This document shows positions 1 to 64,000 of a stretch of DNA of 64,000 bases, in pieces. Every line of letters begins with the position of its first letter. Position 1 is the first letter of the stretch. The notes under the pieces were generated by a model that saw only the letters and a list, made by a program, of their open reading frames with translations, did not search any database and had not been told where the DNA came from. The DNA is from Abyssibacter profundi. Its GTDB lineage: Bacteria; Pseudomonadota; Gammaproteobacteria; Nevskiales; OUC007. The stretch spans positions 168,829 through 232,828 of the forward strand of contig NZ_QEQK01000001.1 in assembly GCF_003151135.1 (NCBI RefSeq), written 5' to 3'. Position numbers and translations under genes: made by a program.

Positions 1-213
1 AACGCGGCTACTTCACGCCGCGATAGCAATCTCAGGCGGCCGCGTGGGCCAATATCAGCGTCCATCGTCTCGCTCGTCTCAGGTCGGTTCCGCCACCGGT
101 CTGGGCCGGCTGGTGGTGGGGAGCATGTCGATGACCCGCCCCCGCGTACTGAGCGACGATTGAATCACAGCGACGGCCCGACGTCTCTGCCGGCTCGCCG
201 CTGCGATGCTCCG
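1..213 (+). other. Left-edge stretch, possible 3' end of a truncated gene
   Basis: One plus-strand frame stays open from the window edge to a TGA at 161-163 (about 53 codons, ending Val-Leu-Ser-Asp-Asp). It could be the end of a gene entering from the left. The composition is ordinary and I recognise no domain, so this may be chance. The remaining 50 bases up to the dehydrogenase stop at 214 show no clear terminator. Confidence 0.15.
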
Positions 214-1344
214 CTAGTCAAATACGATGACCTGCCGCACGGCCTCGCCGCGATCCAGCACGTCGAAGGCCTCGTTGATCTCTTCCAGCTTGAGCGTGTG
301 GGACAGCAGCTTGTCCACCGGCAGCAGCCCCGCCTGGTACATGGCGATGAAGCGAGGGATATCCCGGCTCGGAATCGCCGACCCCATGTAGCTGCCACGC
401 AGCACACGCTCGTCCACGGTCAGGCTGACCGCCTGGATGTCCAGCCGGGCATCGGGATGCGGCAGCCCGACCGTCACCGTGGTACCCGCCCGTCCGGTGG
501 CTGCATAGGCCGTCTCCAACACCTTGGCGCTGCCCACCGATTCGACCACGGTTCGCGCCCCGCCGTTGGTGATGGCGCGCACCTGTTCCAGGGCATCGGC
601 ATCGCCGGCATTCACCGTATGCGTGGCGCCCAAGCTGCGCGCCAGTGCCAGCTTGTCATCAGACAAGTCGATGGCCACCAGCGGATTGGCACCGCTGGCG
701 CGCGCACCGATCAATGCCGCCAGCCCCACGCCGCCCAGCCCGTACACGGCACAGCTGGTGCCCGGCTCGACCTTGGCCGTATTCACCACGGCGCCGACGC
801 CGGTCATGACCGCACAACCGAACAGTGCCGCGATCCGGAAATCCAGCGTCGGGTCGATCGCCACGCAGGATTTGGCCGAGACGGTCGTGTGATCCGCAAA
901 TGCAGACACGCCGAGGTGGTGATGCAACTCGCCCTGGTCATCGGCAAACGGCCGCGCCCCACTGAGCAGGCTGCCGCCGCCGTTGGCCACCGCGCCGGGG
1001 GCGCACATGGCCGGTCGTCCCTCGGAGCAGGCTGGGCATTCACCACAAACCGGCACAAAGGAAAAAACGACGTGATCGCCGACCTTGAGTCCACCCGGAT
1101 TCGGACCGACTTCGACCACCTCACCCGCCGCCTCGTGCCCGAGCACCATGGGCATGACCCGGGGGCGCGAACCGTTGATGACCGACAGGTCCGAATGGCA
1201 AAGCCCGGCGGCACGGATGCGAACCGTGACTTCACCGGCACCTGGCGGCGCCAACTGCACCTCGCGGATCTCCAGGGGCTGGCTTTGCGCATAGGGGGCG
1301 GGTGCGCCCATCTCTCGCAGTATCGCAGCGCGGGTGGTTCTCAT
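214..1344 (-). CDS. Zinc-dependent alcohol dehydrogenase (MDR family)
   Basis: A 376-residue medium-chain dehydrogenase/reductase that should oxidise an alcohol or reduce an aldehyde with NAD(P). The catalytic zinc ligands are visible as Cys49-His50 (Cys-His-Ser-Asp), Gly-His70-Glu71 and Cys177. The structural zinc cysteines are Cys100, Cys103, Cys106 and Cys114. The Rossmann loop Gly-Leu-Gly-Gly-Val-Gly is near residue 202. Length and motif order resemble class III-like or aryl/alkyl alcohol dehydrogenases. The start ATG overlaps the stop of the upstream thioesterase gene (ATGA), so the two are translationally coupled. The alcohol substrate cannot be told from sequence; a role in fatty alcohol or aldehyde turnover is only suggested by the thioesterase partner. 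Confidence 0.9.
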
Positions 1345-1766
1345 GATGTGACCTCCAGTTGTTGTAGTGCGGCTCGCAGCGCGTCGGGAATGGGCACCGG
1401 ACGGCGGGTTTCGCGATCGACGAAGACGTGCACGAAGTGGCCTTCGGCGGCCGGTTGCTCGCTGGTCTCGCCGAATAAACCGATGCCGTAACGCACGCTG
1501 CTGTTACCCAGGTGATCAACCCGCAGGCAGGCCCTCACCTGCTCCGGAAACGCCAGTGAGCGATGGAACTTACAGCCGGTTTCGATGGCCAAGCCGATCA
1601 CGGCCCCGGTGTGGATATCCAGCCCGCCAGCCCGAATCAGGTAGTCGTTGATGACCGTATCGAAGTAGCTGTAATACTCGACATTGTTGACGTGTCCGTA
1701 GACATCGTTGTCCTTCCAGCGAGTAGGAATCGTCAGTTGGTGTGGAAAATCGTCAGCTTGAATCAT
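1341..1766 (-). CDS. Hotdog-fold acyl-CoA thioesterase (4HBT/YbgC type)
   Basis: A 141-residue single hotdog domain expected to hydrolyse an acyl-CoA thioester in the cytoplasm. The 4-hydroxybenzoyl-CoA thioesterase signature is seen near residues 17-28, [12 protein letters not shown], with Asp21 as the likely catalytic aspartate. Length is normal for the family (130-150). It is the middle gene of a minus-strand cluster: 38 bp after the DNA glycosylase gene, and overlapping the alcohol dehydrogenase by four bases. Acyl-CoA in, then alcohol dehydrogenase, would fit fatty-acyl or aromatic acyl turnover, but the substrate is not determined. Confidence 0.87.
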
Positions 1767-1804
1767 GGTGTGTCGCAGGTTGGGATCGGGCAGGTCGGAC
1801 CGGG

Positions 1805-2536
1805 CTAGTCGGGGTCCAGCAAGAACGGAGGCGGCGGCTCATCAGCGCGCAGGCGCTGATCGCCCACCGACAACGCACAAATGCGGCTGATCTCCGCCAG
1901 CGGCCGGCCGGATTCGGCGGCCCAGGTATTGAACTGTTGTTGGCAGGCCGCCAGCTCGGCACGGGTACTGGGCCGACGGGTCACGACTTCGTTGGCGATG
2001 AGCAATGCGACGACGTCGCCGGTGAGCTGGAACGTGTCCTTGCCCGCCATGCGCAGGAAGATGCAGCCGCTCATGCCACCAAGCCGCTGGCCACGCCGTG
2101 CCAGCTCACGCCACAGGCCGGTCGTGTCCTCGACCGGCCAGGCGGCCAGCCAGGCCGCAAAGCTGCCCTCGGCCTCCGCGACATCAAGCACGAAGCGCGC
2201 GTTACGCGGCACGGAGTTGATTTTCTGCTTGTTCCGTACGATGCGCTGGTCGCGCGCCAGCGCTTCGATGGCATCGGCATCCAGCGCCGCGCAATGCGCC
2301 GGATCAAAACCGCCGAACGCGGCCTCAAACCCGGACCACTTCTGCTCGATCACCCGCCAGGCGAATCCGGCCTGGAAGACACGTTTGGTCATCAGGCTGA
2401 GGTAGCGATCATCTCCGGTCGTCGCCAAGGTCTCGGCATCGGCCACCGATGGGAGCAATGACGCCACAGCCGCCTCGCCCCCCTTGCGCTGGCAGGCGCG
2501 CTCGTAAATCCGCTGGAAGGACTCGGCTCGGGCCAC
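1805..2536 (-). CDS. DNA-3-methyladenine glycosylase I-like (Tag family)
   Basis: A 243-residue protein related to Tag, the helix-hairpin-helix base-excision enzyme that removes 3-methyladenine. The core Phe-Gln-Ala-Gly-Phe-Ala-Trp, followed by a Trp-x-Gly-Phe-x-x-Ala-Phe-x-x-Phe-Asp-Pro stretch, and the Ile-Val-Arg-Asn-Lys-Gln-Lys-Ile segment align with E. coli Tag. The N-terminal Cys and the C-terminal His/Cys pair that bind zinc in E. coli Tag are not evident, and the tail is longer, so this is the divergent Tag-like branch. A GTG at 2534-2536 is taken as start because it lies four bases after the DUF1304 stop and opens directly into conserved sequence. The upstream extension of the frame is a shadow of DUF1304. 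Confidence 0.8.
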
Positions 2537-2540
2537 GCGA

Positions 2541-2918
2541 TCAGCCCGACACCAGCAGCAAAACGGCCAGCAGTGGCGGCACGGCCTGTATCGCCGCAGC
2601 GCGGCGCATGCGACGGTCTGTGCAGGCCAGGACGATCCCCGCACCCAACATCACCATGCAGCCGGTGAGCACAACGGCCTGACCGCTATGGGTCCGGCCC
2701 GTCAGCCACAAACCAATGCCGATGATCACGGCCAGCGACAAAAAGAGATTGTAGAACCCCTGGTTCAGGGCCCAGGGACGCACGGCATCCGCTTCGGTGG
2801 GCGCAACCCCGAAACGGCGTTGCACGGCGGGACGGTCGAATAGCACCGATTCCATTAGAAAAAACAACAGATGTAGCGCCGCGGCCAACGCCGCAAAACC
2901 CAGTGCCCAGCTCTGCAT
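2541..2918 (-). CDS. DUF1304 family membrane protein
   Basis: A 125-residue inner-membrane protein with about four hydrophobic helices. It shows the DUF1304 features: Met-Glu-Ser after the first helix, a Phe-Gly-Val/Pro-x-x-Glu stretch, and the Asn-Gln-Gly-Phe-Tyr-Asn-Leu-Phe-Leu motif. Function is unknown for the family. The ATG at 2916-2918 has a good ribosome site (GGGGAG, 9 bases upstream). It is the first gene of the minus-strand cluster that continues into the Tag-like glycosylase, the thioesterase and the dehydrogenase. Confidence 0.85.
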   Translation of the reverse strand: MQSWALGFAALAAALHLLFFLMESVLFDRPAVQRRFGVAPTEADAVRPWALNQGFYNLFLSLAVIIGIGLWLTGRTHSGQAVVLTGCMVMLGAGIVLACTDRRMRRAAAIQAVPPLLAVLLLVSG

Positions 2919-3028
2919 ATGGTCTCCCCCGACTCCCCAGCCCGTTGGCGCTGACAGCGCCTGTGTACGCCGACGTCTACAATGCCGCGCATTATGCGGC
3001 AGGCGTCGCTGACATTCGACCACATAGC

Positions 3029-3060
3029 AAAAAGCCCCCGGCGCCGAAGCGCCGAGGGCC
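3029..3060 (-). terminator. Rho-independent terminator of the beta-helix gene
   Basis: Read on the minus strand: a GC-rich hairpin with arms CTCGGCGC and GCGCCGGG around a TTCG tetraloop, followed by a run of five T. It lies 34 bases past the stop of the gene at 3094-6669. Confidence 0.85.
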
Positions 3061-3093
3061 CAAGACTCCCCGTCTGGGAAGCGCCATGGAGAC

Positions 3094-6000
3094 CTAGTCG
3101 ATGATGGTAATCACCGGGCCGTTAAGCGGCAGGCCGGTGGCCTGGACCGACGTACCGGAGTCCGCGCCCGTCGCCGTCACGGCGGTCAGGCTGAACTGAT
3201 ACGTGGTGCTGCTCGCACCCGGACCTTGAGGACCCTGTGGCCCCACCGGACCCTGCGGTCCGACCGGTCCTTGTGGACCCGCCGGGCCCTGCGGCCCCGG
3301 AATGCCCTGGGCGCCCTGGGCACCGTTGGCGCCGTTGTCACCCTCACAGCCGGACAGGCCAACCGCCAACACAATGGCGGCCGCCAGCAGCGGCACGTGA
3401 CGGCGCGTCAGTCCGCCAACACCGGCCAGGCCCAGCAACATCAGGCCGCTCCCTGCGAACATCGGCGCCGCCATCCAGGCGATGCTGGTGCTGAAGTCCA
3501 CGGCTACGACGTATGACTCGCTGGCGCCGGCTGCGACGGTCCGGTTTGGCGAGAAGCTCACCGCAAAAGTCCCGGCCACGCCATCGATGGTCACCATTGC
3601 CGGCACGGTCATCTCACCCGCATCCACGGCGCCATTGCCGTTGGCATCGAGATAAACATCGGCGGCGGTGATATCACCGTCGAAATCACCCGACCCACTC
3701 AGCGTGCCCGAGAAGCCGGCAACCACCAGCGCCTCCGACGCGCTATTGGCCACGGTCAGACTGATGGCTGACACGTCCTGGGCACCGGCCCCAAAGCTGA
3801 CGCCATTCCCACCGCCGCTGGTGCCGTTGGCCTGCACGGCCAGGGGTGGATCACCCGCGAGATCGGCTGCGGTCACTTCAAAGGCACCGATGTCACAGGC
3901 GGTTGTGCCGTCACCATTGCCGTCGGTTGGACGGTCAAAACCGGCACCACGCTGGTCGACGTTGTTGATGGCCATGCTGGCGCATGCACTGTCGAGGCCT
4001 GCGTCCACGGCCGTGAAGCCGGTTAACGCCACCGTCATGGTCGGTCCGCCGTTCATCGCCAGACCCTCGGGGTCCAGCCCGGTGGACACGCCGGTCAGGT
4101 TGGACGGACCGTTCACCGTCGCACCCGTGACGTCGGCCACCAGGTTGTAGCCCCCACCGTCCACAACGCCATCGACATCCGCTGCGGTCGCCGCTGCGTT
4201 GTCGCCGATCAGCGTGTTGGTAGCGGTGAAGCTGGCCGTGGCATCGGCCAGGAACACACCGCCGCCGGAGGTCGTGGCGGAGTTCGAGGCGATGGTCGAG
4301 TTGATCGCGTCAATCGTCGAGGCCGGGCGCAGGAACAGACCACCGCCCACTTCCGCACGACTGGCCGAACCATCCTGCTCGATCGCGCCATTGCCGAATA
4401 CGGTGCTGTTCCACAGGTTCAACGTGGACCCGTTAAAGACCCACAGACCGCCGCCTTCGTTGTTCGCAACGTTGTTCCAAACCGTCGAACGATCAATGGT
4501 CATGGTCGTCGCACCGCCGGTGATGTGGACAGCACCACCGTTGCCGGGATTGTTGCCGGCCAGGTTGCTGGCCATCGTGGTCGTCGAGATATTGACCGTG
4601 GTGGCAGATGTGGTCGAAACGTCTTCCAGCGCACCGCCGGCCCGGCTGGCCATGTTGTTGTTGATGGTCGAGCCGGTCACGGTCAGCGTGCCATTGAAGT
4701 TCAGGATGCCGCCGCCTGAGCCCGACGTGCCCGAGGCCGCATTGTTGGTGATCGTGGCATTGCTCACGGTCATGACACCGCCGTTGTTGAACAAGGCACC
4801 GCCACCGGTATCGGCCGCATCACCGCGGGCATCGTTGGCATCCATCACCGTGCCATCGACCGTCAGAATGCTAGGGGCTCCAAAATTCCAGAGACCGCCG
4901 CCTTCGGAGGCCGCGACATTGTTGCTGACGCTGCCTCCGACGACAGCCACCACGCCACCAAAAGTTCCGCCGCCATCGCCGGTGATATGCAGACCGCCGC
5001 CGTTACCGGGTGCGGCCACCGACACGAGATCGCCCAGCGTAACGCCAACGCTATTGCCATCGAGGGCCACGTTGGTCAGCGCAATCGTCGGCGTTCCGGT
5101 GGTGGTGTCGTTGGTGGTCGAGCGGTCTTCGATGCCGCCGCCGGCACGGTTGGCCACGTTGCCGGTGATCGAGCCACCGGTCATGGTCACGGTGCCTTCA
5201 TTGTTGAAGATACCGCCACCGGAACCGGCACGGCCCAAAGCACTGTTGCCGGCGATCACGGTGTTGCCGGTGATTACGATGTCACCACCCTGGTTGAACA
5301 GAGCACCACCGCCGTTATCGGCGGCATCACCGTTCGCGGCATTGCCGGTGAAGGTCACGCTGGCAATCTCCATGAGGCCGGAGCCATTCCACAGACCACC
5401 GCCTTCGGTGGCCGCTTCATTGTCGGTCACGCTGCCGCCGGTGTAGCTGACGGCGCCCGGGCCGGAGACGTGCATGGCCCCGCCGTTGCCGGGCGCGCTG
5501 CCCGCAAAGTTCTGCGTGAAGGTCACGTTACTCAACGCGGTCGTCGTGGGCGTCACACGGGCATTGTCCTCAATGCCGCCACCCGCACGGTTGGCCGAGT
5601 TACCCCGGATGACCGTGTTGCTAACCGTTAGCGTGCCGCCATCGTTCAGGATGCCGCCGCCGCTGCCTGCAGCGCCGGTTGCCGAGTTGAACTCGATGGT
5701 CGCGCCGTTGACGATGAGCGTGCCGCCCTGGTTGTGCAGGGCGCCGCCGCCGTCGTCGGAATCCGCCCCAGCGCCGATGTTGTTGACGTAGGTGCCACCG
5801 TTCACCGTCAGCGTGCCGGCGTTATTCCACAGCGCGCCACCTTCCTGACCGGCGGTATTCGAGGAGAAGTTACCGCCATTGACCGTGGCATCGACCGGGC
5901 CGGTGATGTGCAGCACACCGCCATTGCCCGGACTGACCAGCACCTCGTTGTTGCTGGCCGTCAAGTTGTTCAACGTGGTCGATGCCCCGTTGGCGATCTC

Positions 6001-6669
6001 GATGGCACCGCCGGCGCGGCTGGCCAAGTTGCCGGTGAAGCTGCTGTCGCTCACCGTCAGCGTGCCGCTGGAGATGATTGCGCCACCACTGCCCGAACCG
6101 GCACTGGCATCGTTGTTCGTGAAGTTGCTTCCGGTCACGGTCAGGGTGCCGGCATTGTCGATGGCGCCCCCGCTGGTCGCGGTCCCGCCATTCCCGACAT
6201 TGTTGCTGACGGTCACCGTATCCAGGGTCACGTCAGCGCCGGCCGCAATGCCCAGTGCGCCGCCGCTGGCGGCCACACCATTGGTCAGCGTCAGGCCGGT
6301 CAGCGTCACCGGCTCGGCGGTATCGACCAGCGCGATCTGAACGGCGCCCTGCCCGTCCAGTGTCACATCGCCGGTGATCACCAGATCATCAGCAATGGTG
6401 GGTAAGACGGCGGTGAGCGGAATGGTGCCGCCGGCAATCGCCGCATCAAACGTAATCGTGTCGCCGCTGGCCTCGCCGGCAGGCGCCTCGTTAGCGGCCA
6501 CGTTGCCGGACGCGGCCGCAATGGCCTCGCGCAGGCTGACCAGACCGTCCACCGCCGATACGTCTGTCAGCGTATCCACAACGTAATCGGTCGCCGACGC
6601 GGGTGTCGACACGCCTCCGAGCACCATTAACGCGACGGCCAGGCCAGCGCGTTCTGTTTTATGGCTCAT
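3094..6669 (-). CDS. Secreted parallel beta-helix repeat protein with membrane, lipobox and collagen-like tail
   Basis: A 1191-residue exported protein, probably on the cell surface. Order of parts: signal peptide (1-27); a Ser-Leu-Arg-Glu-Ala-Ile motif near 45-50, typical of choice-of-anchor beta-helix proteins; beta-helix repeats to about residue 860; a choice-of-anchor Q-like end (Asp-Gln-Arg-Gly, Asp-Ile-Gly-Ala-Phe-Glu); and a beta-sandwich region to about 1055. A first hydrophobic segment (about 1065-1086) ends in Thr-Arg-Arg-His. A second (1092-1107) ends in a lipobox-like Leu-Ser-Gly-Cys (Cys1108). Then come about 14 collagen-type Gly-X-Y triplets (1110-1151) and a 40-residue beta-rich tail. 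The start is ATG 6669 with AGGGAG upstream; earlier in-frame codons give a poor leader. It stands alone between a terminator and the palindromes at 6691-6720. Function is unknown; an adhesin or matrix protein is likely. Confidence 0.85.
4330..6096 (-). repeat. Fourfold higher-order repeat inside the beta-helix protein
   Basis: Four supermodules begin at nucleotides 6096, 5670, 5229 and 4725, that is 142, 147 and 168 codons apart. Each contains the same ordered landmarks: Ser-Gly-Ser-Gly-Gly (or Ala-Gly-Ser-Gly-Gly), then Arg-Ala-Gly-Gly-x-Ile/Leu-Glu, Pro-Gly-Asn-Gly-Gly-x-x-His-x-x-Gly, Glu-Gly-Gly-x-Leu-Trp, and Gly-Gly-Gly-Ala-Leu-Phe/His-Asn. The fourth unit ends in the variant Val-Gly-Gly-Gly-Leu-Phe-Leu. 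The pattern implies growth by duplication of a five-turn block rather than of single helix turns. Confidence 0.8.
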
Positions 6670-6690
6670 CTCAACTCCCTGTGAGTGGGT

Positions 6691-6720
6691 TCGATTCGAA
6701 TCGATCCCGCGCGCGGGATC
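6691..6720. promoter_or_regulatory. Two abutting perfect palindromes upstream of the beta-helix gene
   Basis: TCGATTCGAATCGA (6691-6704, 14 bp) and GATCCCGCGCGCGGGATC (6703-6720, 18 bp) are each perfect palindromes and overlap by two bases. They lie 22-51 bases upstream of the beta-helix start codon at 6669, in the divergent region before the small secreted protein gene at 6859. They could be operators or an mRNA-leader hairpin; no T-run follows the second one. Confidence 0.5.
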
Positions 6721-6858
6721 TGTGAGGTTCTTTCGCCCGTCAATCCGCTGTGGATGCACAAGGGTTCAAATTTTTGTGAAGCGCCGACGAATGGTGATTC
6801 AAGCATTACGGTTCGAGGCCGATGCCCAGAACTCGGAACTGGCTTCGGAGCAGGATGC

Positions 6859-7233
6859 ATGAAAGCCGCACAGGCATTGGCCACGGTGGTGGTCGCAGCA
6901 GGATGGATGACCATGGGTGGCGGACGCGGACTCGAGGCGGCAACCCAGCCCCTGGAGACACCGTCGGCAAGCGCCCCCATCGATCACGGTGTGTACCTGG
7001 ACGCCTTGCAGCGGGCCGAGCGATCCATCGCCCTGGTCACCGCCGAAAACGAACGACTCCGCTTGCGACTGCAGCAACTGACCCGGCACGCGGGCCATCA
7101 GGTCGAGCTGACGGATTCCGGGGCCGGCGATGCCCGCTTCAGGCGACTACAGTTGGATGCCCAGATGCGCTCGCTCGAGCCGATGACCCTGGCGAACGCC
7201 CAGGGCAGCGGGAGCCATCCGGCGGAGCGCTGA
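6859..7233 (+). CDS. Small exported protein with a coiled-coil segment, unknown function
   Basis: A 124-residue protein I do not recognise. The N-terminus (1-30) looks like a signal peptide, with Lys2 and an Ala/Val-rich core. A charged, Leu-rich stretch (about 55-80, with Glu-Asn-Glu-Arg-Leu-Arg-Leu-Arg-Leu) is a probable coiled coil. The rest is hydrophilic and low in hydrophobic residues. The start ATG at 6859 has GGAG/CAGG just upstream; the longer frame from 6685 has no such support and runs through the palindromes. It is transcribed away from the beta-helix gene. Its TGA lies inside a strong hairpin (7227-7255). Confidence 0.6.
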   Translation: MKAAQALATVVVAAGWMTMGGGRGLEAATQPLETPSASAPIDHGVYLDALQRAERSIALVTAENERLRLRLQQLTRHAGHQVELTDSGAGDARFRRLQLDAQMRSLEPMTLANAQGSGSHPAER

Positions 7234-7255
7234 CCGGTCGATGGACCGTCAGCGC
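7227..7255. terminator. Hairpin between convergent secreted-protein gene and tRNA-Thr
   Basis: Arms GCGCTGACCGGTC (7227-7239) and GGACCGTCAGCGC (7243-7255) pair over 12 bp with one bulge. It lies between two convergent transcripts and contains the TGA stop of the plus-strand gene. There is no T-run on either strand, so it may be a bidirectional pause or RNA-end stabiliser rather than a classic intrinsic terminator. Confidence 0.45.
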
Positions 7256-7262
7256 GGGGAAA

Positions 7263-7338
7263 TGGTGCCGGCACCAAGAATCGAACTCGGGACCCCCTGG
7301 TTACAAAGCAGGTGCTCTACCAACTGAGCTATACCGGC
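7263..7338 (-). tRNA. tRNA-Thr (anticodon TGT)
   Basis: A 76-nt cloverleaf with encoded CCA (7263-7265) and a 7-bp acceptor stem (GCCGGTA with TGCCGGC, one G-T pair). The D arm reads TAGCTCAGTTGGTAGAGC and the T loop contains TTCGATTC. The anticodon is TGT at 7303-7305. It lies 35 bp after coaX on the same strand and probably shares its transcript. In E. coli the same isoacceptor (thrU) follows birA-coaA and precedes tufB; here the tufB side is missing. Confidence 0.97.
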
Positions 7339-7373
7339 GACCTGCTGCATGCGCTGATGCAGCGGCGCGTAGT

Positions 7374-8135
7374 TTACCCAATGTCGCCGGTTTCGTCCGC
7401 AGCCACGGCCAGCCGAGCCAGTCCCTCCAGCACATAATGCGGCCGCTCCAACCACCCACCCGGCAGATGCGGTGCCAGCAGACGCGCCTCGCCCCCGGTT
7501 AGCACACAGAGTGGATCGTGCCAGTCCGACGATTGCCCCAAACCCGCCTGCACCCGGGCGATGGCGCCCAGCAGGGCATGGACGGCGCCAACGGTCACGG
7601 CTGGATTGGTGTCATTGCCGACCACCGGCAATGGCGTGGTCACCACATCTTCGGCCAGAAACTGTGTCCGCTGATTAAGTGCGCTGCGAGCCAGCGCCAC
7701 GCCCGGCAGGATCAGGCCGCCGAGATGCCGGCCGTCGGCTGTGACGGCGTCCACGGTGCAGGCCGTACCGGCATCAACAATCAAGGCATCGCGACCCGTC
7801 GCGGCCGCCGCCAAAACCACCATCCACCGATCCACACCCAGCCGTGACGGATCCGCATAGGCGCAGCGCACGCCCAGGGCCTCGGCGGTACTGCGCGCAA
7901 AGTGGGGACTGGGCCAATCACGCCCGCGTGCCCAGTCGATGACGGCGGCCTGGACCTGCGAACCCGCGACACTGCTGACCCAAATCGCCGTCGGCCGTTC
8001 GGCCGGTGCCAGCCGATCGAGCACGGCAGCGGGACCTTCAGGGCCCCAGCAACCCGCCTGCAGACGGACCAGTTGGCCCTGATGCCAGCTGCCTGCCTTG
8101 GCGCGGGTATTACCCAGATCCAGTAACCAGATCAT
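7374..8135 (-). CDS. coaX: Type III pantothenate kinase
   Basis: A 253-residue ASKHA-fold kinase that phosphorylates pantothenate in the first step of coenzyme A synthesis. The N-terminal phosphate loop Leu-Asp-Leu-Gly-Asn-Thr-Arg (5-11), the central Asp-Ala-Gly-Thr-Ala-Cys-Thr-Val-Asp motif, the Gly-Gly-Leu-Ile-Leu-Pro-Gly segment and a late Leu-Thr-Gly-Gly-Glu-Ala motif are all present. Length is normal for the family. The start overlaps the birA stop by four bases (ATGA), a common birA-coaX arrangement. No feedback by CoA is expected for type III enzymes. Confidence 0.95.
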   Translation of the reverse strand: MIWLLDLGNTRAKAGSWHQGQLVRLQAGCWGPEGPAAVLDRLAPAERPTAIWVSSVAGSQVQAAVIDWARGRDWPSPHFARSTAEALGVRCAYADPSRLGVDRWMVVLAAAATGRDALIVDAGTACTVDAVTADGRHLGGLILPGVALARSALNQRTQFLAEDVVTTPLPVVGNDTNPAVTVGAVHALLGAIARVQAGLGQSSDWHDPLCVLTGGEARLLAPHLPGGWLERPHYVLEGLARLAVAADETGDIG

Positions 8136-9076
8136 TGCCGGCGTACGCTGACTTCACCCGAGGCCAGCGCCACCAGCTGGCCGTCGATTTCGCATTGCAG
8201 TCGTCCTCCCAGGTCTACACCCCGGGCTCGACCCATTCGGATGCGTCCGGCCTGCTCCACGCGGACGGATGCGCCATCCAGTACATCAAGAGCCTGGTAG
8301 CGGGGCAGGAAGGGCGCAAAGCCCTGCTCGGAAAAACGGCGCAAATCGCCATCCAACTGCTGCATGAGTGCAGTCGCCAGGTCGGTGCGACAGCCCCGCC
8401 ACCCAAGCCGGGCCAGACTGGTCCAGGGTTGATCCAGACGGGGCCCCTCACGCATCCACACATTGCAGCCCATGCCGATAATGGCGCGCACCGGCCCCGC
8501 CAGCTCGCCGCTGGCCTCGATGAGAATTCCGGCCAGTTTCTGCCCGTCGACCACCAGGTCGTTAGGCCACTTGATGCCGACGCCCGGCCGGTCGATCGCG
8601 GCGGCCAATGACAGCGCCACCACCAGACCCAACGGCCCCAGCTGAGACGAGGCGCAGTCGAACTGCCAGTCCACAGAGGCATACAGATTCAGGCCCGGCG
8701 GCGAATGCCAGCTGCGGCCGCGCCGCCCTCGCCCGGCGGTTTGCTGCTCGGCTAGCACCAGATGCGGTCCCGCGTAGCTCTGTTCGGCCAGCCAGGCATT
8801 GGTGCCGCTGGTCTCGTCCAGGACGGTGACCTGCCAGGCCTGCGGCGCACGCGACTGCAGCTGCTCCGCATCCAGCCGATCCCAGCCACCGGGCAGCCGG
8901 TAACCGTGCCCGGCCTCGGCCTCGATAGGCCAACCGGCGTCACGCAGTTTCTGTATGCGTTTATGGATCGCCGCACGGCTGATCCCCGCGGCCTGCGCCA
9001 GGGACTCCCCGGACTGCCAGGCCCCGTCAGCCAGCCCGATCAGGACCGAATCGTTCAGGGTCGTGACCCCCGCCAA
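8132..9076 (-). CDS. birA: Bifunctional biotin ligase / biotin operon repressor
   Basis: A 314-residue protein that attaches biotin to carrier proteins such as acetyl-CoA carboxylase BCCP. It carries an N-terminal winged helix-turn-helix (about 8-60, with Gly-Ile-Ser-Arg-Ala-Ala-Ile-His-Lys-Arg-Ile), so it may also repress biotin genes. The ligase loop Gly-Arg-Gly-Arg-Arg-Gly-Arg and the Trp-Pro-Asn-Asp-Leu motif are intact, and a C-terminal SH3-like domain follows. The start is chosen because it aligns with the E. coli BirA N-terminus. It overlaps the plsY 3' end by 22 bases. No biotin biosynthesis genes are in the window. Confidence 0.94.
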   Translation of the reverse strand: MAGVTTLNDSVLIGLADGAWQSGESLAQAAGISRAAIHKRIQKLRDAGWPIEAEAGHGYRLPGGWDRLDAEQLQSRAPQAWQVTVLDETSGTNAWLAEQSYAGPHLVLAEQQTAGRGRRGRSWHSPPGLNLYASVDWQFDCASSQLGPLGLVVALSLAAAIDRPGVGIKWPNDLVVDGQKLAGILIEASGELAGPVRAIIGMGCNVWMREGPRLDQPWTSLARLGWRGCRTDLATALMQQLDGDLRRFSEQGFAPFLPRYQALDVLDGASVRVEQAGRIRMGRARGVDLGGRLQCEIDGQLVALASGEVSVRRQ

Positions 9077-9714
9077 CGGCGCCAGAGCATGGCACGTTCA
9101 AACCGGGCCTCCTCGCCGCGCGCCATGCGCAGCAGATTTTCCCGATGCGTCCAGACCACCAGCAGGAACATCGCCGATGCAAAGGCGCCCAGGGGCGACC
9201 ACAGACCAGCCGCCGACCAGCACGCGACATGGAGCAGCATGACCAGCGCCGCCATCAGCGTGGACAACCCAGCATAGCCGCTGAGGACCAGCGTGATGAC
9301 AAACCCCAGCAAGGCCCAGGGCACAGCGGCGGGCACCGTGACGATGCAAACCCCCAGCAGCGTGGCCGCGCCCTTGCCGCCGACAAAGCCAAAGAACACG
9401 GGGGCGATATGGCCCAGCGTCACGGCGACACCACAGGCCAGGGCGATCCACTGATCCGGCACCGCCAGCGATTCGACCATCGGCCACGGCAGTCGCGGGA
9501 GCAACAGCACGGCCAGCACCCCCTTGAGGGCATCGATGGCCAGCACGGCCAACCCGAATCGCTTGCCCCGGGTGCGTAGGGCGTTGGTTGCACCCGCGTT
9601 GCCGCTGCCGGACTGACGCAGGTCACCGGTCCCGGTCAGCCGCCCCAGCACCAGCCCGCCCATGACCGACCCCAACAGGTAAGCCAGCAGCGCCTTGACC
9701 AGCAGCTCGATCAT
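9055..9714 (-). CDS. plsY: Acyl-phosphate:glycerol-3-phosphate acyltransferase
   Basis: A 219-residue inner-membrane enzyme that moves an acyl group from acyl-phosphate to glycerol-3-phosphate, giving lysophosphatidate. The family motif Ser-Gly-Ser-Gly-Asn-Ala-Gly-Ala-Thr-Asn follows the first helix, and about seven hydrophobic helices are visible with a Gly-Gly-Lys-Gly-Ala-Ala-Thr motif. The acyl-CoA/ACP enzyme plsB is also in this window, so the organism has both routes. The start overlaps the M61 peptidase stop by four bases; birA follows with overlap. Confidence 0.95.
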   Translation of the reverse strand: MIELLVKALLAYLLGSVMGGLVLGRLTGTGDLRQSGSGNAGATNALRTRGKRFGLAVLAIDALKGVLAVLLLPRLPWPMVESLAVPDQWIALACGVAVTLGHIAPVFFGFVGGKGAATLLGVCIVTVPAAVPWALLGFVITLVLSGYAGLSTLMAALVMLLHVACWSAAGLWSPLGAFASAMFLLVVWTHRENLLRMARGEEARFERAMLWRRWRGSRP

Positions 9715-11528
9715 TCGCCAGGTGCTGCCGACGTACGCAGCCAGGCCGAGCGGCGGGCATGCGCATCCTCGCTGCTGGATTCGGCCAGTGTCAGCGTCCA
9801 GGTATTCGGCTCGGCGTCACCCAGCGTCAGCTGGCGCTCCAGCAGTCGGTCTCCACGAATCACATGCACGGCCACGGTCTCGCCAGCGACACGGCGTTGC
9901 TCAACAGCCTTGATGACCGCTGGGGTGGCTTCCTCATGGTCGATGGCCACCAGCCGGTCGCCCGGTGCCAGCCCGGCCTGTTGTGCGGGCGAGTCATCCA
10001 GCACATTGATCAAACGCGGCTGGCGCTGCCCGCGGGCGTTCAATCCGGTTCGGCAACGCGACGACGGCGCTTCGCCGGGCTGTCGTCCCCCGGCGTCGTC
10101 CGGCCCGGCGGCGGGCCGGCAAGTGGCCTCCACACCGAAATCGGCCAGCAGATCCGGCAGCGGCACTTCACCCGGCGTCCGGATCATCGCATCGAAGAAA
10201 TCGCTGAGATCCAGCCCGGACACCTCGGCCGCCACCTGTTCGATGGCCGCATCCGGGATGGGTTTCATTGCCCGACCGTAACGCGTCCACAACTCGCGCA
10301 TCACATGATCCAGTGAGCATTGGTCATCGGTTTCGCGTCGCAGCGTCAGATCCAGTGCGCAGGCCACCAGCGCACCCTTGTTGTAATAGCTGACAATGGC
10401 GTTCGCGGCGCTGGCGTCCTGCTGATAGAACTTGGTCCAGGCCAGACGACTCGACTCCGCCAGTGATTGCCGGTACCGGCCCGGGTTCCGCTCCAGGCGC
10501 GTCATCTGTTTGGCCAGCAAATCCAGGTAGCGGGCAGAATCGATGACGCCGGCTCGCAACAGACCGAGATCGTCGTAATAGCTGGTGATGCCCTCGTAGG
10601 CCCAGAGATCGTCGAAGTAGGCAGCGCTCTCCAGGTCTGAATGCGCCACGGCAGCGGGCATCAGTCGCCGCACGTTCCACAGGTGGAAGTACTCGTGGCT
10701 AACCAGGCCCAGGAAATTCACGTAGTCGTCGCTGCGGCGCCCGCTGCCGTCAGGCATGGCGCGGCGCGGCGCGGCCAGCGCACTCGAATACCGATGTTCC
10801 AGCCCGCCATAACCGTCGGCTGACACATTATTCAGGAACAGGTAGCGATCGCAGGGTAGCTCGCCGAACAGCGCCACCTGGGCATCGCAGATGCGCGCGA
10901 CATCACTGGCCAGCGCCTCCGCGTCATAGCGGCCAGCCGCCGTGTTGGCGATGGCATGTGGCCGTCCCCCGGCCTCGAACTCGACCACATCGAACACGCC
11001 AAGCTCAACCGGGTGATCGATCAACTCGTCGTAGTGCTCACAGCCGTAGCGGCCAAACCCCCAGGGCTCGGCTTCGACCGGTCGCATGGATGTAGCCACG
11101 CGCCAGTTGCCGGTGACCGCCGCTGCGTCCGGGGCAATGAGATCAACCGTGCACGGCAGATGCTCTTGTCCGATCACCCTGAGGCACAGCGATGTGGCAT
11201 TGAAGAAGCCACGTTCGGTATCCAGATAAGCCGTCCGCACCGAGGTGTCGTAGGCGTGGACCTCCATCATCACCGTCAGCGGGCCGTCGACCGGCTCGAC
11301 TCGCCAGCGATCCTTGTCCACCTGCTCGACCGCCACGGCTTGCCCGGCCGCCTCTGCCGACAAGGTCAGCACATGCCGGGCAAAATCACGCACCAGGTAA
11401 CTACCCGGTATCCAGGCAGGCAAGGCCAGCCACTGACCCGATGGGTCGGGCGCCTGAATCGTCAGCGCCACGTGGAAACGATGGGCCGCAGGTTCGGCAG
11501 GTTCAATCCGGTAATGCAGTGGAGACAA
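9711..11528 (-). CDS. M61 family glycyl aminopeptidase with PDZ domain
   Basis: A 605-residue metallopeptidase, probably an aminopeptidase with preference for N-terminal Gly or Ala. It has the M61 N-terminal beta domain, the substrate motif Gly-Gly-Leu-Glu-His (241-245), the zinc site His278-Glu-Tyr-Phe-His282, and the downstream glutamate region Tyr-Glu-Gly-Ile-Thr-Ser-Tyr-Tyr-Asp-Asp (311-320). A PDZ domain lies at about 495-575. There is no signal peptide, so it is probably cytoplasmic. It heads the minus-strand run M61-plsY-birA-coaX-tRNA, with 4 to 22 base overlaps between the protein genes. Confidence 0.92.
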   Translation of the reverse strand: MSPLHYRIEPAEPAAHRFHVALTIQAPDPSGQWLALPAWIPGSYLVRDFARHVLTLSAEAAGQAVAVEQVDKDRWRVEPVDGPLTVMMEVHAYDTSVRTAYLDTERGFFNATSLCLRVIGQEHLPCTVDLIAPDAAAVTGNWRVATSMRPVEAEPWGFGRYGCEHYDELIDHPVELGVFDVVEFEAGGRPHAIANTAAGRYDAEALASDVARICDAQVALFGELPCDRYLFLNNVSADGYGGLEHRYSSALAAPRRAMPDGSGRRSDDYVNFLGLVSHEYFHLWNVRRLMPAAVAHSDLESAAYFDDLWAYEGITSYYDDLGLLRAGVIDSARYLDLLAKQMTRLERNPGRYRQSLAESSRLAWTKFYQQDASAANAIVSYYNKGALVACALDLTLRRETDDQCSLDHVMRELWTRYGRAMKPIPDAAIEQVAAEVSGLDLSDFFDAMIRTPGEVPLPDLLADFGVEATCRPAAGPDDAGGRQPGEAPSSRCRTGLNARGQRQPRLINVLDDSPAQQAGLAPGDRLVAIDHEEATPAVIKAVEQRRVAGETVAVHVIRGDRLLERQLTLGDAEPNTWTLTLAESSSEDAHARRSAWLRTSAAPGE

Positions 11529-11655
11529 GGTTGGCAGCAGGTTCGAAATGCTCGCGTAGTCTAAGGAAGCATCGGGGGAATCGCACGAACAGACAGGGTG
11601 CCACCAGGGAATCCCTTATCCTGCCCCCCGGTATCTCGTGTCTTCTGCGCCGCGC

Positions 11656-12411
11656 ATGACCCTGCCCACCGACGCCGTCATCGGCCAAGCCGACTCGCTC
11701 AACCTCTGCTGGCCGGCCGGCAGCGACTTGCCTTGGGCACCCGCGGCAATGACATGGCTGCGATCGGCATTGCCGGCGGGCGTCTATCTGGCACTGGGGC
11801 CGGACCGTGGGGTCGAGGACATCCCGGATCAGCCCGATCAGGCCCCGGCCAGGCTGCGCAACACGCGACGTCGTGCCCAGTTTGCGGCCGGTCGGGCGCT
11901 GGCGCGGACGGCCCTGCAGGCTGCCGGCCTGGAGCAGCCGCCCCGCCTTCCCAGCCAGTCCTCGGGCGCACCCGAGTGGCCCACCGGGATGGTCGGTGCC
12001 ATCACCCACACCGACGAGGTGGCTGCAGTCGCCGTCGCCCGGCGGGTGCAACTGGCAGGCCTCGGCCTGGACGTGGAGCGGCGCCGAATATTAAGTGATG
12101 GCTTTGAGGCGCACGTCTGCGTCGGCATGGAACGCCGGGACAATACCCTGGATGCGTTAGCACGATTCTCCGCCAAGGAGTCGATATACAAGGCCTTGGC
12201 CCCCCTGGGCATCGCACCGCTGCGCTTCCACGACGTGGCGGTCACCGCCCAGGATCACGCCCTGCACTTTTCAGCCACCCCTCAGTGCCGCTGGCGCGAC
12301 AGCCTGAGCAGGCTGCGCGGACTCTGGTTGTCGGGCCCCAGCCATGTGCTGACCCTGGTCTGGCTCGGCGGGCCGCCGCCTGCCCCTGATGAAGCCTCAC
12401 GCCACCAGTAA
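11656..12411 (+). CDS. 4'-phosphopantetheinyl transferase (EntD/Sfp superfamily)
   Basis: About 251 residues. It transfers phosphopantetheine from CoA to a carrier protein. The conserved magnesium motif Gly-Leu-Gly-Leu-Asp-Val-Glu and the Phe-Ser-Ala-Lys-Glu-Ser-Ile-Tyr-Lys motif (residues about 171-179) are intact, and Thr-His-Thr-Asp stands at the usual Ser-x-Ser-His site. The start is uncertain: ATG 11656 is chosen, but GTG 11638 is equally possible, and neither has a good ribosome site. It diverges from the M61 gene and overlaps the mgtE 3' end by 15 bases tail to tail. No polyketide or siderophore cluster is nearby, so the target is unknown. Confidence 0.88.
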   Translation: MTLPTDAVIGQADSLNLCWPAGSDLPWAPAAMTWLRSALPAGVYLALGPDRGVEDIPDQPDQAPARLRNTRRRAQFAAGRALARTALQAAGLEQPPRLPSQSSGAPEWPTGMVGAITHTDEVAAVAVARRVQLAGLGLDVERRRILSDGFEAHVCVGMERRDNTLDALARFSAKESIYKALAPLGIAPLRFHDVAVTAQDHALHFSATPQCRWRDSLSRLRGLWLSGPSHVLTLVWLGGPPPAPDEASRHQ

Positions 12412-13629
12412 AGCAGCCAGACCGAGAAAAAGCCCCAGGCTAACCACATCGGTGGCCGTGGTCAGAAAGATGCTGGATGCGGTGGCGGGGTCTGCGCCAA
12501 GACGCTTGAGCACCAGCGGGACGGCCACACCGACCACGCCGCTGAGCAGACAGCTGCCCACCATCGCCAGGACCACCACGGCCGCCAGCATGGCTGCGCC
12601 TGGCGTACCGGTCACGGTCGCGTAAATCCACATACCCGCTGCGGCGGACAGCCCGGTGAGTAAGCCATTGAACAGGCCCAGCGTCGCCTCTTTGCGTAGG
12701 ACGCGCGCCACCGCCGAGCGTGGCAGTTCGTCCAAGGCCAATCCGCGCAGGGTCACGACCATGGCCTGACAGCCGGTGTTGCCCGCCTGGCCGGCCAACA
12801 CCGGCAAGAACGCAGCCAGAATGACGATGCGTTCCAGGGTGCCCTCGAACAGGCCGACGACGGCGGCTGCGGCGAATGCCGTGACCAGATTCACCTGCAA
12901 CCAGGGGTGGCGTAGCTTGAGCGACTGCGGCCAGGGCGTGCTGACCTGTTCGTCTTCGTCCACACCCACCATCCGCCCAGGCTGGGCCGACAATTCGTAG
13001 GCGTGCTCCTCGAATAGCGCATGGCCGGGCACCACGCCCAGCAGACAACCTGCTGCATCGCAGACCGGGTACACCGGGTAATGGCGATGCACCATGGCCC
13101 GCATGGCGTCTTCTACCGTGGTCTCGGGCGTGAGAAAAAAGGGGTCGGGCAGCATGATGGCGGTCAGCGCCGCAGAGGCATCGGCGAGCAGCAGATCCCG
13201 CATGGTCACCACCCCGACCAGCCGCCGATCCTCGACCACATAGACATAGGTCACCAGTCGACCTTGACTGGCCGAGCGCACGGCATCGATGACCGCGTGA
13301 ACGGCATCGGTCGGCGCCGCCGTCAGCGGGGCCGTCACGGTCAACGCCCCCACCGTATGCTCGGTGGCATCCGGGATGGCGGGTTCTTCCGAGCTGACCG
13401 ACCCGCCCGACGCGGTGTCCAATCGATGTCGCAGGTCTGCGGGCAGTGCGCCCAGCACCCGCCCGCGATCCTGCGCCGGCAGTGCCGCCAGCAACCTGGC
13501 GATCTGATCTTCCGGCTGCCGGCACAGCAGCCGCGCGGCGTCAGCCGGCGCGCGATCGCGGATGCTGCGCAGCAGCTGGGCATCGCGATCCGTAAGGGGC
13601 TCTCGGGGGGCGGCAGAACTCGGCGTCAT
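12397..13629 (-). CDS. mgtE: Magnesium transporter MgtE
   Basis: A 410-residue Mg2+ channel. It has an N-terminal MgtE superhelical domain (about 10-110, with Leu-Leu-Ala-Ala-Leu-Pro-Ala-Gln-Asp repeats), two CBS domains (about 115-245) that sense cytoplasmic magnesium, and a C-terminal membrane domain of five helices with Gly-Asn-x-Gly-Cys-Gln and Pro-Leu-Val-Leu-Lys-Arg-Leu-Gly-Ala-Asp-Pro-Ala. The start at 13629 is preferred because the upstream extension is Cys/Arg-rich and without domain. It ends inside the 3' end of the phosphopantetheinyl transferase gene. Confidence 0.93.
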   Translation of the reverse strand: MTPSSAAPREPLTDRDAQLLRSIRDRAPADAARLLCRQPEDQIARLLAALPAQDRGRVLGALPADLRHRLDTASGGSVSSEEPAIPDATEHTVGALTVTAPLTAAPTDAVHAVIDAVRSASQGRLVTYVYVVEDRRLVGVVTMRDLLLADASAALTAIMLPDPFFLTPETTVEDAMRAMVHRHYPVYPVCDAAGCLLGVVPGHALFEEHAYELSAQPGRMVGVDEDEQVSTPWPQSLKLRHPWLQVNLVTAFAAAAVVGLFEGTLERIVILAAFLPVLAGQAGNTGCQAMVVTLRGLALDELPRSAVARVLRKEATLGLFNGLLTGLSAAAGMWIYATVTGTPGAAMLAAVVVLAMVGSCLLSGVVGVAVPLVLKRLGADPATASSIFLTTATDVVSLGLFLGLAALLVA

Positions 13630-13759
13630 GGTTTTTCCAGCAGAGCACGGAACAGGATGCGTCGCGCCATGGGCGCCCGCGCAGCATAGGCAGTCGCCGC
13701 GAGGTCGCCAACAGGCCACGCGGTGTCCGCGGTGGGTTGAGGAATGAACCTGGCCGGCC

Positions 13760-15421
13760 CTAAGGCGTCGGCGGCGCCAGAAACACCGGATTGCCGATGA
13801 CCGTCACGACCTGCGAAGTGGCGATTTCGAGACGCACGGCAGTGCCGAGCGGGCCGGAGCCGGCGTCACGCGTCACCGCCCAGGAATCGACGAAGGGATC
13901 ACCGATGACCGGCACCACGCGGGCCAGCCGCCCGTCCACGATGTAGCGCAGCTGCTGTCCGGCCCCGCCCGTGATGGTGGTGGTCACCGTGGCTTCGTCA
14001 GCATGGACGGTATCCCCATAAATGCCTTGTTGACCATCGGCGGTCGCCACCTGCATGACCGCGACGGGTGAGCGCTCCACACCCAGCGTGCGGATGTAGG
14101 CATGGCCCGCGCGTATCGCCGTTTTCAAAGCGGCACGCGATAGCGATTCCGCAAAAACAGCCGTCACCGAACTTCCATAGCCCTTGCGAGCACGCTCTTC
14201 AGGCGCATCGACCCCCTTGGAATCCGAGCCTGAAACCGCCGTGGGCACGGCCCCCTGCGCGATGAGGGCATCCCAGCGCTGCAGGGCTGTCAACGTGAAT
14301 GGATTCTGGATTTCGCCCGGGATCGGCAGTCCCAGCTCGGCGCCGGTCACCAGCGCCGGACCGTTCTGGATTTCGATGGTGTCGACCCGGGACCAGTCGA
14401 TCGCGTCATCCAGCGTGAACGCGCAGCCGCGACAGAAGTTCTCGAACAGCGGTCCTTCAAACGTGGTGGGGTGATTCACGCCGAACAGGGCGCCGGCCGC
14501 CAAGGTTTGCTGCTGCACGTCACCCAGACTGATGTCTTCGAAGCCGTGTCGGTATTCGATCACCTCCGGGGTTTCTCCAAAGCTGTTGACGTGACCGAAG
14601 TAGGTAATGACCTCCCGGCCGGGCCAGATCAGCAAATCCGGATGGGCGCGCTGAACCGGCCCCAGTTCAGCCCAGTGCCGGCCGGTGACGTACTCGGTCA
14701 ACATCAGAAAATCGAGCTGGGCAGCACGCGCCTGCGCGATCAACGCGTCCCAATCTGGTGCAGCCGGGTTGGAGTGAAAGCCATGCATGTGGAAATCACC
14801 GTGGTACCAGCCGGGCTGGTTCCGGGCCACATGGTGGGGATCGACCGGATCGGCCATCGGCTGTTGGCTGCCGTCGTCCCTGAGGCATTCCACGCGCAGC
14901 TGCCACTGGGCACCGCCCGGTGCCACCGCGGCAATGCCCAGCTCGACAAACCAGACACCCGGCTCGATGGCCCCGGGCGTGTAGCCGCGATCGGCGCTTT
15001 CGGCGGTGATGTAGACCGGATCCCGACCCTGATCCAACCGCCCTTGCCGGCTGCCCGACCAGCCCCGAAACCCAGCGGGATTGCGATAACCCCGTTGATC
15101 CCAAAGGCCGAGATCCAGCGTCGTGGCCGTGAGCGGCGTCGCAGGCAGGGGGCCGGTCTCCGCCCAGCCATACCCCACCTCAATGCGGCCGGTCCCGGCC
15201 GCCACCGACACCGGGAACAGTTGATAGGTCTTGGCCTCGGCCGGGTCGACCGACCCGGTCAATTCCAGCGCCGGCTCGCCCGGCGCGCAAACCGGTCGGT
15301 CGCCTGGCGGTTGATCGACCCCGAGATCTGCCCCACCCCCATCCGCGATCTGCGCACTCTGGCCGCAGGCAGCCAGCACGGACAACAGGCAAAGGCCTGT
15401 CAGGCGCCTGATCTGGGCCAT
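13760..15421 (-). CDS. CehA/McbA-type PHP-fold metallohydrolase lipoprotein
   Basis: A 553-residue exported protein. The leader Met-Ala-Gln-Ile-Arg-Arg plus a Leu-rich core ends in Leu-Ala-Ala-Cys, a lipobox. A beta domain occupies about 50-200. The PHP metal motif His-x-Asp-Phe-His-Met-His-Gly-Phe-His-Ser follows, then Thr-Glu-Tyr-Val, Gly-Arg-Glu-Val, Gly-Val-Asn-His-Pro and Ser-Gly-Ser-Asp-Ser. These suggest a phosphoesterase or ester hydrolase with a di- or trinuclear metal centre. The ATG at 15421 gives the best lipoprotein leader; ATG 15454 in frame is an alternative. It precedes mgtE on the same strand by 130 bp. The substrate is unknown. Confidence 0.83.
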   Translation of the reverse strand: MAQIRRLTGLCLLSVLAACGQSAQIADGGGADLGVDQPPGDRPVCAPGEPALELTGSVDPAEAKTYQLFPVSVAAGTGRIEVGYGWAETGPLPATPLTATTLDLGLWDQRGYRNPAGFRGWSGSRQGRLDQGRDPVYITAESADRGYTPGAIEPGVWFVELGIAAVAPGGAQWQLRVECLRDDGSQQPMADPVDPHHVARNQPGWYHGDFHMHGFHSNPAAPDWDALIAQARAAQLDFLMLTEYVTGRHWAELGPVQRAHPDLLIWPGREVITYFGHVNSFGETPEVIEYRHGFEDISLGDVQQQTLAAGALFGVNHPTTFEGPLFENFCRGCAFTLDDAIDWSRVDTIEIQNGPALVTGAELGLPIPGEIQNPFTLTALQRWDALIAQGAVPTAVSGSDSKGVDAPEERARKGYGSSVTAVFAESLSRAALKTAIRAGHAYIRTLGVERSPVAVMQVATADGQQGIYGDTVHADEATVTTTITGGAGQQLRYIVDGRLARVVPVIGDPFVDSWAVTRDAGSGPLGTAVRLEIATSQVVTVIGNPVFLAPPTP

Positions 15422-15524
15422 GATCAAGGCTGGGGTGATATGTCGATTGCGCATCGGCAGACCGTCGGTCGAATAGGGGCTGGAGAGCCCGAGCGAGGGC
15501 ACTACAGTAACCGCTTCCTCTTGC

Positions 15525-16046
15525 ATGGGAATGACAGCGATGACAGCGCAGCCTCGGTGGTGGGTGCGTCGGTATGCGGGCTGGGTCTCACTGGCCTTGC
15601 TGGCGGGCTGCGCCACGCCGGCCGATCACTGGCCGCCGACCAGCCGCGCCGCCTTGCTCGCCGAAGATCGGGCCTTTTCGGCGCATTCCGCCACCCATGG
15701 CTTCGCCGACGCGCTGGCCACTTATCTCGTCGAGGATGCAATCCGACTGCCCCAGGATGCGCCACCGGTCTTTGGTCGCCCCCATATCGTCGCGACCATG
15801 ACCTCATCAGCCGACGCATTCGTGGTCAGCTGGCAGCCGGAAGACGGCCAGGTGGCTGCATCGGGCGACCTCGGCTGGACCTGGGGGCGTTATGTCGCCA
15901 CCGATCGCGCCAGTGGCGCCCCCGTGGCCAGGGGCAAGTACCTGAATATCTGGCAACGACAGCCAGATGGCCGCTGGCGGGTCAAAGTCGATGCGGGCAA
16001 TCAAACGCCGATGCCGACGCCGGGCGGGCCTGACGGCGCCCCATGA
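15525..16046 (+). CDS. Lipoprotein with NTF2-like (SnoaL/DUF4440) domain
   Basis: Up to 173 residues. A short leader ends in Leu-Ala-Gly-Cys (lipobox near residue 29), followed by one alpha+beta cone domain of the DUF4440/SnoaL type. Its signs are an early Glu-Asp-Arg-Ala-Phe-Ser helix, a middle Phe-Gly-Arg-Pro-His-Ile, and a closing Tyr-Leu-Asn-Ile-Trp-Gln-Arg-Gln-Pro-Asp-Gly-Arg-Trp-Arg-Val strand pair. It probably binds a small hydrophobic ligand in the periplasm. Three in-frame ATGs (15525, 15531, 15540) are possible starts and none has a strong ribosome site. It diverges from the CehA-like gene. Confidence 0.75.
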   Translation: MGMTAMTAQPRWWVRRYAGWVSLALLAGCATPADHWPPTSRAALLAEDRAFSAHSATHGFADALATYLVEDAIRLPQDAPPVFGRPHIVATMTSSADAFVVSWQPEDGQVAASGDLGWTWGRYVATDRASGAPVARGKYLNIWQRQPDGRWRVKVDAGNQTPMPTPGGPDGAP

Positions 16047-16063
16047 CCGGGTTGGCACGCATT

Positions 16064-16085
16064 TGGTATGGTAGAAGCCATACCA
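16064..16085. promoter_or_regulatory. Inverted repeat upstream of the peptide-transport operon
   Basis: TGGTATGG (16064-16071) and CCATACCA (16078-16085) form an 8-bp perfect inverted repeat with a 6-base spacer, about 100 bases before the substrate-binding-protein start. Just upstream, TTGGCACG at 16052-16059 resembles the -24 half of a sigma-54 promoter, with GT instead of GC at the -12 position. This could be an operator or promoter for the operon, or a terminator-like stem after the gene ending at 16046. Confidence 0.35.
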
Positions 16086-16186
16086 GTCCCTGTTTGGGCC
16101 TGAACCATCTATTAAGCAGCTGACAGGTTCGGACGGTGCCCCAGAACGCATCGCCGCGCGTGTCCGATCTGCAGGAGATCACCCCA

Positions 16187-18004
16187 ATGCTGAACCGTAC
16201 ACCGCGATTCCTGGGCGCGGCGGCCGCCGCTATTGCCGTTGCAACTCTCGCCGCCTGTGGTGGCGGCCAACCCCGCACCAATGCGGATGGCACGCCCATG
16301 AAGGTCTACCGCCATTCCATGGACGGTGCGCCGGTGAATCTCGATCCGGTGCAGTCGGCGGTGATCTACTCCAATTTCGTGGTGCTCAACACCTACGACA
16401 CGCTCTACAGCTACAAGTATCTGACCCGACCCTACGAGCTCAAGCCGAACCTGGCCAAGGCCATGCCGGAGGTCTCCGAGGATGGCCTGACGTACACCAT
16501 TCGTATGAAGGAAGGCTCGGGTTTCATCGACGATCCCGCCTTTGCCGATGGCAAGGGACGCGAGGTCGTCGCACAGGACTTTGTCTACTCCATCAAGCGT
16601 CACTTCGACCCCAAGAATCGCTCGCAGGGCGCCTGGCTGTGGCAGGGCAAGATTGTCGGCCTGGATCAGTGGAAAGAAGACGGTGCGGACTACGATGCCG
16701 AGATCGAGGGCCTCAAGGCACTGGACGACCACACGATCCAGATCAAGCTGGTCAAGCCCTTTCCGCAGCTGACCTACACGTTGGCCATGGGATTTGCAGC
16801 GCTGGTGCCTCACGAGGCGGTCGAGGCCTATGGTCGCGAGCTGTCGGTTCGACCGGTCGGCTCCGGACCCTTCAAGCTCGAGCGTTTCTCCACGGCCAAG
16901 GCCGTGTTCGTCCCCAACCCGAACTACCGCCAAGAGCCTGTTGACCTCGCGGCCGAAGGCTACGATCCGGCGCTGCACGCCGACTACGGGCTGGAGGCCA
17001 TCGACGGCAAGGCCCCACCCTTCGTCGACCGCCTGGAAATCGATTTCATTACGGAAACCGCCTCCCGTTGGGCCTCTTTCACCTCCGACAAGGAAGTGCA
17101 GTACTCGCATGTTCCGGTGGAGCAAGTGGACAGCGTCCTGGCATCGAAGCAGCCGCTGGAACTGAAGCCGGAATGGAGCGACCGCTACCATTCTGCCCAC
17201 GGCACCGAGGCCGGTTTCGTCTACACCTACTTCAATATGGATCGGCCGGCGCTGGGGACCAGCGACGATCCCGAACAGGATGCTAAGAACAAGGCCCTGC
17301 GCTGCGCCATGGTCGACGCCTTCTCCTGGGCCGAGCGCAATGCGCGCTTCTACTCCGGCATTGGCAATGTGTTCCCCGGTGTCATCACCCCGGTCGTGCC
17401 GGAGTTCGACCCCAACACGCCGCGTGATTCGGTGACGCAGGATCTGGCGGCCGCCAAACAGGCACTTGAGGACGCCGGCTGGACCCCGGAAACCCTGCCG
17501 GAAATCGTCTATGGCCACGTGGCCAGCGTGACCAACCGCCAGATGTTCGAACAGTTCCGTGGCTTCATGGCCGAGCTGGGCTTCCCGGTCGACAAGGTTC
17601 GCGGCGAGAGCTACGCCACCTTTGGCGACTTCAACAAGGGCATCAAAACCAACCAGTTCGACGTGGGCGGCCTGGGCTGGGGCCTGGACTACCCGGATGC
17701 CGAGAACACCCTGCAGCTGTTCTACGGACCGAACCGCACACCGGGCTCGAACAACGCCAACTACAGCAACCCAGAGTTCGATGCGCTGTACGAGCAGACC
17801 GCCGTCATGCAGCCCGGCCCGGAACGCACCGCGATCTACCGGAAGATGAACCAGATGGTGATCGATGACTGCGTGGCGCTGACCGGCCTGTCCCGCACCC
17901 GCATCTATCTGTGGCACAAAGATGTCATCGGCGTGCCGGACCGCGAGATTCTCGGTGGTTTCTGGCTCAAGTACGTGGACGTCAAGACCGACGCCGGGGC
18001 CTAG
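16187..18004 (+). CDS. Peptide ABC transporter substrate-binding lipoprotein (SBP family 5)
   Basis: A 605-residue extracytoplasmic solute-binding protein of the OppA/DppA family. It has a lipoprotein leader ending in Leu-Ala-Ala-Cys, the family opening Pro-Val-Asn-Leu-Asp-Pro, and the Leu-Tyr-Glu-Gln-Thr region near the C-terminus. Length is typical to slightly long. ATG 16187 is supported by AGGAG 16173-16177. It is the first gene of a five-gene importer (binding protein, two permeases, two ATPases) and is separated from the first permease by 91 bases, as is common for a more abundant binding protein. Oligopeptide is the likely ligand, but nickel or sugar ligands occur in the family. Confidence 0.93.
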   Translation: MLNRTPRFLGAAAAAIAVATLAACGGGQPRTNADGTPMKVYRHSMDGAPVNLDPVQSAVIYSNFVVLNTYDTLYSYKYLTRPYELKPNLAKAMPEVSEDGLTYTIRMKEGSGFIDDPAFADGKGREVVAQDFVYSIKRHFDPKNRSQGAWLWQGKIVGLDQWKEDGADYDAEIEGLKALDDHTIQIKLVKPFPQLTYTLAMGFAALVPHEAVEAYGRELSVRPVGSGPFKLERFSTAKAVFVPNPNYRQEPVDLAAEGYDPALHADYGLEAIDGKAPPFVDRLEIDFITETASRWASFTSDKEVQYSHVPVEQVDSVLASKQPLELKPEWSDRYHSAHGTEAGFVYTYFNMDRPALGTSDDPEQDAKNKALRCAMVDAFSWAERNARFYSGIGNVFPGVITPVVPEFDPNTPRDSVTQDLAAAKQALEDAGWTPETLPEIVYGHVASVTNRQMFEQFRGFMAELGFPVDKVRGESYATFGDFNKGIKTNQFDVGGLGWGLDYPDAENTLQLFYGPNRTPGSNNANYSNPEFDALYEQTAVMQPGPERTAIYRKMNQMVIDDCVALTGLSRTRIYLWHKDVIGVPDREILGGFWLKYVDVKTDAGA

Positions 18005-18095
18005 AGCATTCAGCCAGTGTTGACGCCGGGCACCTGCGTGCCCGCGCGTCGCCTTTGGCTCTTGCCATCGCGACTCATCGCTTAGACGGACGCTC

Positions 18096-19049
18096 ATGGA
18101 CACGCTGCAATACGCGCTACGCAAGCTGATCACCGGTATTCCACTGGTGCTTGGTGTGACCTTTATCAGCTTCGTGCTGATGGTCTACTTCGGCCCCGAC
18201 AAGACCTATGAACTGATCGGGAAAAACGCCACACCGGAGCAAATCGCCGAGATCCGCGCGGAGCTGGGTTACGACCAGCCGTTCTTCGTGCGCTATGGCG
18301 ATTACCTGCGCGAGTTGGTCACCCTGGACTTTGGCTACTCCGACTCCACGGGCGAGCGGGTGTCGCGGATTCTTGCGCGGACGATTCCGATCTCACTGGC
18401 GTTGACGCTACCGGGGTTCATCATCGGCAACGCCCTGGGTGTGCTGCTGGCGCTTGTTGCCGGCTTCTTCCGCGGCGGGCTGATCGACCGGGGCATCATG
18501 GCCGGCGCCGTGGTGGGAATGTCGATCAGCTTTCTGATCATCATCATCGGCTTTCAGGTGTTGCTGTCATCCAGCTATGGCCTGAACTATTTTCCCGTTC
18601 GCGGCTGGGAGGTCTACAGCCTGGCGGATTATCTGTACTACGTGACGGTGCCGACCCTGGCGATCGTCTTCGTGTCACTGGGCTACAACACACGCTTCTA
18701 CCGCGCCGTGATCGTCGAGGAGATGAACCGCGACCACGTTCGCACGGCCCGGGCCTTCGGCACACCACCGGCCAAGCTGTTGTTTCGTAACGTGTTGCGT
18801 AATGCGGCCATCCCGATTGTTACGCGCATCATGTTCTCGATCCCACTGGTCGTGATCTCTGGCAGCCTGCTCATCGAAAGTTATTTCGGCATTCCAGGCG
18901 TGGGCAAGGTGACGTATGACGCGATCACCACCGGTGACCAGCCCATTCTCAAAGCAGTGGTCGGTGCCACGGCTGTCCTGTTTGTTCTGACCCTGATCGC
19001 AACCGACGTGTTGTACAAGGTCATCGATCCCCGGGTATCACTCAAGTGA
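18096..19049 (+). CDS. Oligopeptide ABC transporter permease (OppB/DppB type)
   Basis: A 317-residue integral membrane protein with six hydrophobic helices. A periplasmic loop after helix 1 contains the Gly-Tyr-Asp-Gln-Pro-Phe motif typical of OppB/DppB. The cytoplasmic EAA loop (Ala-Arg-Ala-Phe-Gly-Thr, with Arg-Asn-Val-Leu-Arg-Asn-Ala further on) contacts the ATPase. It forms a heterodimeric channel with the next gene, which starts at a GTG overlapping this stop (GTGA). Confidence 0.94.
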   Translation: MDTLQYALRKLITGIPLVLGVTFISFVLMVYFGPDKTYELIGKNATPEQIAEIRAELGYDQPFFVRYGDYLRELVTLDFGYSDSTGERVSRILARTIPISLALTLPGFIIGNALGVLLALVAGFFRGGLIDRGIMAGAVVGMSISFLIIIIGFQVLLSSSYGLNYFPVRGWEVYSLADYLYYVTVPTLAIVFVSLGYNTRFYRAVIVEEMNRDHVRTARAFGTPPAKLLFRNVLRNAAIPIVTRIMFSIPLVVISGSLLIESYFGIPGVGKVTYDAITTGDQPILKAVVGATAVLFVLTLIATDVLYKVIDPRVSLK

Positions 19050-19936
19050 GTCACGCAGCCACCGATATTGCCGCGCCGACGCCACGCAAGCAGGGCGAGT
19101 CGCTCTGGGCGAAGGCTGTCGGCAAGTTCCGCCGCGACCGCTGGGGCATGACCTCCCTGGCCGTGGTCCTGGTCTATTTCGGGATTGCCCTGGGCGTCTG
19201 GGCCGGGCTCTGGGGCGACAACTGGAACACCCTGACCCCGACGATTAACGCCGAAGCCTCCGCCGAGCATTGGTTTGGCACAAATCGCAATGGGCAGGAC
19301 ATCTACGCGCGCGCCATCTTTTCGACCAAGACGGCCTTCGAGATCGGACTCGTCGTCGCCATTTTGTCGACCATCCTGGGTGCCATCCTCGGTGCGATCT
19401 CCGGCTTCTTCGCCGGACGCTGGCCCGATGAGGTGATCCTGTGGCTCAAGGGCGTCCTCGACTCGATTCCGTTTTATCTCTTTGTCGCGGCTGTCGCTTT
19501 TGCATTGCAGGGCTACGCGTTTTCCATGCACATCGCCATGGTCGCCACGTTCTGGACCACCACGGCCCGCCTGGTTCGCGCAGAAGTCATCCGGCTCAAG
19601 GGCTTCGAATTCGTCGAAGCCGCCCATGCCCTGGGCGTGCCGGAATGGCGCATCATCTCGCGGCACATCATTCCGAACACCACGCATATCCTGCTGGTGC
19701 AGGCGACCATCACGTTCGTCTCGGCGATCAAGAGCGAGGTCATCCTGTCGTTCCTGGGTCTGGGCGTGAAAGATGGCGTCTCCTGGGGGCTGATGATCTC
19801 GGAGTCGACCAACGAAGTGACCACCGGATTCTTCAACAACTTCCTCGCGGCATCGGCATTTCTGTTCGTGCTGGTGATGGCGTTCAACATGTTCTCTGAC
19901 GCGTTGCAGGACGCGCTGGACCCCAAGAAGACCTGA
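19046..19936 (+). CDS. Oligopeptide ABC transporter permease (OppC/DppC type)
   Basis: A 296-residue membrane protein. An N-terminal cytoplasmic stretch (Lys/Arg-Arg-Asp-Arg-Trp-Gly-Met) precedes six helices, with [10 protein letters not shown] after the first, as in OppC/DppC. The EAA loop reads Glu-Ala-Ala-His-Ala-Leu-Gly-Val-Pro. It starts at GTG 19046, overlapping the stop of the first permease, so the two are made in equal amounts. It pairs with that permease in the importer channel. Confidence 0.94.
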
Positions 19937-19949
19937 GGCCAACGCGACC

Positions 19950-20933
19950 ATGGCATTGCTCGAAGTCGACAATCTGCAGGTCGAGTTCTCGACCGAACGC
20001 GGTATCGCCCGCGCCATCGATGGCGTCTCCTTTTCCGTGAATGCCGGGGAAACCCTCGGCATCGTCGGGGAATCCGGCTGTGGCAAGTCAGTCACGTCGC
20101 TGTCGATCATGGGACTCATCCCCCGCCCGCCCGGCGAGATCGTCGGCGGCGAGATCCGTTTCAACGGACAGGATCTGACCCAGCTCAGCGACAAGGCCTA
20201 CCGCAAGTTACGCGGCAGTGAAATCTCGATGATCTTCCAGGAGCCGATGACGGCCCTGAACCCGGTGTTCACCATCGGCAACCAGATCATTGATGTGCTG
20301 CGCCGGCACAAGGGTCTGACGCGTAAGCAGGCCCGCGCCCGCGCGATCGAGATGCTGGCCGAGGTCGGCATCCCGGCCCCGGACAAGCGCGTGGACGAAT
20401 ACCCGCATCAGCTCTCTGGCGGCATGCGCCAACGCGTCATGATTGCCATGGCCCTGTCCTGCGACCCCAAGCTGCTCATCGCCGACGAGCCCACCACGGC
20501 CCTGGACGTAACGATCCAGGCGCAGGTGCTGGAGCTGATCAAGAAACTGGCTGCCGACCACGGCACGGCGGTCATTCTGATCACCCATGACCTGGGCGTC
20601 GTTGCCGAGACCTGCGACCGCGCGGCAGTCATGTACTGCGGCAAGATCATCGAGCAGGGGCCTGTCGGGCCGCTGTTCAACCAACCGCGCCACCCCTACA
20701 CCGCCGGTTTGCTGGCCTCGGTGCCGCGCATCCGGCCCGACCGGCTGCAGCGCCTGCCGACCATTCCAGGCATTGTGCCGGACCTGCTGGACCTGCCTCA
20801 GGGCTGTCGCTTTCGTGACCGCTGCAGCCAGGCGCTGGAGCGCTGCGGCAGCTTCGATCCGGAACTGGACGATAGCCCCGACACCGCCACATCGGCCGCC
20901 TGTTTCAACCCCAACCCCGTGACCTCCGCATGA
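19950..20933 (+). CDS. Oligopeptide ABC transporter ATPase (OppD/DppD type)
   Basis: A 327-residue ABC ATPase. Walker A reads Gly-Glu-Ser-Gly-Cys-Gly-Lys-Ser, the Q-loop Phe-Gln-Glu-Pro, the signature Leu-Ser-Gly-Gly-Met-Arg-Gln-Arg, Walker B Leu-Leu-Ile-Ala-Asp-Glu-Pro, and the switch His is in Ile-Thr-His-Asp-Leu. The C-terminal oligopeptide/dipeptide domain has the cysteine cluster Gly-Cys-Arg-Phe-Arg-Asp-Arg-Cys with two further cysteines, which in DppD/OppD-type proteins can hold an iron-sulfur cluster. It ends in a four-base overlap with the next ATPase gene. It energises peptide import. Confidence 0.95.
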
Positions 20934-21940
20934 CTGCCCCGTTGCTTCGCGTTCGCGATCTGACCAAGCATTTCCCGGTCAAAGGTGGCCTGCTGCGCCG
21001 GACGGTGGCGCAGGTCAAGGCGGTCGATGGGGTGTCCTTTGACATCCAGCGGGGTGAAACATTGGGCCTGGTGGGCGAGTCCGGCTGCGGCAAATCCACC
21101 CTGGGCCGGGCGATTCTGCGCCTGCACGAACCCACTTCGGGATCCGTGGAGCTGGACGGCACCGATGTCATCGCAGCCGGTGGCGGCGAACTCAAGCGTC
21201 TGCGTCGCAACATGCAGATCATCTTCCAGGATCCTTTCGCCTCGCTGTCACCACGGCGAACGGTCTTTGAAACCCTGCGCGAGCCACTGGATGTGCACCG
21301 TATCGGCACCGCGGCTGAACGACGCAAGAAGGTCGAAGACCTGCTGGAAGTCGTCGGCCTGCGCCGCGCCGTGCTCCATCGCTACCCGCATGAGTTTTCG
21401 GGTGGCCAGCGACAACGTGTCGGCATCGCCCGAGCCCTGGCGCTAAACCCCAAGTTCATCGTGGCCGACGAAGCGGTGTCTGCCCTCGATGTCTCGGTGC
21501 AGTCGCAGGTGCTCAACCTGATTGACGATCTGCAGTCCGAGTTCGGCATCAGTTTCCTGTTCATTTCGCATGACCTGGCCGTGGTATAGCACATCAGCCA
21601 CCAGGTCGGCGTGATGTACCTGGGCCAGCTGGTGGAGCGCGCGGGGGCAAGCGACCTGTACGCCGAGCCCAAGCACCCCTACACCCAGGCGTTGATGTCG
21701 GCCATTCCCGTGCCCGATCCCGGCAAGGGCAGCGAACGCATCGTGCTATCAGGCGATGTGCCTTCGCCGATGAAACCACCTGCAGGGTGTCCGTTTCATA
21801 CCCGCTGTCCGGCCGCCATGGCGCACTGCTCACAGATCAAGCCGAAGCTGGAGAATGTCGGGAGCGAGGAGCGGCCTCACTGGGTCGCCTGCCATCTGCA
21901 CAGTGATCCCGTGCCGGAGACGAACAACACCGGCGACTAG
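20930..21940 (+). pseudogene. Oligopeptide ABC transporter ATPase (OppF/DppF type), interrupted by an in-frame TAG
   Basis: One continuous frame of 336 codons encodes an OppF/DppF protein, but codon 220 (21587-21589) is TAG. The part before it (219 residues) holds Walker A (Gly-Glu-Ser-Gly-Cys-Gly-Lys-Ser), Q-loop, signature Phe-Ser-Gly-Gly-Gln-Arg-Gln-Arg, Walker B, and the switch His in Ile-Ser-His-Asp-Leu-Ala-Val-Val. The part after it resumes at once with [13 protein letters not shown] and ends with the C-terminal cysteine-cluster domain (Gly-Cys-Pro-Phe-His-Thr-Arg-Cys). Relatives usually have Lys, Glu or Arg at the stop position. A single-base change from AAG, GAG or CAG to TAG explains it; a sequencing error is also possible. 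All catalytic motifs precede the stop, so a truncated product might keep some activity. Confidence 0.85.
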
Positions 21941-22003
21941 TTCATCAAATCGCCATGTCCTGGCGATACCTTGGCCCTGGGGAATGCAACCAGGAACCAG
22001 GGA

Positions 22004-23611
22004 ATGGCGCGCACCGGCGACTCGGAAGCCATCACGCTTTTATGGCAGCTCAAGCGGGCATGTGATGCTTCGTCTGACAATGACCTGCCCTACATTCATT
22101 TCAGTGCGCTGCTGGGTAACCAGAACTACCGCGACAGCACCCTGACCGCCGCATCGACGTCAAGCGATCCGGCCGTCTCCGAGCTGGCACAGCGCATTCT
22201 CACGCTGGCGCCCACCGGCAGCTTGCTGCGCCAGGCCGGTGCCGACGCCATGAAACCCGGCAGCTTCGATCAAACCACCGAGTTCGAAGCCAGCCTGCAC
22301 ACCGCCCGCAAACGCCGGGTGATTCGTAGCGCCCTGACCGGGGCGACGGTTGTGGCCGGGTTGGCCCTGTTTGTGTTCCTGTTGCTGTCGCGACTGAACA
22401 ACGGCCCCAGCGTGGACGAGATTGCCGGCAATCTCGAATCCAGCACGACCTGGAAGGCCGGCAAACGCGTGGTGCTCACGGGGCTGGTCTTCGTCGAGCC
22501 CGGCGTCAAACTCACCATCGAACCGGGCGTCACCGTGCTGGGTCAGCCAGGTTCGGCCTTGCTGGTCGCCAACGGTGCGGAGTTTCACGCCCGCGGACGG
22601 CCGGATGCCCCGATTGTGTTCACCAGTGCCCAGCCGGTGGGCACCCGCCAGGCGGGGGACTGGGGTGGCCTGGTGCTCATGGGCGATGCCCCGACCAACA
22701 TCGGCATCGGCCGCATCGAGGGCGTCCCGGATAACGAACCGCTGGGGGCCTATGGCGGCCAGAATCCGGACGGCTCCTGCGGCGTCCTGGAGTATGTCCG
22801 CGTCGAGTTCGCCGGATTCGAGATCTCGGCCAACAACGAGCTGAACGGCTTGACGCTGGCCGGCTGCGGAGCCGGGACCATCGTCCGTCATGTCCAGGTC
22901 CACAGCCCGCTGGACGACGGCGTCGAGATGTTTGGCGGCACCGCGAATTTACGGAACCTGTTGATCACACGACCGGGCGACGATGCCTTTGACTGGGATC
23001 TCGGCTGGACCGGCAGCGTGCAATCGCTGGTCGTACAAATGGGCCGCGATGTTGGCGACAACGCGTTCGAAGGTGACAACAACGGCCCGGAGCCCGATGC
23101 CGAGCCACGCTCAAACCCGACCTTCATCAATGTCACGCTGGTGGCCGACCCCAACGCCCCGCGCGCCCAACGCGCCATGACCTTACGAGAAGGCACGGCC
23201 GGCACCTTCCGCAACCTCATCATTGCCGGGTTTAAGGACGAAGCCATCTCAATCCGGGATCGTTCGCAGGCGCTGGCCAGCGAGGGCCAGCTCAGCATCA
23301 GCCACGCCCTGTTCATCATGGACCGCAGCAATCGCCGCATCGACCGCGAAGACCCCGAGGGGTTTGATATTGCGGCCTGGCTCAACCAGCCGGAGTTGCA
23401 GAATCAAACCGTGGTCAACCCCGCCTATTTGTCGACCGCGCTAGACCCCATCGCCCCCTATTTCGCACCGGATATCGGCCCCGCACTGGCGGCCGTGGCC
23501 TCAATTCCACAAGGCGAGTTCTGGAACCGCGGCGCACGACATCGCGGCGGTGTGCGACCCGGTTCAGCAGATAGCTGGCTGAGCGGTTGGACTGCGTTCC
23601 CGCCCAACTGA
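22004..23611 (+). CDS. Membrane-anchored right-handed beta-helix protein, unknown function
   Basis: A 535-residue protein. The first ~100 residues are hydrophilic and helical, with no domain I know. One transmembrane helix follows (about 107-129, Ala/Val/Leu/Phe-rich, after Arg-Lys-Arg-Arg). The large outer part looks like a parallel beta-helix: Val-Glu-Pro-Gly-Val-x-Leu-x-Ile-Glu-Pro-Gly-Val, Gly-Asp-Trp-Gly-Gly-Leu-Val-Leu-Met-Gly, and a long repeat-like region with Gly-Asp-Asp-Ala-Phe-Asp-Trp. The charge pattern suggests N-in, C-out, which puts the helix in the periplasm. ATG 22004 is supported by AGGAA/AGGGA upstream. It lies 63 bp after the broken ATPase gene on the same strand and could share the transcript. 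Most relatives of the beta-helix part known to me are lipoproteins, so this anchor is unusual. Confidence 0.7.
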   Translation: MARTGDSEAITLLWQLKRACDASSDNDLPYIHFSALLGNQNYRDSTLTAASTSSDPAVSELAQRILTLAPTGSLLRQAGADAMKPGSFDQTTEFEASLHTARKRRVIRSALTGATVVAGLALFVFLLLSRLNNGPSVDEIAGNLESSTTWKAGKRVVLTGLVFVEPGVKLTIEPGVTVLGQPGSALLVANGAEFHARGRPDAPIVFTSAQPVGTRQAGDWGGLVLMGDAPTNIGIGRIEGVPDNEPLGAYGGQNPDGSCGVLEYVRVEFAGFEISANNELNGLTLAGCGAGTIVRHVQVHSPLDDGVEMFGGTANLRNLLITRPGDDAFDWDLGWTGSVQSLVVQMGRDVGDNAFEGDNNGPEPDAEPRSNPTFINVTLVADPNAPRAQRAMTLREGTAGTFRNLIIAGFKDEAISIRDRSQALASEGQLSISHALFIMDRSNRRIDREDPEGFDIAAWLNQPELQNQTVVNPAYLSTALDPIAPYFAPDIGPALAAVASIPQGEFWNRGARHRGGVRPGSADSWLSGWTAFPPN

Positions 23612-23623
23612 GCTTGGCTTGCC

Positions 23624-23647
23624 GGCGAGGGCGCTAGCGCTCTCGCC
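23624..23647. terminator. Inverted repeat between convergent genes
   Basis: Arms GGCGAGGGCGC (23624-23634) and GCGCTCTCGCC (23637-23647) with a TA centre, one G-T pair. It sits where the beta-helix gene and the ABC-2 permease gene converge and contains the permease TAG stop. No T-run follows on either strand. Confidence 0.4.
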
Positions 23648-24659
23648 AGCGAAAGCCCCAGGCGCCCAGTCCCAGACAGGCCACGGCAATCCCCGCCAGC
23701 ACGAGCAGGTGGCCGGAGACCGCCATCAGCGAATCGCCATCCAGCATGATGCCGCGGGCGGCCTCCAATAAATGGGTGAGCGGCAGCGCCTGGGCCAACC
23801 ACAGCACCGGCGTCGGCGCACCTTCAATCGAAAACCAGACGCCGGAGACCATCATCATCGGCCAGGTCACCAGATTGAGCAGGCCGTTGGCGAGTTCCTC
23901 GCTGGTCGTGCGAGCCGCCACGGTCACGCCCATGGCAATCATCGCGATGGCACCCAGCAGGGCCACCACCAGCAACGCGGCATGCGAACCGACCACCGGG
24001 AATCCGATGATCCACTCCGTCGCGACAAACACCCCGCAGGTCACCACCATGATGACCAACAATCGGGACAGCACCTGCGCCACCAGGAACTCGGCTGCCC
24101 GGACCGGTGTGGCGCTAAGACGCTTGAGATAACCGGCCTTGCGGTAGCGCACGATGACGTAGCCGACACCGAACAGGCAGGAAAACATCATGTTCATACC
24201 CAGAATGCCCGGCACCAACCAGTCGACATACCGGGTTTGTTCGCCGCTGACCACGGCGCGCTCCAGCGGACGGTCATCAAACCCGGCCAGCATCCTCTCC
24301 AGCGAATAGCCCTTGGGTGAGCTGCTGTTCACCCAATAGCGACGCGACCCAAAGTCGACCAGCAAATCGAGTTGATGGCGCTCCACCAAGCGCAGGGCAC
24401 GTGCGTGATCAGCCTGGGCGACGAAATCCGTAAAGGCCAGCCCCATCAGCGGTTCGACTTCGGCGACGGGCAAGACCGCGTCTGGCGATTCCGCCACAAC
24501 CCCCACCTTGTACAAGGCCTGACCATCCCCGGAAAAAATGGTCGCCAGCCCCAACACCAGCAATACGGGCAAGAGCAGATTCCAGCCCAGCGCGGAACGG
24601 TCCCGCAGAAATTCGACATTACGCGCATGCGTGATCGCGATAACACGTTGCAGCTTCAT
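23634..24659 (-). CDS. ABC-2 type transporter permease
   Basis: A 341-residue membrane protein. One N-terminal helix is followed by a large extracytoplasmic loop, then five helices toward the C-terminus with the ABC-2 motif region Gly-Tyr-Leu-Lys-Arg-Leu-Ser-Ala-Thr-Pro-Val. It resembles the YhhJ/YadH/drug-exporter permeases. ATG 24659 overlaps the stop of the upstream ATPase by four bases, so the pair forms one exporter. The substrate is unknown; drugs, polysaccharides or lipids are exported by relatives. Confidence 0.9.
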   Translation of the reverse strand: MKLQRVIAITHARNVEFLRDRSALGWNLLLPVLLVLGLATIFSGDGQALYKVGVVAESPDAVLPVAEVEPLMGLAFTDFVAQADHARALRLVERHQLDLLVDFGSRRYWVNSSSPKGYSLERMLAGFDDRPLERAVVSGEQTRYVDWLVPGILGMNMMFSCLFGVGYVIVRYRKAGYLKRLSATPVRAAEFLVAQVLSRLLVIMVVTCGVFVATEWIIGFPVVGSHAALLVVALLGAIAMIAMGVTVAARTTSEELANGLLNLVTWPMMMVSGVWFSIEGAPTPVLWLAQALPLTHLLEAARGIMLDGDSLMAVSGHLLVLAGIAVACLGLGAWGFRWRER

Positions 24660-25546
24660 GATCGCAGCGCCTCGCCGGTGAGCTCGATGAACAGATCTTC
24701 CAGTGTGTGCTCGCGAATCAGCAGTTGCTGCAATGACGTGCCACTGCGGTGTAAGGCAGTCAGCGCGGCGTCGACATCGGCCACGACCGATTCCATGCGA
24801 TCGCCAGCGGCCCGCCAATCGCCAGCAGCACGCTGCTCGGCTGACAAGGCCGTCTGCGGCAGGCTAAGCACCGCCCCACCAAAATGATGGGCCAGCAACT
24901 CCGATGGCGTGCCCTGGGCGATGATGCGCCCGTGATCCATGATCGCGATTCTGTCGCAGAGCTGATACGCCTCTTCCATGTAATGCGTGGTCAACACCAC
25001 GGTCTTGCCGTCCGCCTTGATGGATTTCACCAGCGACCAGAAGTTACGGCGTGCCTGCGGGTCTAGCCCGGTGGTGGGCTCGTCCAGAAACAGCACGGCC
25101 GGGTCATTGATCAAGGCGATCCCCAGTAGCAGGCGCTGACGCTGCCCACCGGACAATTTGCGCGCATCGCGATCCGACAACGCCTCCAGCGCGCAACGCT
25201 GGAGCACCTCGTCAACAGGCAACGGCGCATCGTATAAGCGGGCAAAAAGCGTCAGGTGCTCCCGGACGGTGAGGAAATCCTGCAAGGCCGTGTGCTGAAA
25301 CTGGATACCCGCCTCGGCGCGAAACCGCGGACCCAGCGCCTCACCCCGGTAGACCACCGAGCCGCGGCTGGGAACCTGAATGCCCTCCAGCAACTCGACG
25401 GTCGTGGTCTTGCCGGCGCCATTCGGTCCGAGCAGCCCCAGGCATTCGCCCACTGCGATATCCAGATCGATCCCCCGAACCGCGTGAATATCTCCGAAAT
25501 GCTTATGTAACTGGCGCACCGACAGCGCGATGGGCTCTGGATTCAC
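24656..25546 (-). CDS. ABC transporter ATPase (ABC-2 exporter partner)
   Basis: About 296 residues. Walker A Gly-Pro-Asn-Gly-Ala-Gly-Lys-Thr, signature Leu-Ser-Gly-Gly-Gln-Arg-Gln-Arg, Walker B Val-Leu-Phe-Leu-Asp-Glu-Pro-Thr, and the switch His in Thr-Thr-His-Tyr-Met. A 60-residue C-terminal extension, typical of CcmA/NodI/DrrA-like ATPases, follows. The start is taken as GTG 25546, with GGGTGA about 6 bases upstream. An in-frame ATG at 25594 is the alternative. It drives the permease encoded just downstream. Confidence 0.9.
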   Translation of the reverse strand: MNPEPIALSVRQLHKHFGDIHAVRGIDLDIAVGECLGLLGPNGAGKTTTVELLEGIQVPSRGSVVYRGEALGPRFRAEAGIQFQHTALQDFLTVREHLTLFARLYDAPLPVDEVLQRCALEALSDRDARKLSGGQRQRLLLGIALINDPAVLFLDEPTTGLDPQARRNFWSLVKSIKADGKTVVLTTHYMEEAYQLCDRIAIMDHGRIIAQGTPSELLAHHFGGAVLSLPQTALSAEQRAAGDWRAAGDRMESVVADVDAALTALHRSGTSLQQLLIREHTLEDLFIELTGEALRS

Positions 25547-25668
25547 GTTTTCACCCGAACTGAACAAACGAAACAGCACTGCCGCATGACCCACACACGA
25601 TGGTTGAAAGCGCCCACGAGCGGCCTCTGGCCCGCTACCGGACCGTGACAGTCCCGCAAGGCTTCCCT

Positions 25669-25690
25669 AGACTAGCTTGGTGGCTAGTCT
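25669..25690. promoter_or_regulatory. Inverted repeat before the ompA-like gene
   Basis: AGACTAGC (25669-25676) and GCTAGTCT (25683-25690) form a perfect 8-bp inverted repeat with a 6-base spacer, about 40 bases upstream of the OmpA-family start codon and in the divergent region shared with the ABC ATPase gene. It contains two CTAG tetramers, with a third CTAG overlapping its left edge. An operator or mRNA-leader stem is possible. Confidence 0.4.
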
Positions 25691-25727
25691 GCAAATGGAT
25701 TGCATTCACCCGAGGGAGCCTTTCCGG

Positions 25728-27194
25728 ATGATTACTCGTTTTTGCCGATACGTCGGCGCCTGCGCCGTGGCTGCCGCTGCAGCCGTCCCCATGAGCGCGA
25801 CCGCGCAGGAGTATGACATCGGTTTCGATGATCGCTATTTCCTGTCCGGTAGCGCCGGCTTCCTGGTCACCGACAGTGACGATCAGGACAACGGCGGCTC
25901 GGTCATGCTGACCGGGGGCAAGTTCATCGGCCACCGCACGGCGGTCGAGGCCTTCGCCAGCTACGGCGAGGTCGAGGTCGACCGCATCAGCTCAACCTAC
26001 GAGCGGCTGGTTGCTGGCGGTCATTTCATGCTGTTCCTGAATGACTCGCGCCGCGCCCGCTTCTACGGGCTGTTGGGCGCTGGCCTGCACAGCATCAACT
26101 TCCTGGGCGAAGAGGTGTCCGGGCTGTCGTACAACGGCGGCGGCGGCATCATGTTCCGCCTGAACAACAACCTGGACCTGCGCCTTGAAGGGCAGTACCT
26201 CGTTGACCATATCGATGAAGAAGGCGTGCTGGTTGAAGACGACTTCTACACCTACCGCGCCACACTGGGCCTGCTCTACCGCATCGGCACCTGGCCACCA
26301 CCGCCGCCGGATGCCGATGGCGATGGCGTTGCCGACCGCTTCGACGCCTGCCCCAACACGCCCCCCGGCGTGCTGGTTGATGAGCGCGGTTGCGCCGTGG
26401 ATTCCGACGGCGACGGCGTACCCGACTTCCGCGACAAGTGCCCCGGCACCCCGCGCGGTGTACCGGTCGACAATGACGGCTGCCCGCTGGATGCCGACGG
26501 CGATGGTGTTCCGGACTTCCGCGATAAGTGCCCCAACACCCCGCTGGGTGTGCCGGTGGACCGCAACGGTTGCCCGCTGGACTCCGATGGCGATGGCGTG
26601 ACGGACGCGCAGGACAAGTGCCCGAATACGCCGCAGGGCGTGCCGGTGGATCGCTTTGGCTGTGCGTTCGACACCGATGGCGATGGCGTCCCCGATTACA
26701 AGGACGATTGCCCCAACACCGCACCGGGCGTGGCCGTCAACGAGCGGGGCTGCTCGCTGGATCTGGATGGCGACGGCGTGCTGAACAAGGATGACCTGTG
26801 CCCCAACACGCTGCCGGGGCTGGAGGTCGACAAGACCGGCTGCCCGATCCGCAATCAGGAACTGATCCTCGACGGCGTGCACTTCGAGTTCAACAAGGCC
26901 ACCCTGCGGCCCGACGCCAGAACGATCCTGGATCGCGTGGCCAAGTCGCTACGCGATCAGGTGGACGTCAAAGCCGAGATCGCCGGCCACACGGACTCCA
27001 TCGGTTCTGCCGCCTACAACCAGAAACTGTCGCAGGAGCGCGCAGCCTCGGTCCGTAGCTATCTGATCAGCAAAGGCGTCAGCCCGGACAACCTGATCTC
27101 CAACGGCTATGGCGAGACCCAACCGATCGCCACCAATGACACGGAAGAGGGCCGCGCCCGCAACCGTCGCGTGGAACTGCGCCTGGCCGAATAG
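25728..27194 (+). CDS. OmpA-family outer membrane protein with thrombospondin type-3 repeats
   Basis: A 488-residue protein. A signal peptide (1-27, ending Ala-Thr-Ala-Gln) is followed by an eight-strand-type beta-barrel (about 28-195) with Gly/Tyr/Phe-rich strands. Then come a Pro-rich linker and six calcium-binding thrombospondin-3 repeats (Asp-x-Asp-Gly-Asp-Gly-Val...Cys-Pro-Asn-Thr). The C-terminal OmpA domain binds peptidoglycan (Glu-Phe-Asn-Lys-Ala-Thr-Leu, Gly-His-Thr-Asp-Ser, Asn-Arg-Arg-Val-Glu). It anchors the outer membrane to the wall. ATG 25728 is preceded by AGGGAG (25713-25718). A strong terminator follows at 27218. Confidence 0.94.
   Translation: MITRFCRYVGACAVAAAAAVPMSATAQEYDIGFDDRYFLSGSAGFLVTDSDDQDNGGSVMLTGGKFIGHRTAVEAFASYGEVEVDRISSTYERLVAGGHFMLFLNDSRRARFYGLLGAGLHSINFLGEEVSGLSYNGGGGIMFRLNNNLDLRLEGQYLVDHIDEEGVLVEDDFYTYRATLGLLYRIGTWPPPPPDADGDGVADRFDACPNTPPGVLVDERGCAVDSDGDGVPDFRDKCPGTPRGVPVDNDGCPLDADGDGVPDFRDKCPNTPLGVPVDRNGCPLDSDGDGVTDAQDKCPNTPQGVPVDRFGCAFDTDGDGVPDYKDDCPNTAPGVAVNERGCSLDLDGDGVLNKDDLCPNTLPGLEVDKTGCPIRNQELILDGVHFEFNKATLRPDARTILDRVAKSLRDQVDVKAEIAGHTDSIGSAAYNQKLSQERAASVRSYLISKGVSPDNLISNGYGETQPIATNDTEEGRARNRRVELRLAE
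26310..26849 (+). repeat. Six thrombospondin type-3 repeats in the OmpA-like gene
   Basis: Six tandem units of about 30 codons, each Asp-x-Asp-Gly-Asp-Gly-Val-x-Asp-x-x-Asp-x-Cys-Pro-x-Thr-x-x-Gly-x-x-Val-x-x-x-Gly-Cys. DNA similarity between units is high, so unit number could change by recombination. Each unit should bind calcium and stiffen the linker between barrel and peptidoglycan domain. Confidence 0.85.
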
Positions 27195-27217
27195 CCACCA
27201 GGCCACGTTGCAACACC

Positions 27218-27249
27218 AGCCCGGGTGACTTCCACCCGGGCTTTTTTTT
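27218..27249 (+). terminator. Rho-independent terminator of the OmpA-like gene
   Basis: AGCCCGGGTG and CACCCGGGCT form a perfect 10-bp stem with a 5-base loop (ACTTC), followed by a run of T (27243-27249). It lies 23 bases after the stop. Confidence 0.95.
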
Positions 27250-27441
27250 GGGCACCATCTGCCTGAGCATTGCCCGACCACCAGGGCGGGCCTGGACCGG
27301 CCCGTCACGATCACGCACGGGATCGCGGTCAGCGGCAGCGTCCGGCACCCGGATCGGAGTAGCAGCCCCATCAGTCTTTCCAGCCTTTCAGATGTCGCAA
27401 CCGGCCTGCACGAGGCCGAGCAAGAAGCCGGATCCGCTCGT

Positions 27442-29415
27442 GTGCTGCTACTGGCCAGCGACCCCGATGTCGGACAGCTCATCCAGCGAGAACTGCGCAA
27501 CCGAGGCGTGTCCATCTACGTGTTGCAGCGTCGTGTGGATGATGATCTGACGGTTTGCATTCGCAGCGAGCATCCTCTGCTGCTGATCATTGATCCGTCG
27601 CTGGAGATTGACACGGTCGCCTGGTGCGAAACCGCCCGTGCGACCGACCCCATGCTGTCGGTGCTGCTGCTCGACGGGCCAGACGATGCGCCTGTGGCCG
27701 ACACCCTGCTCGCCCACGACGCCCGCGACTGGCTACGGTCCAACCAACCCGACACCCTGGCCTTTGTCTTGGCCAGAGAAATCGCTTACGCCAAGACCCG
27801 GCGCAGCCTGGCCCAGCGTGAACAGGAAACCCGCCTGCTCCAGGCGCAGCAACGCGTGCTGCTACGGGACATGGGCGTGGCCATTGCGCTCATCAGCGAT
27901 GGTGTGGTCATCGAGGCCAACGAACCGTTTGCGCAACTGGTTGACGAGTCCGAACCCGAAGCGCTTCCGCTGCTGGACCTGATCGACCCGGCCCACCAGC
28001 TCGAGATGCGCGACACCCTCGCCGCGCTGCTCAAGGGCAAGCTCACGTCGGCAGAACTGAATATCCAGTTCGCTGGCAGTCGTGGCCGGCCGCTTCGGGT
28101 GGCGCTGCGGCGGATAGAGCGTGATGGCGATGCCTGCGTGGAGTTGGTCGGAACCCCCAATCGTGAACGCAGCGAGCCCCAGATGGGGGTCCGTGCCCGA
28201 TTGATCGCGGAAGCAAACCACGCTGCCCACGATGGCTCGACCGACGTGCTTGGCCTGCTCGACCTGCGCATTCTCGAAACCGAAGCCCTGGAAGCAGAAT
28301 TGGGCTTCAGCGAATTCGGTGAGCTCATCGAGGCCTGCGAGCATTTTCTCCGCTCGCTGCTGGACGGCGATGACCAACTCTATAACGTCGCCCCGGGTCG
28401 CAAAATCCTCCTGTACCGACGTGCGACGAACCAGCGCCTGAAAGCGACGGCAGATGAATGGATGCAAACGCTGGCGGACACCATCTTCCGGACTCAAACC
28501 CACCAAATGCACCTGCGCATGGCCGCCGTCGGCTTTGCCAACGAGCTCCATGAGGATGCGAGTCTTTGTCTGCGCCGGACGGCCCAGCAGTTCCGCGACG
28601 CGCCGCCGGAGCCGGGCCAGGTCATGCTGCTGGAATCCGACGACGCCGACCTCAAACGCCGCAAGTCGGACTTGGCTTGGCGCAAGCGCATCGAAGCCGG
28701 ACTGCGTGATGGGGGTTTTTCGCTGAGCTACATGCCCATTCTCAAACTGGATGACGCCGAGGAACAGCAGTACGACGCCTTGCTGCGTTTGTCATCCAAG
28801 GATGGCAAGGAATTCCAGGCACGTGATTTCATCCAGGTTGCCGAGCGCACCGGACTCATCGTTGACCTGGACCGCTGCGTGGTCGATATCGCCATCGACC
28901 TACTCATGCAGCGTCGACGCGAGCAAGGCGGCAACATGCGCCTGTTCGTCAAGCTATCAGAACAAACCGTCGCCCAACCCCAGGCCTTTCTCCAATGGCT
29001 TCGCATCCGCCTGGTCGGCAAACCGGATGCCTATCGTCAGTTGGTTTTCAATCTGCAGGAATCGTTTCTGCAGAATCGGCTGGATCAGGCCATTGAATTA
29101 TGCGACGGCATCCGCCACTTCGGCGCCGGCATCAGTATTGACTACTTCGGCACCGATGAGCGATCCAGCGAGTTGCTGGACGAATTGCTACCAGACTTCA
29201 TCAAGCTGCACGCCACCTTCACGCACGCCGTTTCGCAGCCTGGCCCCAGTCAAAACCAAATGCGTGCGGTCATCGACAAGGCGCATGAAGAGCGTGTCGA
29301 AGTCATTGCGCAGCGCGTTGAAGACGCCGAAACCATGGCAGCGCTGTGGCAAATGGGCGTGCACTACGTCCAGGGCTTTCACATCAAGGGCCCCGATCCG
29401 TCTGGCATGGAATAA
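27442..29415 (+). CDS. FimX-like degenerate REC-PAS-GGDEF-EAL c-di-GMP effector
   Basis: A 657-residue protein with the FimX domain order: receiver-like (1-115), PAS (about 140-240), degenerate GGDEF (about 260-390; Asn-Val-Ala-Pro-Gly where GGDEF would be) and degenerate EAL (about 410-655). The EAL motif reads Asp-Ala-Leu-Leu (445-448). The usual Asn is Lys504, the DDFG motif is Asp-Tyr-Phe-Gly (567-570), the KID/KLD motif is Lys-Leu-His (588-590), and the AEGVE glutamate is Gln624. It should bind but not cleave c-di-GMP. In Pseudomonas and Xanthomonas FimX controls type IV pili; no pilus genes are near. The frame opens at GTG 27442, directly in the first beta strand. Upstream sequence stays open without ATG, GTG or TTG, so the true N-terminus may use a rarer codon. 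Confidence 0.82.
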   Translation: MLLLASDPDVGQLIQRELRNRGVSIYVLQRRVDDDLTVCIRSEHPLLLIIDPSLEIDTVAWCETARATDPMLSVLLLDGPDDAPVADTLLAHDARDWLRSNQPDTLAFVLAREIAYAKTRRSLAQREQETRLLQAQQRVLLRDMGVAIALISDGVVIEANEPFAQLVDESEPEALPLLDLIDPAHQLEMRDTLAALLKGKLTSAELNIQFAGSRGRPLRVALRRIERDGDACVELVGTPNRERSEPQMGVRARLIAEANHAAHDGSTDVLGLLDLRILETEALEAELGFSEFGELIEACEHFLRSLLDGDDQLYNVAPGRKILLYRRATNQRLKATADEWMQTLADTIFRTQTHQMHLRMAAVGFANELHEDASLCLRRTAQQFRDAPPEPGQVMLLESDDADLKRRKSDLAWRKRIEAGLRDGGFSLSYMPILKLDDAEEQQYDALLRLSSKDGKEFQARDFIQVAERTGLIVDLDRCVVDIAIDLLMQRRREQGGNMRLFVKLSEQTVAQPQAFLQWLRIRLVGKPDAYRQLVFNLQESFLQNRLDQAIELCDGIRHFGAGISIDYFGTDERSSELLDELLPDFIKLHATFTHAVSQPGPSQNQMRAVIDKAHEERVEVIAQRVEDAETMAALWQMGVHYVQGFHIKGPDPSGME

Positions 29416-29693
29416 CCACCGCACGTCGGTCGCGCCGAACTGGCCGTTGGTCACCGGGGTTTGTTCCGAATCGGACCGGCCAAGCAGGATGAGCCACGCA
29501 AGCGCGTGAATTATCAGGACTTGTGATCACTGTGGCAGACGTCACAACACCCGTGGCGTTTGCAGCAGAAACCCCGAGATCGCCTGAGTTTTCCTACACC
29601 GCCGACCGTGAAATCCTGGTAAACATGCTAGTCTTCACTGAACGACGATTACCCATGTCTTCGTCAGGACTTGGGCAGCCGGAGAGAACCCCC

Positions 29694-31898
29694 ATGACGT
29701 CAGTTTTTCGCTCCCTACTTGTTCTTGTCGCAGCCGGCAGTTTCGTGGCGTGCAGTGGCGAGGTTCGTAGCCCGGATTTCACGCCGCAGCTGGACCGAAT
29801 CACGGTCAGCCCGACTCCGCTGAGCATCGCCGAAGGCACGACGCGACAGCTCACGGCAACTGGCTTCTATACAACGCCACCTGCTGACGGAAACACCTTC
29901 ACCCAGATCGACATTACCGGCCAGGTCAGCTGGTCCAGCGCCGACACCAGCTTCGTTGCAGTCAGCGCGGCCGGGCTTGTATCCGGTGAATCGGTGACCT
30001 CATCCGCCATTGATGTCACAGCGACACTGGACGGCAAGTCGGGCGTTGCCCGCGTGTCTGTTGTTGCGGGCGTGATCTCTTCGGTCACCGTTTACTCCAC
30101 GGGCAATTGCACGGGCCCGACTGCCCGCTCCGAGATTTCTCAGGATGGCAGCGGTCAACTCAGTGCCGAAGCGCGTTTCGAGGACCCGACCACTGGCAAC
30201 CCACTGCCAGCGCTGACGCAGTGCCTGCGCTCCGAGGTGAGCTGGGTGAGCGCTGACCCGTCCACCGTCTGTGTGGAAACCGAAGATTCGCCGACACTGT
30301 GCCCCGGCTTGGACACTGCCGGCCGCGACCCTGTCCCCGGCCGCATCTGGGGAGAAGCGTTTGACGACGAAGGGGTTGCCGTTACGGCCACGTTCACACA
30401 GAACAGCGGCGCTTCGGCTTCGGATTCCATTCCTGTCTTCGTGACCGATGCAGTCCTGCAGAGCATCTATCTCTGCCCGGATGTCGGTTCACCAACAGCC
30501 TGCCTAGCCGGCGCAAACACCTCGCGCGGCACCACCGTCCCGTTCAGAGTGTATGGACTATTTTCCGATGGCCTGTGCCGTGACGTCACCGGTCTAGCAG
30601 GCGAGCCGCCGTCATCGCTACGTGGCAACCCGGAAATCAACATCGCTCCGGCCAACGCCACAACGCTGATCACCGTCGGTGGGTACAAGCAGGCTTCGGG
30701 AGTCCCCGTCACCGTGGCACCAGCAACAGCCGACACGACGGCCGAAGCTGGCACGCCCATCTCCTTCGATGCCTCCCAAGCGGTTGATGCCGCCTTCTGT
30801 CAGGACCCGGGTAGCTTTGTTCCCGACAGCGCAGCCGAAGCTTCGGTCAACATCCAGGCAAGCGTACCGGGCCAGCCTAGCCTGAACTCACTCAGCACCG
30901 TGGCCGTGCTGCCGACGGAAGTCGCCGGGGTCTACACCTGTCCAGAAGATCGCCTGAGCGAGGGCCGCTGTGAGCGTTGCCCTGGCACGGCCGCCTCAGA
31001 TGACCAGGCAACTCGCGACGCCTGCTATATCGGCGCGGCTGACACCCCAGTTCAGGTCGGCGAAGGCCTGCAACGCGACTTCCTCGCGTTTGGCATCATC
31101 TCCGACGGTAGCTTCCAGGACTTCACCGAGAATGAAGACCTTACTTGGCTCGTCCGCGCGGAAGAAGATCAACTCATCACCAACACCGCCGATCTGGCGA
31201 ATATCGAAAACGGTGATGACGTCGATGGTGACGGCGACACAACCGAAGGCCGCCTCACCCTGACCGCCAACGCCACCGATGTGTGTGAAACGGCCGGTGT
31301 CTCACCCTGTGATGTCATCGTCGGCGCCCAGTATCAGGTCACGCAGGACATCATTTTTGCCGATGCGCTCACGGCGACCATCCTGGGTGTGCTGCCCACA
31401 AATATTGTCGTGACTTCAGAGCCTGAGGACGGCTGCATCGCCTCTGGCCTGGGAGACACGTTGCCCATTGGTATCCCCGGCGTGCTTGAGGCGACCACGG
31501 CGCAGCTCAGTGCTGCCGTCAGCATCACCCTGCTGGATGAGAACGATCAGCCAGTGCCCGGCAGCGAGTTCGTCGAGACGAACTTCCCGGTCAACTGGGA
31601 CGATCCGATCGAAGGCACCTGGGACAATTCGAACGATGTTTGCGTTGAGGGCGGGTTCGGCTTCGGCTCTCCGGTCACCGTCAACAACGATGGCTTGGTC
31701 GAACCGCAGCCGTTGGTCACAGGTACGGCCTGCGTGACGGGATCGATTCGTGATGACATGGGCGCAATCATCGACCCGCCCGGTGACGACACGGACCCTC
31801 TAATCGACGGTGGCACCATCACGGTTGACACCCTGGCCGCACTGACTCTCGCCTGCCAGATTGGCGACGGCTTCGACTCGGATGAACCGAGCCCGTAA
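29694..31898 (+). CDS. Lipoprotein with bacterial Ig-like (BIG2) domains
   Basis: A 734-residue exported protein. The leader ends in Ser-Phe-Val-Ala-Cys, a lipobox. The first repeat opens Ile-Thr-Val-Ser-Pro-Thr-Pro-Leu-Ser-Ile-Ala-Glu-Gly-Thr-Thr-Arg-Gln-Leu-Thr-Ala, the classic BIG2 start, and Gly-Gln-Val-Ser-Trp-Ser-Ser-Ala-Asp follows. Later domains are less clear, with several cysteine pairs. It is probably a surface or periplasmic binding or structural protein. ATG 29694 has GGAGAG at 29681-29686; the longer open frame from 29523 lacks support. The SIMPL gene starts at the very next base after the stop. Confidence 0.82.
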   Translation: MTSVFRSLLVLVAAGSFVACSGEVRSPDFTPQLDRITVSPTPLSIAEGTTRQLTATGFYTTPPADGNTFTQIDITGQVSWSSADTSFVAVSAAGLVSGESVTSSAIDVTATLDGKSGVARVSVVAGVISSVTVYSTGNCTGPTARSEISQDGSGQLSAEARFEDPTTGNPLPALTQCLRSEVSWVSADPSTVCVETEDSPTLCPGLDTAGRDPVPGRIWGEAFDDEGVAVTATFTQNSGASASDSIPVFVTDAVLQSIYLCPDVGSPTACLAGANTSRGTTVPFRVYGLFSDGLCRDVTGLAGEPPSSLRGNPEINIAPANATTLITVGGYKQASGVPVTVAPATADTTAEAGTPISFDASQAVDAAFCQDPGSFVPDSAAEASVNIQASVPGQPSLNSLSTVAVLPTEVAGVYTCPEDRLSEGRCERCPGTAASDDQATRDACYIGAADTPVQVGEGLQRDFLAFGIISDGSFQDFTENEDLTWLVRAEEDQLITNTADLANIENGDDVDGDGDTTEGRLTLTANATDVCETAGVSPCDVIVGAQYQVTQDIIFADALTATILGVLPTNIVVTSEPEDGCIASGLGDTLPIGIPGVLEATTAQLSAAVSITLLDENDQPVPGSEFVETNFPVNWDDPIEGTWDNSNDVCVEGGFGFGSPVTVNNDGLVEPQPLVTGTACVTGSIRDDMGAIIDPPGDDTDPLIDGGTITVDTLAALTLACQIGDGFDSDEPSP

Positions 31899-32606
31899 AT
31901 GAGCGATCGCATCCTGGCCGGCGGCCTGCTCGCCGCCGGCCTGGTGATCGCTGCCTGCCTGCTGGCCCCAGCACTCGGCAAGATCGGACAGTCCGATCGC
32001 TACGTCGAGGTCAAGGGGCTTGCCGAGCGCGAGGTCCCCGCCAATCTGGCGATCTGGCCACTGGTCTATTCCGCCACCGGCAATGACCTGCCCCAGGTCC
32101 AGACCCTGCTCGAGCGAGACGCCGACCGCATACTCGCGTTTCTGGCTGACCAGGGTTTCGATGCCGAGGACATCACCCGCTCGGCGCCCCGCATCACAGA
32201 CAAGCTTTCACAGCAATACGGGAACGGCGGCGCCGTCCGCGGGAGTCGCTACACCGCCGAGGCCACGGTGTTGCTGCGGACGAGCCAACTCGCAGCCCTG
32301 CGTCAGGCCCAGCAACAGGCGGGCGAGCTGGTCCGTGCCGGCGTGGTGTTAATGCATCAGTGGGGCGCGCAAACCCAGTTCCTGTTCACCGAACTCAACG
32401 CCATCAAACCGGACATGATCGCCGAGGCCACCCGCAACGGTCGCCAGGCCGCCGCCCGGTTCGCTGAGGATTCCGGGGCCAAGGTCGGTCGGCTACTACG
32501 CGCGCGCCAAGGCCTGTTCACCATTACCGACCGCGACGCGCACTCGCCGGAAATCAAGCATATTCGGGTGGTCTCCACGCTCGAGTATCAGCTCATCGAT
32601 GACTGA
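31899..32606 (+). CDS. SIMPL domain (DUF541) protein
   Basis: A 235-residue protein. An N-terminal hydrophobic anchor (about 5-27) is followed by Tyr-Val-Glu-Val-Lys-Gly-Leu-Ala-Glu-Arg-Glu-Val-Pro-Ala, the opening of the SIMPL/DUF541 fold. The family forms large periplasmic assemblies of poorly known role. The start ATG abuts the stop of the Ig-like lipoprotein gene without a gap, and the end overlaps the HAD gene by eight bases, so the three are one operon. Confidence 0.88.
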   Translation: MSDRILAGGLLAAGLVIAACLLAPALGKIGQSDRYVEVKGLAEREVPANLAIWPLVYSATGNDLPQVQTLLERDADRILAFLADQGFDAEDITRSAPRITDKLSQQYGNGGAVRGSRYTAEATVLLRTSQLAALRQAQQQAGELVRAGVVLMHQWGAQTQFLFTELNAIKPDMIAEATRNGRQAAARFAEDSGAKVGRLLRARQGLFTITDRDAHSPEIKHIRVVSTLEYQLIDD

Positions 32607-33303
32607 AACCAGGCTGCAAGTGCAGCACATCCAGGCCATTAGCTTCGATTTTGATGACACACTCTGGCCCATCGAGCCCGTGATTCATCGGGCCGAACGC
32701 GTCCTGAAACAGTGGTTTGAAGCCCATGCGCCCGCCGTACTCGAACGGTATGACGACGCCGGCCTGCACGCGGTGCGTCAGCGGGTGGGCGAAGCCAACC
32801 CCGAGCTCATGCACGACATGACAGCGCTGCGGATCAAGATGATTCGTGTCCTGCTGGATTCGGTGGGTGAACCACCGGAGCGCGCCACCGAGGCCTTCGA
32901 GGTCTTTTATGAAGCCCGCAATACAGTCACATGCTACGAAGATGTCGCCACCGGGCTGGCGCGGCTGGCGGCGCGCTATCGTCTGATCGGGCTCACCAAT
33001 GGGAATGGCCGCCCTGCACCCACCGGCGGCCTGGAACACCTGGAGCACACGGTGTACGCCCGTGAGGTCGGCTGCGCGAAACCGGACCCGCGCATCTTCG
33101 CGCACACCGCAGATTATCTGCAGCTTCCACCCGCCGCCATTCTTCACGTGGGCGACCACCCCGATGCCGATGTGCTGGGCGCTCGCGCTGCCGGGTTCCA
33201 GGCCACCTGGCTGAATCGCGGGCAAGGCGCCTGGCCGATCACTGCCCAGGCACCCGTTGCGGTGGGATGTCTGAACGAGCTGGCAGACCAGCTGGACGCC
33301 TGA
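32599..33303 (+). CDS. HAD-superfamily hydrolase (subfamily IA, YigB-like)
   Basis: A 234-residue cytoplasmic phosphatase. Motif I is Phe-Asp17-Phe-Asp19-Asp-Thr-Leu-Trp, motif II Leu-Thr-Asn-Gly-Asn-Gly, motif III Lys in Cys-Ala-Lys-Pro-Asp-Pro, and motif IV Val-Gly-Asp-His-Pro-x-x-Asp. An alpha-helical cap lies between I and II. It resembles YigB, a flavin-pathway phosphatase in E. coli, but HAD specificity cannot be assigned by motif. It overlaps the SIMPL gene by eight bases and shares a TGATG junction with the cyclotransferase gene. Confidence 0.9.
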   Translation: MTETRLQVQHIQAISFDFDDTLWPIEPVIHRAERVLKQWFEAHAPAVLERYDDAGLHAVRQRVGEANPELMHDMTALRIKMIRVLLDSVGEPPERATEAFEVFYEARNTVTCYEDVATGLARLAARYRLIGLTNGNGRPAPTGGLEHLEHTVYAREVGCAKPDPRIFAHTADYLQLPPAAILHVGDHPDADVLGARAAGFQATWLNRGQGAWPITAQAPVAVGCLNELADQLDA

Positions 33304-34100
33304 TGCGCGGTCGATGGCTGCTGGCGACCGGCCTGAGCTTGGTCCTGGGCATGGCGGCTGCGGCTGATCGCGCGCCGATGACCCAACCTGAGGTCGTGGC
33401 CACGTATCCACATGATCGGGATGCCTTCACCCAGGGCTTGGTCTTTCATGGCGAACAATTGCTGGAGAGCACCGGTCAGCGAGGCCGCTCGGAGCTGCGC
33501 TGGGTCGATCTGGCCTCCGGGCGTGTCGAACGCCGCATTCCGCTGTCCCCCCGGCTGTTTGGCGAAGGGCTTGCGATCACCGCTGATCACCGGCTGGTTC
33601 AGCTGACCTGGCAAGCAGGGCGTGCGCTGGTCTGGTCCCGCCACGGCCGGCTGCTGAACCAGTGGTCTTATCGCGGGGAGGGTTGGGGGCTGACCTTTGA
33701 CGGGCAGGCGCTGATTCGCAGCGACGGCAGCGAGACGCTGACCTGGCACGAGACCGAGGACTTCACCCCGATTCGGCGCCTTCGTGTCACCGATGGTGGG
33801 CAACCCGTGCGCAGACTCAACGAGCTGGAATGGGTCCGGGGCCACCTGCTGGCCAACGTCTGGCAGACCCGTCGCATTGCCATCATCGCGCCGGAAAGCG
33901 GCCGGGTCGTCGAATGGCTGGACTTAAGCCATCTCGATGCCAACACCCCAGCCCATCCGGGCAGCACCCTGAATGGCATCGCGTGGCTGGAGACGCCCCA
34001 ACGCCTGTTCGTCACCGGCAAGCGTTGGGGCACGCTTTATGAAATCGAAGTCCCGACCCGCCTGCGCCGCCCGGAGCGCGCGCCCCAAGGCATGCCCTAG
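33303..34100 (+). CDS. Glutamine cyclotransferase (glutaminyl-peptide cyclotransferase, plant/bacterial type)
   Basis: A 265-residue exported protein that should form N-terminal pyroglutamate. The signal peptide (1-20) has an Arg-Gly-Arg-Trp start and an Ala-rich end. The five-bladed propeller signature Tyr-Pro-His-Asp-Arg-Asp-Ala-Phe-Thr-Gln-Gly-Leu, Glu-Ser-Thr-Gly, Leu-Asn-Glu-Leu-Glu-Trp, and a late Leu-Asn-Gly-Ile-Ala-Trp are conserved. ATG 33303 overlaps the HAD stop (TGATG); the in-frame codon at 33267 lies inside the HAD gene. It is convergent with the cystathionine lyase gene and the two share one CTAG as both stops. Confidence 0.9.
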   Translation: MRGRWLLATGLSLVLGMAAAADRAPMTQPEVVATYPHDRDAFTQGLVFHGEQLLESTGQRGRSELRWVDLASGRVERRIPLSPRLFGEGLAITADHRLVQLTWQAGRALVWSRHGRLLNQWSYRGEGWGLTFDGQALIRSDGSETLTWHETEDFTPIRRLRVTDGGQPVRRLNELEWVRGHLLANVWQTRRIAIIAPESGRVVEWLDLSHLDANTPAHPGSTLNGIAWLETPQRLFVTGKRWGTLYEIEVPTRLRRPERAPQGMP

Positions 34101-35278
34101 CCGACAGCCTGTGCCGCCGCATGCAGCGCCTGCTGCAGATCAGCCTGCAGGTCGTCCACGGCCTCAATGCCGACGGACAGTCGCACCAATCCATCACCGA
34201 TCCCCAGCTGCTCACGCTGGTCGGCAGGCACGCTGGCATGGGTCATGATGCCGGGATGCTCGATCAGGCTTTCGACACCGCCCAGGGACTCGGCCAGCTG
34301 GAACAGCGACGTGGCTTGGAGAAAGGCGCGTGCCGCCGGCAGGCCACCGGCGATCTCCACCGAAATCATGCCGCCGAATCCGCTCATTTGGCGTTTCGCA
34401 AGCGCATGCTGGGGATGTGACGCCAGCCCGGGGTAATGCACCGTGCGAACGCCAGCCTGCCGGGACAACCAATCCGCCAGGGTGCCCGCATTCTCGCAAT
34501 GCCGCTGCATGCGCAGGGCCAAAGTCTTAATGCCCCGCAGCACGAGGTAGCTGTCGAAGGGCCCCGCCACCGCGCCGACCGCGTTCTGCACAAAACGTAG
34601 CCGGTCCTCCAGCTCGGCATCGTCGCCCACCACCACCACCCCCGACACCACATCGGAATGACCCGCGAGATACTTGGTTGCGGAGTGAAGCACCAGATCA
34701 AAGCCAACCGTCAGCGGCTGCTGAAGCATCGGCGTGGCGAAGGTGTTGTCGACACAACTCAGAATGCCCCGCTCGCGGGCCAGGGCGGCAATGGCCTCCA
34801 GGTCTGCCAGGCGCAACAGCGGGTTCGTGGGTGTTTCCACCCAGATCAACCCGGTCTCGGGGCGGATGGCTTCACGTAGCGCGTTCATATCACGCATGTC
34901 GACGTGGCTGATCTCCAACCCGGCAGACCGCTGGCGAACCGCATTGAACAGACGGTAGCTGCCACCGTAAAGGTCATCCGATGCCACGACATGGCTGCCG
35001 GCCGGCAATAGATCAAGCACCGAGGCCATCGCGGCCAACCCGGAGGCAAATCCGAAAGCTGCCCGGCCCTCTTCCAGGCTCGCAACAGCCCGTTCATAGG
35101 CATAGCGCGTCGGGTTGTGTGACCGGGAGTACTCGAACCCCTGATGCTCACCCGGCCCCGATTGCACGTAGGTCGAAGATTGAGAGATCGGCGGCATCAC
35201 GGCGCCGGTCACCGGATCGGGGTGCTGGCCACCGTGTATGGCCCGTGTGGCCAGCGCCAGTGTGCGAAGTTTGTTCAC
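34097..35278 (-). CDS. Cystathionine gamma-lyase (Cys/Met PLP family)
   Basis: A 393-residue fold-I PLP enzyme. The cofactor lysine is Lys202 in His-Ser-Ala-Thr-Lys-Tyr, with the Tyr-Ser-Arg-x-x-Asn-Pro-Thr phosphate-binding segment and Gly-Phe-Ala-Ser-Gly-Leu-Ala-Ala. Alone, family members may be gamma-synthase, gamma-lyase or beta-lyase. The cystathionine beta-synthase gene lies 8 bp upstream on the same strand, which favours the lyase of the reverse transsulfuration route (homocysteine to cysteine). It ends on the CTAG shared with the cyclotransferase gene. Confidence 0.9.
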   Translation of the reverse strand: MNKLRTLALATRAIHGGQHPDPVTGAVMPPISQSSTYVQSGPGEHQGFEYSRSHNPTRYAYERAVASLEEGRAAFGFASGLAAMASVLDLLPAGSHVVASDDLYGGSYRLFNAVRQRSAGLEISHVDMRDMNALREAIRPETGLIWVETPTNPLLRLADLEAIAALARERGILSCVDNTFATPMLQQPLTVGFDLVLHSATKYLAGHSDVVSGVVVVGDDAELEDRLRFVQNAVGAVAGPFDSYLVLRGIKTLALRMQRHCENAGTLADWLSRQAGVRTVHYPGLASHPQHALAKRQMSGFGGMISVEIAGGLPAARAFLQATSLFQLAESLGGVESLIEHPGIMTHASVPADQREQLGIGDGLVRLSVGIEAVDDLQADLQQALHAAAQAVG

Positions 35279-35286
35279 GTCAGGTC

Positions 35287-36654
35287 CTATTGAATGCGGT
35301 GTCGCAGATAATTGAGCACGTCGATCTTGGTGATCAGGCCGACGAACTCACCCGCTTGCTCGACAATGGCCACGCGCCCGCGGTCGAACAGTGGCAGCAG
35401 CTCATCGAGCTCGGCATGCACGTCAACGGTCTCCAGTTCGGTGACCATCGCAGACGCGACCGCCGCTTCGAACCGGTTGGGATCCCGGTGCACCGCCATC
35501 AAAATGTCCGACTCGTCGATGATGCCAACCAGTCGATCGTCCTGCATGACAGGCAGTTGTGACACATCGTCCAACTTCATCCGGCGGTAGGCCTGGATGA
35601 GCGTATCGTCCTCACGGACCGTCACCGCGGATCCGTCGGCATAACGCCGCGCAATCAAGTCCAGCAGGTTGCCTGTTTGCTCACGTCCGAGCAGACCCTG
35701 GTCGAACATCCAGAAATCGTTGTACATCTTCGACAGGTATTTGTTTCCGCTGTCGCAGACGAAGGTCACCACGCGCTGTGGCCGGGTCTGCTCCCGGCAG
35801 TAGCGCAGTGCCCCCGCCAGCAGCGTCCCCGTCGAAGACCCGCCCAGCACGCCGCATTTGCGAAGTAGAGCCCGGGCCGTCTGCAGGCTTTCCGCGTCCG
35901 AAATGCTGTAGGCGGCGTGCACGGCGCTCAGGTCGCAAATCGGCGGGATAAAGTCTTCGCCAATACCTTCGATCAGCCAGCTACCGGCCTCTCCGTAGGC
36001 CCCCGTGCGTACATAGTCGACCAGCACCGATCCCTCGGGGTCGGCCAGCACCATGCGGGTGTCCGGGCTAACCTGGCGAAAGTACCGGGTCAGCCCGGTA
36101 ATGGTGCCACCCGAGCCCACGCCGCAAACCACGGCATCGACATCACCGGCCATCTGCTCCCAGATCTCGGGGCCTGTCGTCGTCTCATGGGCATGGGGGT
36201 TGGCCGGATTGCCGAACTGATTGACGTAGAAACTGTTAGGCATCTCCGCCGCCAAGCGCTCGGCAATGTCCTGGTAATACTCGGGATGACCCTTGCCGAC
36301 ATCCGACCGAGTAATGCGCACATCTGCGCCCAGGGCCTTGAGGTGGAAGATCTTCTCCTGTGCCATCTTGTCGGGCACAACCAGCAGTAGCTTGTAACCC
36401 TTTTGCGCGGCGACCAGCGCGAGCCCCAGCCCGGTATTACCCGCTGTGGCTTCGATTAGCGTGCCTCCCGGCGCGATCAGGCCATCACGTTCCGCTGCAG
36501 CGACCAGCGACAAACCGATCCGGTCCTTGATCGACCCGGTCGGATTCTGATTTTCCAGTTTGACGAAGAGGCGGCAGGGACCCGTGTCAAAGCCCTGCAC
36601 CTCCAGCATCGGCGTGCGACCAATCTGGTCCAGCACGGAGCGAGGTATGCTCAT
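35287..36654 (-). CDS. Cystathionine beta-synthase with C-terminal CBS pair
   Basis: A 455-residue fold-II PLP enzyme that condenses serine and homocysteine to cystathionine. The PLP lysine is Lys43 (Thr-Gly-Ser-Ile-Lys-Asp-Arg). The Ala-Thr-Ala-Gly-Asn-Thr-Gly loop and the phosphate loop Gly-Val-Gly-Ser-Gly-Gly-Thr-Ile-Thr-Gly are intact. Two CBS domains (about 330-455) may bind S-adenosylmethionine or nucleotides. The heme domain of animal enzymes is absent. ATG 36654 has AGGAGA upstream. The longer frame to 36858 covers the rhomboid promoter and start and is rejected. It forms an operon with the lyase. Confidence 0.92.
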   Translation of the reverse strand: MSIPRSVLDQIGRTPMLEVQGFDTGPCRLFVKLENQNPTGSIKDRIGLSLVAAAERDGLIAPGGTLIEATAGNTGLGLALVAAQKGYKLLLVVPDKMAQEKIFHLKALGADVRITRSDVGKGHPEYYQDIAERLAAEMPNSFYVNQFGNPANPHAHETTTGPEIWEQMAGDVDAVVCGVGSGGTITGLTRYFRQVSPDTRMVLADPEGSVLVDYVRTGAYGEAGSWLIEGIGEDFIPPICDLSAVHAAYSISDAESLQTARALLRKCGVLGGSSTGTLLAGALRYCREQTRPQRVVTFVCDSGNKYLSKMYNDFWMFDQGLLGREQTGNLLDLIARRYADGSAVTVREDDTLIQAYRRMKLDDVSQLPVMQDDRLVGIIDESDILMAVHRDPNRFEAAVASAMVTELETVDVHAELDELLPLFDRGRVAIVEQAGEFVGLITKIDVLNYLRHRIQ

Positions 36655-36827
36655 ACTGTCTCCTTTTGTTGTGCGCGCAACCGGCACTCGGGGGCGGTGA
36701 CCTCCGCCCGGACCCAGCGGTCGCGTCATGCCGCCTACACTAGGGAAAATCCACGCGAGGTGCACGACGCACCTTGACCCCTTGGGTTCGTCCGGGCTGA
36801 CCCCGGACTGCTCCACGCATTTGGCCC

Positions 36828-37502
36828 ATGATTCCGATCCGCGACGACAATCCCGCACGCCGCCCCCCGCTGCTGACCTGGCTGTTCATCGCCGTCTGCG
36901 TGGTGGTCTTCCTCTGGGAATGGTCGCTGGGCCCGGCCGTGCAGCAGGCGATCTTCGGATACGGCCTTATCCCGGCGCGGCTGCTCCAGGGCGCCGTGCT
37001 GCCGCCCGAGGTCGCCACAGTCCCCGCCTTGCTGACCGTCTTCACGTCGATGTTCCTGCACGGCGGATGGATGCACCTACTCGGCAACTTGTTGTATTTG
37101 TGGATCTTTTCCGACAACGTCGAAGACCGCATGGGCCACGGTCGATTTCTGCTGTTCTATCTGCTCTGCGGGGTGGCAGCCGCGCTGGCCCAGGCGCTGC
37201 CGGCACCGGGCTCCACCATTCCCATGGTCGGGGCCAGTGGTGCGATTTCCGGCGTGCTCGGCGCCTACCTGGTCTTGTTTCCTCAGGCCCGCGTCACCGT
37301 GGTGATTCCGCTGGGCTTTTATCTACACGTCACGCGGCTGCCCGCCGTGGCCGTACTCGGGCTGTGGTTTGCCATGCAGTTGCTCTCCGAGGCGCTGTCC
37401 GGCGGCACGGGCGGGGGCGTGGCCTTTCGTGCGCATATCGGTGGTTTCGTCGCGGGTCTCCTGCTCGTCTTCGCGTTCGTGCCGCGGCGGCCGGCCCGGT
37501 AA
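36828..37502 (+). CDS. Rhomboid family intramembrane serine protease
   Basis: A 224-residue protein with six to seven hydrophobic helices. The catalytic dyad is Ser138 in Gly-Ala-Ser-Gly-Ala-Ile-Ser-Gly and His203 in Ala-His-Ile-Gly-Gly. The oxyanion region Trp-Met-His-Leu-Leu-Gly-Asn (81-87) is conserved. It cleaves single-pass membrane proteins in the inner membrane. It diverges from the cystathionine beta-synthase gene; the MFS gene follows within 76 bases on the same strand. Rhombosortase-like processing of a tail-anchored partner is possible but not shown. Confidence 0.93.
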   Translation: MIPIRDDNPARRPPLLTWLFIAVCVVVFLWEWSLGPAVQQAIFGYGLIPARLLQGAVLPPEVATVPALLTVFTSMFLHGGWMHLLGNLLYLWIFSDNVEDRMGHGRFLLFYLLCGVAAALAQALPAPGSTIPMVGASGAISGVLGAYLVLFPQARVTVVIPLGFYLHVTRLPAVAVLGLWFAMQLLSEALSGGTGGGVAFRAHIGGFVAGLLLVFAFVPRRPAR

Positions 37503-37577
37503 GCCCCCTTGCGCAGGGTGCTCAGGCCGGCGCCCGACATGGCAGACTCTCGGCCACGGCAGGCAGGGAGCAAACAC

Positions 37578-38867
37578 TTGGAACCGGATCGATCCGTCTA
37601 CGAAATGCTAATCGGAGAAGAAGACGCTCGCGTGTGCAAGGACGTCCCGGACGCTGCCTGCAAACACCTGCCACGCAACTTTCTCATCCACGTGATCGCG
37701 CTCTCGGCGACCAAGACCGGGGATCACCTGGGGAGCGCCAAACTGGTGCTGGTGTGGGTACTCGGCGCGGTCGGTGCGCCGGCTTTCATGGCCGGCCTAA
37801 CGGTCCCTATCCGCGAATCACTGGCGCTGATCCCACAGTTGTTCGTCGCCGCCTGGATTCGCAGCCACGCCATTCGCAAATGGTTCTGGGTGGGAGGCAG
37901 CGCCGTCCAGGGCGCCTGCATGGTGGCCATGGCGGGCGTCGCGCTGATGCTGCAGGGCGCGACCGCGGGCTGGGCCCTGCTCGGTCTGCTGGTCATTTTC
38001 AGCCTGGCTCGCGGCGTCTGTTCTGTCGCGATCAAGGATGTCCAGGGAAAGACCGTCTCGCGTCGGACCCGGGGCAAGGCGTCAGGCTATGCCTCATCCG
38101 CTGCCGGGGGCGCGGCGTTGGTCATCGGTGCATCCGGGCTGCTATCCGGCGGAGAACATCTGGGCTATCTGGCCGCACTGCTGCTGGGCGCCGGTGGACT
38201 CTGGCTGGGCGCGGCCCTGGCGTATGGGTTGGTCATCGAGGAACGCGGTCAGACGGCGGGCGGTGGCAATGCCGGGCAGGAAGCCTTCCGCCAGCTCGGG
38301 CTGCTGCGCAGTGATGCTCAGTTCCGCCAGTTCGTCATCACCCGTGCCCTGTTTCTGTCCACGGCATTTGCCGCCCCGTTCATGGTCGTCACCGCCCGGG
38401 AGACCGGCGGCACGGATTTCAGAGACCTGGGGGGTCTGCTGCTTGCCGTGGGCGCGGCCAATCTGCTCGGAGGCCCGGTGTGGGGGCATCAGTCGGACAT
38501 CTCCAGCCGGCGTGTGCTGATCCGCGCGGGCTGGATCGCCGGCGCCGCCTGCGTGGGCTTGTTCGCGGCCGTGCACATCGGCTGGCAGCACAGCCTGTTG
38601 TTCGCCGGTTTCTACTTCGTGCTGGCGCTGGCACACAGTGGCGTCCGCCTGGGCCGCAGTACCTATTTAATCGACATGGCCACGCAGGAGAGCCGAGCGG
38701 CCTATACCGCCGTGAGCAACACGCTGATCGGACTGCTCCTGCTGGCTGGCGGTTCGCTGAGCCTGTTGGAGCCCTGGTTGGGCGCGAGCGGTATGGTGCT
38801 GATGTTCGGCACGGGCTCCATCATTGCCTCGATCGTCGCGGTGCGACTTCCGGAAATCGAAGACTAG
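37578..38867 (+). CDS. Major facilitator superfamily transporter
   Basis: A 429-residue membrane protein with about 12 helices. The central loop Asp-Val-Gln-Gly-Lys-Thr-Val-Ser-Arg-Arg-Thr-Arg-Gly-Lys resembles one used by MFS permeases with AmpG-like or unknown substrates. The start is probably the TTG at 37578, with AGGGAG 37565-37570 seven bases before; ATG 37539 and ATG 37605 are alternatives. The end shares a CTAG stop with the convergent methyltransferase gene. The substrate is unknown. Confidence 0.83.
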   Translation: MEPDRSVYEMLIGEEDARVCKDVPDAACKHLPRNFLIHVIALSATKTGDHLGSAKLVLVWVLGAVGAPAFMAGLTVPIRESLALIPQLFVAAWIRSHAIRKWFWVGGSAVQGACMVAMAGVALMLQGATAGWALLGLLVIFSLARGVCSVAIKDVQGKTVSRRTRGKASGYASSAAGGAALVIGASGLLSGGEHLGYLAALLLGAGGLWLGAALAYGLVIEERGQTAGGGNAGQEAFRQLGLLRSDAQFRQFVITRALFLSTAFAAPFMVVTARETGGTDFRDLGGLLLAVGAANLLGGPVWGHQSDISSRRVLIRAGWIAGAACVGLFAAVHIGWQHSLLFAGFYFVLALAHSGVRLGRSTYLIDMATQESRAAYTAVSNTLIGLLLLAGGSLSLLEPWLGASGMVLMFGTGSIIASIVAVRLPEIED

Positions 38868-39475
38868 ACCGGCTTGGCAACACCCCAATAGTTGTAGGTC
38901 AGGACCCTCGGGCCGGGCAGATACATCTGATCCAGCTGCTCGATACTGAACTTCGCTGCATCCAGTAACTCGGGAATGCGGCGATCCAGGTGACAGCCCC
39001 CGGCCATCGGTCGCCAGAGGGGGTTGAGACGACGTTGCCAACGTGACACGCCGCGATCAGGTGCCTGCCCATGCTCGCAGAACAGGAGCTGACCCTCGGG
39101 CTTGAGCACCCGTCTCATTTCGATCAGGGCAGCCACCGGGTCAGGGATCGTGCACAGCGTGTAGGTGCAGACCACGGTGTCGAAGCTGTGGTCGGGTTCT
39201 GGAATGGATTCGGCGGACAGCGGCACGAGGGTGACATCCAGACCGGCCTCACGCATACGCTTTCGGGCCAGCCGGTGCATCGCCACCGAAGGATCCAACC
39301 CATGCAGGCTCCGTATCCGGTGGCGCTGGTAATGCTCGAGGTTCAGCCCCGTGCCGATGCCGATTTCAAGCACCCGCCCATGCGCTTGGGGCACCACTTT
39401 CTGCCGCTGTCGGCGGATTGCTTTGATCCCGCAGGCCCCATCCAGCAGGTAGGGAAGTATCCAGCGCTCGTACAT
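38864..39475 (-). CDS. Class I SAM-dependent methyltransferase
   Basis: A 203-residue Rossmann methyltransferase of the METTL7/UbiE-like type 11 group. The SAM motif I is Val-Leu-Glu-Ile-Gly-Ile-Gly-Thr-Gly, motif II Gly-Leu-Asp-Pro-Ser, and Asp-Thr-Val-Val-Cys-Thr-Tyr-Thr-Leu-Cys follows. Substrate unknown; a lipid or small molecule is likely. It converges on the MFS gene, with a shared CTAG. Confidence 0.9.
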   Translation of the reverse strand: MYERWILPYLLDGACGIKAIRRQRQKVVPQAHGRVLEIGIGTGLNLEHYQRHRIRSLHGLDPSVAMHRLARKRMREAGLDVTLVPLSAESIPEPDHSFDTVVCTYTLCTIPDPVAALIEMRRVLKPEGQLLFCEHGQAPDRGVSRWQRRLNPLWRPMAGGCHLDRRIPELLDAAKFSIEQLDQMYLPGPRVLTYNYWGVAKPV

Positions 39476-39583
39476 GATCGGACCGGGCCCCAGGCGTCAG
39501 TGAGGAGGACAGCGTAGCGCAGGCGCTCTGCCCACGGATTCACGCGGCGCGGAATCCTCTCGACGCCAGGGACGCGCCGCGGC

Positions 39584-40282
39584 TCAGGACCACTGCACGG
39601 CGGCGGCCAGGGATTGCACAAGGGCTTCGATCGCCGGGTCAGACTGCTGACCCAGCACCGCAACCGTTGCACCCTGCGCCGATAACAGCTCGCCCTCCCA
39701 GCCCTGCATGCGCACCAGCATGGACTGTGTGGCGACACCGGGAATGACATAGACCACCAATCGTTGGCCGGCGCGCTCGATCACGGCATGCAATGCGCCG
39801 CGGCCCTCCAACACGCAATAGCCCGCGCGGGTAATCCCGTCGGGCACAGCGGCGATCTGCCCGCCCAGACGGCGCAGCACACGCTCGAAATCCTGGGCGG
39901 CCGCCGGGTCTGGCGTCAGTTCATGGGCCGCGTCGTACACCGTATGCGCAACCATTGAATTCATCCATTCACTGGCCGACACGGTACTCGATGGAGACCA
40001 CCCCACCACGACCCAGGCCAGGAGCAGCGATGCGGCCAGCGCCGCACCGCCGCCCCAGGGCAGCAGGCGGCGCCGCATTGGCTGCGGGCCGGCCATCTTC
40101 AAGCGGTCATTCAACCCCTCGGGCACCGGCACCCGGGCCACTTCGGCCACCCGCCGATCCAACCGTCGGATCTGTGCCGCTTCGCGAGCACAGCGACGGC
40201 ATTGGCTGACATGATCGGCAATGGGTTCCGGCAACCGGGCGGGGTCGGTTAGTAAAGCGCGGCGCGCATCGAAACAGTTCAT
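39584..40282 (-). CDS. Anti-sigma factor with zinc-binding HC2 domain (DUF3379-like)
   Basis: A 232-residue protein. The cytoplasmic N-terminus carries His24-x3-Cys28-x2-Cys31 together with Cys3, the zinc-binding anti-sigma motif. One membrane helix (about 77-95) is followed by a periplasmic domain of DUF3379 type. It should hold the ECF sigma factor encoded just upstream until an envelope signal releases it. The stop and start of the pair overlap by four bases (40279-40282). Confidence 0.88.
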   Translation of the reverse strand: MNCFDARRALLTDPARLPEPIADHVSQCRRCAREAAQIRRLDRRVAEVARVPVPEGLNDRLKMAGPQPMRRRLLPWGGGAALAASLLLAWVVVGWSPSSTVSASEWMNSMVAHTVYDAAHELTPDPAAAQDFERVLRRLGGQIAAVPDGITRAGYCVLEGRGALHAVIERAGQRLVVYVIPGVATQSMLVRMQGWEGELLSAQGATVAVLGQQSDPAIEALVQSLAAAVQWS

Positions 40283-40782
40283 GCCTGCTCCTCCTGGCGC
40301 GATGACGAGGCATCGGCCTGCAACAGCCGCTGCCGGGCGCGGTATACGCGGTTGCCTACAGCGGCCGGGGTGGTGTCCATAATTTCTGCGATTTCTTTGA
40401 GGGTGTAGCCGTAGCCGGCCTGCAGCAGCAAGGCCTCCCGATCGGCGACAGACAAAGCCGCCATGCGCGCCTGGATTTCGTCGGCGGCGGCGATGTCGTC
40501 GCTGGGCAGTGCGGGGAGATACTCCATCTCGTCCACATCCACCGTCGTCGGTTGAAACCGCTCGAACCGACGCAGGTGCTCGCGCCGAACAGTCGTGATC
40601 AACCAGGCCCGTGCCGCCTTCACGTCCTGCAATTTGTCAAACGCCCTCCACGCCCGCAGCAGCGTGTCCTGAACCAGGTCTTCGGCCGTATGGGCGTCAC
40701 GACAAAGCCAGTACGCATAGCGATAAAGGTCTTGCGCATAGGCGTCGACCAGGGCGGCGAACTCTCGGCGAGAACGACTCAT
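40279..40782 (-). CDS. ECF-family RNA polymerase sigma factor
   Basis: A 167-residue extracytoplasmic-function sigma factor. Region 2 (about 10-75) has Asp-Leu-Tyr-Arg-Tyr-Ala-Tyr-Trp and Asp-Leu-Val-Gln-Asp-Thr-Leu-Leu-Arg-Ala-Trp. Region 4 (about 105-155) has Leu-Lys-Glu-Ile-Ala-Glu-Ile-Met-Asp-Thr-Thr-Pro-Ala-Ala-Val-Gly-Asn-Arg-Val. The start is taken as ATG 40782; ATG 40815 in frame is possible. It is followed by its anti-sigma factor and diverges from the acyl-CoA dehydrogenase gene. Confidence 0.93.
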   Translation of the reverse strand: MSRSRREFAALVDAYAQDLYRYAYWLCRDAHTAEDLVQDTLLRAWRAFDKLQDVKAARAWLITTVRREHLRRFERFQPTTVDVDEMEYLPALPSDDIAAADEIQARMAALSVADREALLLQAGYGYTLKEIAEIMDTTPAAVGNRVYRARQRLLQADASSSRQEEQA

Positions 40783-40913
40783 GACAACGGCTGCGGGCGT
40801 CGTTGCCGCGAGCATGGCGGAAGAACGGTCGGCATCGTAGCGGCTCCGTCGAATGGCGATGACACAGTAGACCCATTGCGGGGCCGTGTTTTGTCAGGTG
40901 TCGCGGTCAAACC

Positions 40914-40927
40914 GTAATTTACATTAC
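40914..40927. promoter_or_regulatory. Short inverted repeat before the acyl-CoA dehydrogenase gene
   Basis: GTAAT (40914-40918) and ATTAC (40923-40927) around TTAC, within an AT-rich patch in the 247-bp region between the sigma factor and acyl-CoA dehydrogenase genes. It could be an operator or lie near a promoter. The evidence is weak because the arms are only 5 bp. Confidence 0.25.
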
Positions 40928-41029
40928 CGCACCGCATCTTCGATGAGCGTTGCACCCGGCAATCGACTGCAACAGAATGAGATGAAATGTAGCAGCGAAA
41001 GCGCATCTGTTAGCGAGGAGACACCAGTA

Positions 41030-42217
41030 ATGAAACTTACCCATGAGCATAAGGAACTGCACCGAACCGTCGTCAAGTTCGTGGAGGACGAGCTTAACCC
41101 CCACATTGAGGAATGGGAGGCCGCCGGTATCTGGCCAGCCCATGATGTCCTGAAGCGGATGGGTGACCTGGGGCTGCTCGGGGTGAACAAGCCCACCGAA
41201 TATGGCGGCATGGGCCTGGATTATTCCTACGAGCTCATGTTCGCGATGGCGCTGGGACGATGCCACTGCGGCTCCCTGCCCATGGCCATTGGCGTCCAAA
41301 CCGACATGGCCACACCGGCCCTGGCTCGCTTCGGTTCGGATGAACTGCGTAACGAGTACCTAGCCCCCGCCATCGCCGGCGAGCAAGTGGTCTCCATCGC
41401 CGTCTCCGAGGCCGGCGCAGGTTCCGATGTGGCCAGCATCAAAACCACCGCCACCAAGGATGGCGGCGACTATGTCATCAACGGCTCCAAAATGTGGATT
41501 ACCAACGGCACGCAGTCGGACTGGGCCTGCATGCTGGTCAACACCGGTGAGGGCAAGGCGCATAAGAACAAGTCGCTGGTCGTCGTGCCGCTGGATGCCA
41601 AGGGCGTGGACCGACAGACCAAGCTGGACAAGCTGGGCATGCGCTCCTCAGACACCGCCATGATCTTCCTCGACAATGTTCGTGTCCCTCAGCGCAACCT
41701 GATCGGCCAGGAAGGCATGGGCTTCATGTATCAGATGCTGCAGTTCCAGGAAGAACGCCTGTTTGGGGCCGCCACGGCGATCGAGGGTCTGGAGAACAAC
41801 CTCGACGAAACCATCGAGTACGCCCGTAGCCGCAAGGCATTCGGGCAATCCGTGCTCGATAACCAGTACGTTCACTTTCGCCTGGCCGAGCTCAAGACCG
41901 AGATCGAAAGCCTCAAGGCACTGACCATGCAGGCCACCGAGGATTACATCAATGGTCGGGACGCCTCGATGCTGGCTTCCATGTGCAAGCTCAAGGCGGG
42001 CCGGGTGTCGCGCGAGGTCACCGACGCCTGCCTGCAATTCTGGGGAGGACAGGGCTTTATGTGGGAGAACCGCATTGCCCGCGCCTACCGGGATTCACGC
42101 CTGGTCTCCATCGGAGGCGGCGCCGATGAAATCATGCTGGGCATTATCTGCAAGCTCATGGGCACCCTGCCCAGCCGCAAGCCGACATCAACCAAGCCTG
42201 CGGACCAGGCCGCCTGA
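41030..42217 (+). CDS. Acyl-CoA dehydrogenase
   Basis: A 395-residue FAD enzyme that introduces the alpha-beta double bond into an acyl-CoA. It has the usual N-terminal helical, middle beta (Glu-Ala-Gly-Ala-Gly-Ser-Asp, Lys-Met-Trp-Ile-Thr-Asn-Gly) and C-terminal helical domains. The MCAD-type catalytic Tyr-Glu-Gly-Thr site reads Tyr-Arg-Asp-Ser. An Glu in Gln-Glu-Glu-Arg-Leu of the preceding helix stands where isovaleryl-CoA dehydrogenase has its base, so this is more likely branched-chain, citronellyl- or long-chain-like. ATG 41030 is preceded by GAGGAG (41015-41020). It stands alone, ended by the inverted repeat at 42232. Confidence 0.92.
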   Translation: MKLTHEHKELHRTVVKFVEDELNPHIEEWEAAGIWPAHDVLKRMGDLGLLGVNKPTEYGGMGLDYSYELMFAMALGRCHCGSLPMAIGVQTDMATPALARFGSDELRNEYLAPAIAGEQVVSIAVSEAGAGSDVASIKTTATKDGGDYVINGSKMWITNGTQSDWACMLVNTGEGKAHKNKSLVVVPLDAKGVDRQTKLDKLGMRSSDTAMIFLDNVRVPQRNLIGQEGMGFMYQMLQFQEERLFGAATAIEGLENNLDETIEYARSRKAFGQSVLDNQYVHFRLAELKTEIESLKALTMQATEDYINGRDASMLASMCKLKAGRVSREVTDACLQFWGGQGFMWENRIARAYRDSRLVSIGGGADEIMLGIICKLMGTLPSRKPTSTKPADQAA

Positions 42218-42231
42218 CACCGATTGCATAA

Positions 42232-42263
42232 CGAACAAGGGCGGCCGAGGCCGCCCTTGTTCG
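42232..42263. terminator. 15-bp inverted repeat between convergent genes
   Basis: CGAACAAGGGCGGCC (42232-42246) and GGCCGCCCTTGTTCG (42249-42263) pair perfectly around two bases (GA). It lies 14 bases after the acyl-CoA dehydrogenase stop and 14 bases before the end of the convergent membrane methyltransferase gene. The position suggests a two-way terminator; T-rich ends come only from the arms. Confidence 0.7.
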
Positions 42264-42277
42264 TACCGGACCAGCTG

Positions 42278-43012
42278 TCAAAGCCCCGGCAACAACCAAC
42301 CGGTGCGACGCTTATACGCTGCCCATTCCGGATAACGCGACATGGACGCCTCCTTGAGCACCATGTTCACGGCAAAGATTCCGATCCAAATCCACGCGAG
42401 GATGACGACCGGCAGCCAGTGCCAGACCAGCAGGGCGTAGCTCCCGTAAATCATCATCTCGCCGAGATAGTTGGGATGGCGTATGTAGCGAAACATGCCG
42501 GTGGTAATCAGACCGCGCTGCACCCGCAGGGTGTAGAACTTCTGTGCATCCGCCGACAGCATGATGGCAATGCCCAGCGTGTGCAGGGCAATGCACAGGG
42601 CAAACCAAGCATGGTCAGGCAACGGATACACCGGCTGGCTGACACCCGAGATCAGCAGCCACGCGATCAGCCAATAAAGGCCCAAACCGCCGACGATGGA
42701 CATGGCCGCACCGCCGAAAGTCACTCGGGCCTGCCAGTTCGGATCGGGAAACGTCACATCCTTGAGAATCCAGCAAAGGCCGTAGGTGCCATGTAAGGCC
42801 AGATAAACCCAGGCAGCCGGCGAGCTGTTGCCATACCAGAGCATCAGCAAGCCGACGAACAGGCAGGTCCCACCCTTTTGCGCGTTAATCACCCAGGCGA
42901 ACTTCAAGGGGCGCGGTCCGCCAAGAAAATCTCGCGTCATGTAATCGGTGACTTGGCGCATTCGCCGCGCCAGGCCTGGAGCGGCCTTGGCGCTATCGAT
43001 GGTCTGGCTCAT
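42278..43012 (-). CDS. Isoprenylcysteine carboxyl methyltransferase-like membrane protein (DUF1295/ICMT superfamily)
   Basis: A 244-residue membrane protein with about six helices. The C-terminal signature Arg-Tyr-Ile-Arg-His-Pro-Asn-Tyr-Leu-Gly-Glu, followed by Glu-Ala-Ser-Met-x-Arg-Tyr-Pro-Glu-Trp-Ala-Ala-Tyr-Lys-Arg, is shared by ICMT, PEMT and DUF1295 proteins. It may methylate a lipid or protein carboxylate with SAM, or reduce a steroid-like double bond. The start overlaps the 3' end of the next minus-strand gene by 20 bases. Confidence 0.8.
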   Translation of the reverse strand: MSQTIDSAKAAPGLARRMRQVTDYMTRDFLGGPRPLKFAWVINAQKGGTCLFVGLLMLWYGNSSPAAWVYLALHGTYGLCWILKDVTFPDPNWQARVTFGGAAMSIVGGLGLYWLIAWLLISGVSQPVYPLPDHAWFALCIALHTLGIAIMLSADAQKFYTLRVQRGLITTGMFRYIRHPNYLGEMMIYGSYALLVWHWLPVVILAWIWIGIFAVNMVLKEASMSRYPEWAAYKRRTGWLLPGL

Positions 43013-43802
43013 CGGGTCTTTCCTCCCTCACGGCCGCAGCGGCCTCCGGATCCGCGTCCCCATCTGTCGCGGGGCTAGTCGCAAACGCAAAAATGTCGGC
43101 GCAGGCCGTGTAGTTGCTGATCATGAGCACCGGAAGCAGCACGATCAGACCAAGCCCCAGCGGGATGGTCGCAACGAGCAGCAAACCCAACACCACCGCG
43201 CCATAAACTAGCAGCGCTCGCCAGTTGCGCAATGCCGCCTCAAACGAACGCTCGACCGATTCCCAAGGCTTGCAGCCTGCAATGGCCACCAGCGGTGTCG
43301 CCAACCAGAACGCCATGACCATGCCCGCCGTGAAGACGGCGCTGACCACAGCCAACAAGATCCAGCTGCCCAGGGTGACATCAGAGAACAGCTCCGGGCT
43401 CTCGAACGCCTGCAATCCGACTGTCAGCAGGGCGACGACCGCTAGCACGGTCAGCCCGATAATGGTCGCCAGCAACTGCAGCAAACCCAGCAGGACCAGC
43501 GGACCCAGCTGGCGCCGAAACCCAGCAAACAAATGGCCGAGATCGACACGACCACCGCCGGCCTGGCGGTGTGCGCCCAACATCAATCCTCCCATCAGCA
43601 CGGGACTGAGCAGGCTGGTGAGTAGATCGCCCAGCGGGATCAGGCCAATGCCCAATACGACCAGAAACAGGAGCACCACCAGCACCAACCAGGTCACAAC
43701 CTGTCGGGTAAACATGCGCCATGCGTCGCGTATCCAGGCCCATCCGGCGCCGGCCGGACGGATGTGGCGCTCCAGCGCCTCGTCGATGAGAGATTGATTC
43801 AT
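42993..43802 (-). CDS. BPSS1780-family membrane protein
   Basis: A 269-residue protein with about six hydrophobic helices (Leu/Val-rich) and hydrophilic ends. It matches the BPSS1780 family, with Ala-Gly-x-Gly-Trp-x-Trp-Ile-x-x-Ala-Trp near the start, an early Leu-Met-Gly-Gly-Leu-Met-Leu-Gly-Ala-His segment, and Ala-Gly-Met-Val-Met-Ala-Phe-Trp in the middle. Function is unknown. It precedes and overlaps the methyltransferase-like gene by 20 bases. Confidence 0.78.
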   Translation of the reverse strand: MNQSLIDEALERHIRPAGAGWAWIRDAWRMFTRQVVTWLVLVVLLFLVVLGIGLIPLGDLLTSLLSPVLMGGLMLGAHRQAGGGRVDLGHLFAGFRRQLGPLVLLGLLQLLATIIGLTVLAVVALLTVGLQAFESPELFSDVTLGSWILLAVVSAVFTAGMVMAFWLATPLVAIAGCKPWESVERSFEAALRNWRALLVYGAVVLGLLLVATIPLGLGLIVLLPVLMISNYTACADIFAFATSPATDGDADPEAAAAVREERPDEPDHR

Positions 43803-43825
43803 GGCGACATGATAGCGCGCGTGCT

Positions 43826-44200
43826 TCAGCTCGCTGATGGCTGTGCGTCACGCTCGCCGGCCACACAGCCTGGAATCGGCTGTTGTCGAACGACCAGCAA
43901 TTCGAACCGCGGATCGAAACGACTACGGTGCTGCGCCCCCAGCGTGTAGACCTGACAGGCCTGCAACTGCAACGTGACGCGCTTGGGCCCCTGGCGCAGC
44001 GTGCGTGCATCCAACCGCGAGCGCACAAGCAGGCGGTACTCGCCCGCCGGCAAGCGCGGCTGCTGCGATACGGCTGCCCGACCTTCGATGGCATCAATCA
44101 CGATGCCGGCAACCAATGGGTCCACCGGTACCGGGTCGGCCGGCACGGTCAGCAGCGCACGCGGGGCGCCGGCACAGCCGGCCACACCGAGCAGTGCCAC
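43826..44200 (-). CDS. Small lipoprotein, unknown function; start uncertain
   Basis: At least 124 residues. From GTG 44200 the leader is only eight residues long before Cys9 (Ala-Gly-Cys), too short to work. In frame upstream, with no stop, the minus strand encodes Arg-Arg-Leu-Ala-Arg-Val-Ala-Gly-Val-Phe-Val-Ser-Gly-Leu-Val-Ser, a good lipoprotein leader. No ATG, GTG or TTG starts it; a CTG at 44273-44275 overlaps the TonB receptor TGA (CTGA) and may be the true start (149 residues). The body is basic with Tyr-Arg-Leu-Leu-Val-Arg-Ser-Arg-Leu and two later cysteines; no domain is recognised. The terminator stem 44216-44251 lies inside the putative leader sequence. Confidence 0.6.
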   Translation of the reverse strand: MALLGVAGCAGAPRALLTVPADPVPVDPLVAGIVIDAIEGRAAVSQQPRLPAGEYRLLVRSRLDARTLRQGPKRVTLQLQACQVYTLGAQHRSRFDPRFELLVVRQQPIPGCVAGERDAQPSAS

Positions 44201-44215
44201 GCTGACCAGGCCAGA

Positions 44216-44251
44216 AACGAAAACCCCGGCGACTCTTGCGAGTCGCCGGGG
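44216..44251 (-). terminator. Rho-independent terminator of the TonB receptor gene
   Basis: On the minus strand CCCCGGCGACTC and GAGTCGCCGGGG form a perfect 12-bp stem with loop GCAA, followed by TTTTCGTTT. It starts 20 bases past the receptor stop. It overlaps the likely leader region of the lipoprotein gene downstream. Confidence 0.88.
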
Positions 44252-44271
44252 CCGATGCGCGAAGGCTGGGC

Positions 44272-47200
44272 TCAGAAGGCCACCTTCATACGCAGGTAGG
44301 GCTCACGGCTATCCGGCGGCTCATACAGCGTGGCCGGGAAGCTGTTGGAGAACGCCTGGTACGACACGGGCGGCTGCTCGTTGAACAGGTTGCGCACACC
44401 CAGCGTCAGCTCACCCTGGTTGAAGAACGGGGGCGTCCAGGTGAACTGGATGTCGTGGTAGAACACGTCTTCCAGCTTGTGCAGCGAACCGTCGACATCG
44501 TCGTCCTGATCGGTGTTCAGGTCTTCGTCATTGCGGTCACAAAGGCCGAAGTCCTGCACCGGCGGGCTCAGCCCGTCGTTGCACTGCTCCCAGGTCCCCT
44601 GGATGAAGCGGGTGCTCCAGCTAAAGCCATACGGGCCCATATCCCAGGTCAGCTCGGCATTGATCTTCAGCTTCGGCAGCGGCGTGTCACCCAGGTTCAG
44701 GCCCTTGAGCTCAAAGCCCGTGAAGCTGCCATCGGAGTTCGGGACAAACTGCTCGTAGCTGATCAGATACTGCGAGTCAGCCGACAGCACGAAGCGTCCG
44801 GGCACGTCCAGCCCCACGCCGCTGAGCCAGTCGTTCACCGGCAAAACGTAGTCGAAGGCCACGTCGATACCGCGCGTTTCCAGCTTGGCGAAGTTAAAGG
44901 AGCGCGCCTGGATGGTCCGGATGGAACCGGCGCCACCATCGTTACGATCCACGAAGTCACAGACGGCCGGACGACCGGAACTGCGATCAGCCGTGTAGCA
45001 GAGATCCAGAATCAGCTGCGGGCTCAGGAATCCGATGAAGTTGTCCAGCTTGATATCGAAGTAGTCCAGGTAGATGTTGAACTCGGGAATCGCGCTGGGG
45101 CTGAACACGAAGCCGGCGGTGAAGGTATCAGCCGTCTCGGGTTCCAGATTCTGGTTACCACCGAACTGGGTCAAGATCTGCGAGCTCGGCTGGGTCACCC
45201 CGCCATCCACGCCTTCCGCGTCACAGTTCTCGTCGGTGGTCGAACCTTCCGACCGCCCCACACACGGATCGGTAACCGACGGATAGCTGTCGGTAGCGGC
45301 CAGGAACAAATCCGTGATCGACGGTGCGCGGAACGACTGGGAACCGGTTGCACGCACCAACAGGTCCGAGAACGGCTGCCAGCGAATACCCACCTTGCCG
45401 CTGAGATCCGGGTCATACGAATCGAAGTTCGTGTAACGCGCGGCCAGGTTCAGGTCCAGGGACTCCACGAAGTCAATGCCGGCGAACATGGGGATGTCCA
45501 GCTCAACAAAGGCTTCACGACCGCTGATCGAGCCCTTGGTCGAGCGCCGCAGGTTGGTGCTGCTCAGCCCCTGCTCGACCAGTGCGTCCGGCTGGTCCTC
45601 GAACTTTTCGTTACGGATTTCGAAGCCCAGTGCCATGCCAATCGGTGCCGGCAGGTACTCAGCGGAATTCGGGAAATCGAACGATAGGTTGCCGTACAGA
45701 TCACGCACCTGCGATTCGGCACTGCTGGCGGCGTTGTAGGAGACGTAGTCCAGCTGCTCCTGGGTGATCGACCCCGGGCCGCCGAAGATATCCAGCGGCA
45801 CACAGTCCGGGTCGGCGGTCTCGTTGGCCACGATGGTTCCGTCCTGCACGCGCGGATCGCCACCGCAGAACTCGGCCGGCCCCAGGGCGCGCTTGACGTT
45901 TTCCATGTTCAGGTCGCCGGTGTGACGGTTGGTCGTCACCGAAGTCCCGAAGGAGTAGCCCAGTTCCCAGGAGAAGAAGCGGCCCAGCGCATCAAACGTA
46001 CCGTTGATGTTCGGACGCAGGTAAATCGTCTCGGTGTCGCGGGTCAGCGTCCGCGGCCCCAGTTCCTGGAAGCGGCGGCCGACAATGCCAAGACCGATGA
46101 GGCCGTCTTCACCCGAGTTGCCGATGTCCTGATCGAAGGGGTTGTACAACTGGTCGTCGGCGACATAGACCTGATCAAAGGGCGGGAACAGCAGGTTGCC
46201 GAAGATCAGCGGCGTCTCTGCCAGCTCACGCTCGGTACGGCTCTTGTTGTAGAGCACCTGCCCGCTGAAGTTGATCAAATCGCTGAAACGGTGATTGATC
46301 TGGGTGAACACCGAGGTTTGCTCGAACGGCGTGAGCAGATAGTTAATCGGCGCGAAGTTGTAGGGGTCTTCGAAGGTATCGAACGGCTTGTAGCGCGCCG
46401 CAACCTCTGCCGTGGTTTCCCCCGGATTCACGGTCTCGCCCCGTTGCAGAATAATGTTGCAAAGGGTCAGACCCGACGCCTGGTTGGGGATCGTCAAACC
46501 CGGATCAAAACCGAGTTCGTCCTCAACCGTGCCATTGACGACACCCGCACCCAGGTCCTGACAGTTATCAGAATTTGCGGCATTCAGGATGTTCTGGTTC
46601 GCCTGGTTCGGCACGAACAACACGGTGCCACGCGGGGTGAAGATACTGCCCCGGGTGATACCGGTCCCGAACAGAGGGACGGAGGAGCGCTCACGGTCAC
46701 CGGCAAACAATGCATTTTGCCGCGTGAAGCTAAAGTTGGTGAACATCGAGGTGTTCGAACTGACGGTGCCGAAGGACAGGTTGTGCTGCTGCTGCAACCC
46801 GTCTTCCGCATTGTAGGCACCGAACTGCGTCGAGGCCTGCACGCCGGTCACGTCCTTGCGGGTGATGAAGTTGATCACGCCAGCGATGGCGTCGGAGCCG
46901 TAAATCGCCGATGCACCGTCCTTCAGGATTTCGATGCGCTCGATGATGGCCGTCGGAATTGTGTTGAGATCGACCGCGCCGGTGCCGGCAAAGCTCGTGC
47001 CGTTAATCCAACGATGGCCGTCCACCAGCACCAGCGTGCGGTTGGACCCCAGGTTGCGCAGATCCACCTCGGTGGTCCCCGTGCCGCCGTTGTTGAACGT
47101 GCGGTTCAGCGCGGAACCGGCCATCGGCACTTCCTGCAGCAGGTCACCGATGTTCACCAGACCGGTGCGCTCGATGTCCTCCCGCGTCAGCACGACGACG

Positions 47201-47391
47201 GGCTGCGCAGACTCGAAATCCACACGGCGAATACGCGAGCCGGTGACCTCGAAAGTCTGGAGTTCGACCTGATCCTCTTCCTCAGGTGCGTCAGCGCGCT
47301 CGCCAACCTGTGCCCACGCCGGTGTGCAAATCATTGCAGCACACAGCACCCCACCGAGGCCCACGGGCCTCCCAAACAGTTTTTCGTACAT
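44272..47391 (-). CDS. TonB-dependent outer membrane receptor
   Basis: A 1039-residue receptor. The signal peptide (1-27) ends Pro-Ala-Trp-Ala. A plug domain follows with a TonB-box-like Glu-Thr/Val stretch, Val-Thr-Gly-Ser-Arg-Ile-Arg-Arg and the motif Val-Leu-Val-Asp-Gly-His-Arg-Trp. The 22-strand barrel ends in Met-Lys-Val-Ala-Phe, the terminal Phe used by the assembly machine. It resembles the large receptors of plant-polymer or organic-nutrient users rather than siderophore receptors. A terminator follows, and no TonB/ExbB genes or regulators are adjacent. Confidence 0.94.
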
Positions 47392-47601
47392 AGCTCAATC
47401 CCCGGATGGCCAAGAGGCTCGCGCCAACGCTTCAACGCGCGACGCGGCGATGGTTCCATCCCCCCGCGATGATAGTTGTGGAATTATTTCCCACGAAGAT
47501 TAGCCGGGCATCGATCAATGCGTCAACGCCGCCCGTCGCCGATTGTCCGCCCCGCCCTTCTGCGCTAGCGTCTCTGGCTTTCCGACCAAAGTGCCGCGCG
47601 C

Positions 47602-48835
<1,234 letters not shown>

Positions 48836-48849
<14 letters not shown>

Positions 48850-49249
48850 CCCGTTCGCGCCACCAAGACCGAGCCGATTTTCCCGCGAGCCCAGGCGGAG
48901 TGAGTGCCGCTTGGTCATTCCAAGTCAGCGAACGACACGAATGCGTCGGGAACGTATTCGGACGGCCGCAGGCCGGCCCGAAGGGCGAAGCGCATGGACG
49001 CGCTTCGCAACGCAGGATCGCGGGAAAACCGGCCCGTTCCGTCAGGATTGCGCCTGCAAACCGGCCAGACTGCGTTAGTCGGCGCATCCATGCGCCTCCC
49101 CCGGTGGGCCCGCCTTCGGCGGTTTCAATTCGCTCCCGGCGAATGGGTGCTCGTCGTTCATTTGGAATGACCAAACTTCGCTCCTCGCGCCTTGCCTGGC
49201 CTGTTTGCAGTCAGCAACTTGGCGCCGCGAACGGGTCAGTGTTTCCCTA
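48836..49249. mobile_element. 414-bp palindromic element (MITE-like), no coding capacity
   Basis: The ends are 24-bp perfect inverted repeats (48836-48859 and 49226-49249; TAGGGAAACACTGA then CCCGTTCGCG). Internal landmarks match at equal distances from both ends: TTGGTCATTCCAA at offset 75, GCGCATGGA at offset 154 and AACGCAG at offset 173. So the whole 414 bp is one in-register imperfect palindrome. Flanking 4-mers are CTAG (left) and CTAA (right), both YTAR, the target type of IS5-group elements, whose ends also begin GGAA. It lies between convergent genes; the symporter TGA and the flippase TAG stop are both inside its ends. No transposase frame is present. The gap between the genes holds nothing else. 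Confidence 0.75.
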
Positions 49250-50170
49250 ATCGGCGGCGCGGCGCTGCTGCAGGGTCGGCGGCCGCCCGACGGGGAGCAG
49301 CAGGCCGGCCAAACCGAACACGACGGTCACCAGCAGGACCAACAGGTGCAGGTCAACCGCGGCGGCCAGCATCGCGTCCGGGCCCGCCCCCCAGAGGGCG
49401 GCCACCCCCACCAGGGCGCCTTCATAAGTCCCGGCGCCTGCGACACCATGCACCGGCAACACGAATGACAGTTCACCCGCCACGGTGGCAGCGGCAGCGG
49501 CCTGCAGGGGTAGCTCGACCATGAGCATCAACACGGCCGCCAGCGCGAGAAACTTGCTGTACCACGACAACACGGTCCATGCATAAAGCCTGCGCCATTG
49601 GATGGGGGCTTTGGCCAGCATGTCGCCCACCCAGGCCAACACCCAGCCACGACGCGGGAACCGCTCTCCAAAACGCCGCAGCAACCAGAATCCGGCCGGC
49701 ACCATGGCCAGCCACGCGATCTGACCCAGCAAGGCCGCCGCCCAACCGTACCGCCCCAACATCACGCCCAGCAGGCCAGCACCGAACAGACAGTGGAGAT
49801 CGAACAGCCTGAGCCACACCAACGTCGGGAAGCTGTCCCGTAATCGCAGGCCAAAGTAGCGGGACATGAGCCAGGGAAAGGCGGCTTCTCCCGCCCGTGC
49901 GGGCAGCAGACTGTTGGCGGTGACGTGGATGCAGGACAAGCGCAGCACTGCCGTGAACTGACCTGCCGTAACCGGCAGCGTGGCCAATTGCATACGCGCA
50001 GCGCGAGCCCCATACGAAACCGCCATCAGCAACACGAAGGCCAGATGTACCCACAGCGGCAGCGCCAATGCACGCTGCATCGCCTGGTCCCAACCGACCC
50101 GCTGCTGGAACACGACAAGCAATGCCAGCAGCAGAGCAAGGCCGATGATTCCGGATAGCGTGCGTTTCAC
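49247..50170 (-). CDS. Lysylphosphatidylglycerol synthase TM region/UPF0104 family membrane protein
   Basis: A 307-residue protein with about eight hydrophobic helices. It shows the family motif Ala-Asn-Ser-Leu-Leu-Pro-Ala-Arg-Ala-Gly-Glu near residue 90 and Pro-Val-His-Gly-Val-Ala-Gly-Ala-Gly-Thr-Tyr-Glu-Gly later, typical of the flippase half of MprF-type proteins without the synthase half. It may flip a lipid across the inner membrane. GTG 50170 has GAGG upstream. Its TAG stop lies in the right end of the palindromic element. Confidence 0.88.
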   Translation of the reverse strand: MKRTLSGIIGLALLLALLVVFQQRVGWDQAMQRALALPLWVHLAFVLLMAVSYGARAARMQLATLPVTAGQFTAVLRLSCIHVTANSLLPARAGEAAFPWLMSRYFGLRLRDSFPTLVWLRLFDLHCLFGAGLLGVMLGRYGWAAALLGQIAWLAMVPAGFWLLRRFGERFPRRGWVLAWVGDMLAKAPIQWRRLYAWTVLSWYSKFLALAAVLMLMVELPLQAAAAATVAGELSFVLPVHGVAGAGTYEGALVGVAALWGAGPDAMLAAAVDLHLLVLLVTVVFGLAGLLLPVGRPPTLQQRRAAD

Positions 50171-50229
50171 TGGCGCCTCGTTAGCCCGACCGGGTGCGGT
50201 CGCTTCCCATGAAGACAAATGCCCTGCCC

Positions 50230-50258
50230 CAAACAAACAACGGGCCCCGAAGGGCCCG
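50230..50258 (-). terminator. Rho-independent terminator of fadE
   Basis: Minus-strand CGGGCCC and GGGCCCG pair around a TTCG tetraloop, then GTTGTTTGTTT. It starts 29 bases past the fadE stop. Confidence 0.8.
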
Positions 50259-50286
50259 CTGCATCCATCACAGAACTCCGTAGCGG

Positions 50287-52764
50287 TCAGGCCACTTTAG
50301 CGGGCTGCTCCTCGGAGACAGTCTCTGCGTCGGCTTCCGGATGAAATGCCGTGCCGGCCAGATACTCCTTGGTGAAGGCGTCGGTCATGATCGCCTCGTA
50401 GCGAAGCCGATCATACTCGCCCACCTGATCGGCCTCAGCCTGGGTCAGCACACCCTGCTCCACCGCCTGCACCAGACGATCTTCCAGCGTCAGGGCCGTC
50501 AGCTCGCCCTTGGACAAGGCCTTGTAGTACTTGTTGTACAGCGGCTCGACCTGGATCAACTTGTCGAAGGCAACTTCCATCAGCCCCACGGGATCATTGG
50601 CATCCTTGGGCAGGTAGCAGATCTCGGACAAGCGATCACGCAACTCAGTGGGCTCCATCATCATGTCAGCGATCGCACCGGTCAGCGCATCGGACACGGG
50701 ACGGTAGCTACGCCCGAACGGGAAGACCATGCGGCGCATCGCCGAACCGACAAAGCCGATGGGGAAGTTCGAGAAGAACTCATCGAAGGCTTCGTAAATG
50801 GCGTTCAGCGAATCGTCGAGGCACCAGCGCACATGCGGCAAATCTTCCTCGCGACGCCCTTCATCCTCGTAGTACTTCAGCACGGCAGAGGCCATGTACA
50901 GATGACTGAGCACGTCACCCAGGCGGGCCGACAGGCGCTCCTTGCGCTTGAGCTCACCACCGAGGATGCCCATGGTCACATCGGACACGAAGGCCAGTGA
51001 CGTCGACATCCGTTCCAGCTGCTTGTAGTACTTGGCCGTCGGACCGTCCACGGGTGCCTTGGCCAGCGCACCGCCGGTCAGGCCCAGGGTCAGGGCGCGA
51101 ACACCGCGGTTCATCGAAAAGCCGATGTGGCCCCACAGCAGTTTGTCGAACTCGGCAAGATTGTCCTCACGCGCGGCTTCCATTTCGGGGAAGACATACG
51201 GATGACAACGGATGGCGCCCTGACCGAAGATCATCAGGCTGCGGGTCAGGATGTTGGCACCTTCCACCGTTATCGCCACCGGCACCGACTGGTAGGCCGA
51301 AGACAGATAATTGCGCGGGCCCACCATGATGCCGCGGCCACCATGCACGTCCATGGCATCGGTGAGCGACTGACGCATCATCTCGGTCATGTGGTACTTG
51401 GCAATGGCCGTCACCACCGACGGAGCGCAATTGTCGACCGCGCTCGCCGTCAGGGTTCGCACGGCTTCCAGGCGGTAGTTCAGCCCGGCGATCCGGCCCG
51501 TGGCTTCCTGCACACCTTCGAACTTGCCAACCGACAGCTTGAACTGCCGGCGAATGCGCGAATACGCACCCGTCAGGCGATAGGCCATCTTGCCGCCGGC
51601 GGCAGACAGCGCCGGCAAAGAAATGCCGCGTCCGGCGGACAGGCATTCGACCAGCATGCGCCAGCCACCACCGGCCTTTTCGACGCCACCGATGATCCAG
51701 TCGATCGGTACGAAGACGTCTTCGCCGGTAATCGGTCCGTTCATGAACGCGCCCGACGGATAGTGGCGACGGCCGATTTCCACGCCTGGCGTCGAGGCCG
51801 GGATCAGCGCACAGGTAATGCCGTAATCGGTCTTATCGGGATCGCCTAGCAGGCCCTCGGGATCCTGCAGCTTAAAGGCCAAGCCGATGACGGAGGCCAC
51901 CGGTGCCAGCGTGATGTAGCGCTTGTTAAACGTCAGGCGCATGCCGACCACTTCCTGGCCTTCCCACTCGCCCTTGCAGACCACACCGACATCTGGGATG
52001 GCGGTGGCATCCGAGCCGACTTCAACCCCCGTCAGGCCGAAGCAGGGAATTTCCGTACCGTCCGCCAGCTTGGGCAGCCACTGCTCCTTCTGCGCGTCGG
52101 TGCCGTAATGCGTCAGCAACTCACCGGGGCCGAGCGAGTTCGGCACCATGACCGTTACGGCCGCGGTGATGGACTTGGTCGCGATCTTGGTCACAACACA
52201 GGACTGCGCATAGGCGGAGAAGCCGAGGCCACCCCATTCCTTGGTAATCAGCATCGAGAAGAATTTCTTCTGACGCATGAAGTCCCAGACCTCCGGTGCG
52301 AGGTCACGGTCCTCGTAAACGGTCTTGTAGTCGTCGATCATGCGGCACAGTTCAACGGTCTCGTTATCGAGAAACGCCTGCTCCTCAGCCGTCAACTGCG
52401 TGCGCTTGAAGCTCTTGAGCATGTTCCAGTCCGGGCGACCGCGAAACATCTCGCCTTCCCACCAGACATCGCCGGCCTCCAGTGCTTCGCGCTCGGTGGA
52501 CGTCATGGGCGGCAGCACCGCCTTGAAACCGGCAAAAATCGGCTTGGTCACCAGGCGGCGAATCGGACGCAGGTTCAGGGCGATGGCGAACACGGCAAAC
52601 AGCCCGCCCGTCACGGCGAAAGCCGTGGGGCCCATCAGACCCAGGCCGTAGAGCGCCACGATGTAGGCGCCGATGGCGGCGGATGTCACCAGTAACGGCG
52701 CGCCGATGTAGGCCAGTGCCCACAAGCCGCCAACGGCGACAAGAATTGCAAGTAATGTCGTCAT
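50287..52764 (-). CDS. fadE: Acyl-CoA dehydrogenase FadE (long form)
   Basis: An 825-residue FadE-type dehydrogenase for the first step of fatty acid beta-oxidation. Two or three N-terminal hydrophobic helices anchor it to the membrane. The core has Thr-Lys-Glu-Trp-Gly-Gly-Leu-Gly-Phe-Ser, Gly-Leu-Thr-Gly-Val-Glu-Val-Gly-Ser-Asp-Ala and Ile-Thr-Val-Glu-Gly-Ala-Asn. The ~250-residue C-terminal domain of unknown role is complete. Length matches gammaproteobacterial FadE. It lies 43 bp after the TetR gene on the same strand, so the regulator and enzyme are probably co-transcribed. A terminator follows at 50230. Confidence 0.96.
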   Translation of the reverse strand: MTTLLAILVAVGGLWALAYIGAPLLVTSAAIGAYIVALYGLGLMGPTAFAVTGGLFAVFAIALNLRPIRRLVTKPIFAGFKAVLPPMTSTEREALEAGDVWWEGEMFRGRPDWNMLKSFKRTQLTAEEQAFLDNETVELCRMIDDYKTVYEDRDLAPEVWDFMRQKKFFSMLITKEWGGLGFSAYAQSCVVTKIATKSITAAVTVMVPNSLGPGELLTHYGTDAQKEQWLPKLADGTEIPCFGLTGVEVGSDATAIPDVGVVCKGEWEGQEVVGMRLTFNKRYITLAPVASVIGLAFKLQDPEGLLGDPDKTDYGITCALIPASTPGVEIGRRHYPSGAFMNGPITGEDVFVPIDWIIGGVEKAGGGWRMLVECLSAGRGISLPALSAAGGKMAYRLTGAYSRIRRQFKLSVGKFEGVQEATGRIAGLNYRLEAVRTLTASAVDNCAPSVVTAIAKYHMTEMMRQSLTDAMDVHGGRGIMVGPRNYLSSAYQSVPVAITVEGANILTRSLMIFGQGAIRCHPYVFPEMEAAREDNLAEFDKLLWGHIGFSMNRGVRALTLGLTGGALAKAPVDGPTAKYYKQLERMSTSLAFVSDVTMGILGGELKRKERLSARLGDVLSHLYMASAVLKYYEDEGRREEDLPHVRWCLDDSLNAIYEAFDEFFSNFPIGFVGSAMRRMVFPFGRSYRPVSDALTGAIADMMMEPTELRDRLSEICYLPKDANDPVGLMEVAFDKLIQVEPLYNKYYKALSKGELTALTLEDRLVQAVEQGVLTQAEADQVGEYDRLRYEAIMTDAFTKEYLAGTAFHPEADAETVSEEQPAKVA

Positions 52765-52807
52765 GACATGACCTCCGATGTAGTAAGAGAGAAAACTAAG
52801 GAGTCGG

Positions 52808-53416
52808 TTAAGCGGCGCGCTCAGCGCTGGCCGCTGGCGCCTGTTCGCCGGGACGCGGAATCAGCGTCTCGATGAGCAGGCGCAGGTATTCGTTGAAAAA
52901 CGGCCCGGCCGGCAAAGCGGACGGGTTGTCCCGGCGTAACTGCAACGTGCCGAGAAAGGTGCTGTAAGCGAAGGTTGCCCATTTGCGCGCATCGCGCTCG
53001 ATCAGCCCGAGCGCCTGGTAACACTCGGTCAGAAAATCGAGTCGGCGCTGCGACACCTTGTGCACAAAATCGGCCACCCGCGGATCACGGCTTGCGGCTG
53101 CGAGGGCCAGATACAAATGCCCTTCGCGCTCGCTGCCGTTGGCCGCCTTGAACACGGTCTGGATGCGCTTGCGCGCCTGTTTCACGCCGCGCGCCCGCTT
53201 GATGATCTGTTCGGTCTCACGCTGGGCCCAGCGTTCGACCGCGGCACGGACAAGCGCATCGCGATTCGCGAAATGCCAGTAGAAGCTGCCTTTTGTCACA
53301 CCCAGCTTGCGCGCCAGGGGCTCGACCGCCACGGAATCCAGCCCGCCATCAGCCATCGCATCCAGGGCAGCATCTGCCCAGTCGTCGGCGCTTAATGTCG
53401 GTTTTTGCTGGCCCAT
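52808..53416 (-). CDS. TetR-family transcriptional regulator, probable fadE repressor
   Basis: A 202-residue repressor. The N-terminal helix-turn-helix (about 10-55) reads Val-Glu-Pro-Leu-Ala-Arg-Lys-Leu-Gly-Val-Thr-Lys-Gly-Ser-Phe-Tyr-Trp-His-Phe. A helical ligand domain follows. It sits directly before fadE, so it probably senses an acyl-CoA or fatty acid and represses the pair. TACGGAA repeats and a small palindrome lie just upstream of its start (53430-53474). Confidence 0.92.
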   Translation of the reverse strand: MGQQKPTLSADDWADAALDAMADGGLDSVAVEPLARKLGVTKGSFYWHFANRDALVRAAVERWAQRETEQIIKRARGVKQARKRIQTVFKAANGSEREGHLYLALAAASRDPRVADFVHKVSQRRLDFLTECYQALGLIERDARKWATFAYSTFLGTLQLRRDNPSALPAGPFFNEYLRLLIETLIPRPGEQAPAASAERAA

Positions 53417-53429
53417 ACACAGCCGCCCA

Positions 53430-53474
53430 TACGGAAGAGTACGGAAAAACTAACACATACGTCAGCGTACGGAA
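53430..53474. promoter_or_regulatory. TACGGAA repeats and TACG-CGTA palindrome upstream of tetR-fadE
   Basis: TACGGAA occurs at 53430-53436, 53440-53446 and 53468-53474, and TACGTCAGCGTA (53458-53469) is an inverted repeat TACG-N4-CGTA. All are within 14-58 bases of the TetR start codon. Autoregulation by the TetR protein would fit. The region also precedes no other gene start: the DUF3080 gene reads toward it. Confidence 0.5.
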
Positions 53475-53481
53475 ATGGTGT

Positions 53482-54594
53482 TCACGTCCCCGATTCGCTG
53501 TCACTGCGGTCAGGCATGCGACCGCATTGCCCCAACAGGCGCTGCCAGGCCCGGGCATGCGCACGCGAGGCTTCAAGCAGCTGGTGATGGACGCTGTGGA
53601 CCGCGTCTACATAGGCGACCAGGGCCCCTGTCGGTTCTGTTGTTGTCGCCGCCAGCGCCTGATCCAGTGCATGCTCGAGCGCTGCCAGCGCGCGCTGCAC
53701 GACACCGAGATCCGGCTGAATCTGCTGCACATAGAACTTGTAGAACACCGTCTCGGCCACACGGGCCTTGGGCGTCGGCCGTGGCTGCAGGCACAGCGCG
53801 CGCGCGTCCAGCCGCTGATGGATCGTCGCCGCTATCGCGGCCAACTGGGCTTCAAACAAGCGAGCGGTCCGTATCAGGCCCGCCGCCTGGCGAGATTCAC
53901 GTAGCCGACGCAGCGCGGCCACCAGCTCGGCTGGCGTCAGAACCTCGCCCTCACCGCCATGCCGCACCAACGCGGCCAAATCAGACAGGGCCTGCGTACC
54001 GGTCAATCCTTGCCGCAGCTCGTCCATGCTGGCCGGCCGGGCAGCGACACCCAGAAACGATTCCACCTCTTCAGACGCGAACAGCAGGTCATAGCCGGCC
54101 ACCTGCAAGCTTCGGGCTTTGACCTGCCGGATCCGCTTTAGCAAGGCCTGATCGGCGGCGGTCTCGGGGGCGCAGTCCTGCAACGCCGCAGCGACCCGGG
54201 TCTCGTACGCCAGTCGGATGGAAGGCTGCATCACCTGCCCCAGAATGCTGTTGCGCTCGCCCAGCTCACGCCCCAGACACCCGCGAAACCGCAGCGCCTC
54301 GCCAGGCGACAGGCGCAATTCGGGCGCCGCGACCCGCCGTAGGCGGCGACGTGGGTACGCCGGTACGGACCGGATCTGTACAGGGTGGGAATCCACCTCC
54401 AGCACATGGCTCACCCGCCCGTGAAAATCCTCCAGCCGGTGTTCCAACCCGGCGTCCTGGCAGCCGGCGGTACATGCAGCTGCCACCAGCAACCAGACTG
54501 GGCCACGCCCTCGCCAGACCCGCTGCTGGGTTATGCTCGCGGCATGCGAGTCACCCTGCTGCTGAGCCTGCTGAGTTGCTGCGCCGTTGCTCAT
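53482..54594 (-). CDS. DUF3080 family lipoprotein
   Basis: Up to 370 residues. The leader core Val-Trp-Leu-Leu-Val-Ala-Ala-Ala-Cys is followed by Thr-Ala-Gly-Cys (lipobox). The family motif Gly-Glu-Arg-Asn-Ser-Ile-Leu-Gly-Gln-Val-Met-x-Pro-Ser-x-Arg-Leu is present at about 195-215. Function is unknown. The only ATG in a usable place, 54594, lies 51 bases inside the divergent DUF4124 gene and gives a long 30-residue leader extension. Nearer the lipobox there is no ATG, GTG or TTG, so the start may be unusual. It converges on the TetR gene upstream region. Confidence 0.78.
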   Translation of the reverse strand: MSNGAATQQAQQQGDSHAASITQQRVWRGRGPVWLLVAAACTAGCQDAGLEHRLEDFHGRVSHVLEVDSHPVQIRSVPAYPRRRLRRVAAPELRLSPGEALRFRGCLGRELGERNSILGQVMQPSIRLAYETRVAAALQDCAPETAADQALLKRIRQVKARSLQVAGYDLLFASEEVESFLGVAARPASMDELRQGLTGTQALSDLAALVRHGGEGEVLTPAELVAALRRLRESRQAAGLIRTARLFEAQLAAIAATIHQRLDARALCLQPRPTPKARVAETVFYKFYVQQIQPDLGVVQRALAALEHALDQALAATTTEPTGALVAYVDAVHSVHHQLLEASRAHARAWQRLLGQCGRMPDRSDSESGT

Positions 54595-54981
54595 GCGGAG
54601 ATTTATCGCTGGACCGATGCCAATGGTCAGCTCCGCTACTCGGACCGACCACCGGTGAATCAGCCATATACCGTCGAGCCCGTCACGACGCGGCCGGCCG
54701 AACCCGCAGCCAGCCAGGCCCCGGATACGCCCGCATCCAACCCGGAGCAGCCGCCGGCACCTGAACCGGAGGCCACGGACCCGACGACACCGCGTGTGGA
54801 CCCGGCGGTCCTGGCGCAACGCTGCGCCGAGGCGCGCGAGCGCATCGGGTTTTATGAGCGGACACCCGCGGTTCGGATTCTCTTCGAAAACGACAACGGC
54901 CAGACCGTGCGCATGACACCCGCGCAGCGATCCAGCCGTCTGAAGCAATACCGGGAGATCGCCTCCCAGTCCTGTCGCTAG
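54544..54981 (+). CDS. DUF4124 domain secreted protein
   Basis: A 145-residue protein. A signal peptide (1-19, Leu-rich, ending Ala-His-Ala) is followed by Glu-Ile-Tyr-Arg-Trp-Thr-Asp-Ala-Asn-Gly-Gln-Leu-Arg-Tyr-Ser-Asp-Arg-Pro-Pro, the DUF4124 motif. A Pro/Thr/Ala-rich linker and a short C-terminal helical part with two Cys follow. It is periplasmic and of unknown role. ATG 54544 opens directly into the signal peptide. The DUF3080 start region overlaps it head to head. Confidence 0.85.
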   Translation: MRVTLLLSLLSCCAVAHAEIYRWTDANGQLRYSDRPPVNQPYTVEPVTTRPAEPAASQAPDTPASNPEQPPAPEPEATDPTTPRVDPAVLAQRCAEARERIGFYERTPAVRILFENDNGQTVRMTPAQRSSRLKQYREIASQSCR

Positions 54982-55024
54982 CCCGACCCGATCAGGCCGC
55001 GCTGCGACAGCAGCTTGTCGATGA

Positions 55025-55762
55025 TCAGGAAGCGTCCTGACCCTCGATTTCGAGTAATTCCACCTCGAAGACCAACGTCTCGTTGGGGCCGATTCGTGAC
55101 CCGGCACCGCGCTGACCGTAGGCCAGTTCCGGCGGGATGACGAAACGGTACTTGCTGCCCACTGCCATCAACTGAACACCCTCGGTCCAGCCGGGAATCA
55201 CGCCGTTGAGCGGGAAGGTGGCCGGATTGCCGCGATCGTAAGAGCTGTCGAACACGGTGCCGTCAATCAGCGTGCCCTTGTAATGCACGGTGACCTTGTC
55301 TTCGGCGCTAGGCTTGGGGCCATCGCCTTCTTCCAGCACCTCATACTGCAATCCGCTGTCGGTGACATTCACGCCATCTTTTTCCGCATTTTCCGATCGA
55401 TAAGCCTCACCCTTGGCAGTGGCCTCTGCAGCCGCCGCTTCGGTTTCGGCCTGCTGCGCCTGCTGCAGACTCTGACTCACGGAGGTCTTCACCGCCGTCA
55501 TTTCCTCATCGCTCATCGCCAGCTCGCCGCCACCGTGGGCCGCTGCGAAACCCGCCGAAAACGCCTCCGGGTCCACCTTGTCGGCGACCTGTTCCAGCGA
55601 ACGCGCCACATCGACTCCGACCGCATAGGAGAACTGCGCGGCCTCACCGGACGGCGTGTAGGTCGACGGATCCGGCGGATCACCGCTGGGATCGGTCGGC
55701 TGCGGCTGACAAGCCGCCAGGGCGATCGCGGAGGCCGCAATCAGATACTTCGTGTAAGGCAT
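55025..55762 (-). CDS. FKBP-type peptidyl-prolyl cis-trans isomerase lipoprotein
   Basis: A 245-residue Mip/FkpA-like foldase. The leader ends in Leu-Ala-Ala-Cys. The helical dimer domain (about 45-125) has an Ala/Gln/Glu-rich coil. The FKBP domain (about 135-240) has Val-His-Tyr-Lys-Gly-Thr-Leu, Phe-Asp-Ser-Ser, Gly-Val-Ile-Pro-Gly-Trp and Pro-Pro-Glu-Leu-Ala-Tyr-Gly. It aids folding in the periplasm or outer membrane. It lies 29 bases after plsB on the same strand. Confidence 0.94.
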   Translation of the reverse strand: MPYTKYLIAASAIALAACQPQPTDPSGDPPDPSTYTPSGEAAQFSYAVGVDVARSLEQVADKVDPEAFSAGFAAAHGGGELAMSDEEMTAVKTSVSQSLQQAQQAETEAAAAEATAKGEAYRSENAEKDGVNVTDSGLQYEVLEEGDGPKPSAEDKVTVHYKGTLIDGTVFDSSYDRGNPATFPLNGVIPGWTEGVQLMAVGSKYRFVIPPELAYGQRGAGSRIGPNETLVFEVELLEIEGQDAS

Positions 55763-55791
55763 AAAAACTCCATGTGTGCCGTCACAGCGAC

Positions 55792-58275
55792 TCAGTCGCT
55801 GATGGTAAAGGACCGTCGGCGACGGCCCGTCAGGTGTTGAACAGTTTGTGCGATTTCGGGGCCCAGTAATCCCAGTGCCTGGCGTGCCAGCGGTTCAATG
55901 GCCGCGTCCACGGTCAGCCACCTCATGTCACCCTCTCCGGACTTTTCATGCAACACGTCCATCTGAATCAGCGTGTTGACATGGCCACGGAACAGCGCCG
56001 GATCGAAAAACTCGGGTGCATTGCGCCCTGTCAGCACCGCCATACGTTCGGCCATGAGCACGCACTCCGACTCGAACGACGCCCGCTCCAGGGTCATCAA
56101 CTCGCGTCCTTCGGCCAGAAGCACCAGCGTCATCGCATAGCGTTCCAAGGTCTCACGCATGATGCGCATCAAGCCCCCCAGATGACCATAGCCATCCTGG
56201 GAAGGGTCCGGCCGTCTCAGGCTGTCGCCTTCCGCAATCAGCATGCCGGCTTCGACCATGGCATCGACCTGCCGTTCAATCGCCGGGTCAAGATTGTCGC
56301 CGTGGTCCCACAAAAACCACTCATCGCGCAGAATCGGGTACAGGGCACGGGCACCCGACAAGATTTCCTCGCGCGTGCGCAAAGCCCGAGCCGAAAAGAA
56401 ATTCGCGATCAGCGAAGGCATGGCAAACAGGTGCTGAATACTGTTGCGGTAGTAGGTCAGCAGCACCGCGTCCTTGTCCTGCGCCAGGACCAGCTCGCCC
56501 CAGGGGTGCGCCACCCGCTGCAAACCGGCGATGGGCTCGGCACGGGCCAGCAGCGCCGCGCCATCGGCTTCCGGAATTTGCAGGGCAGGACCGTAGGGCG
56601 CCCGTTGGAGCAAATCTACAAACGCCGCCAGGCGCTCGGCCAGTTCATCCGCTGGCATCGCCCGCTCCTGGGTCGCCAGCAGGCTCACCGCCGTCAGTGC
56701 CACCGGACTGACCACGGCCGCACCGTTGATACGCCGCATGATCTCGTGCCCGAGATCGGAGACAAAGCCTGACCACCACGCTGGCCGCTGCTCGGCGGCC
56801 CAATCCGTCGACTGCCAGTCAGGGTGCTGGGCGTTAATAAAGTCCAGCACATCCACCGGCTCGCCAAAGGAAATGTACGGTCGCCCATACTTGCGCTTGA
56901 GGCTACGCCCCGCCTTGATCAGCCGGGCGGCCGATTCACGCTTGGCTTTTTGTCCCCGCAGTTCACTGAAGTAGCTATTGACTTCCATGATGCGGTCATA
57001 GCCCAAGAACACCGGTACCAGCTTCAGCGGCTTGTCGGGATTGCGCAGCGCGCTTTCCACCGTCATCGACAGCATGCCCATCATCGGCCGGCGTAAGCGG
57101 CCTGTCCGGCTACGTCCCCCTTCGGGGTAAAAACTAATGGGCGTACCGCGGGTCACAAGCGCGTCGACATACGCACGGAACACCGCACCATAAAGCCGGT
57201 TACCCCTGAACTTGCGACGCAGGTAGAACGCCCCGCAGCGGCGCAGCAGGCCGCCGACCGGCCAAAAGTTCATGTTGATGCCCGCGGCGATATGTGGCGG
57301 CGCCAGACCCTGTTTGTAGAGCAGGTAGCTCACGAGCAGATAGTCGAAATGACTGCGATGCGAGGGCAGATACACCACCCCGCCATCGTGGGCGGCCTCG
57401 CGTGCTTGCTCGACGTTAAAGACACTGAGCCCGTCGAAGGTCCGCTTCCAGAGCCAATCCAACACCACTTCCATGAAGCGAATGGCCGCCATGGTGTAGT
57501 CGGCGGCAATTTCTTCTCCGTAGCGCTGCACCTTGGCCTGGACGTCTTCGCGGCTTAGCCCCTCGTCCGCCATCGCAGCATCCATCGCGGCCCGCACCGA
57601 CGGATGATTCTTGAGACTGCGCACCACGGCCTGACGGTTGGACCGGCTCGGACCCAGTACCGCGCTGCGATTGCGGCTGAAGTGCAGGCGCAGGATGCGC
57701 GAGAGCTTGACCAGCCCCGAATCGCGATCCGGCTGATCGGCCATGAACTCGCTAAAGGACACGGGCTTGCTGAAACTGACGAGCGTGTTCCGACCGTTGG
57801 CCAGCACGATGAAAAACTTGCGCAGCCAGCCCGCCCGGTCGCTATCGGTGAACAAGATCTTCAGCAGCGAGGTCTCTCGGCCCGGGTCACGCCCCCAGTA
57901 CACGGAAACGGGTACCAGCTGCACGTCGTAATCCGACGAGCTGAGCGCGGCATCAACCAGCGACTGGAGTTCACTGGGTTGCGCGTCCGCGGCTCGCCCT
58001 AGCGCGGGCAGGAACAGCACCGCCGCGCGTTCCGATGTGGGCAGGCGTTGGCGCGTCAGGTAAGGCAGCGGCAGACCCCGCTTGCTCACCACCGACTCGA
58101 CCACGACACGATCGGCCCAGCTACGCACGGGCAACACATAACAAAGCGGCCGATCGGCCGCCTCACCCAGAATGGATTCTGGTGGGTCGGGTACGATGCG
58201 CGCGCGCACCCACCACAGCAGCGGCTTGCGCCACAGCCAAGCCACTGCAAGCATCAACCAGCGAAACGGGTTCAT
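55792..58275 (-). CDS. plsB: Glycerol-3-phosphate 1-O-acyltransferase
   Basis: An 827-residue membrane-associated enzyme that makes lysophosphatidate from acyl-CoA or acyl-ACP. Motif I is His-Arg-Ser-His-Phe-Asp (about 306-311), then Gly-Ala-Phe-Tyr-Leu-Arg-Arg, and motif III is Phe-Tyr-Pro-Glu-Gly-Gly-Arg-Ser-Arg-Thr-Gly. Length matches PlsB. ATG 58275 is chosen because GGAAG lies just before it; the GTG at 58281 is too near. The isomerase gene follows. Together with plsY the window has both acyl-phosphate and acyl-CoA/ACP routes. Confidence 0.96.
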   Translation of the reverse strand: MNPFRWLMLAVAWLWRKPLLWWVRARIVPDPPESILGEAADRPLCYVLPVRSWADRVVVESVVSKRGLPLPYLTRQRLPTSERAAVLFLPALGRAADAQPSELQSLVDAALSSSDYDVQLVPVSVYWGRDPGRETSLLKILFTDSDRAGWLRKFFIVLANGRNTLVSFSKPVSFSEFMADQPDRDSGLVKLSRILRLHFSRNRSAVLGPSRSNRQAVVRSLKNHPSVRAAMDAAMADEGLSREDVQAKVQRYGEEIAADYTMAAIRFMEVVLDWLWKRTFDGLSVFNVEQAREAAHDGGVVYLPSHRSHFDYLLVSYLLYKQGLAPPHIAAGINMNFWPVGGLLRRCGAFYLRRKFRGNRLYGAVFRAYVDALVTRGTPISFYPEGGRSRTGRLRRPMMGMLSMTVESALRNPDKPLKLVPVFLGYDRIMEVNSYFSELRGQKAKRESAARLIKAGRSLKRKYGRPYISFGEPVDVLDFINAQHPDWQSTDWAAEQRPAWWSGFVSDLGHEIMRRINGAAVVSPVALTAVSLLATQERAMPADELAERLAAFVDLLQRAPYGPALQIPEADGAALLARAEPIAGLQRVAHPWGELVLAQDKDAVLLTYYRNSIQHLFAMPSLIANFFSARALRTREEILSGARALYPILRDEWFLWDHGDNLDPAIERQVDAMVEAGMLIAEGDSLRRPDPSQDGYGHLGGLMRIMRETLERYAMTLVLLAEGRELMTLERASFESECVLMAERMAVLTGRNAPEFFDPALFRGHVNTLIQMDVLHEKSGEGDMRWLTVDAAIEPLARQALGLLGPEIAQTVQHLTGRRRRSFTISD

Positions 58276-58310
58276 TGTCACTTCCGTGATTCCAGCGCGA
58301 ATTCTAACTG

Positions 58311-58766
58311 ATGCCTCAACCGACTCCCGAGCAACGTGACGCCATCCGCCAGGAACTGGACCGCTATGTCTGGCTGCTGGACGACTGCATCCGCGTTCCC
58401 GGCACCCGCATTCGCCTGGGTCTGGACAGTCTGGTGGGGCTGATTCCCGGCGTGGGTGATGCGGCCACCGGCGCAGCCGCGCTGGCGCTGGTCTGGCGCG
58501 CGCACCGGCTTGGCGCTCCGCCGGCGCTGCTCGGGCAGATGCTGAAAAATGTCGGTATCGATGTGGCCGTGGGCGCCATACCGGTCGTCGGAGACCTGTT
58601 CGATGTCACCTGGCGGGCCAACCGACGCAATCTCGATCTGCTGCGAGCCCATTTCCATGTCGAGCCGCCCACTGAAAAGGGGCGCCCACAACGCACTCGC
58701 GTGTTACTCATCAGCACGCTGGGACTGCTCGCCGCCATCGGGGCTTTCATCTGGCTGGTGAACTAG
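58311..58766 (+). CDS. DUF4112 family membrane protein
   Basis: A 151-residue protein with the DUF4112 signature: Arg-Ile-Arg-Leu-Gly-Leu-Asp-Ser-Leu-Val-Gly-Leu-Ile-Pro-Gly-Val-Gly-Asp and Ala-Ile-Pro-Val-Val-Gly-Asp-Leu-Phe-Asp. A C-terminal hydrophobic helix ends in Trp-Leu-Val-Asn. The role is unknown. It diverges from plsB. Its TAG stop (58764-58766) is part of the CTAG that begins the 51-bp palindrome. Confidence 0.88.
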   Translation: MPQPTPEQRDAIRQELDRYVWLLDDCIRVPGTRIRLGLDSLVGLIPGVGDAATGAAALALVWRAHRLGAPPALLGQMLKNVGIDVAVGAIPVVGDLFDVTWRANRRNLDLLRAHFHVEPPTEKGRPQRTRVLLISTLGLLAAIGAFIWLVN

Positions 58767-58813
58767 GGAAGCACTGATTGATTCGCGGCGCGAACCAATC
58801 AGTGCTTCCCTAG
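58763..58813. mobile_element. 51-bp palindrome sharing ends with the 414-bp element
   Basis: Left arm 58763-58787 and right arm 58789-58813 are 25-bp inverted repeats with one mismatch and a single central G. Ends read CTAGGGAAGCACTGATTG. The end sequence TAGGGAArCACTGA matches the 414-bp element at 48836, and both have CGCG at the inner arm end. CTAG stands on both sides, consistent with a 4-bp CTAG target duplication. It may be the minimal form of the same element. The left CTAG contains the stop of the DUF4112 gene. The 205 bases beyond, up to 59018, hold the leader of the next gene and no other gene. Confidence 0.75.
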
Positions 58814-59018
58814 GTCTGTCCGGATTCCTGGCGTTTTTACGTAACCCTATTCAAAGCCAAGCCAATCAACGCATAGCGCCGACACGCGCTGCGCCGGGGA
58901 TTGATTGAACTTTCTTGCCTGCGCTCGGCATACTGCCGGCGGGGACGTTTAATTTTTTTTGATTCCAGCCCATTTTCACGCCAGATACCGGTTGGCTGGG
59001 GCTCGGGGAGTTTTTGTG

Positions 59019-62000
59019 ATGAAGAACCTGATTCGCGCCGCGCTCGGCATTGTTTTCGTTTGCGCGGCCTCGCCCGCTCTCGCGGTCTCCGTCGAGGTGG
59101 ACACCGGGGGAATGGGCAGCGATTGCAGCCCCGGCCATGCGGCGGGCACCTGCTCGCTGCGCGAGGCGATCGCCTTCATCAATACCCAGGGCACGAGCAG
59201 CGTCCACACCATCACCTTTGCCAGTGGGGTGACGACGGTGACCATTCAGGCGCCGGACCTGCCCGATATCGTCGTGCCGGCGGCGATCACCGGCCCGGTG
59301 ACCATCAACTGCGAGGCCGCCAGCCTCGGCGGCGAGGTCCCAGCGGCGTTTGCGTTCACCACAGCACAAAGCGACGGTTACCGCGTCGACAACCTCAATC
59401 TTGTTGGCTGCGAAACCAGCGACCCGCGGGGCGGGGCGGCGATCTACTTCAATCCGACCGACGGCGCATCCACGCTAACCGTGGATGGTGTGACGATCCA
59501 GGACACCGAGGCCAGCGCAGGCCCCGGCGGCGCCATCAAGATCGCCGCCAGCCACACGGCCGATATCAGCAACACCGTGATTGAGGACGCCAGCGCCGAG
59601 ACCTATGGCGGTGCCATCGATAACCAGGGCTTTCTGACGCTGACCAACTCCCGGCTGGAGAACAACAGCCTGATCACCAGTACTTTCTCGGCGTCCAACG
59701 GCGCAGGTGCAGGCCTGTCCAGCCGCCTAGCCACCACCGGAGGCACAGCGCTTGATGGCGTGGTGATCACCGGCAACAGCGCCGGTGGAGACAACGGCGG
59801 CGGCATCTATGCCGAAATGCAGTTTTCGGCACTGAGCTTTACGATCAACAACACGCTGATCAGCGACAACCAGGCTGCCAACGGCGGCGGCATCTCCATC
59901 GGCCTGAATGGCCCGATCGAACTCACCAATTCCACGCTGTCCGGCAACACCGCAGACGGTGGCGGCAGCCCGGGCACCGAGGGATCGGGCGGCGCCATTT
60001 ACCTGGACGCCGTGAATTCCAACGGCGCGGTCTTCCGTGCCAGCAATTGCACCTTGTCGGGCAATAACGCTGATTTCGGCGCGGCCATCGCCGCTGATCC
60101 CAGCGTGCAGAAAGCCTCCGCCATGACCAACTGCACCATCGCCTTCAACGGGGATGGCGCCGGTAATGGCATCGAAATGCCGGGCACGCAGTTGGAGAAG
60201 GTCTTCCCGGGCAATACCAACAATCCCTTCGCCAAGAACCTGCTGGTCGGCAACGCGCCGCAGAACTGCACCGGGCTGTTCGATCATCTGAATGACACCA
60301 ACAATTCAGGATCCAACCTGGCCAGCGACATGAGTTGCGGCTTCACCCAGGGCACTGATTCTGAAGTTGCTGGCGCTGGTGCGGTCATGATCGATGCCAA
60401 CCTAACCGACAATGGCGGTGCGACACCCACGCATCGCCTGCTCGTCGGCAGTCCGGCAATCGACCTGGGCAACGCCATCGGCACCACCGGCGACCAACGC
60501 GGTGCACCGGCGGCCGATGGCACCAACGACATGACCGATGCGGTCGTGCGCGACTCGGGCGCCTACGAGTTTGCCGGATTCTCGGCCGTGGAATTCGCCG
60601 ACCCCAGCCTGTCCGTCGACGAGGACGACACCCCGCTGCAGTTCGTGCTGCGCCGATATGGCGACGTCAGCCAGGCCCTGGGCGGCGTGTCGATCAGCAC
60701 GGAGGAAGGGACGGCTGACGCCACCGACTACGACGCGACGCCCATGCCGGCGACGATCGACTTTGCCGCGGGTGTGACCACCTCCGCGCAGATCGACGTG
60801 GGCATCGTCGACGACACCACCGACGAGGAAGACGAAGATTTCTCCCTGCTGCTCGGCGGTGTGACCGTCTGGGATCTGGGTGCGCAGCAGCCGGCCAACG
60901 TCACGATTCGTGAAGTCGAAGTCGGCACGGTCGAATTCGAGTTCGACGATTCCAGCAATCCGCTGGTGGTCTCCGAAGACGCCGGCACGCTCACCGTTAC
61001 GCTGACCCGCACGGGCGGCACCGACAAGCAGGTGCAGGTGGTCGTCAACTCTACCGATGGCACGGCAAGCAGCGTGGGTGACGAAGACTATGTCGCGATC
61101 AGCGACCTGACGGTCACCTTCCCCGATGGCAGTGCGTCGCAGACCTTCAACGTCAGCATCATCGACGACAACGCCTACGACCCCAACAACATCGATTTCA
61201 CGCTGACGCTGAGCGAGCCAGCCGATCAACCCGCCAATTTCGAACTCGGCTCGAACTCCGTACTCAATGTCGAAATCGATTCCGAAGATGCCGCGATGGC
61301 AGGCGAGTTCAGCCTGACCGAGGCGGGTGTCAACGTCACCGAGGGCACCAACACCACAGCCGAATTCACCGTCCAGCGTCTGGTGGGTTCGGACTGCACG
61401 GTGACCGTGAACTATTCAACGAACTCCGGAACGGCGGACGAAGGCTCCGACTTCACCGGAACCAGCGGTAGCCTGATCTTCAACGACGGCGTCACCACCG
61501 ATCAGACCATCAGCATTCCGATTGCCGACGATGCGGTCCGCGAAGGCGATGAACGCTTCACGCTGACGCTGGACAGTGCCGATGTCTCCAACTGTGAATC
61601 CGGCGCCAGCGCGACCCTGGCCACGCCGTCCACCGGCACGGTTGTCATCCGCTCCGACGAGTTGGTGCAGTTCGGTTTCGAACAAACCAGCTGGGCCGCC
61701 AACGAGGCCGACGGACAAATCGAAATCAGTGTGCGTCCCCTCCAGGCCGTAACCGGTGACGACGTGGTCATCAGCTACACGACCCTAGATGGCACGGCCA
61801 CCGCGCCAGAAGACTACGCCGCCACCACGGGCACCCTCACCTGGTCGGATGGCGAAGGCACCGATGCCGTCAAGCAATTCACCGTGCCCCTTGTGGCCGA
61901 CGACGACGCTGAGGGCAACGAGGGCCTCACGGTGGAACTCACCTCCATGAGCGCCTACGCCGAGATCAGTGGCACCAATCCGACGCCGGTCACCATTGAA

Positions 62001-64000
62001 GACCGACTGGGCATCCGCTTCACCGACACCACCTTCGTATCCGACCGTGAAAACGGGGGCACCATCGTGGCCACTGTTGAACGCGTGGGTGCGGCCACCC
62101 AAGCCGCGCAGGTCGATATCAGCACCGCGCAGCTGGACCCGGTGTCGGCTGAATCCGATGTCGATTACCAGGCCAAGACCGAAGTCGTGACCTGGGCCGC
62201 CGGTGACGACACACCCAAGACGGTGACCTTCTCGGTGATTGGCGATTCCGAGCTGGAAGGTGACGAACAGTTCCAACTGGTCCTGGATAACGAGATCAAC
62301 GCCATTCTGGTCGAGCCATCCACTGCCACGGCGGTTATCACCGATGACGACAGCGCCGTCGCACTGGATGCCGCAACCTACGCGGTCATCGAGAACGAAG
62401 GTGTGGTCACGGTTTCGCTGACCCGCACCGGCGCCTTTGGTGAGATTTCGGTGGACTATGCGACTACCGACGGCAGCGCAGTCGCCGGCACGGACTACAC
62501 CGCCACCAACGGCACGGTGACCTGGCTGGATGGCGAATCCGGCGCCAAGACCGTCACGGTGGCCGTACTGAATGACGATGCGCCCGAATCCGCCAAGGAC
62601 TTCAGCCTCACGCTCAGCAACCCACAGCCGGCAGGCACGGTCACGCTGGTCGACCCGACCACAACCACCATCACCATTGCCGATGATGACTCCATCATCG
62701 AAATGGACGCGCCGACGCTCTCGGTTGACGAGGATGGCGGCACGGTCACCGTCAGCGCCACGCGCAGCGGCGCTGCACTGGGTCCGGCTTCCGTGACGAT
62801 CGCCACCAGCGATGGGACGGCCACCTCCGGCATCGACTATGACCAGACGATGGCCGGGCTGTCTTGGGTGGACGGTGAAACCGGCAGCAAGTCGGTCAGC
62901 ATCGCGATCCTGGACAACGACGACGTTGACGGCGATCTGGCCTTCAGTGTGTCCCTGAGCGCCCCGACACCGTCGGACCGCACGCACCTCGGAACGCAGA
63001 CGCAAACCGACATCACCATCGTCGATAACGATTCCATCATCGAACTCGTCGCGGCCACGGCCACGGCACTGGAGTCCGACGGCTCGTTGGTGATCTCGGC
63101 GACCCGTACCGGCAGCTTCGGCGCCGCCACGGTGAACTACGCCACCGCAGACGGTTCGGCGCAGGCGGGGACGCATTACACCGCCGCCTCCGGCACCTTC
63201 GAGTGGGCCAATGGCGAAGACGGCACCAAGTCGGTCACCATCAGCCTGACGGATGACGCCGAGGTCAACGCGGATCGTGACTTCAGCCTGAGCATCGACA
63301 CGCCCAGCCCATCGGCGGATGTCCAGCTGGGCAGCACGACGACCACCGCCGTCACGCTCACCAACGACGATTCCACCGTCACGCTGACCACCGCGGCGGT
63401 CGCCGCGCCGGAAGGCGACGGCCAGATCGTGTTCTTGGCCGAGCGCACAGGTGACTTTGGAGCGGCCACTATCGACTTTGCTACGGCCGACGGCTCGGCC
63501 ACGGCACCGGATGACTACACCGCCAACAGCGGCAGCGTCAGCTGGAACGATGGCGAGGCAGGGCAGAAGATGATCACGGTGACCATTGCCGACAACGATG
63601 TCGTCGATGCCGACCGCGACTTCAGCCTGACGCTCAGCAACCCCGACCCGAATACCCGGGTCCGCCTGGGCGCCATCGAGACAGCCACGGCCACCATCCA
63701 GGATGACGACACCGTCATCACCCTGGATGCGGCGACCGCCTCGGCCATCGAAAGTGACGGCACGGTCACGCTGACTGCCACACGCTCCGGTACCCGCGGC
63801 ACGGCCACGGTCACCGTCCGCACTGCCGATGGCTCAGCCGCCGACGGCGTGCACTACACCGGCGTCGATTCCAGCCTCAGCTGGGCCGATGGCGAGGATG
63901 GCAGCAAGAGCATCACCGTCGAGATCGCCGATGACCTCGTCGTCAACGCTGATCGCGACTTCACCCTGAGCATCAGCAACCCGATGCCGTCGGGGCTAGT
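59019..64000 (+). CDS. Giant secreted Calx-beta repeat protein with N-terminal beta-helix (partial, runs off the window)
   Basis: At least 1660 codons, open to the window end. A signal peptide (1-22, ending Ala-Leu-Ala) is followed by Cys-Ser-Leu-Arg-Glu-Ala-Ile (45-51) and a beta-helix domain with Gly-Gly-Ala-Ile and Asn-Ser/Asn-Thr turns to about 500 (choice-of-anchor Q-like end with Asp-Gln-Arg-Gly). From about 524 ten Calx-beta domains follow in tandem, each with Val-Xaa-Glu-Asp/Glu-Gly-Gly, Ala-Thr-x-Asp-Gly-x-Ala and Asp-Asp-Ser/Thr. They should bind calcium. ATG 59019 has GGGGAG 59005-59010. It is probably a surface adhesin or matrix protein. The C-terminal anchor lies outside. No stop occurs in the window, so gene finders requiring a stop may miss it. 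Confidence 0.88.
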   Translation, partial: MKNLIRAALGIVFVCAASPALAVSVEVDTGGMGSDCSPGHAAGTCSLREAIAFINTQGTSSVHTITFASGVTTVTIQAPDLPDIVVPAAITGPVTINCEAASLGGEVPAAFAFTTAQSDGYRVDNLNLVGCETSDPRGGAAIYFNPTDGASTLTVDGVTIQDTEASAGPGGAIKIAASHTADISNTVIEDASAETYGGAIDNQGFLTLTNSRLENNSLITSTFSASNGAGAGLSSRLATTGGTALDGVVITGNSAGGDNGGGIYAEMQFSALSFTINNTLISDNQAANGGGISIGLNGPIELTNSTLSGNTADGGGSPGTEGSGGAIYLDAVNSNGAVFRASNCTLSGNNADFGAAIAADPSVQKASAMTNCTIAFNGDGAGNGIEMPGTQLEKVFPGNTNNPFAKNLLVGNAPQNCTGLFDHLNDTNNSGSNLASDMSCGFTQGTDSEVAGAGAVMIDANLTDNGGATPTHRLLVGSPAIDLGNAIGTTGDQRGAPAADGTNDMTDAVVRDSGAYEFAGFSAVEFADPSLSVDEDDTPLQFVLRRYGDVSQALGGVSISTEEGTADATDYDATPMPATIDFAAGVTTSAQIDVGIVDDTTDEEDEDFSLLLGGVTVWDLGAQQPANVTIREVEVGTVEFEFDDSSNPLVVSEDAGTLTVTLTRTGGTDKQVQVVVNSTDGTASSVGDEDYVAISDLTVTFPDGSASQTFNVSIIDDNAYDPNNIDFTLTLSEPADQPANFELGSNSVLNVEIDSEDAAMAGEFSLTEAGVNVTEGTNTTAEFTVQRLVGSDCTVTVNYSTNSGTADEGSDFTGTSGSLIFNDGVTTDQTISIPIADDAVREGDERFTLTLDSADVSNCESGASATLATPSTGTVVIRSDELVQFGFEQTSWAANEADGQIEISVRPLQAVTGDDVVISYTTLDGTATAPEDYAATTGTLTWSDGEGTDAVKQFTVPLVADDDAEGNEGLTVELTSMSAYAEISGTNPTPVTIEDRLGIRFTDTTFVSDRENGGTIVATVERVGAATQAAQVDISTAQLDPVSAESDVDYQAKTEVVTWAAGDDTPKTVTFSVIGDSELEGDEQFQLVLDNEINAILVEPSTATAVITDDDSAVALDAATYAVIENEGVVTVSLTRTGAFGEISVDYATTDGSAVAGTDYTATNGTVTWLDGESGAKTVTVAVLNDDAPESAKDFSLTLSNPQPAGTVTLVDPTTTTITIADDDSIIEMDAPTLSVDEDGGTVTVSATRSGAALGPASVTIATSDGTATSGIDYDQTMAGLSWVDGETGSKSVSIAILDNDDVDGDLAFSVSLSAPTPSDRTHLGTQTQTDITIVDNDSIIELVAATATALESDGSLVISATRTGSFGAATVNYATADGSAQAGTHYTAASGTFEWANGEDGTKSVTISLTDDAEVNADRDFSLSIDTPSPSADVQLGSTTTTAVTLTNDDSTVTLTTAAVAAPEGDGQIVFLAERTGDFGAATIDFATADGSATAPDDYTANSGSVSWNDGEAGQKMITVTIADNDVVDADRDFSLTLSNPDPNTRVRLGAIETATATIQDDDTVITLDAATASAIESDGTVTLTATRSGTRGTATVTVRTADGSAADGVHYTGVDSSLSWADGEDGSKSITVEIADDLVVNADRDFTLSISNPMPSGL
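60588..64000 (+). repeat. Tandem array of ten Calx-beta domains
   Basis: Domain starts are near 60588, 60931, 61303, 61668, 62011, 62358, 62698, 63040, 63379 and 63718 (spacing 339-372 bases, about 114 codons). The last is cut by the window end. The later units (from 62358) are more alike, with recurring Thr-Asp-Gly-Ser-Ala, Trp-x-Asp-Gly-Glu and Asp-Arg-Asp-Phe-Ser-Leu motifs, as if amplified more recently. Confidence 0.85.

Follow-up and report, generated by a model that had tools for sequence, protein, structure and literature searches.

Here we present an element of 414 bp, lying between two convergent genes in the stretch of the Abyssibacter profundi genome that we analysed (64,000 nucleotides, hereafter the window), which we take, with a probability of roughly 60%, to be a non-autonomous mobile element that targets TA, depends on its own fold for movement and is served by an enzyme acting in trans, REPIN-like in its logic and distinct in its anatomy. 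A single strand of the element folds into a terminal stem and two hairpin arms, A and B, and in the mechanism we propose the enzyme supplied in trans would recognise the folded terminal stem together with arm B; the fold so recognised may be single-stranded DNA, extruded DNA or an RNA copy. Only elements with pairable ends would be copied, and once landed a copy would decay, without compensation. Insertion is at YTAR and duplicates the TA. The copy in the window landed at the 3′ end of a symporter gene and provides the stop codons of both adjacent genes.

At its two edges the window copy carries the same 24-mer, TAGGGAAACACTGACCCGTTCGCG, exact and in opposite orientations (chance expectation 0), and its two 207-bp halves align with a score of 76, compared with 17.5 for the best of 200 shuffles. 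Identical inverted ends and homologous halves had both been claimed in an earlier reading made from the letters alone (the sequence-only reading), which also gave the flanks as CTAG and CTAA, placed the stops of the symporter and flippase genes inside the element and denied it any coding capacity. These claims hold: the flanks and stops are as described (Table 1), and neither of the two open reading frames tested within the 414 bp matches any Pfam family. The copy is a long version of the element, having both a left and a right optional module.

Table 1. The window copy, its parts and the two neighbouring genes (positions in the window).
Feature	Position	Strand	Remarks
Whole element with duplicated TA at both edges	48836..49249	.	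TAs at 48836-48837 and 49248-49249
Element proper, GGG..CCC	48838-49247		
Left terminal inverted repeat (5′ strand of terminal stem P1)	48836..48859	+	Copy-specific, matches right end
Right terminal inverted repeat (3′ strand of terminal stem P1)	49226..49249	-	
Arm A	48873..49033	.	Strands 48873-48887 and 49019-49033; diverged inverted homologue of arm B
Arm A inner hairpin CTTGGTCATTCCAAG	48910..48924	.	
Optional left module	48936..49007	+	About 71 bp; four small hairpins; presence varies among copies
Arm B, with sequence-conserved core	49052..49212	.	Strands 49052-49068 and 49196-49212
Optional right module	49077..49147	-	About 63 bp; mirror homologue of left module; boundaries +/- few bases
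Core hairpin TTTGGAATGACCAAA	49161..49175	.	Preceded by CTCGTCG; common to the gammaproteobacterial carriers
Dicarboxylate symporter gene (SDF, PF00375)	47602..48849	+	Stop TGA 48847-48849, inside element
LPG_synthase_TM gene (PF03706, "flippase")	49247..50236	-	Stop TAG 49247-49249

Two genomes of the same genus (G001 and G002) lack the element at this locus, where it is thus no conserved gene tail. The sequence-only reading had the native 3′ ends of both genes replaced by the insertion, and for the symporter this is right, because the homologue in G001 and G002 continues past position 48836 to a stop of its own (tails ..EQTLLVDARS* and ..EPTRLVASGR*). The flippase gene, on the other hand, shows only a stop at the TA/G boundary, its TAG being made up of the target TA and the G with which the element begins, and it is missing at this locus in G001 and G002, where an acyl-CoA dehydrogenase gene lies within about 130 bp of the symporter homologue. 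In the window, the interval between the symporter and acyl-CoA dehydrogenase genes is where this LPG_synthase_TM gene stands (49247-50286).

A search of the whole 3.74-Mb A. profundi genome found the element in about 40 places, and a count of the core string alone gives 28. Being multi-copy and non-coding, with terminal inverted repeats and insertion into sites that are empty elsewhere, it has the general features of a MITE, and its earlier description as a non-autonomous insertion is borne out. The copies occur in four module states, the two mirror-placed modules (inverted homologues of each other) being present independently, and the basic form without them is about 270 bp long. In one copy (L042:1001-1296, at G000:C1:143738-144033) the left module is doubled in tandem and the right half is missing. 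The left module seems to be an independent small element, because in another genus it stands by itself, with its four hairpins (L039:1500-1577, in genome G021); there it sits in a duplicated fragment of tRNA-Met, with the intact tRNA-Met adjoining at 1640-1716. The repeat also breaks the assembly, since several copies terminate contigs, and copy-specific matched ends suggest contig joins that assembly has split, for example at the ends of C3 (L054) and C17 (L073).

Besides the window locus, six further loci that carry a copy in A. profundi are contiguous and unoccupied in G001, G002 or G003, as anticipated by the claim that relatives lack the insertion. At L067 the empty site reads GTGT[TA]AGATTC, a single locus that fits a TA or a TTAA duplication equally. 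Over 60 members with intact ends, however, the flanks take the form xTA...TAy, in which x is a pyrimidine in 90% and y a purine in 83%, and x and y vary independently (TG 17, CG 17, TA 7, CA 5); therefore only the TA is duplicated, inside a YTAR target. The YTAR target named in the sequence-only reading is thereby retained, with a duplication of 2 bp and not of all four. Because the element begins GGG after the TA, a TAA or TAG stop that it interrupts is restored as TAG. In another locus (L155:1750-2314) two elements stand head to tail with one common TA (CCCTAGGG), as expected if the edge of one element is a YTAR target for the next.

The fold was assessed on an alignment of 50 dereplicated members, drawn among others from Pseudomonas, Azotobacter, Chromohalobacter, Porticoccus and the Salinisphaerales. 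Their consensus consists of the terminal stem, arm A, a small hairpin and arm B, and 65 of its 80 pairs show compensatory changes. In the terminal stem 96.3% of the cells are paired and 21 of 24 pairs are compensatory, with a covariation of 0.796 against 0.179 in shuffled and 0.10-0.14 (maximum 0.138) in slid alignments; in the arms 96.5% are paired and the covariation is 0.675 against 0.188 shuffled and at most 0.138 slid, where the absolute score is somewhat flattered by deriving and counting the two-arm structure on the same alignment, while the controls made by sliding score far lower. The sequence-only reading had foreseen one giant hairpin, and this is indeed how the module-bearing window copy prefers to fold as RNA by energy (−238.6 kcal/mol, z −11.9, against about −212, a rough sum of the separately folded halves and the outer stem). 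As the conserved fold we reject it, since the interior of the long hairpin is paired in 68.4% of cells with a covariation no different from that of shuffles (0.150 and 0.146), and evolution keeps the terminal stem and the two arms instead. Energy folding gives stem plus arms in 44 of the 50 members, and one-armed relatives, from which arm A is missing, still have both the terminal stem and arm B. That the core 25-mer never varies in this alignment is in part an artefact, the 25-mer having served as the search string; when mismatches are allowed, the loop varies and the TTTGG/CCAAA stem largely persists. The covariation shows that copies preserve the fold rather than the terminal sequence. Among the non-Watson-Crick cells, counted on the plus strand with kinship ignored, arm A has 44 GU and 10 AC, and arm B 7 GU and 19 AC, as if each half folded on the strand that is read inward from its own end.

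The ends themselves vary from copy to copy and yet match within each. Across 20 A. profundi copies, the two ends agree at 19.4 of 21 positions within a copy as opposed to 17.1 of 21 between copies (columns 4-24), and within-copy matching of this degree was reached by none of 20,000 permutations. The outer columns 3-22 are variable between copies, column 24 is unmatched and the matching is limited to about the outer 22 bp; one copy (L068) has poorly matched ends, and copies elsewhere in the genus behave in the same manner. Ends that are variable but matched suggest that the mover recognises how the element folds rather than one set sequence at its ends. Comparing the ends of paralogues within the genome gives 413 two-sided and 323 one-sided changes (over copy pairs, which are non-independent). 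Orthologous copies have 18 one-sided and 0 two-sided changes at the ends (12 non-independent pairs), and 25 and 1 over all stems, in three groups that hold perhaps 18 independent changes and may include dead copies. Since vertically inherited copies change one-sidedly, the matching seems tied to transposition and not to a host function, and we infer that complementarity of the ends is either imposed by transposition or selected during it, and is not maintained afterwards in place.

That pairing is not maintained in place argues, on this small sample, against two rival explanations. In one of them, which we consider very unlikely, the element is a structured RNA or two-way terminator at the 3′ ends of genes, kept by host selection. 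Such a role would agree with a very stable fold and with the gene context in A. profundi, where 3′ ends make up 28 of 40 scorable flanking gene sides and convergent genes enclose 10 of 20 scorable copies (figures from a purpose-made ORF caller and for this genome only, the context in the wider set having been discarded as unreliable). Placement at 3′ ends also follows, however, from a YTAR target that restores TAG and TAA stops, no clearly shared site was seen among the same-genus copies fetched, and, beyond the one-sided changes in inherited stems, the G-U bias indicates one strand for arm A and the other for arm B. Template-switch correction is a known mutational process at imperfect palindromes, and in the other explanation, the least likely of those considered here, it is such correction, acting in place on a quasi-palindrome, that matches the ends, and the matching has no part in mobility. 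The confinement of matching to the outermost bases fits such a process, but orthologous copies show no co-correction, and arms A and B retain fixed mutual differences in nearly all A. profundi copies and have not been homogenised.

As for the enzyme that would move the element, neither it nor an autonomous relative turned up in a non-exhaustive survey of transposase families and lone ends. None of the 120 named loci listed is a version that carries an open reading frame between the same ends, and lone arms, in A. profundi and in genome G407, are only deletion derivatives and contig-end halves. The sequence-only reading favoured the IS5 group; this label fails, because the duplication is a 2-bp TA in the 60 members and the A. 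profundi genome has no DDE_Tnp_1 (PF01609) transposase, and an IS5 partner was rejected accordingly. It is likewise unlikely that we are dealing with an ordinary MITE of an IS5- or IS630-type DDE transposon, whose terminal repeats are read as double-stranded DNA and whose palindrome is incidental. The YTAR target and the GG(G)AA-type ends do recall IS5-group MITEs such as MITEPsy1 (PMC3189936), which has a CTAG/YTAA-like target, short inverted ends starting with GG and no gene, but MITEPsy1 measures 100 bp, makes a 4-bp duplication and has six identical-ended copies in the strain studied, and here the duplication is 2 bp and the ends are copy-specific. The TA duplication is found also in the IS630-linked RUP (PMC2229807), and RUP and Correia/NEMIS (PMC2229807) share with the element a terminal TA, inverted ends and stem-loop transcripts; the two-arm fold that covaries across the class sets it apart from them, and no IS630 partner was found. 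DDE_3 is absent from G001-G003, the IS630 elements of two relatives have unrelated ends, and the sub-threshold DDE_3 match in A. profundi turned out to be an IS3-type OrfB, so that an IS630 partner was rejected as well. Moreover, ends that are read as sequence should be conserved rather than hypervariable with matching only within a copy, and covariation of the arms would be unexpected.

By analogy, the logic of the element is closest to that of REPINs, which are described as palindromic replicative units with compensatory changes and hairpin or clover folds, associated with RAYTs, in Bertels and Rainey 2011 (PMC3116915). Both are non-autonomous and mostly extragenic, and both are built of inverted units. 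That the element is itself a REPIN-like repeat moved by a RAYT (a Y1 transposase) through a hairpin or clover fold of the single strand is nevertheless distinctly unlikely. There is one Y1_Tnp gene in A. profundi, but the element does not flank it, and the element-rich genomes G002 and G003 (94% and 98% complete) have no Y1_Tnp at all; with presence uncorrelated with the element, a RAYT partner was rejected. The anatomy differs too, as REPINs conserve their ends and vary their spacer and the element does the reverse, its terminal stem varying and its arm core being conserved. It is also larger, at about 270 bp, and duplicates TA at YTAR, a duplication that does not appear in the REPIN description consulted (PMC3116915). 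CGTC-tagged REPs, short units with stems of 8-9 bp and no dedicated transposase known (PMC3733652), resemble it as palindromic units that carry CGTC next to a hairpin and often occur as oppositely oriented pairs. Here, by contrast, the CGTC is several unpaired bases away from a 5-bp stem, and the whole is some 270 bp with terminal repeats and a TA duplication.

Outside A. profundi, a scan of named genomes with the arm-B core gave at least 120 loci, and the carriers among the matches listed include Pseudomonas, Stutzerimonas, Azotobacter, Alcanivorax, Chromohalobacter, Salinicola, Porticoccus, Nevskia, Thiodiazotropha and uncultured Salinisphaerales. Most of the matches listed are 266-272 bp long, with ends YTAGGG..CCCTAR that are lineage-specific yet matched within a copy. 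The core, within two mismatches, is present in 21 of 369 genomes sampled evenly from the class, a patchy distribution with up to 42 core matches, and the reversed pattern gave 0 matches in the same genomes. The type of member known from S. stutzeri occurs in 4 of 72,556 plasmids and in none of the phages searched, and the plasmid gene tables that were checked, which do not list repeats, carry no annotation of the element. Copies in G407 are 99-100% identical to one another, and therefore mobility has been recent somewhere. In Rfam no family exceeded the gathering threshold for the window copy, 15 other loci had no match, and the only weak match, mir-3180, was spurious; a limited search by sequence string, of a kind rarely printed in papers, and by topic found no published description. 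We tentatively suggest, as a possibility to which we give less than even odds, that this is a transposable DNA of the Gammaproteobacteria at large, mobilised through the fold of its ends and arms, and not through a set terminal sequence, by a still-unrecognised enzyme, inserting at YTAR and duplicating TA.

The usual explanation for small palindromic repeats is a transposase that reads a fixed sequence at their ends. In this family the ends are free to drift and yet stay complementary across many genera, and complementarity is lost after vertical inheritance, which makes selection on structure at the step of transposition testable with this element. For the enzyme, the search target would be one common to recently active genomes such as G407. 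In practice, the element matters also because it is unannotated in the plasmid tables that were checked, often lies at the 3′ ends of genes (in A. profundi) and breaks assemblies.

Follow-up and report, generated by a model that had tools for sequence, protein, structure and literature searches.

The window, the whole stretch of 64 kb that was analyzed, contains a 151-aa open reading frame (ORF) at 58311–58766 on the plus strand, which we take to be the DUF4112 gene of the initial annotation. Its TAG stop codon (58764–58766, plus strand) is part of a CTAG that opens a 51-bp palindrome located exactly at 58763–58813. This palindrome occurs only once in the window and constitutes a minimal element that has terminal arms and one central base, with CTAG at its left and right sides; 24 of the 25 arm positions are complementary. 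The description given in the initial annotation, namely 25-bp arms joined by one base between two CTAGs, the left one holding the stop of the gene, is therefore accurate. A search for palindromes of the same 25+1+25 build with at least 20 pairs revealed no second one in the window, nor any in 160 kb from other stretches of the same genome. Folding of the 51-mer yields −38.4 kcal/mol on one strand and −42.5 kcal/mol on the other (z approximately −10.5), and none of 200 shuffles gave an equally good RNA fold.

In two congeners (G001 and G002), the counterpart of the 151-aa ORF stops at its own TAA and the palindrome is absent, so the empty site that the initial annotation had proposed to look for in relatives exists, at a site where these genomes are only approximately 77% alike and the exact insertion joint is unreadable. 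A near-perfect hairpin right at a gene end might be an ordinary terminator or REP that stands behind the gene by chance, but this is very improbable in view of the genome-wide copies with common ends, the YTAR flanks, the empty sites in relatives, and the absence of a T-run 3′ of the hairpin; as the sole explanation, it is refuted by the family and the empty site.

A full copy of the structured element, 414 bp long, lies at 48836–49249 (plus strand) and is recognized by the model R1 described below with 144 bits (E 1.1e-38). The end TAGGGAArCACTGA is common to this copy and the 51-bp palindrome, as was noted initially; the latter is too short for R1, and its family assignment is via the arms only. 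The left terminal arm (stem P1) of the 414-bp copy occupies 48836–48869 and the right arm 49218–49249 (both plus strand), and the copy-specific ACCCGTTCG is present in both. Each of its hairpins has an optional 72-bp module with boundaries set by eye against copy L112: that of hairpin A (approximately 48938–49009, plus strand) is missing from 264-bp copies, and that of hairpin B (approximately 49077–49148, plus strand) is missing from 264-bp copies and from 336-bp copies like L105. The copy cuts the C-terminus of a transporter-like ORF (47602–48849, plus strand), whose last residues it has replaced and for which it supplies a TGA stop within the element (overlap 48836–48849), while its right boundary is the TAG stop of a 329-aa ORF on the minus strand (49247–50236). 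The suggestion that this copy also sits on a stop codon thus stands for the right end but not for the left. The element is absent from this site in both congeners, where the transporter proteins end differently (...LVDARS and ...LVASGR before the stop). Elsewhere in the window, period-90 direct repeats and spaced repeats of approximately 130 nt were seen in coding-looking regions at 26304–26830 and 61450–63982.

With at most one mismatch allowed, the genome (G000) contains 88 occurrences of the end pattern against nine of the reversed control, and the 414-bp element as a query gave 91 matching pieces. Sixty places were fetched, of which 30 were kept as two-ended copies under an arm filter of at most nine mismatches of 22, after three chance pairs (L068, 353 bp; L088, 340 bp; L117) had been dropped; the remaining 30 have no second end, owing to contig ends, decay, or chance. 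The genome therefore has at least 30 two-ended copies of 43 to approximately 415 bp. Measured from GGAA to TTCC, six are 407–415 bp, six are 336 bp, eight are 264 bp, and 10 are 43–178 bp long, the 336- and 408-bp forms having one and two additional 72-bp modules, one per hairpin. Contigs C2, C3, C4, C9, C13, C17, C18, and C25 start or end inside element copies, and since the assembly breaks at copies, the copy numbers are lower bounds. The idea of one mobile family with a long and a minimal form agrees with these shared ends, and both forms occur; their lengths, however, make up a series rather than two classes. A 97-bp element (L104, G000:C11, with L131/L135 in G003:C124) lies on a 4-kb contig and has flanks that the two genera share at approximately 99% identity, which may reflect recent transfer or a binning error.

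The short copies L081, L089, L096, L104, and L079 retain differing interior remnants and for this reason look like separate internal deletions. The reverse order, in which the minimal palindrome is older and the long copies arose from a cargo hairpin cassette entering its apex, is compatible with the recurrence of minimal hairpins of approximately 43–62 bp (L071, L086, L074, and L081 in this genome; L145 in G001) and with elements of G003 that share the interior and have quite different ends. It is nevertheless an improbable course of events, as the full fold with its conserved interior is found across many genera and the different remnants in the short copies are what separate deletions would leave. 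We read the 51-bp palindrome as the smallest form of a self-folding mobile DNA element, probably reduced by internal deletion; taken by itself, the hairpin is an ordinary minimal derivative.

The flanks of the copies are rich in YTAR, which is present at 36 of 60 sides compared with 0.19% of positions in 224 kb, an enrichment that is partly non-independent because the first pattern scan fixed TAG at one end. YTAR flanking, one of the points on which the initial annotation was open to refutation, is thus observed. Its 4-bp target duplication fares less well. CTAG is its own complement, so the right flank of the 51-bp copy (58810–58813) cannot separate a 4-bp from a TA duplication; the copy is uninformative in this respect, and a CTAG duplication deduced from it alone was rejected. 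Among the 30 copies, two have identical non-palindromic 4-mers (CTAA and CTTG, in copies L077 and L121), six have palindromic ones, six share TA only, and 16 have lost TA on one side. TA, itself palindromic, is kept on both sides of 13 of these 30 copies and of 41 of 60 other structured elements (regex). The 41, which have other ends, consist of 26 with TA and a complementary inner pair, 13 palindromic, and two neither, with no non-palindromic 4-bp repeat; their target is xTAy with a nearly constant inner G-C pair. Of 31 non-coding elements with IS5-type ends in other genomes, 12 have clear 4-bp repeats. Judged from its flanking sequences, the structured family as a whole appears to target YTAR and to duplicate TA, whereas the branch of this genus has ends like those of IS5 and no fewer than two repeats of 4 bp.

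A stop codon, assigned by ORF length and codon score rather than by annotation, falls in the flanking 4-mer on one or both sides of 15 of the 30 copies. CTAG is rare in this genome: the window and eight 20-kb stretches (224 kb), used as the null, contain 31 CTAGs at stops, 60 in coding, and 30 in intergenic sequence. The share at stops equals that among the non-coding CTAG sites (31/61; binomial P = 1.0), with a slight excess over all non-coding YTAR sites (50/163; P = 0.028). Special stop targeting is not needed, since stops make up half of the CTAGs in which an insertion would leave genes intact, and stop codons as a specific target were rejected because this null accounts for their share. 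Structured elements with different ends lie in the same intergenic region of this genome and of G003 (L107 and L180); a shared insertion was rejected for this pair, as the two lie on opposite sides of a terminator and appear to be independent hits.

The core of 264 bp is composed of a terminal stem of approximately 34 bp and two long hairpins with a small hairpin between them, and its fold has a z of −16 as RNA and −16.6 as DNA. A similar fold is found in elements of comparable length from Methylonatrum, an Ectothiorhodospiraceae MAG, and G003, while blastn aligns little beyond the ends. Of 369 genomes sampled from the class, 33 contain matches to a 75-bp interior piece, and the class elements with clear arms are 265–285 bp long and have very different arms (GGGCCTGTTAACAC, GAGCCTGTCTGTG, and GGGGGTGTTAACA among others). 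In G003, which belongs to the same family as the window genome, the interior is up to 94% identical over 63 bp, yet the ends are GGGCCTGTTCACAC. An alignment (A1) was made of 18 elements from 17 genomes that were picked for clean arms (L375 and L383 had arms and were left out), a choice that biases it toward terminal stem pairing. Two-sided, compensatory changes occur in 69 of its 94 pairs; 95.6% of the cells are paired, against 75.4% when shuffled and 34–43% when slid, and covariation is 0.548 versus 0.163, a value reached in none of 500 shuffles.

The model R1, built from A1, detects the elements of Methylonatrum, Ectothiorhodospiraceae, and G003 (L139), all outside its training set (E 1e-21 to 1e-33), and gave a best E of 0.037 on eight 20-kb control stretches of the own genome. 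In a sample of the phylum, 99 of 398 Pseudomonadota genomes and 52 of 213 genera have a member (E at most 1e-6). Full-length members are also present on plasmids of Halomonas sp. PA16-9, Azotobacter chroococcum, and P. aeruginosa, and the feature tables list no annotated feature at these members, that of Halomonas consisting of one feature for the whole plasmid. Blastn against phages and E. coli genomes gave no match. Rfam searches of six sources at the gathering threshold returned one tRNA only, and those of eight loci at E at most 1 returned only microRNA models far below gathering. Without its modules, the full element is approximately 270 bp long, with a conserved branched fold and most of its sequence changed. 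It seems undescribed as a family, no prior description having been found in the open-license PMC literature; it seems to be of the MITE kind, although it might represent a kind of its own.

The two arms of a copy match each other more closely than those of different copies. Arms within a copy differ at 2.03 of 22 positions compared with 4.02 when right arms are shuffled (n = 30; none of 5,000 shuffles as low), and with relatives included, the values are 1.97 and 4.05 (n = 39). Among 26 long copies (L139 and L181 were excluded from this comparison), copies differ by 17–19% in the arms versus a mean of 8.4% in the interiors; Mantel correlations of the arms with the interior are 0.09 and 0.02, against 0.61 between left and right arms (0/2,000). 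For instance, L121 and L091 have nearly equal interiors and very different arms (GAGTTATCC and GATTGATTCG, respectively). Across A1, the terminal arms have 101 two-sided changes versus one one-sided and 0.7% G-U, and the lower hairpin B has 56 versus none, while the mid hairpin A has 33 two-sided and 16 one-sided changes with 13% G-U.

The fold might also be kept by selection on a working transcribed RNA, such as a stabilizer, a terminator-like hairpin, or an sRNA. The stability of the fold on either strand, the covariation, the conserved apex sequences, and the position of the element directly 3′ of genes would all suit such an RNA, as would the 8–16% G-U in parts of hairpin A, the small hairpin, and upper hairpin B. 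This account is unlikely all the same, because pairing in the terminal arms and in lower hairpin B is nearly all Watson–Crick, with next to no one-sided changes and no strand bias, the T-run is missing after the 51-bp hairpin, and Rfam has no matching family. No strand is preferred, since G-U and A-C are equally rare (13 and 16), and arm mismatches are 19 versus 11 by strand when the fixed position 24 is disregarded; on these counts, the idea that RNA-strand selection made the arms match was rejected. With one-sided states and strand bias nearly absent, the matched arms are better accounted for by one arm serving as the template for the other, or by DNA pairing, than by RNA selection with G-U intermediates. 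Homogenization of inverted-repeat arms by template switching is documented (PMC8604942). Template switching explains the equal arms of a copy, not the greater divergence of arms than interiors between copies.

The family ends, YTAR-GGAARCRCTGATYWA, connect the element to IS5-type transposons. The exact 22-base end pattern is present in at least 118 stretches from Lachnospiraceae, Dialister, Treponema, Nitrosomonas, Thiobacillus, and others, and at two loci (L242 and L247), family-type ends enclose IS5-family transposases (NF033581, PF05598, and PF01609). In the same order as the window genome, two IS5-family elements have nearly the same ends bordering their genes (GGAAACACTGATCAAG in L316 and GGAAGCTCTGATTTATTCCG in L327), with TTAA and CTAG repeats. 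Dialister, Thiobacillus, and Nitrosomonas (L188, L198, L201, L230, L234, L243, and L254) possess many MITEs of 130–160 bp with the same ends and asymmetric arms, several of which show clear YTAR 4-bp repeats; R1 gave no match on the IS5-type MITEs of these three genera. In G431, 151 exact TAGGGCCTGTTMACACT ends were counted, and one pair 67 bp apart (C11:46276–46342) is likely a minimal form like the 51-bp copy of the window.

A transposase was searched for among two families. NF033581 has no match in G000, G002, and G003, and no PF13358 (DDE_3) transposase is above the cut-off in G000; that neither family was found above the cut-off in this genome counts against the explanation by a trans-acting transposase given below. 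G001 has one complete IS5-family element (NF033581), L305 (G001:C284, 1365–2568); its TTAA-GGARRCTCTGCAC ends are related yet different, and it lies within a gene that is EAL-like by eye. An IS630-type partner was rejected, as the lone weak PF13358 match sits in an ORF that is IS3/rve-like by eye. An autonomous partner with GGGCCTGTT ends was also rejected, since none of the 30 loci with paired GGGCCTGTT-type ends contains a transposase ORF between them; G003 has 11 ends of this type outside these loci.

The mover could instead be a TA-duplicating (Tc1/IS630-like) or otherwise unknown enzyme, the IS5-like ends of this genus being a coincidence or a later adaptation. The xTAy target, the near-constant inner G-C, and the lack of non-palindromic 4-bp repeats in the 41 other-ended elements point to such an enzyme, as do the 30 loci without a transposase ORF; the ends equal to those of IS5-family elements, the 4-bp repeats in L077 and L121, and the missing DDE_3 transposase count against it, and it may be regarded as possible but rather doubtful. 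IS5-type transposition is likewise not proven for the structured family, because clear 4-bp duplications are found in 12 of 31 elements elsewhere, two of 30 here, and none of 41 with other ends. What moves the element is a point that we infer from sequence.

The explanation that we consider probable is that the 51-bp palindrome is an internal-deletion product of a non-autonomous mobile element. A trans-acting transposase would recognize the conserved outer 11–15 bp, and insertion would take place at YTAR with duplication of TA, sometimes of four bases; the copies in this genus carry IS5-family ends. Insertions would survive where no gene breaks, half of such CTAG sites being TAG stops, and an element that lands on a stop would restore it. 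The arms of a copy may be kept alike when one is copied from the other in folded-back DNA by template switching, and the same fold-back would favor loss of the interior by slippage, leaving a bare hairpin.

A wider proposal is put forward more tentatively and may well fail. The element would belong to a very widespread class of bacterial mobile DNA in which the structure is conserved and the sequence is rewritten in matched pairs, both arms included, and in which one folded body has acquired ends that belong to different transposition systems (GGAARCACTGAT, GGGCCTGTTMACAC, and GAGCCTGTC); renewal of the arms by copying in the folded single strand might then let an element exchange the end type on both sides simultaneously and, with it, the enzyme that it parasitizes. 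If true, a repeat of approximately 270 bp in 99 of 398 Pseudomonadota genomes would be an unnamed mobile family with a fold at the DNA level and a natural record of the pairwise rewriting of inverted repeats. Three questions would become testable: how a non-autonomous element passes from one transposase to another, whether palindromes are copied often enough to drive mobile DNA evolution, and why palindromic repeats cluster at gene ends, for which the target sequence and gene avoidance are enough here.

Correia elements and RUP are TA-duplicating bacterial MITEs that form hairpins, are intergenic, and have many copies. The family described here is like them in the TA core, hairpins, intergenic sites, and copy number, but its ends differ, its hairpins branch from a long terminal stem, and it spans many families with a common fold, in a genome with no DDE_3 above the cut-off. 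REPs, which are tetranucleotide-headed and associated with RAYT, differ from it in ends and target. TA-duplicating bacterial MITEs are the subject of a review (PMC10969869).

The IS5-family MITEs (NF033581 or PF05598 plus PF01609 type) resemble this family in their YTAR-GGAARCRCTGATYWA ends and in having no coding capacity; its copies of 43–415 bp contain no transposase gene. YTAR is likewise given as the target of IS5 in PMC10359306. The family differs from these MITEs in that its genome has no NF033581 partner and the 4-bp repeat is mostly unseen, and the ordinary IS5-type MITEs of Dialister, Thiobacillus, and Nitrosomonas are without its conserved branched fold. The repeats R0, R2, R6, R26 (352 bp), and R200 (320 bp) of P. 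fluorescens are palindromic or MITE-like with a gene-end bias (PMC2718517), a likeness by description only. Quasipalindrome correction is similar in that mutual copying evens out the two arms of an inverted repeat; the repeats for which it is documented (PMC8604942) are short, whereas the arms here are approximately 25–33 bp long, lie up to approximately 360 bp apart, and belong to a mobile family.
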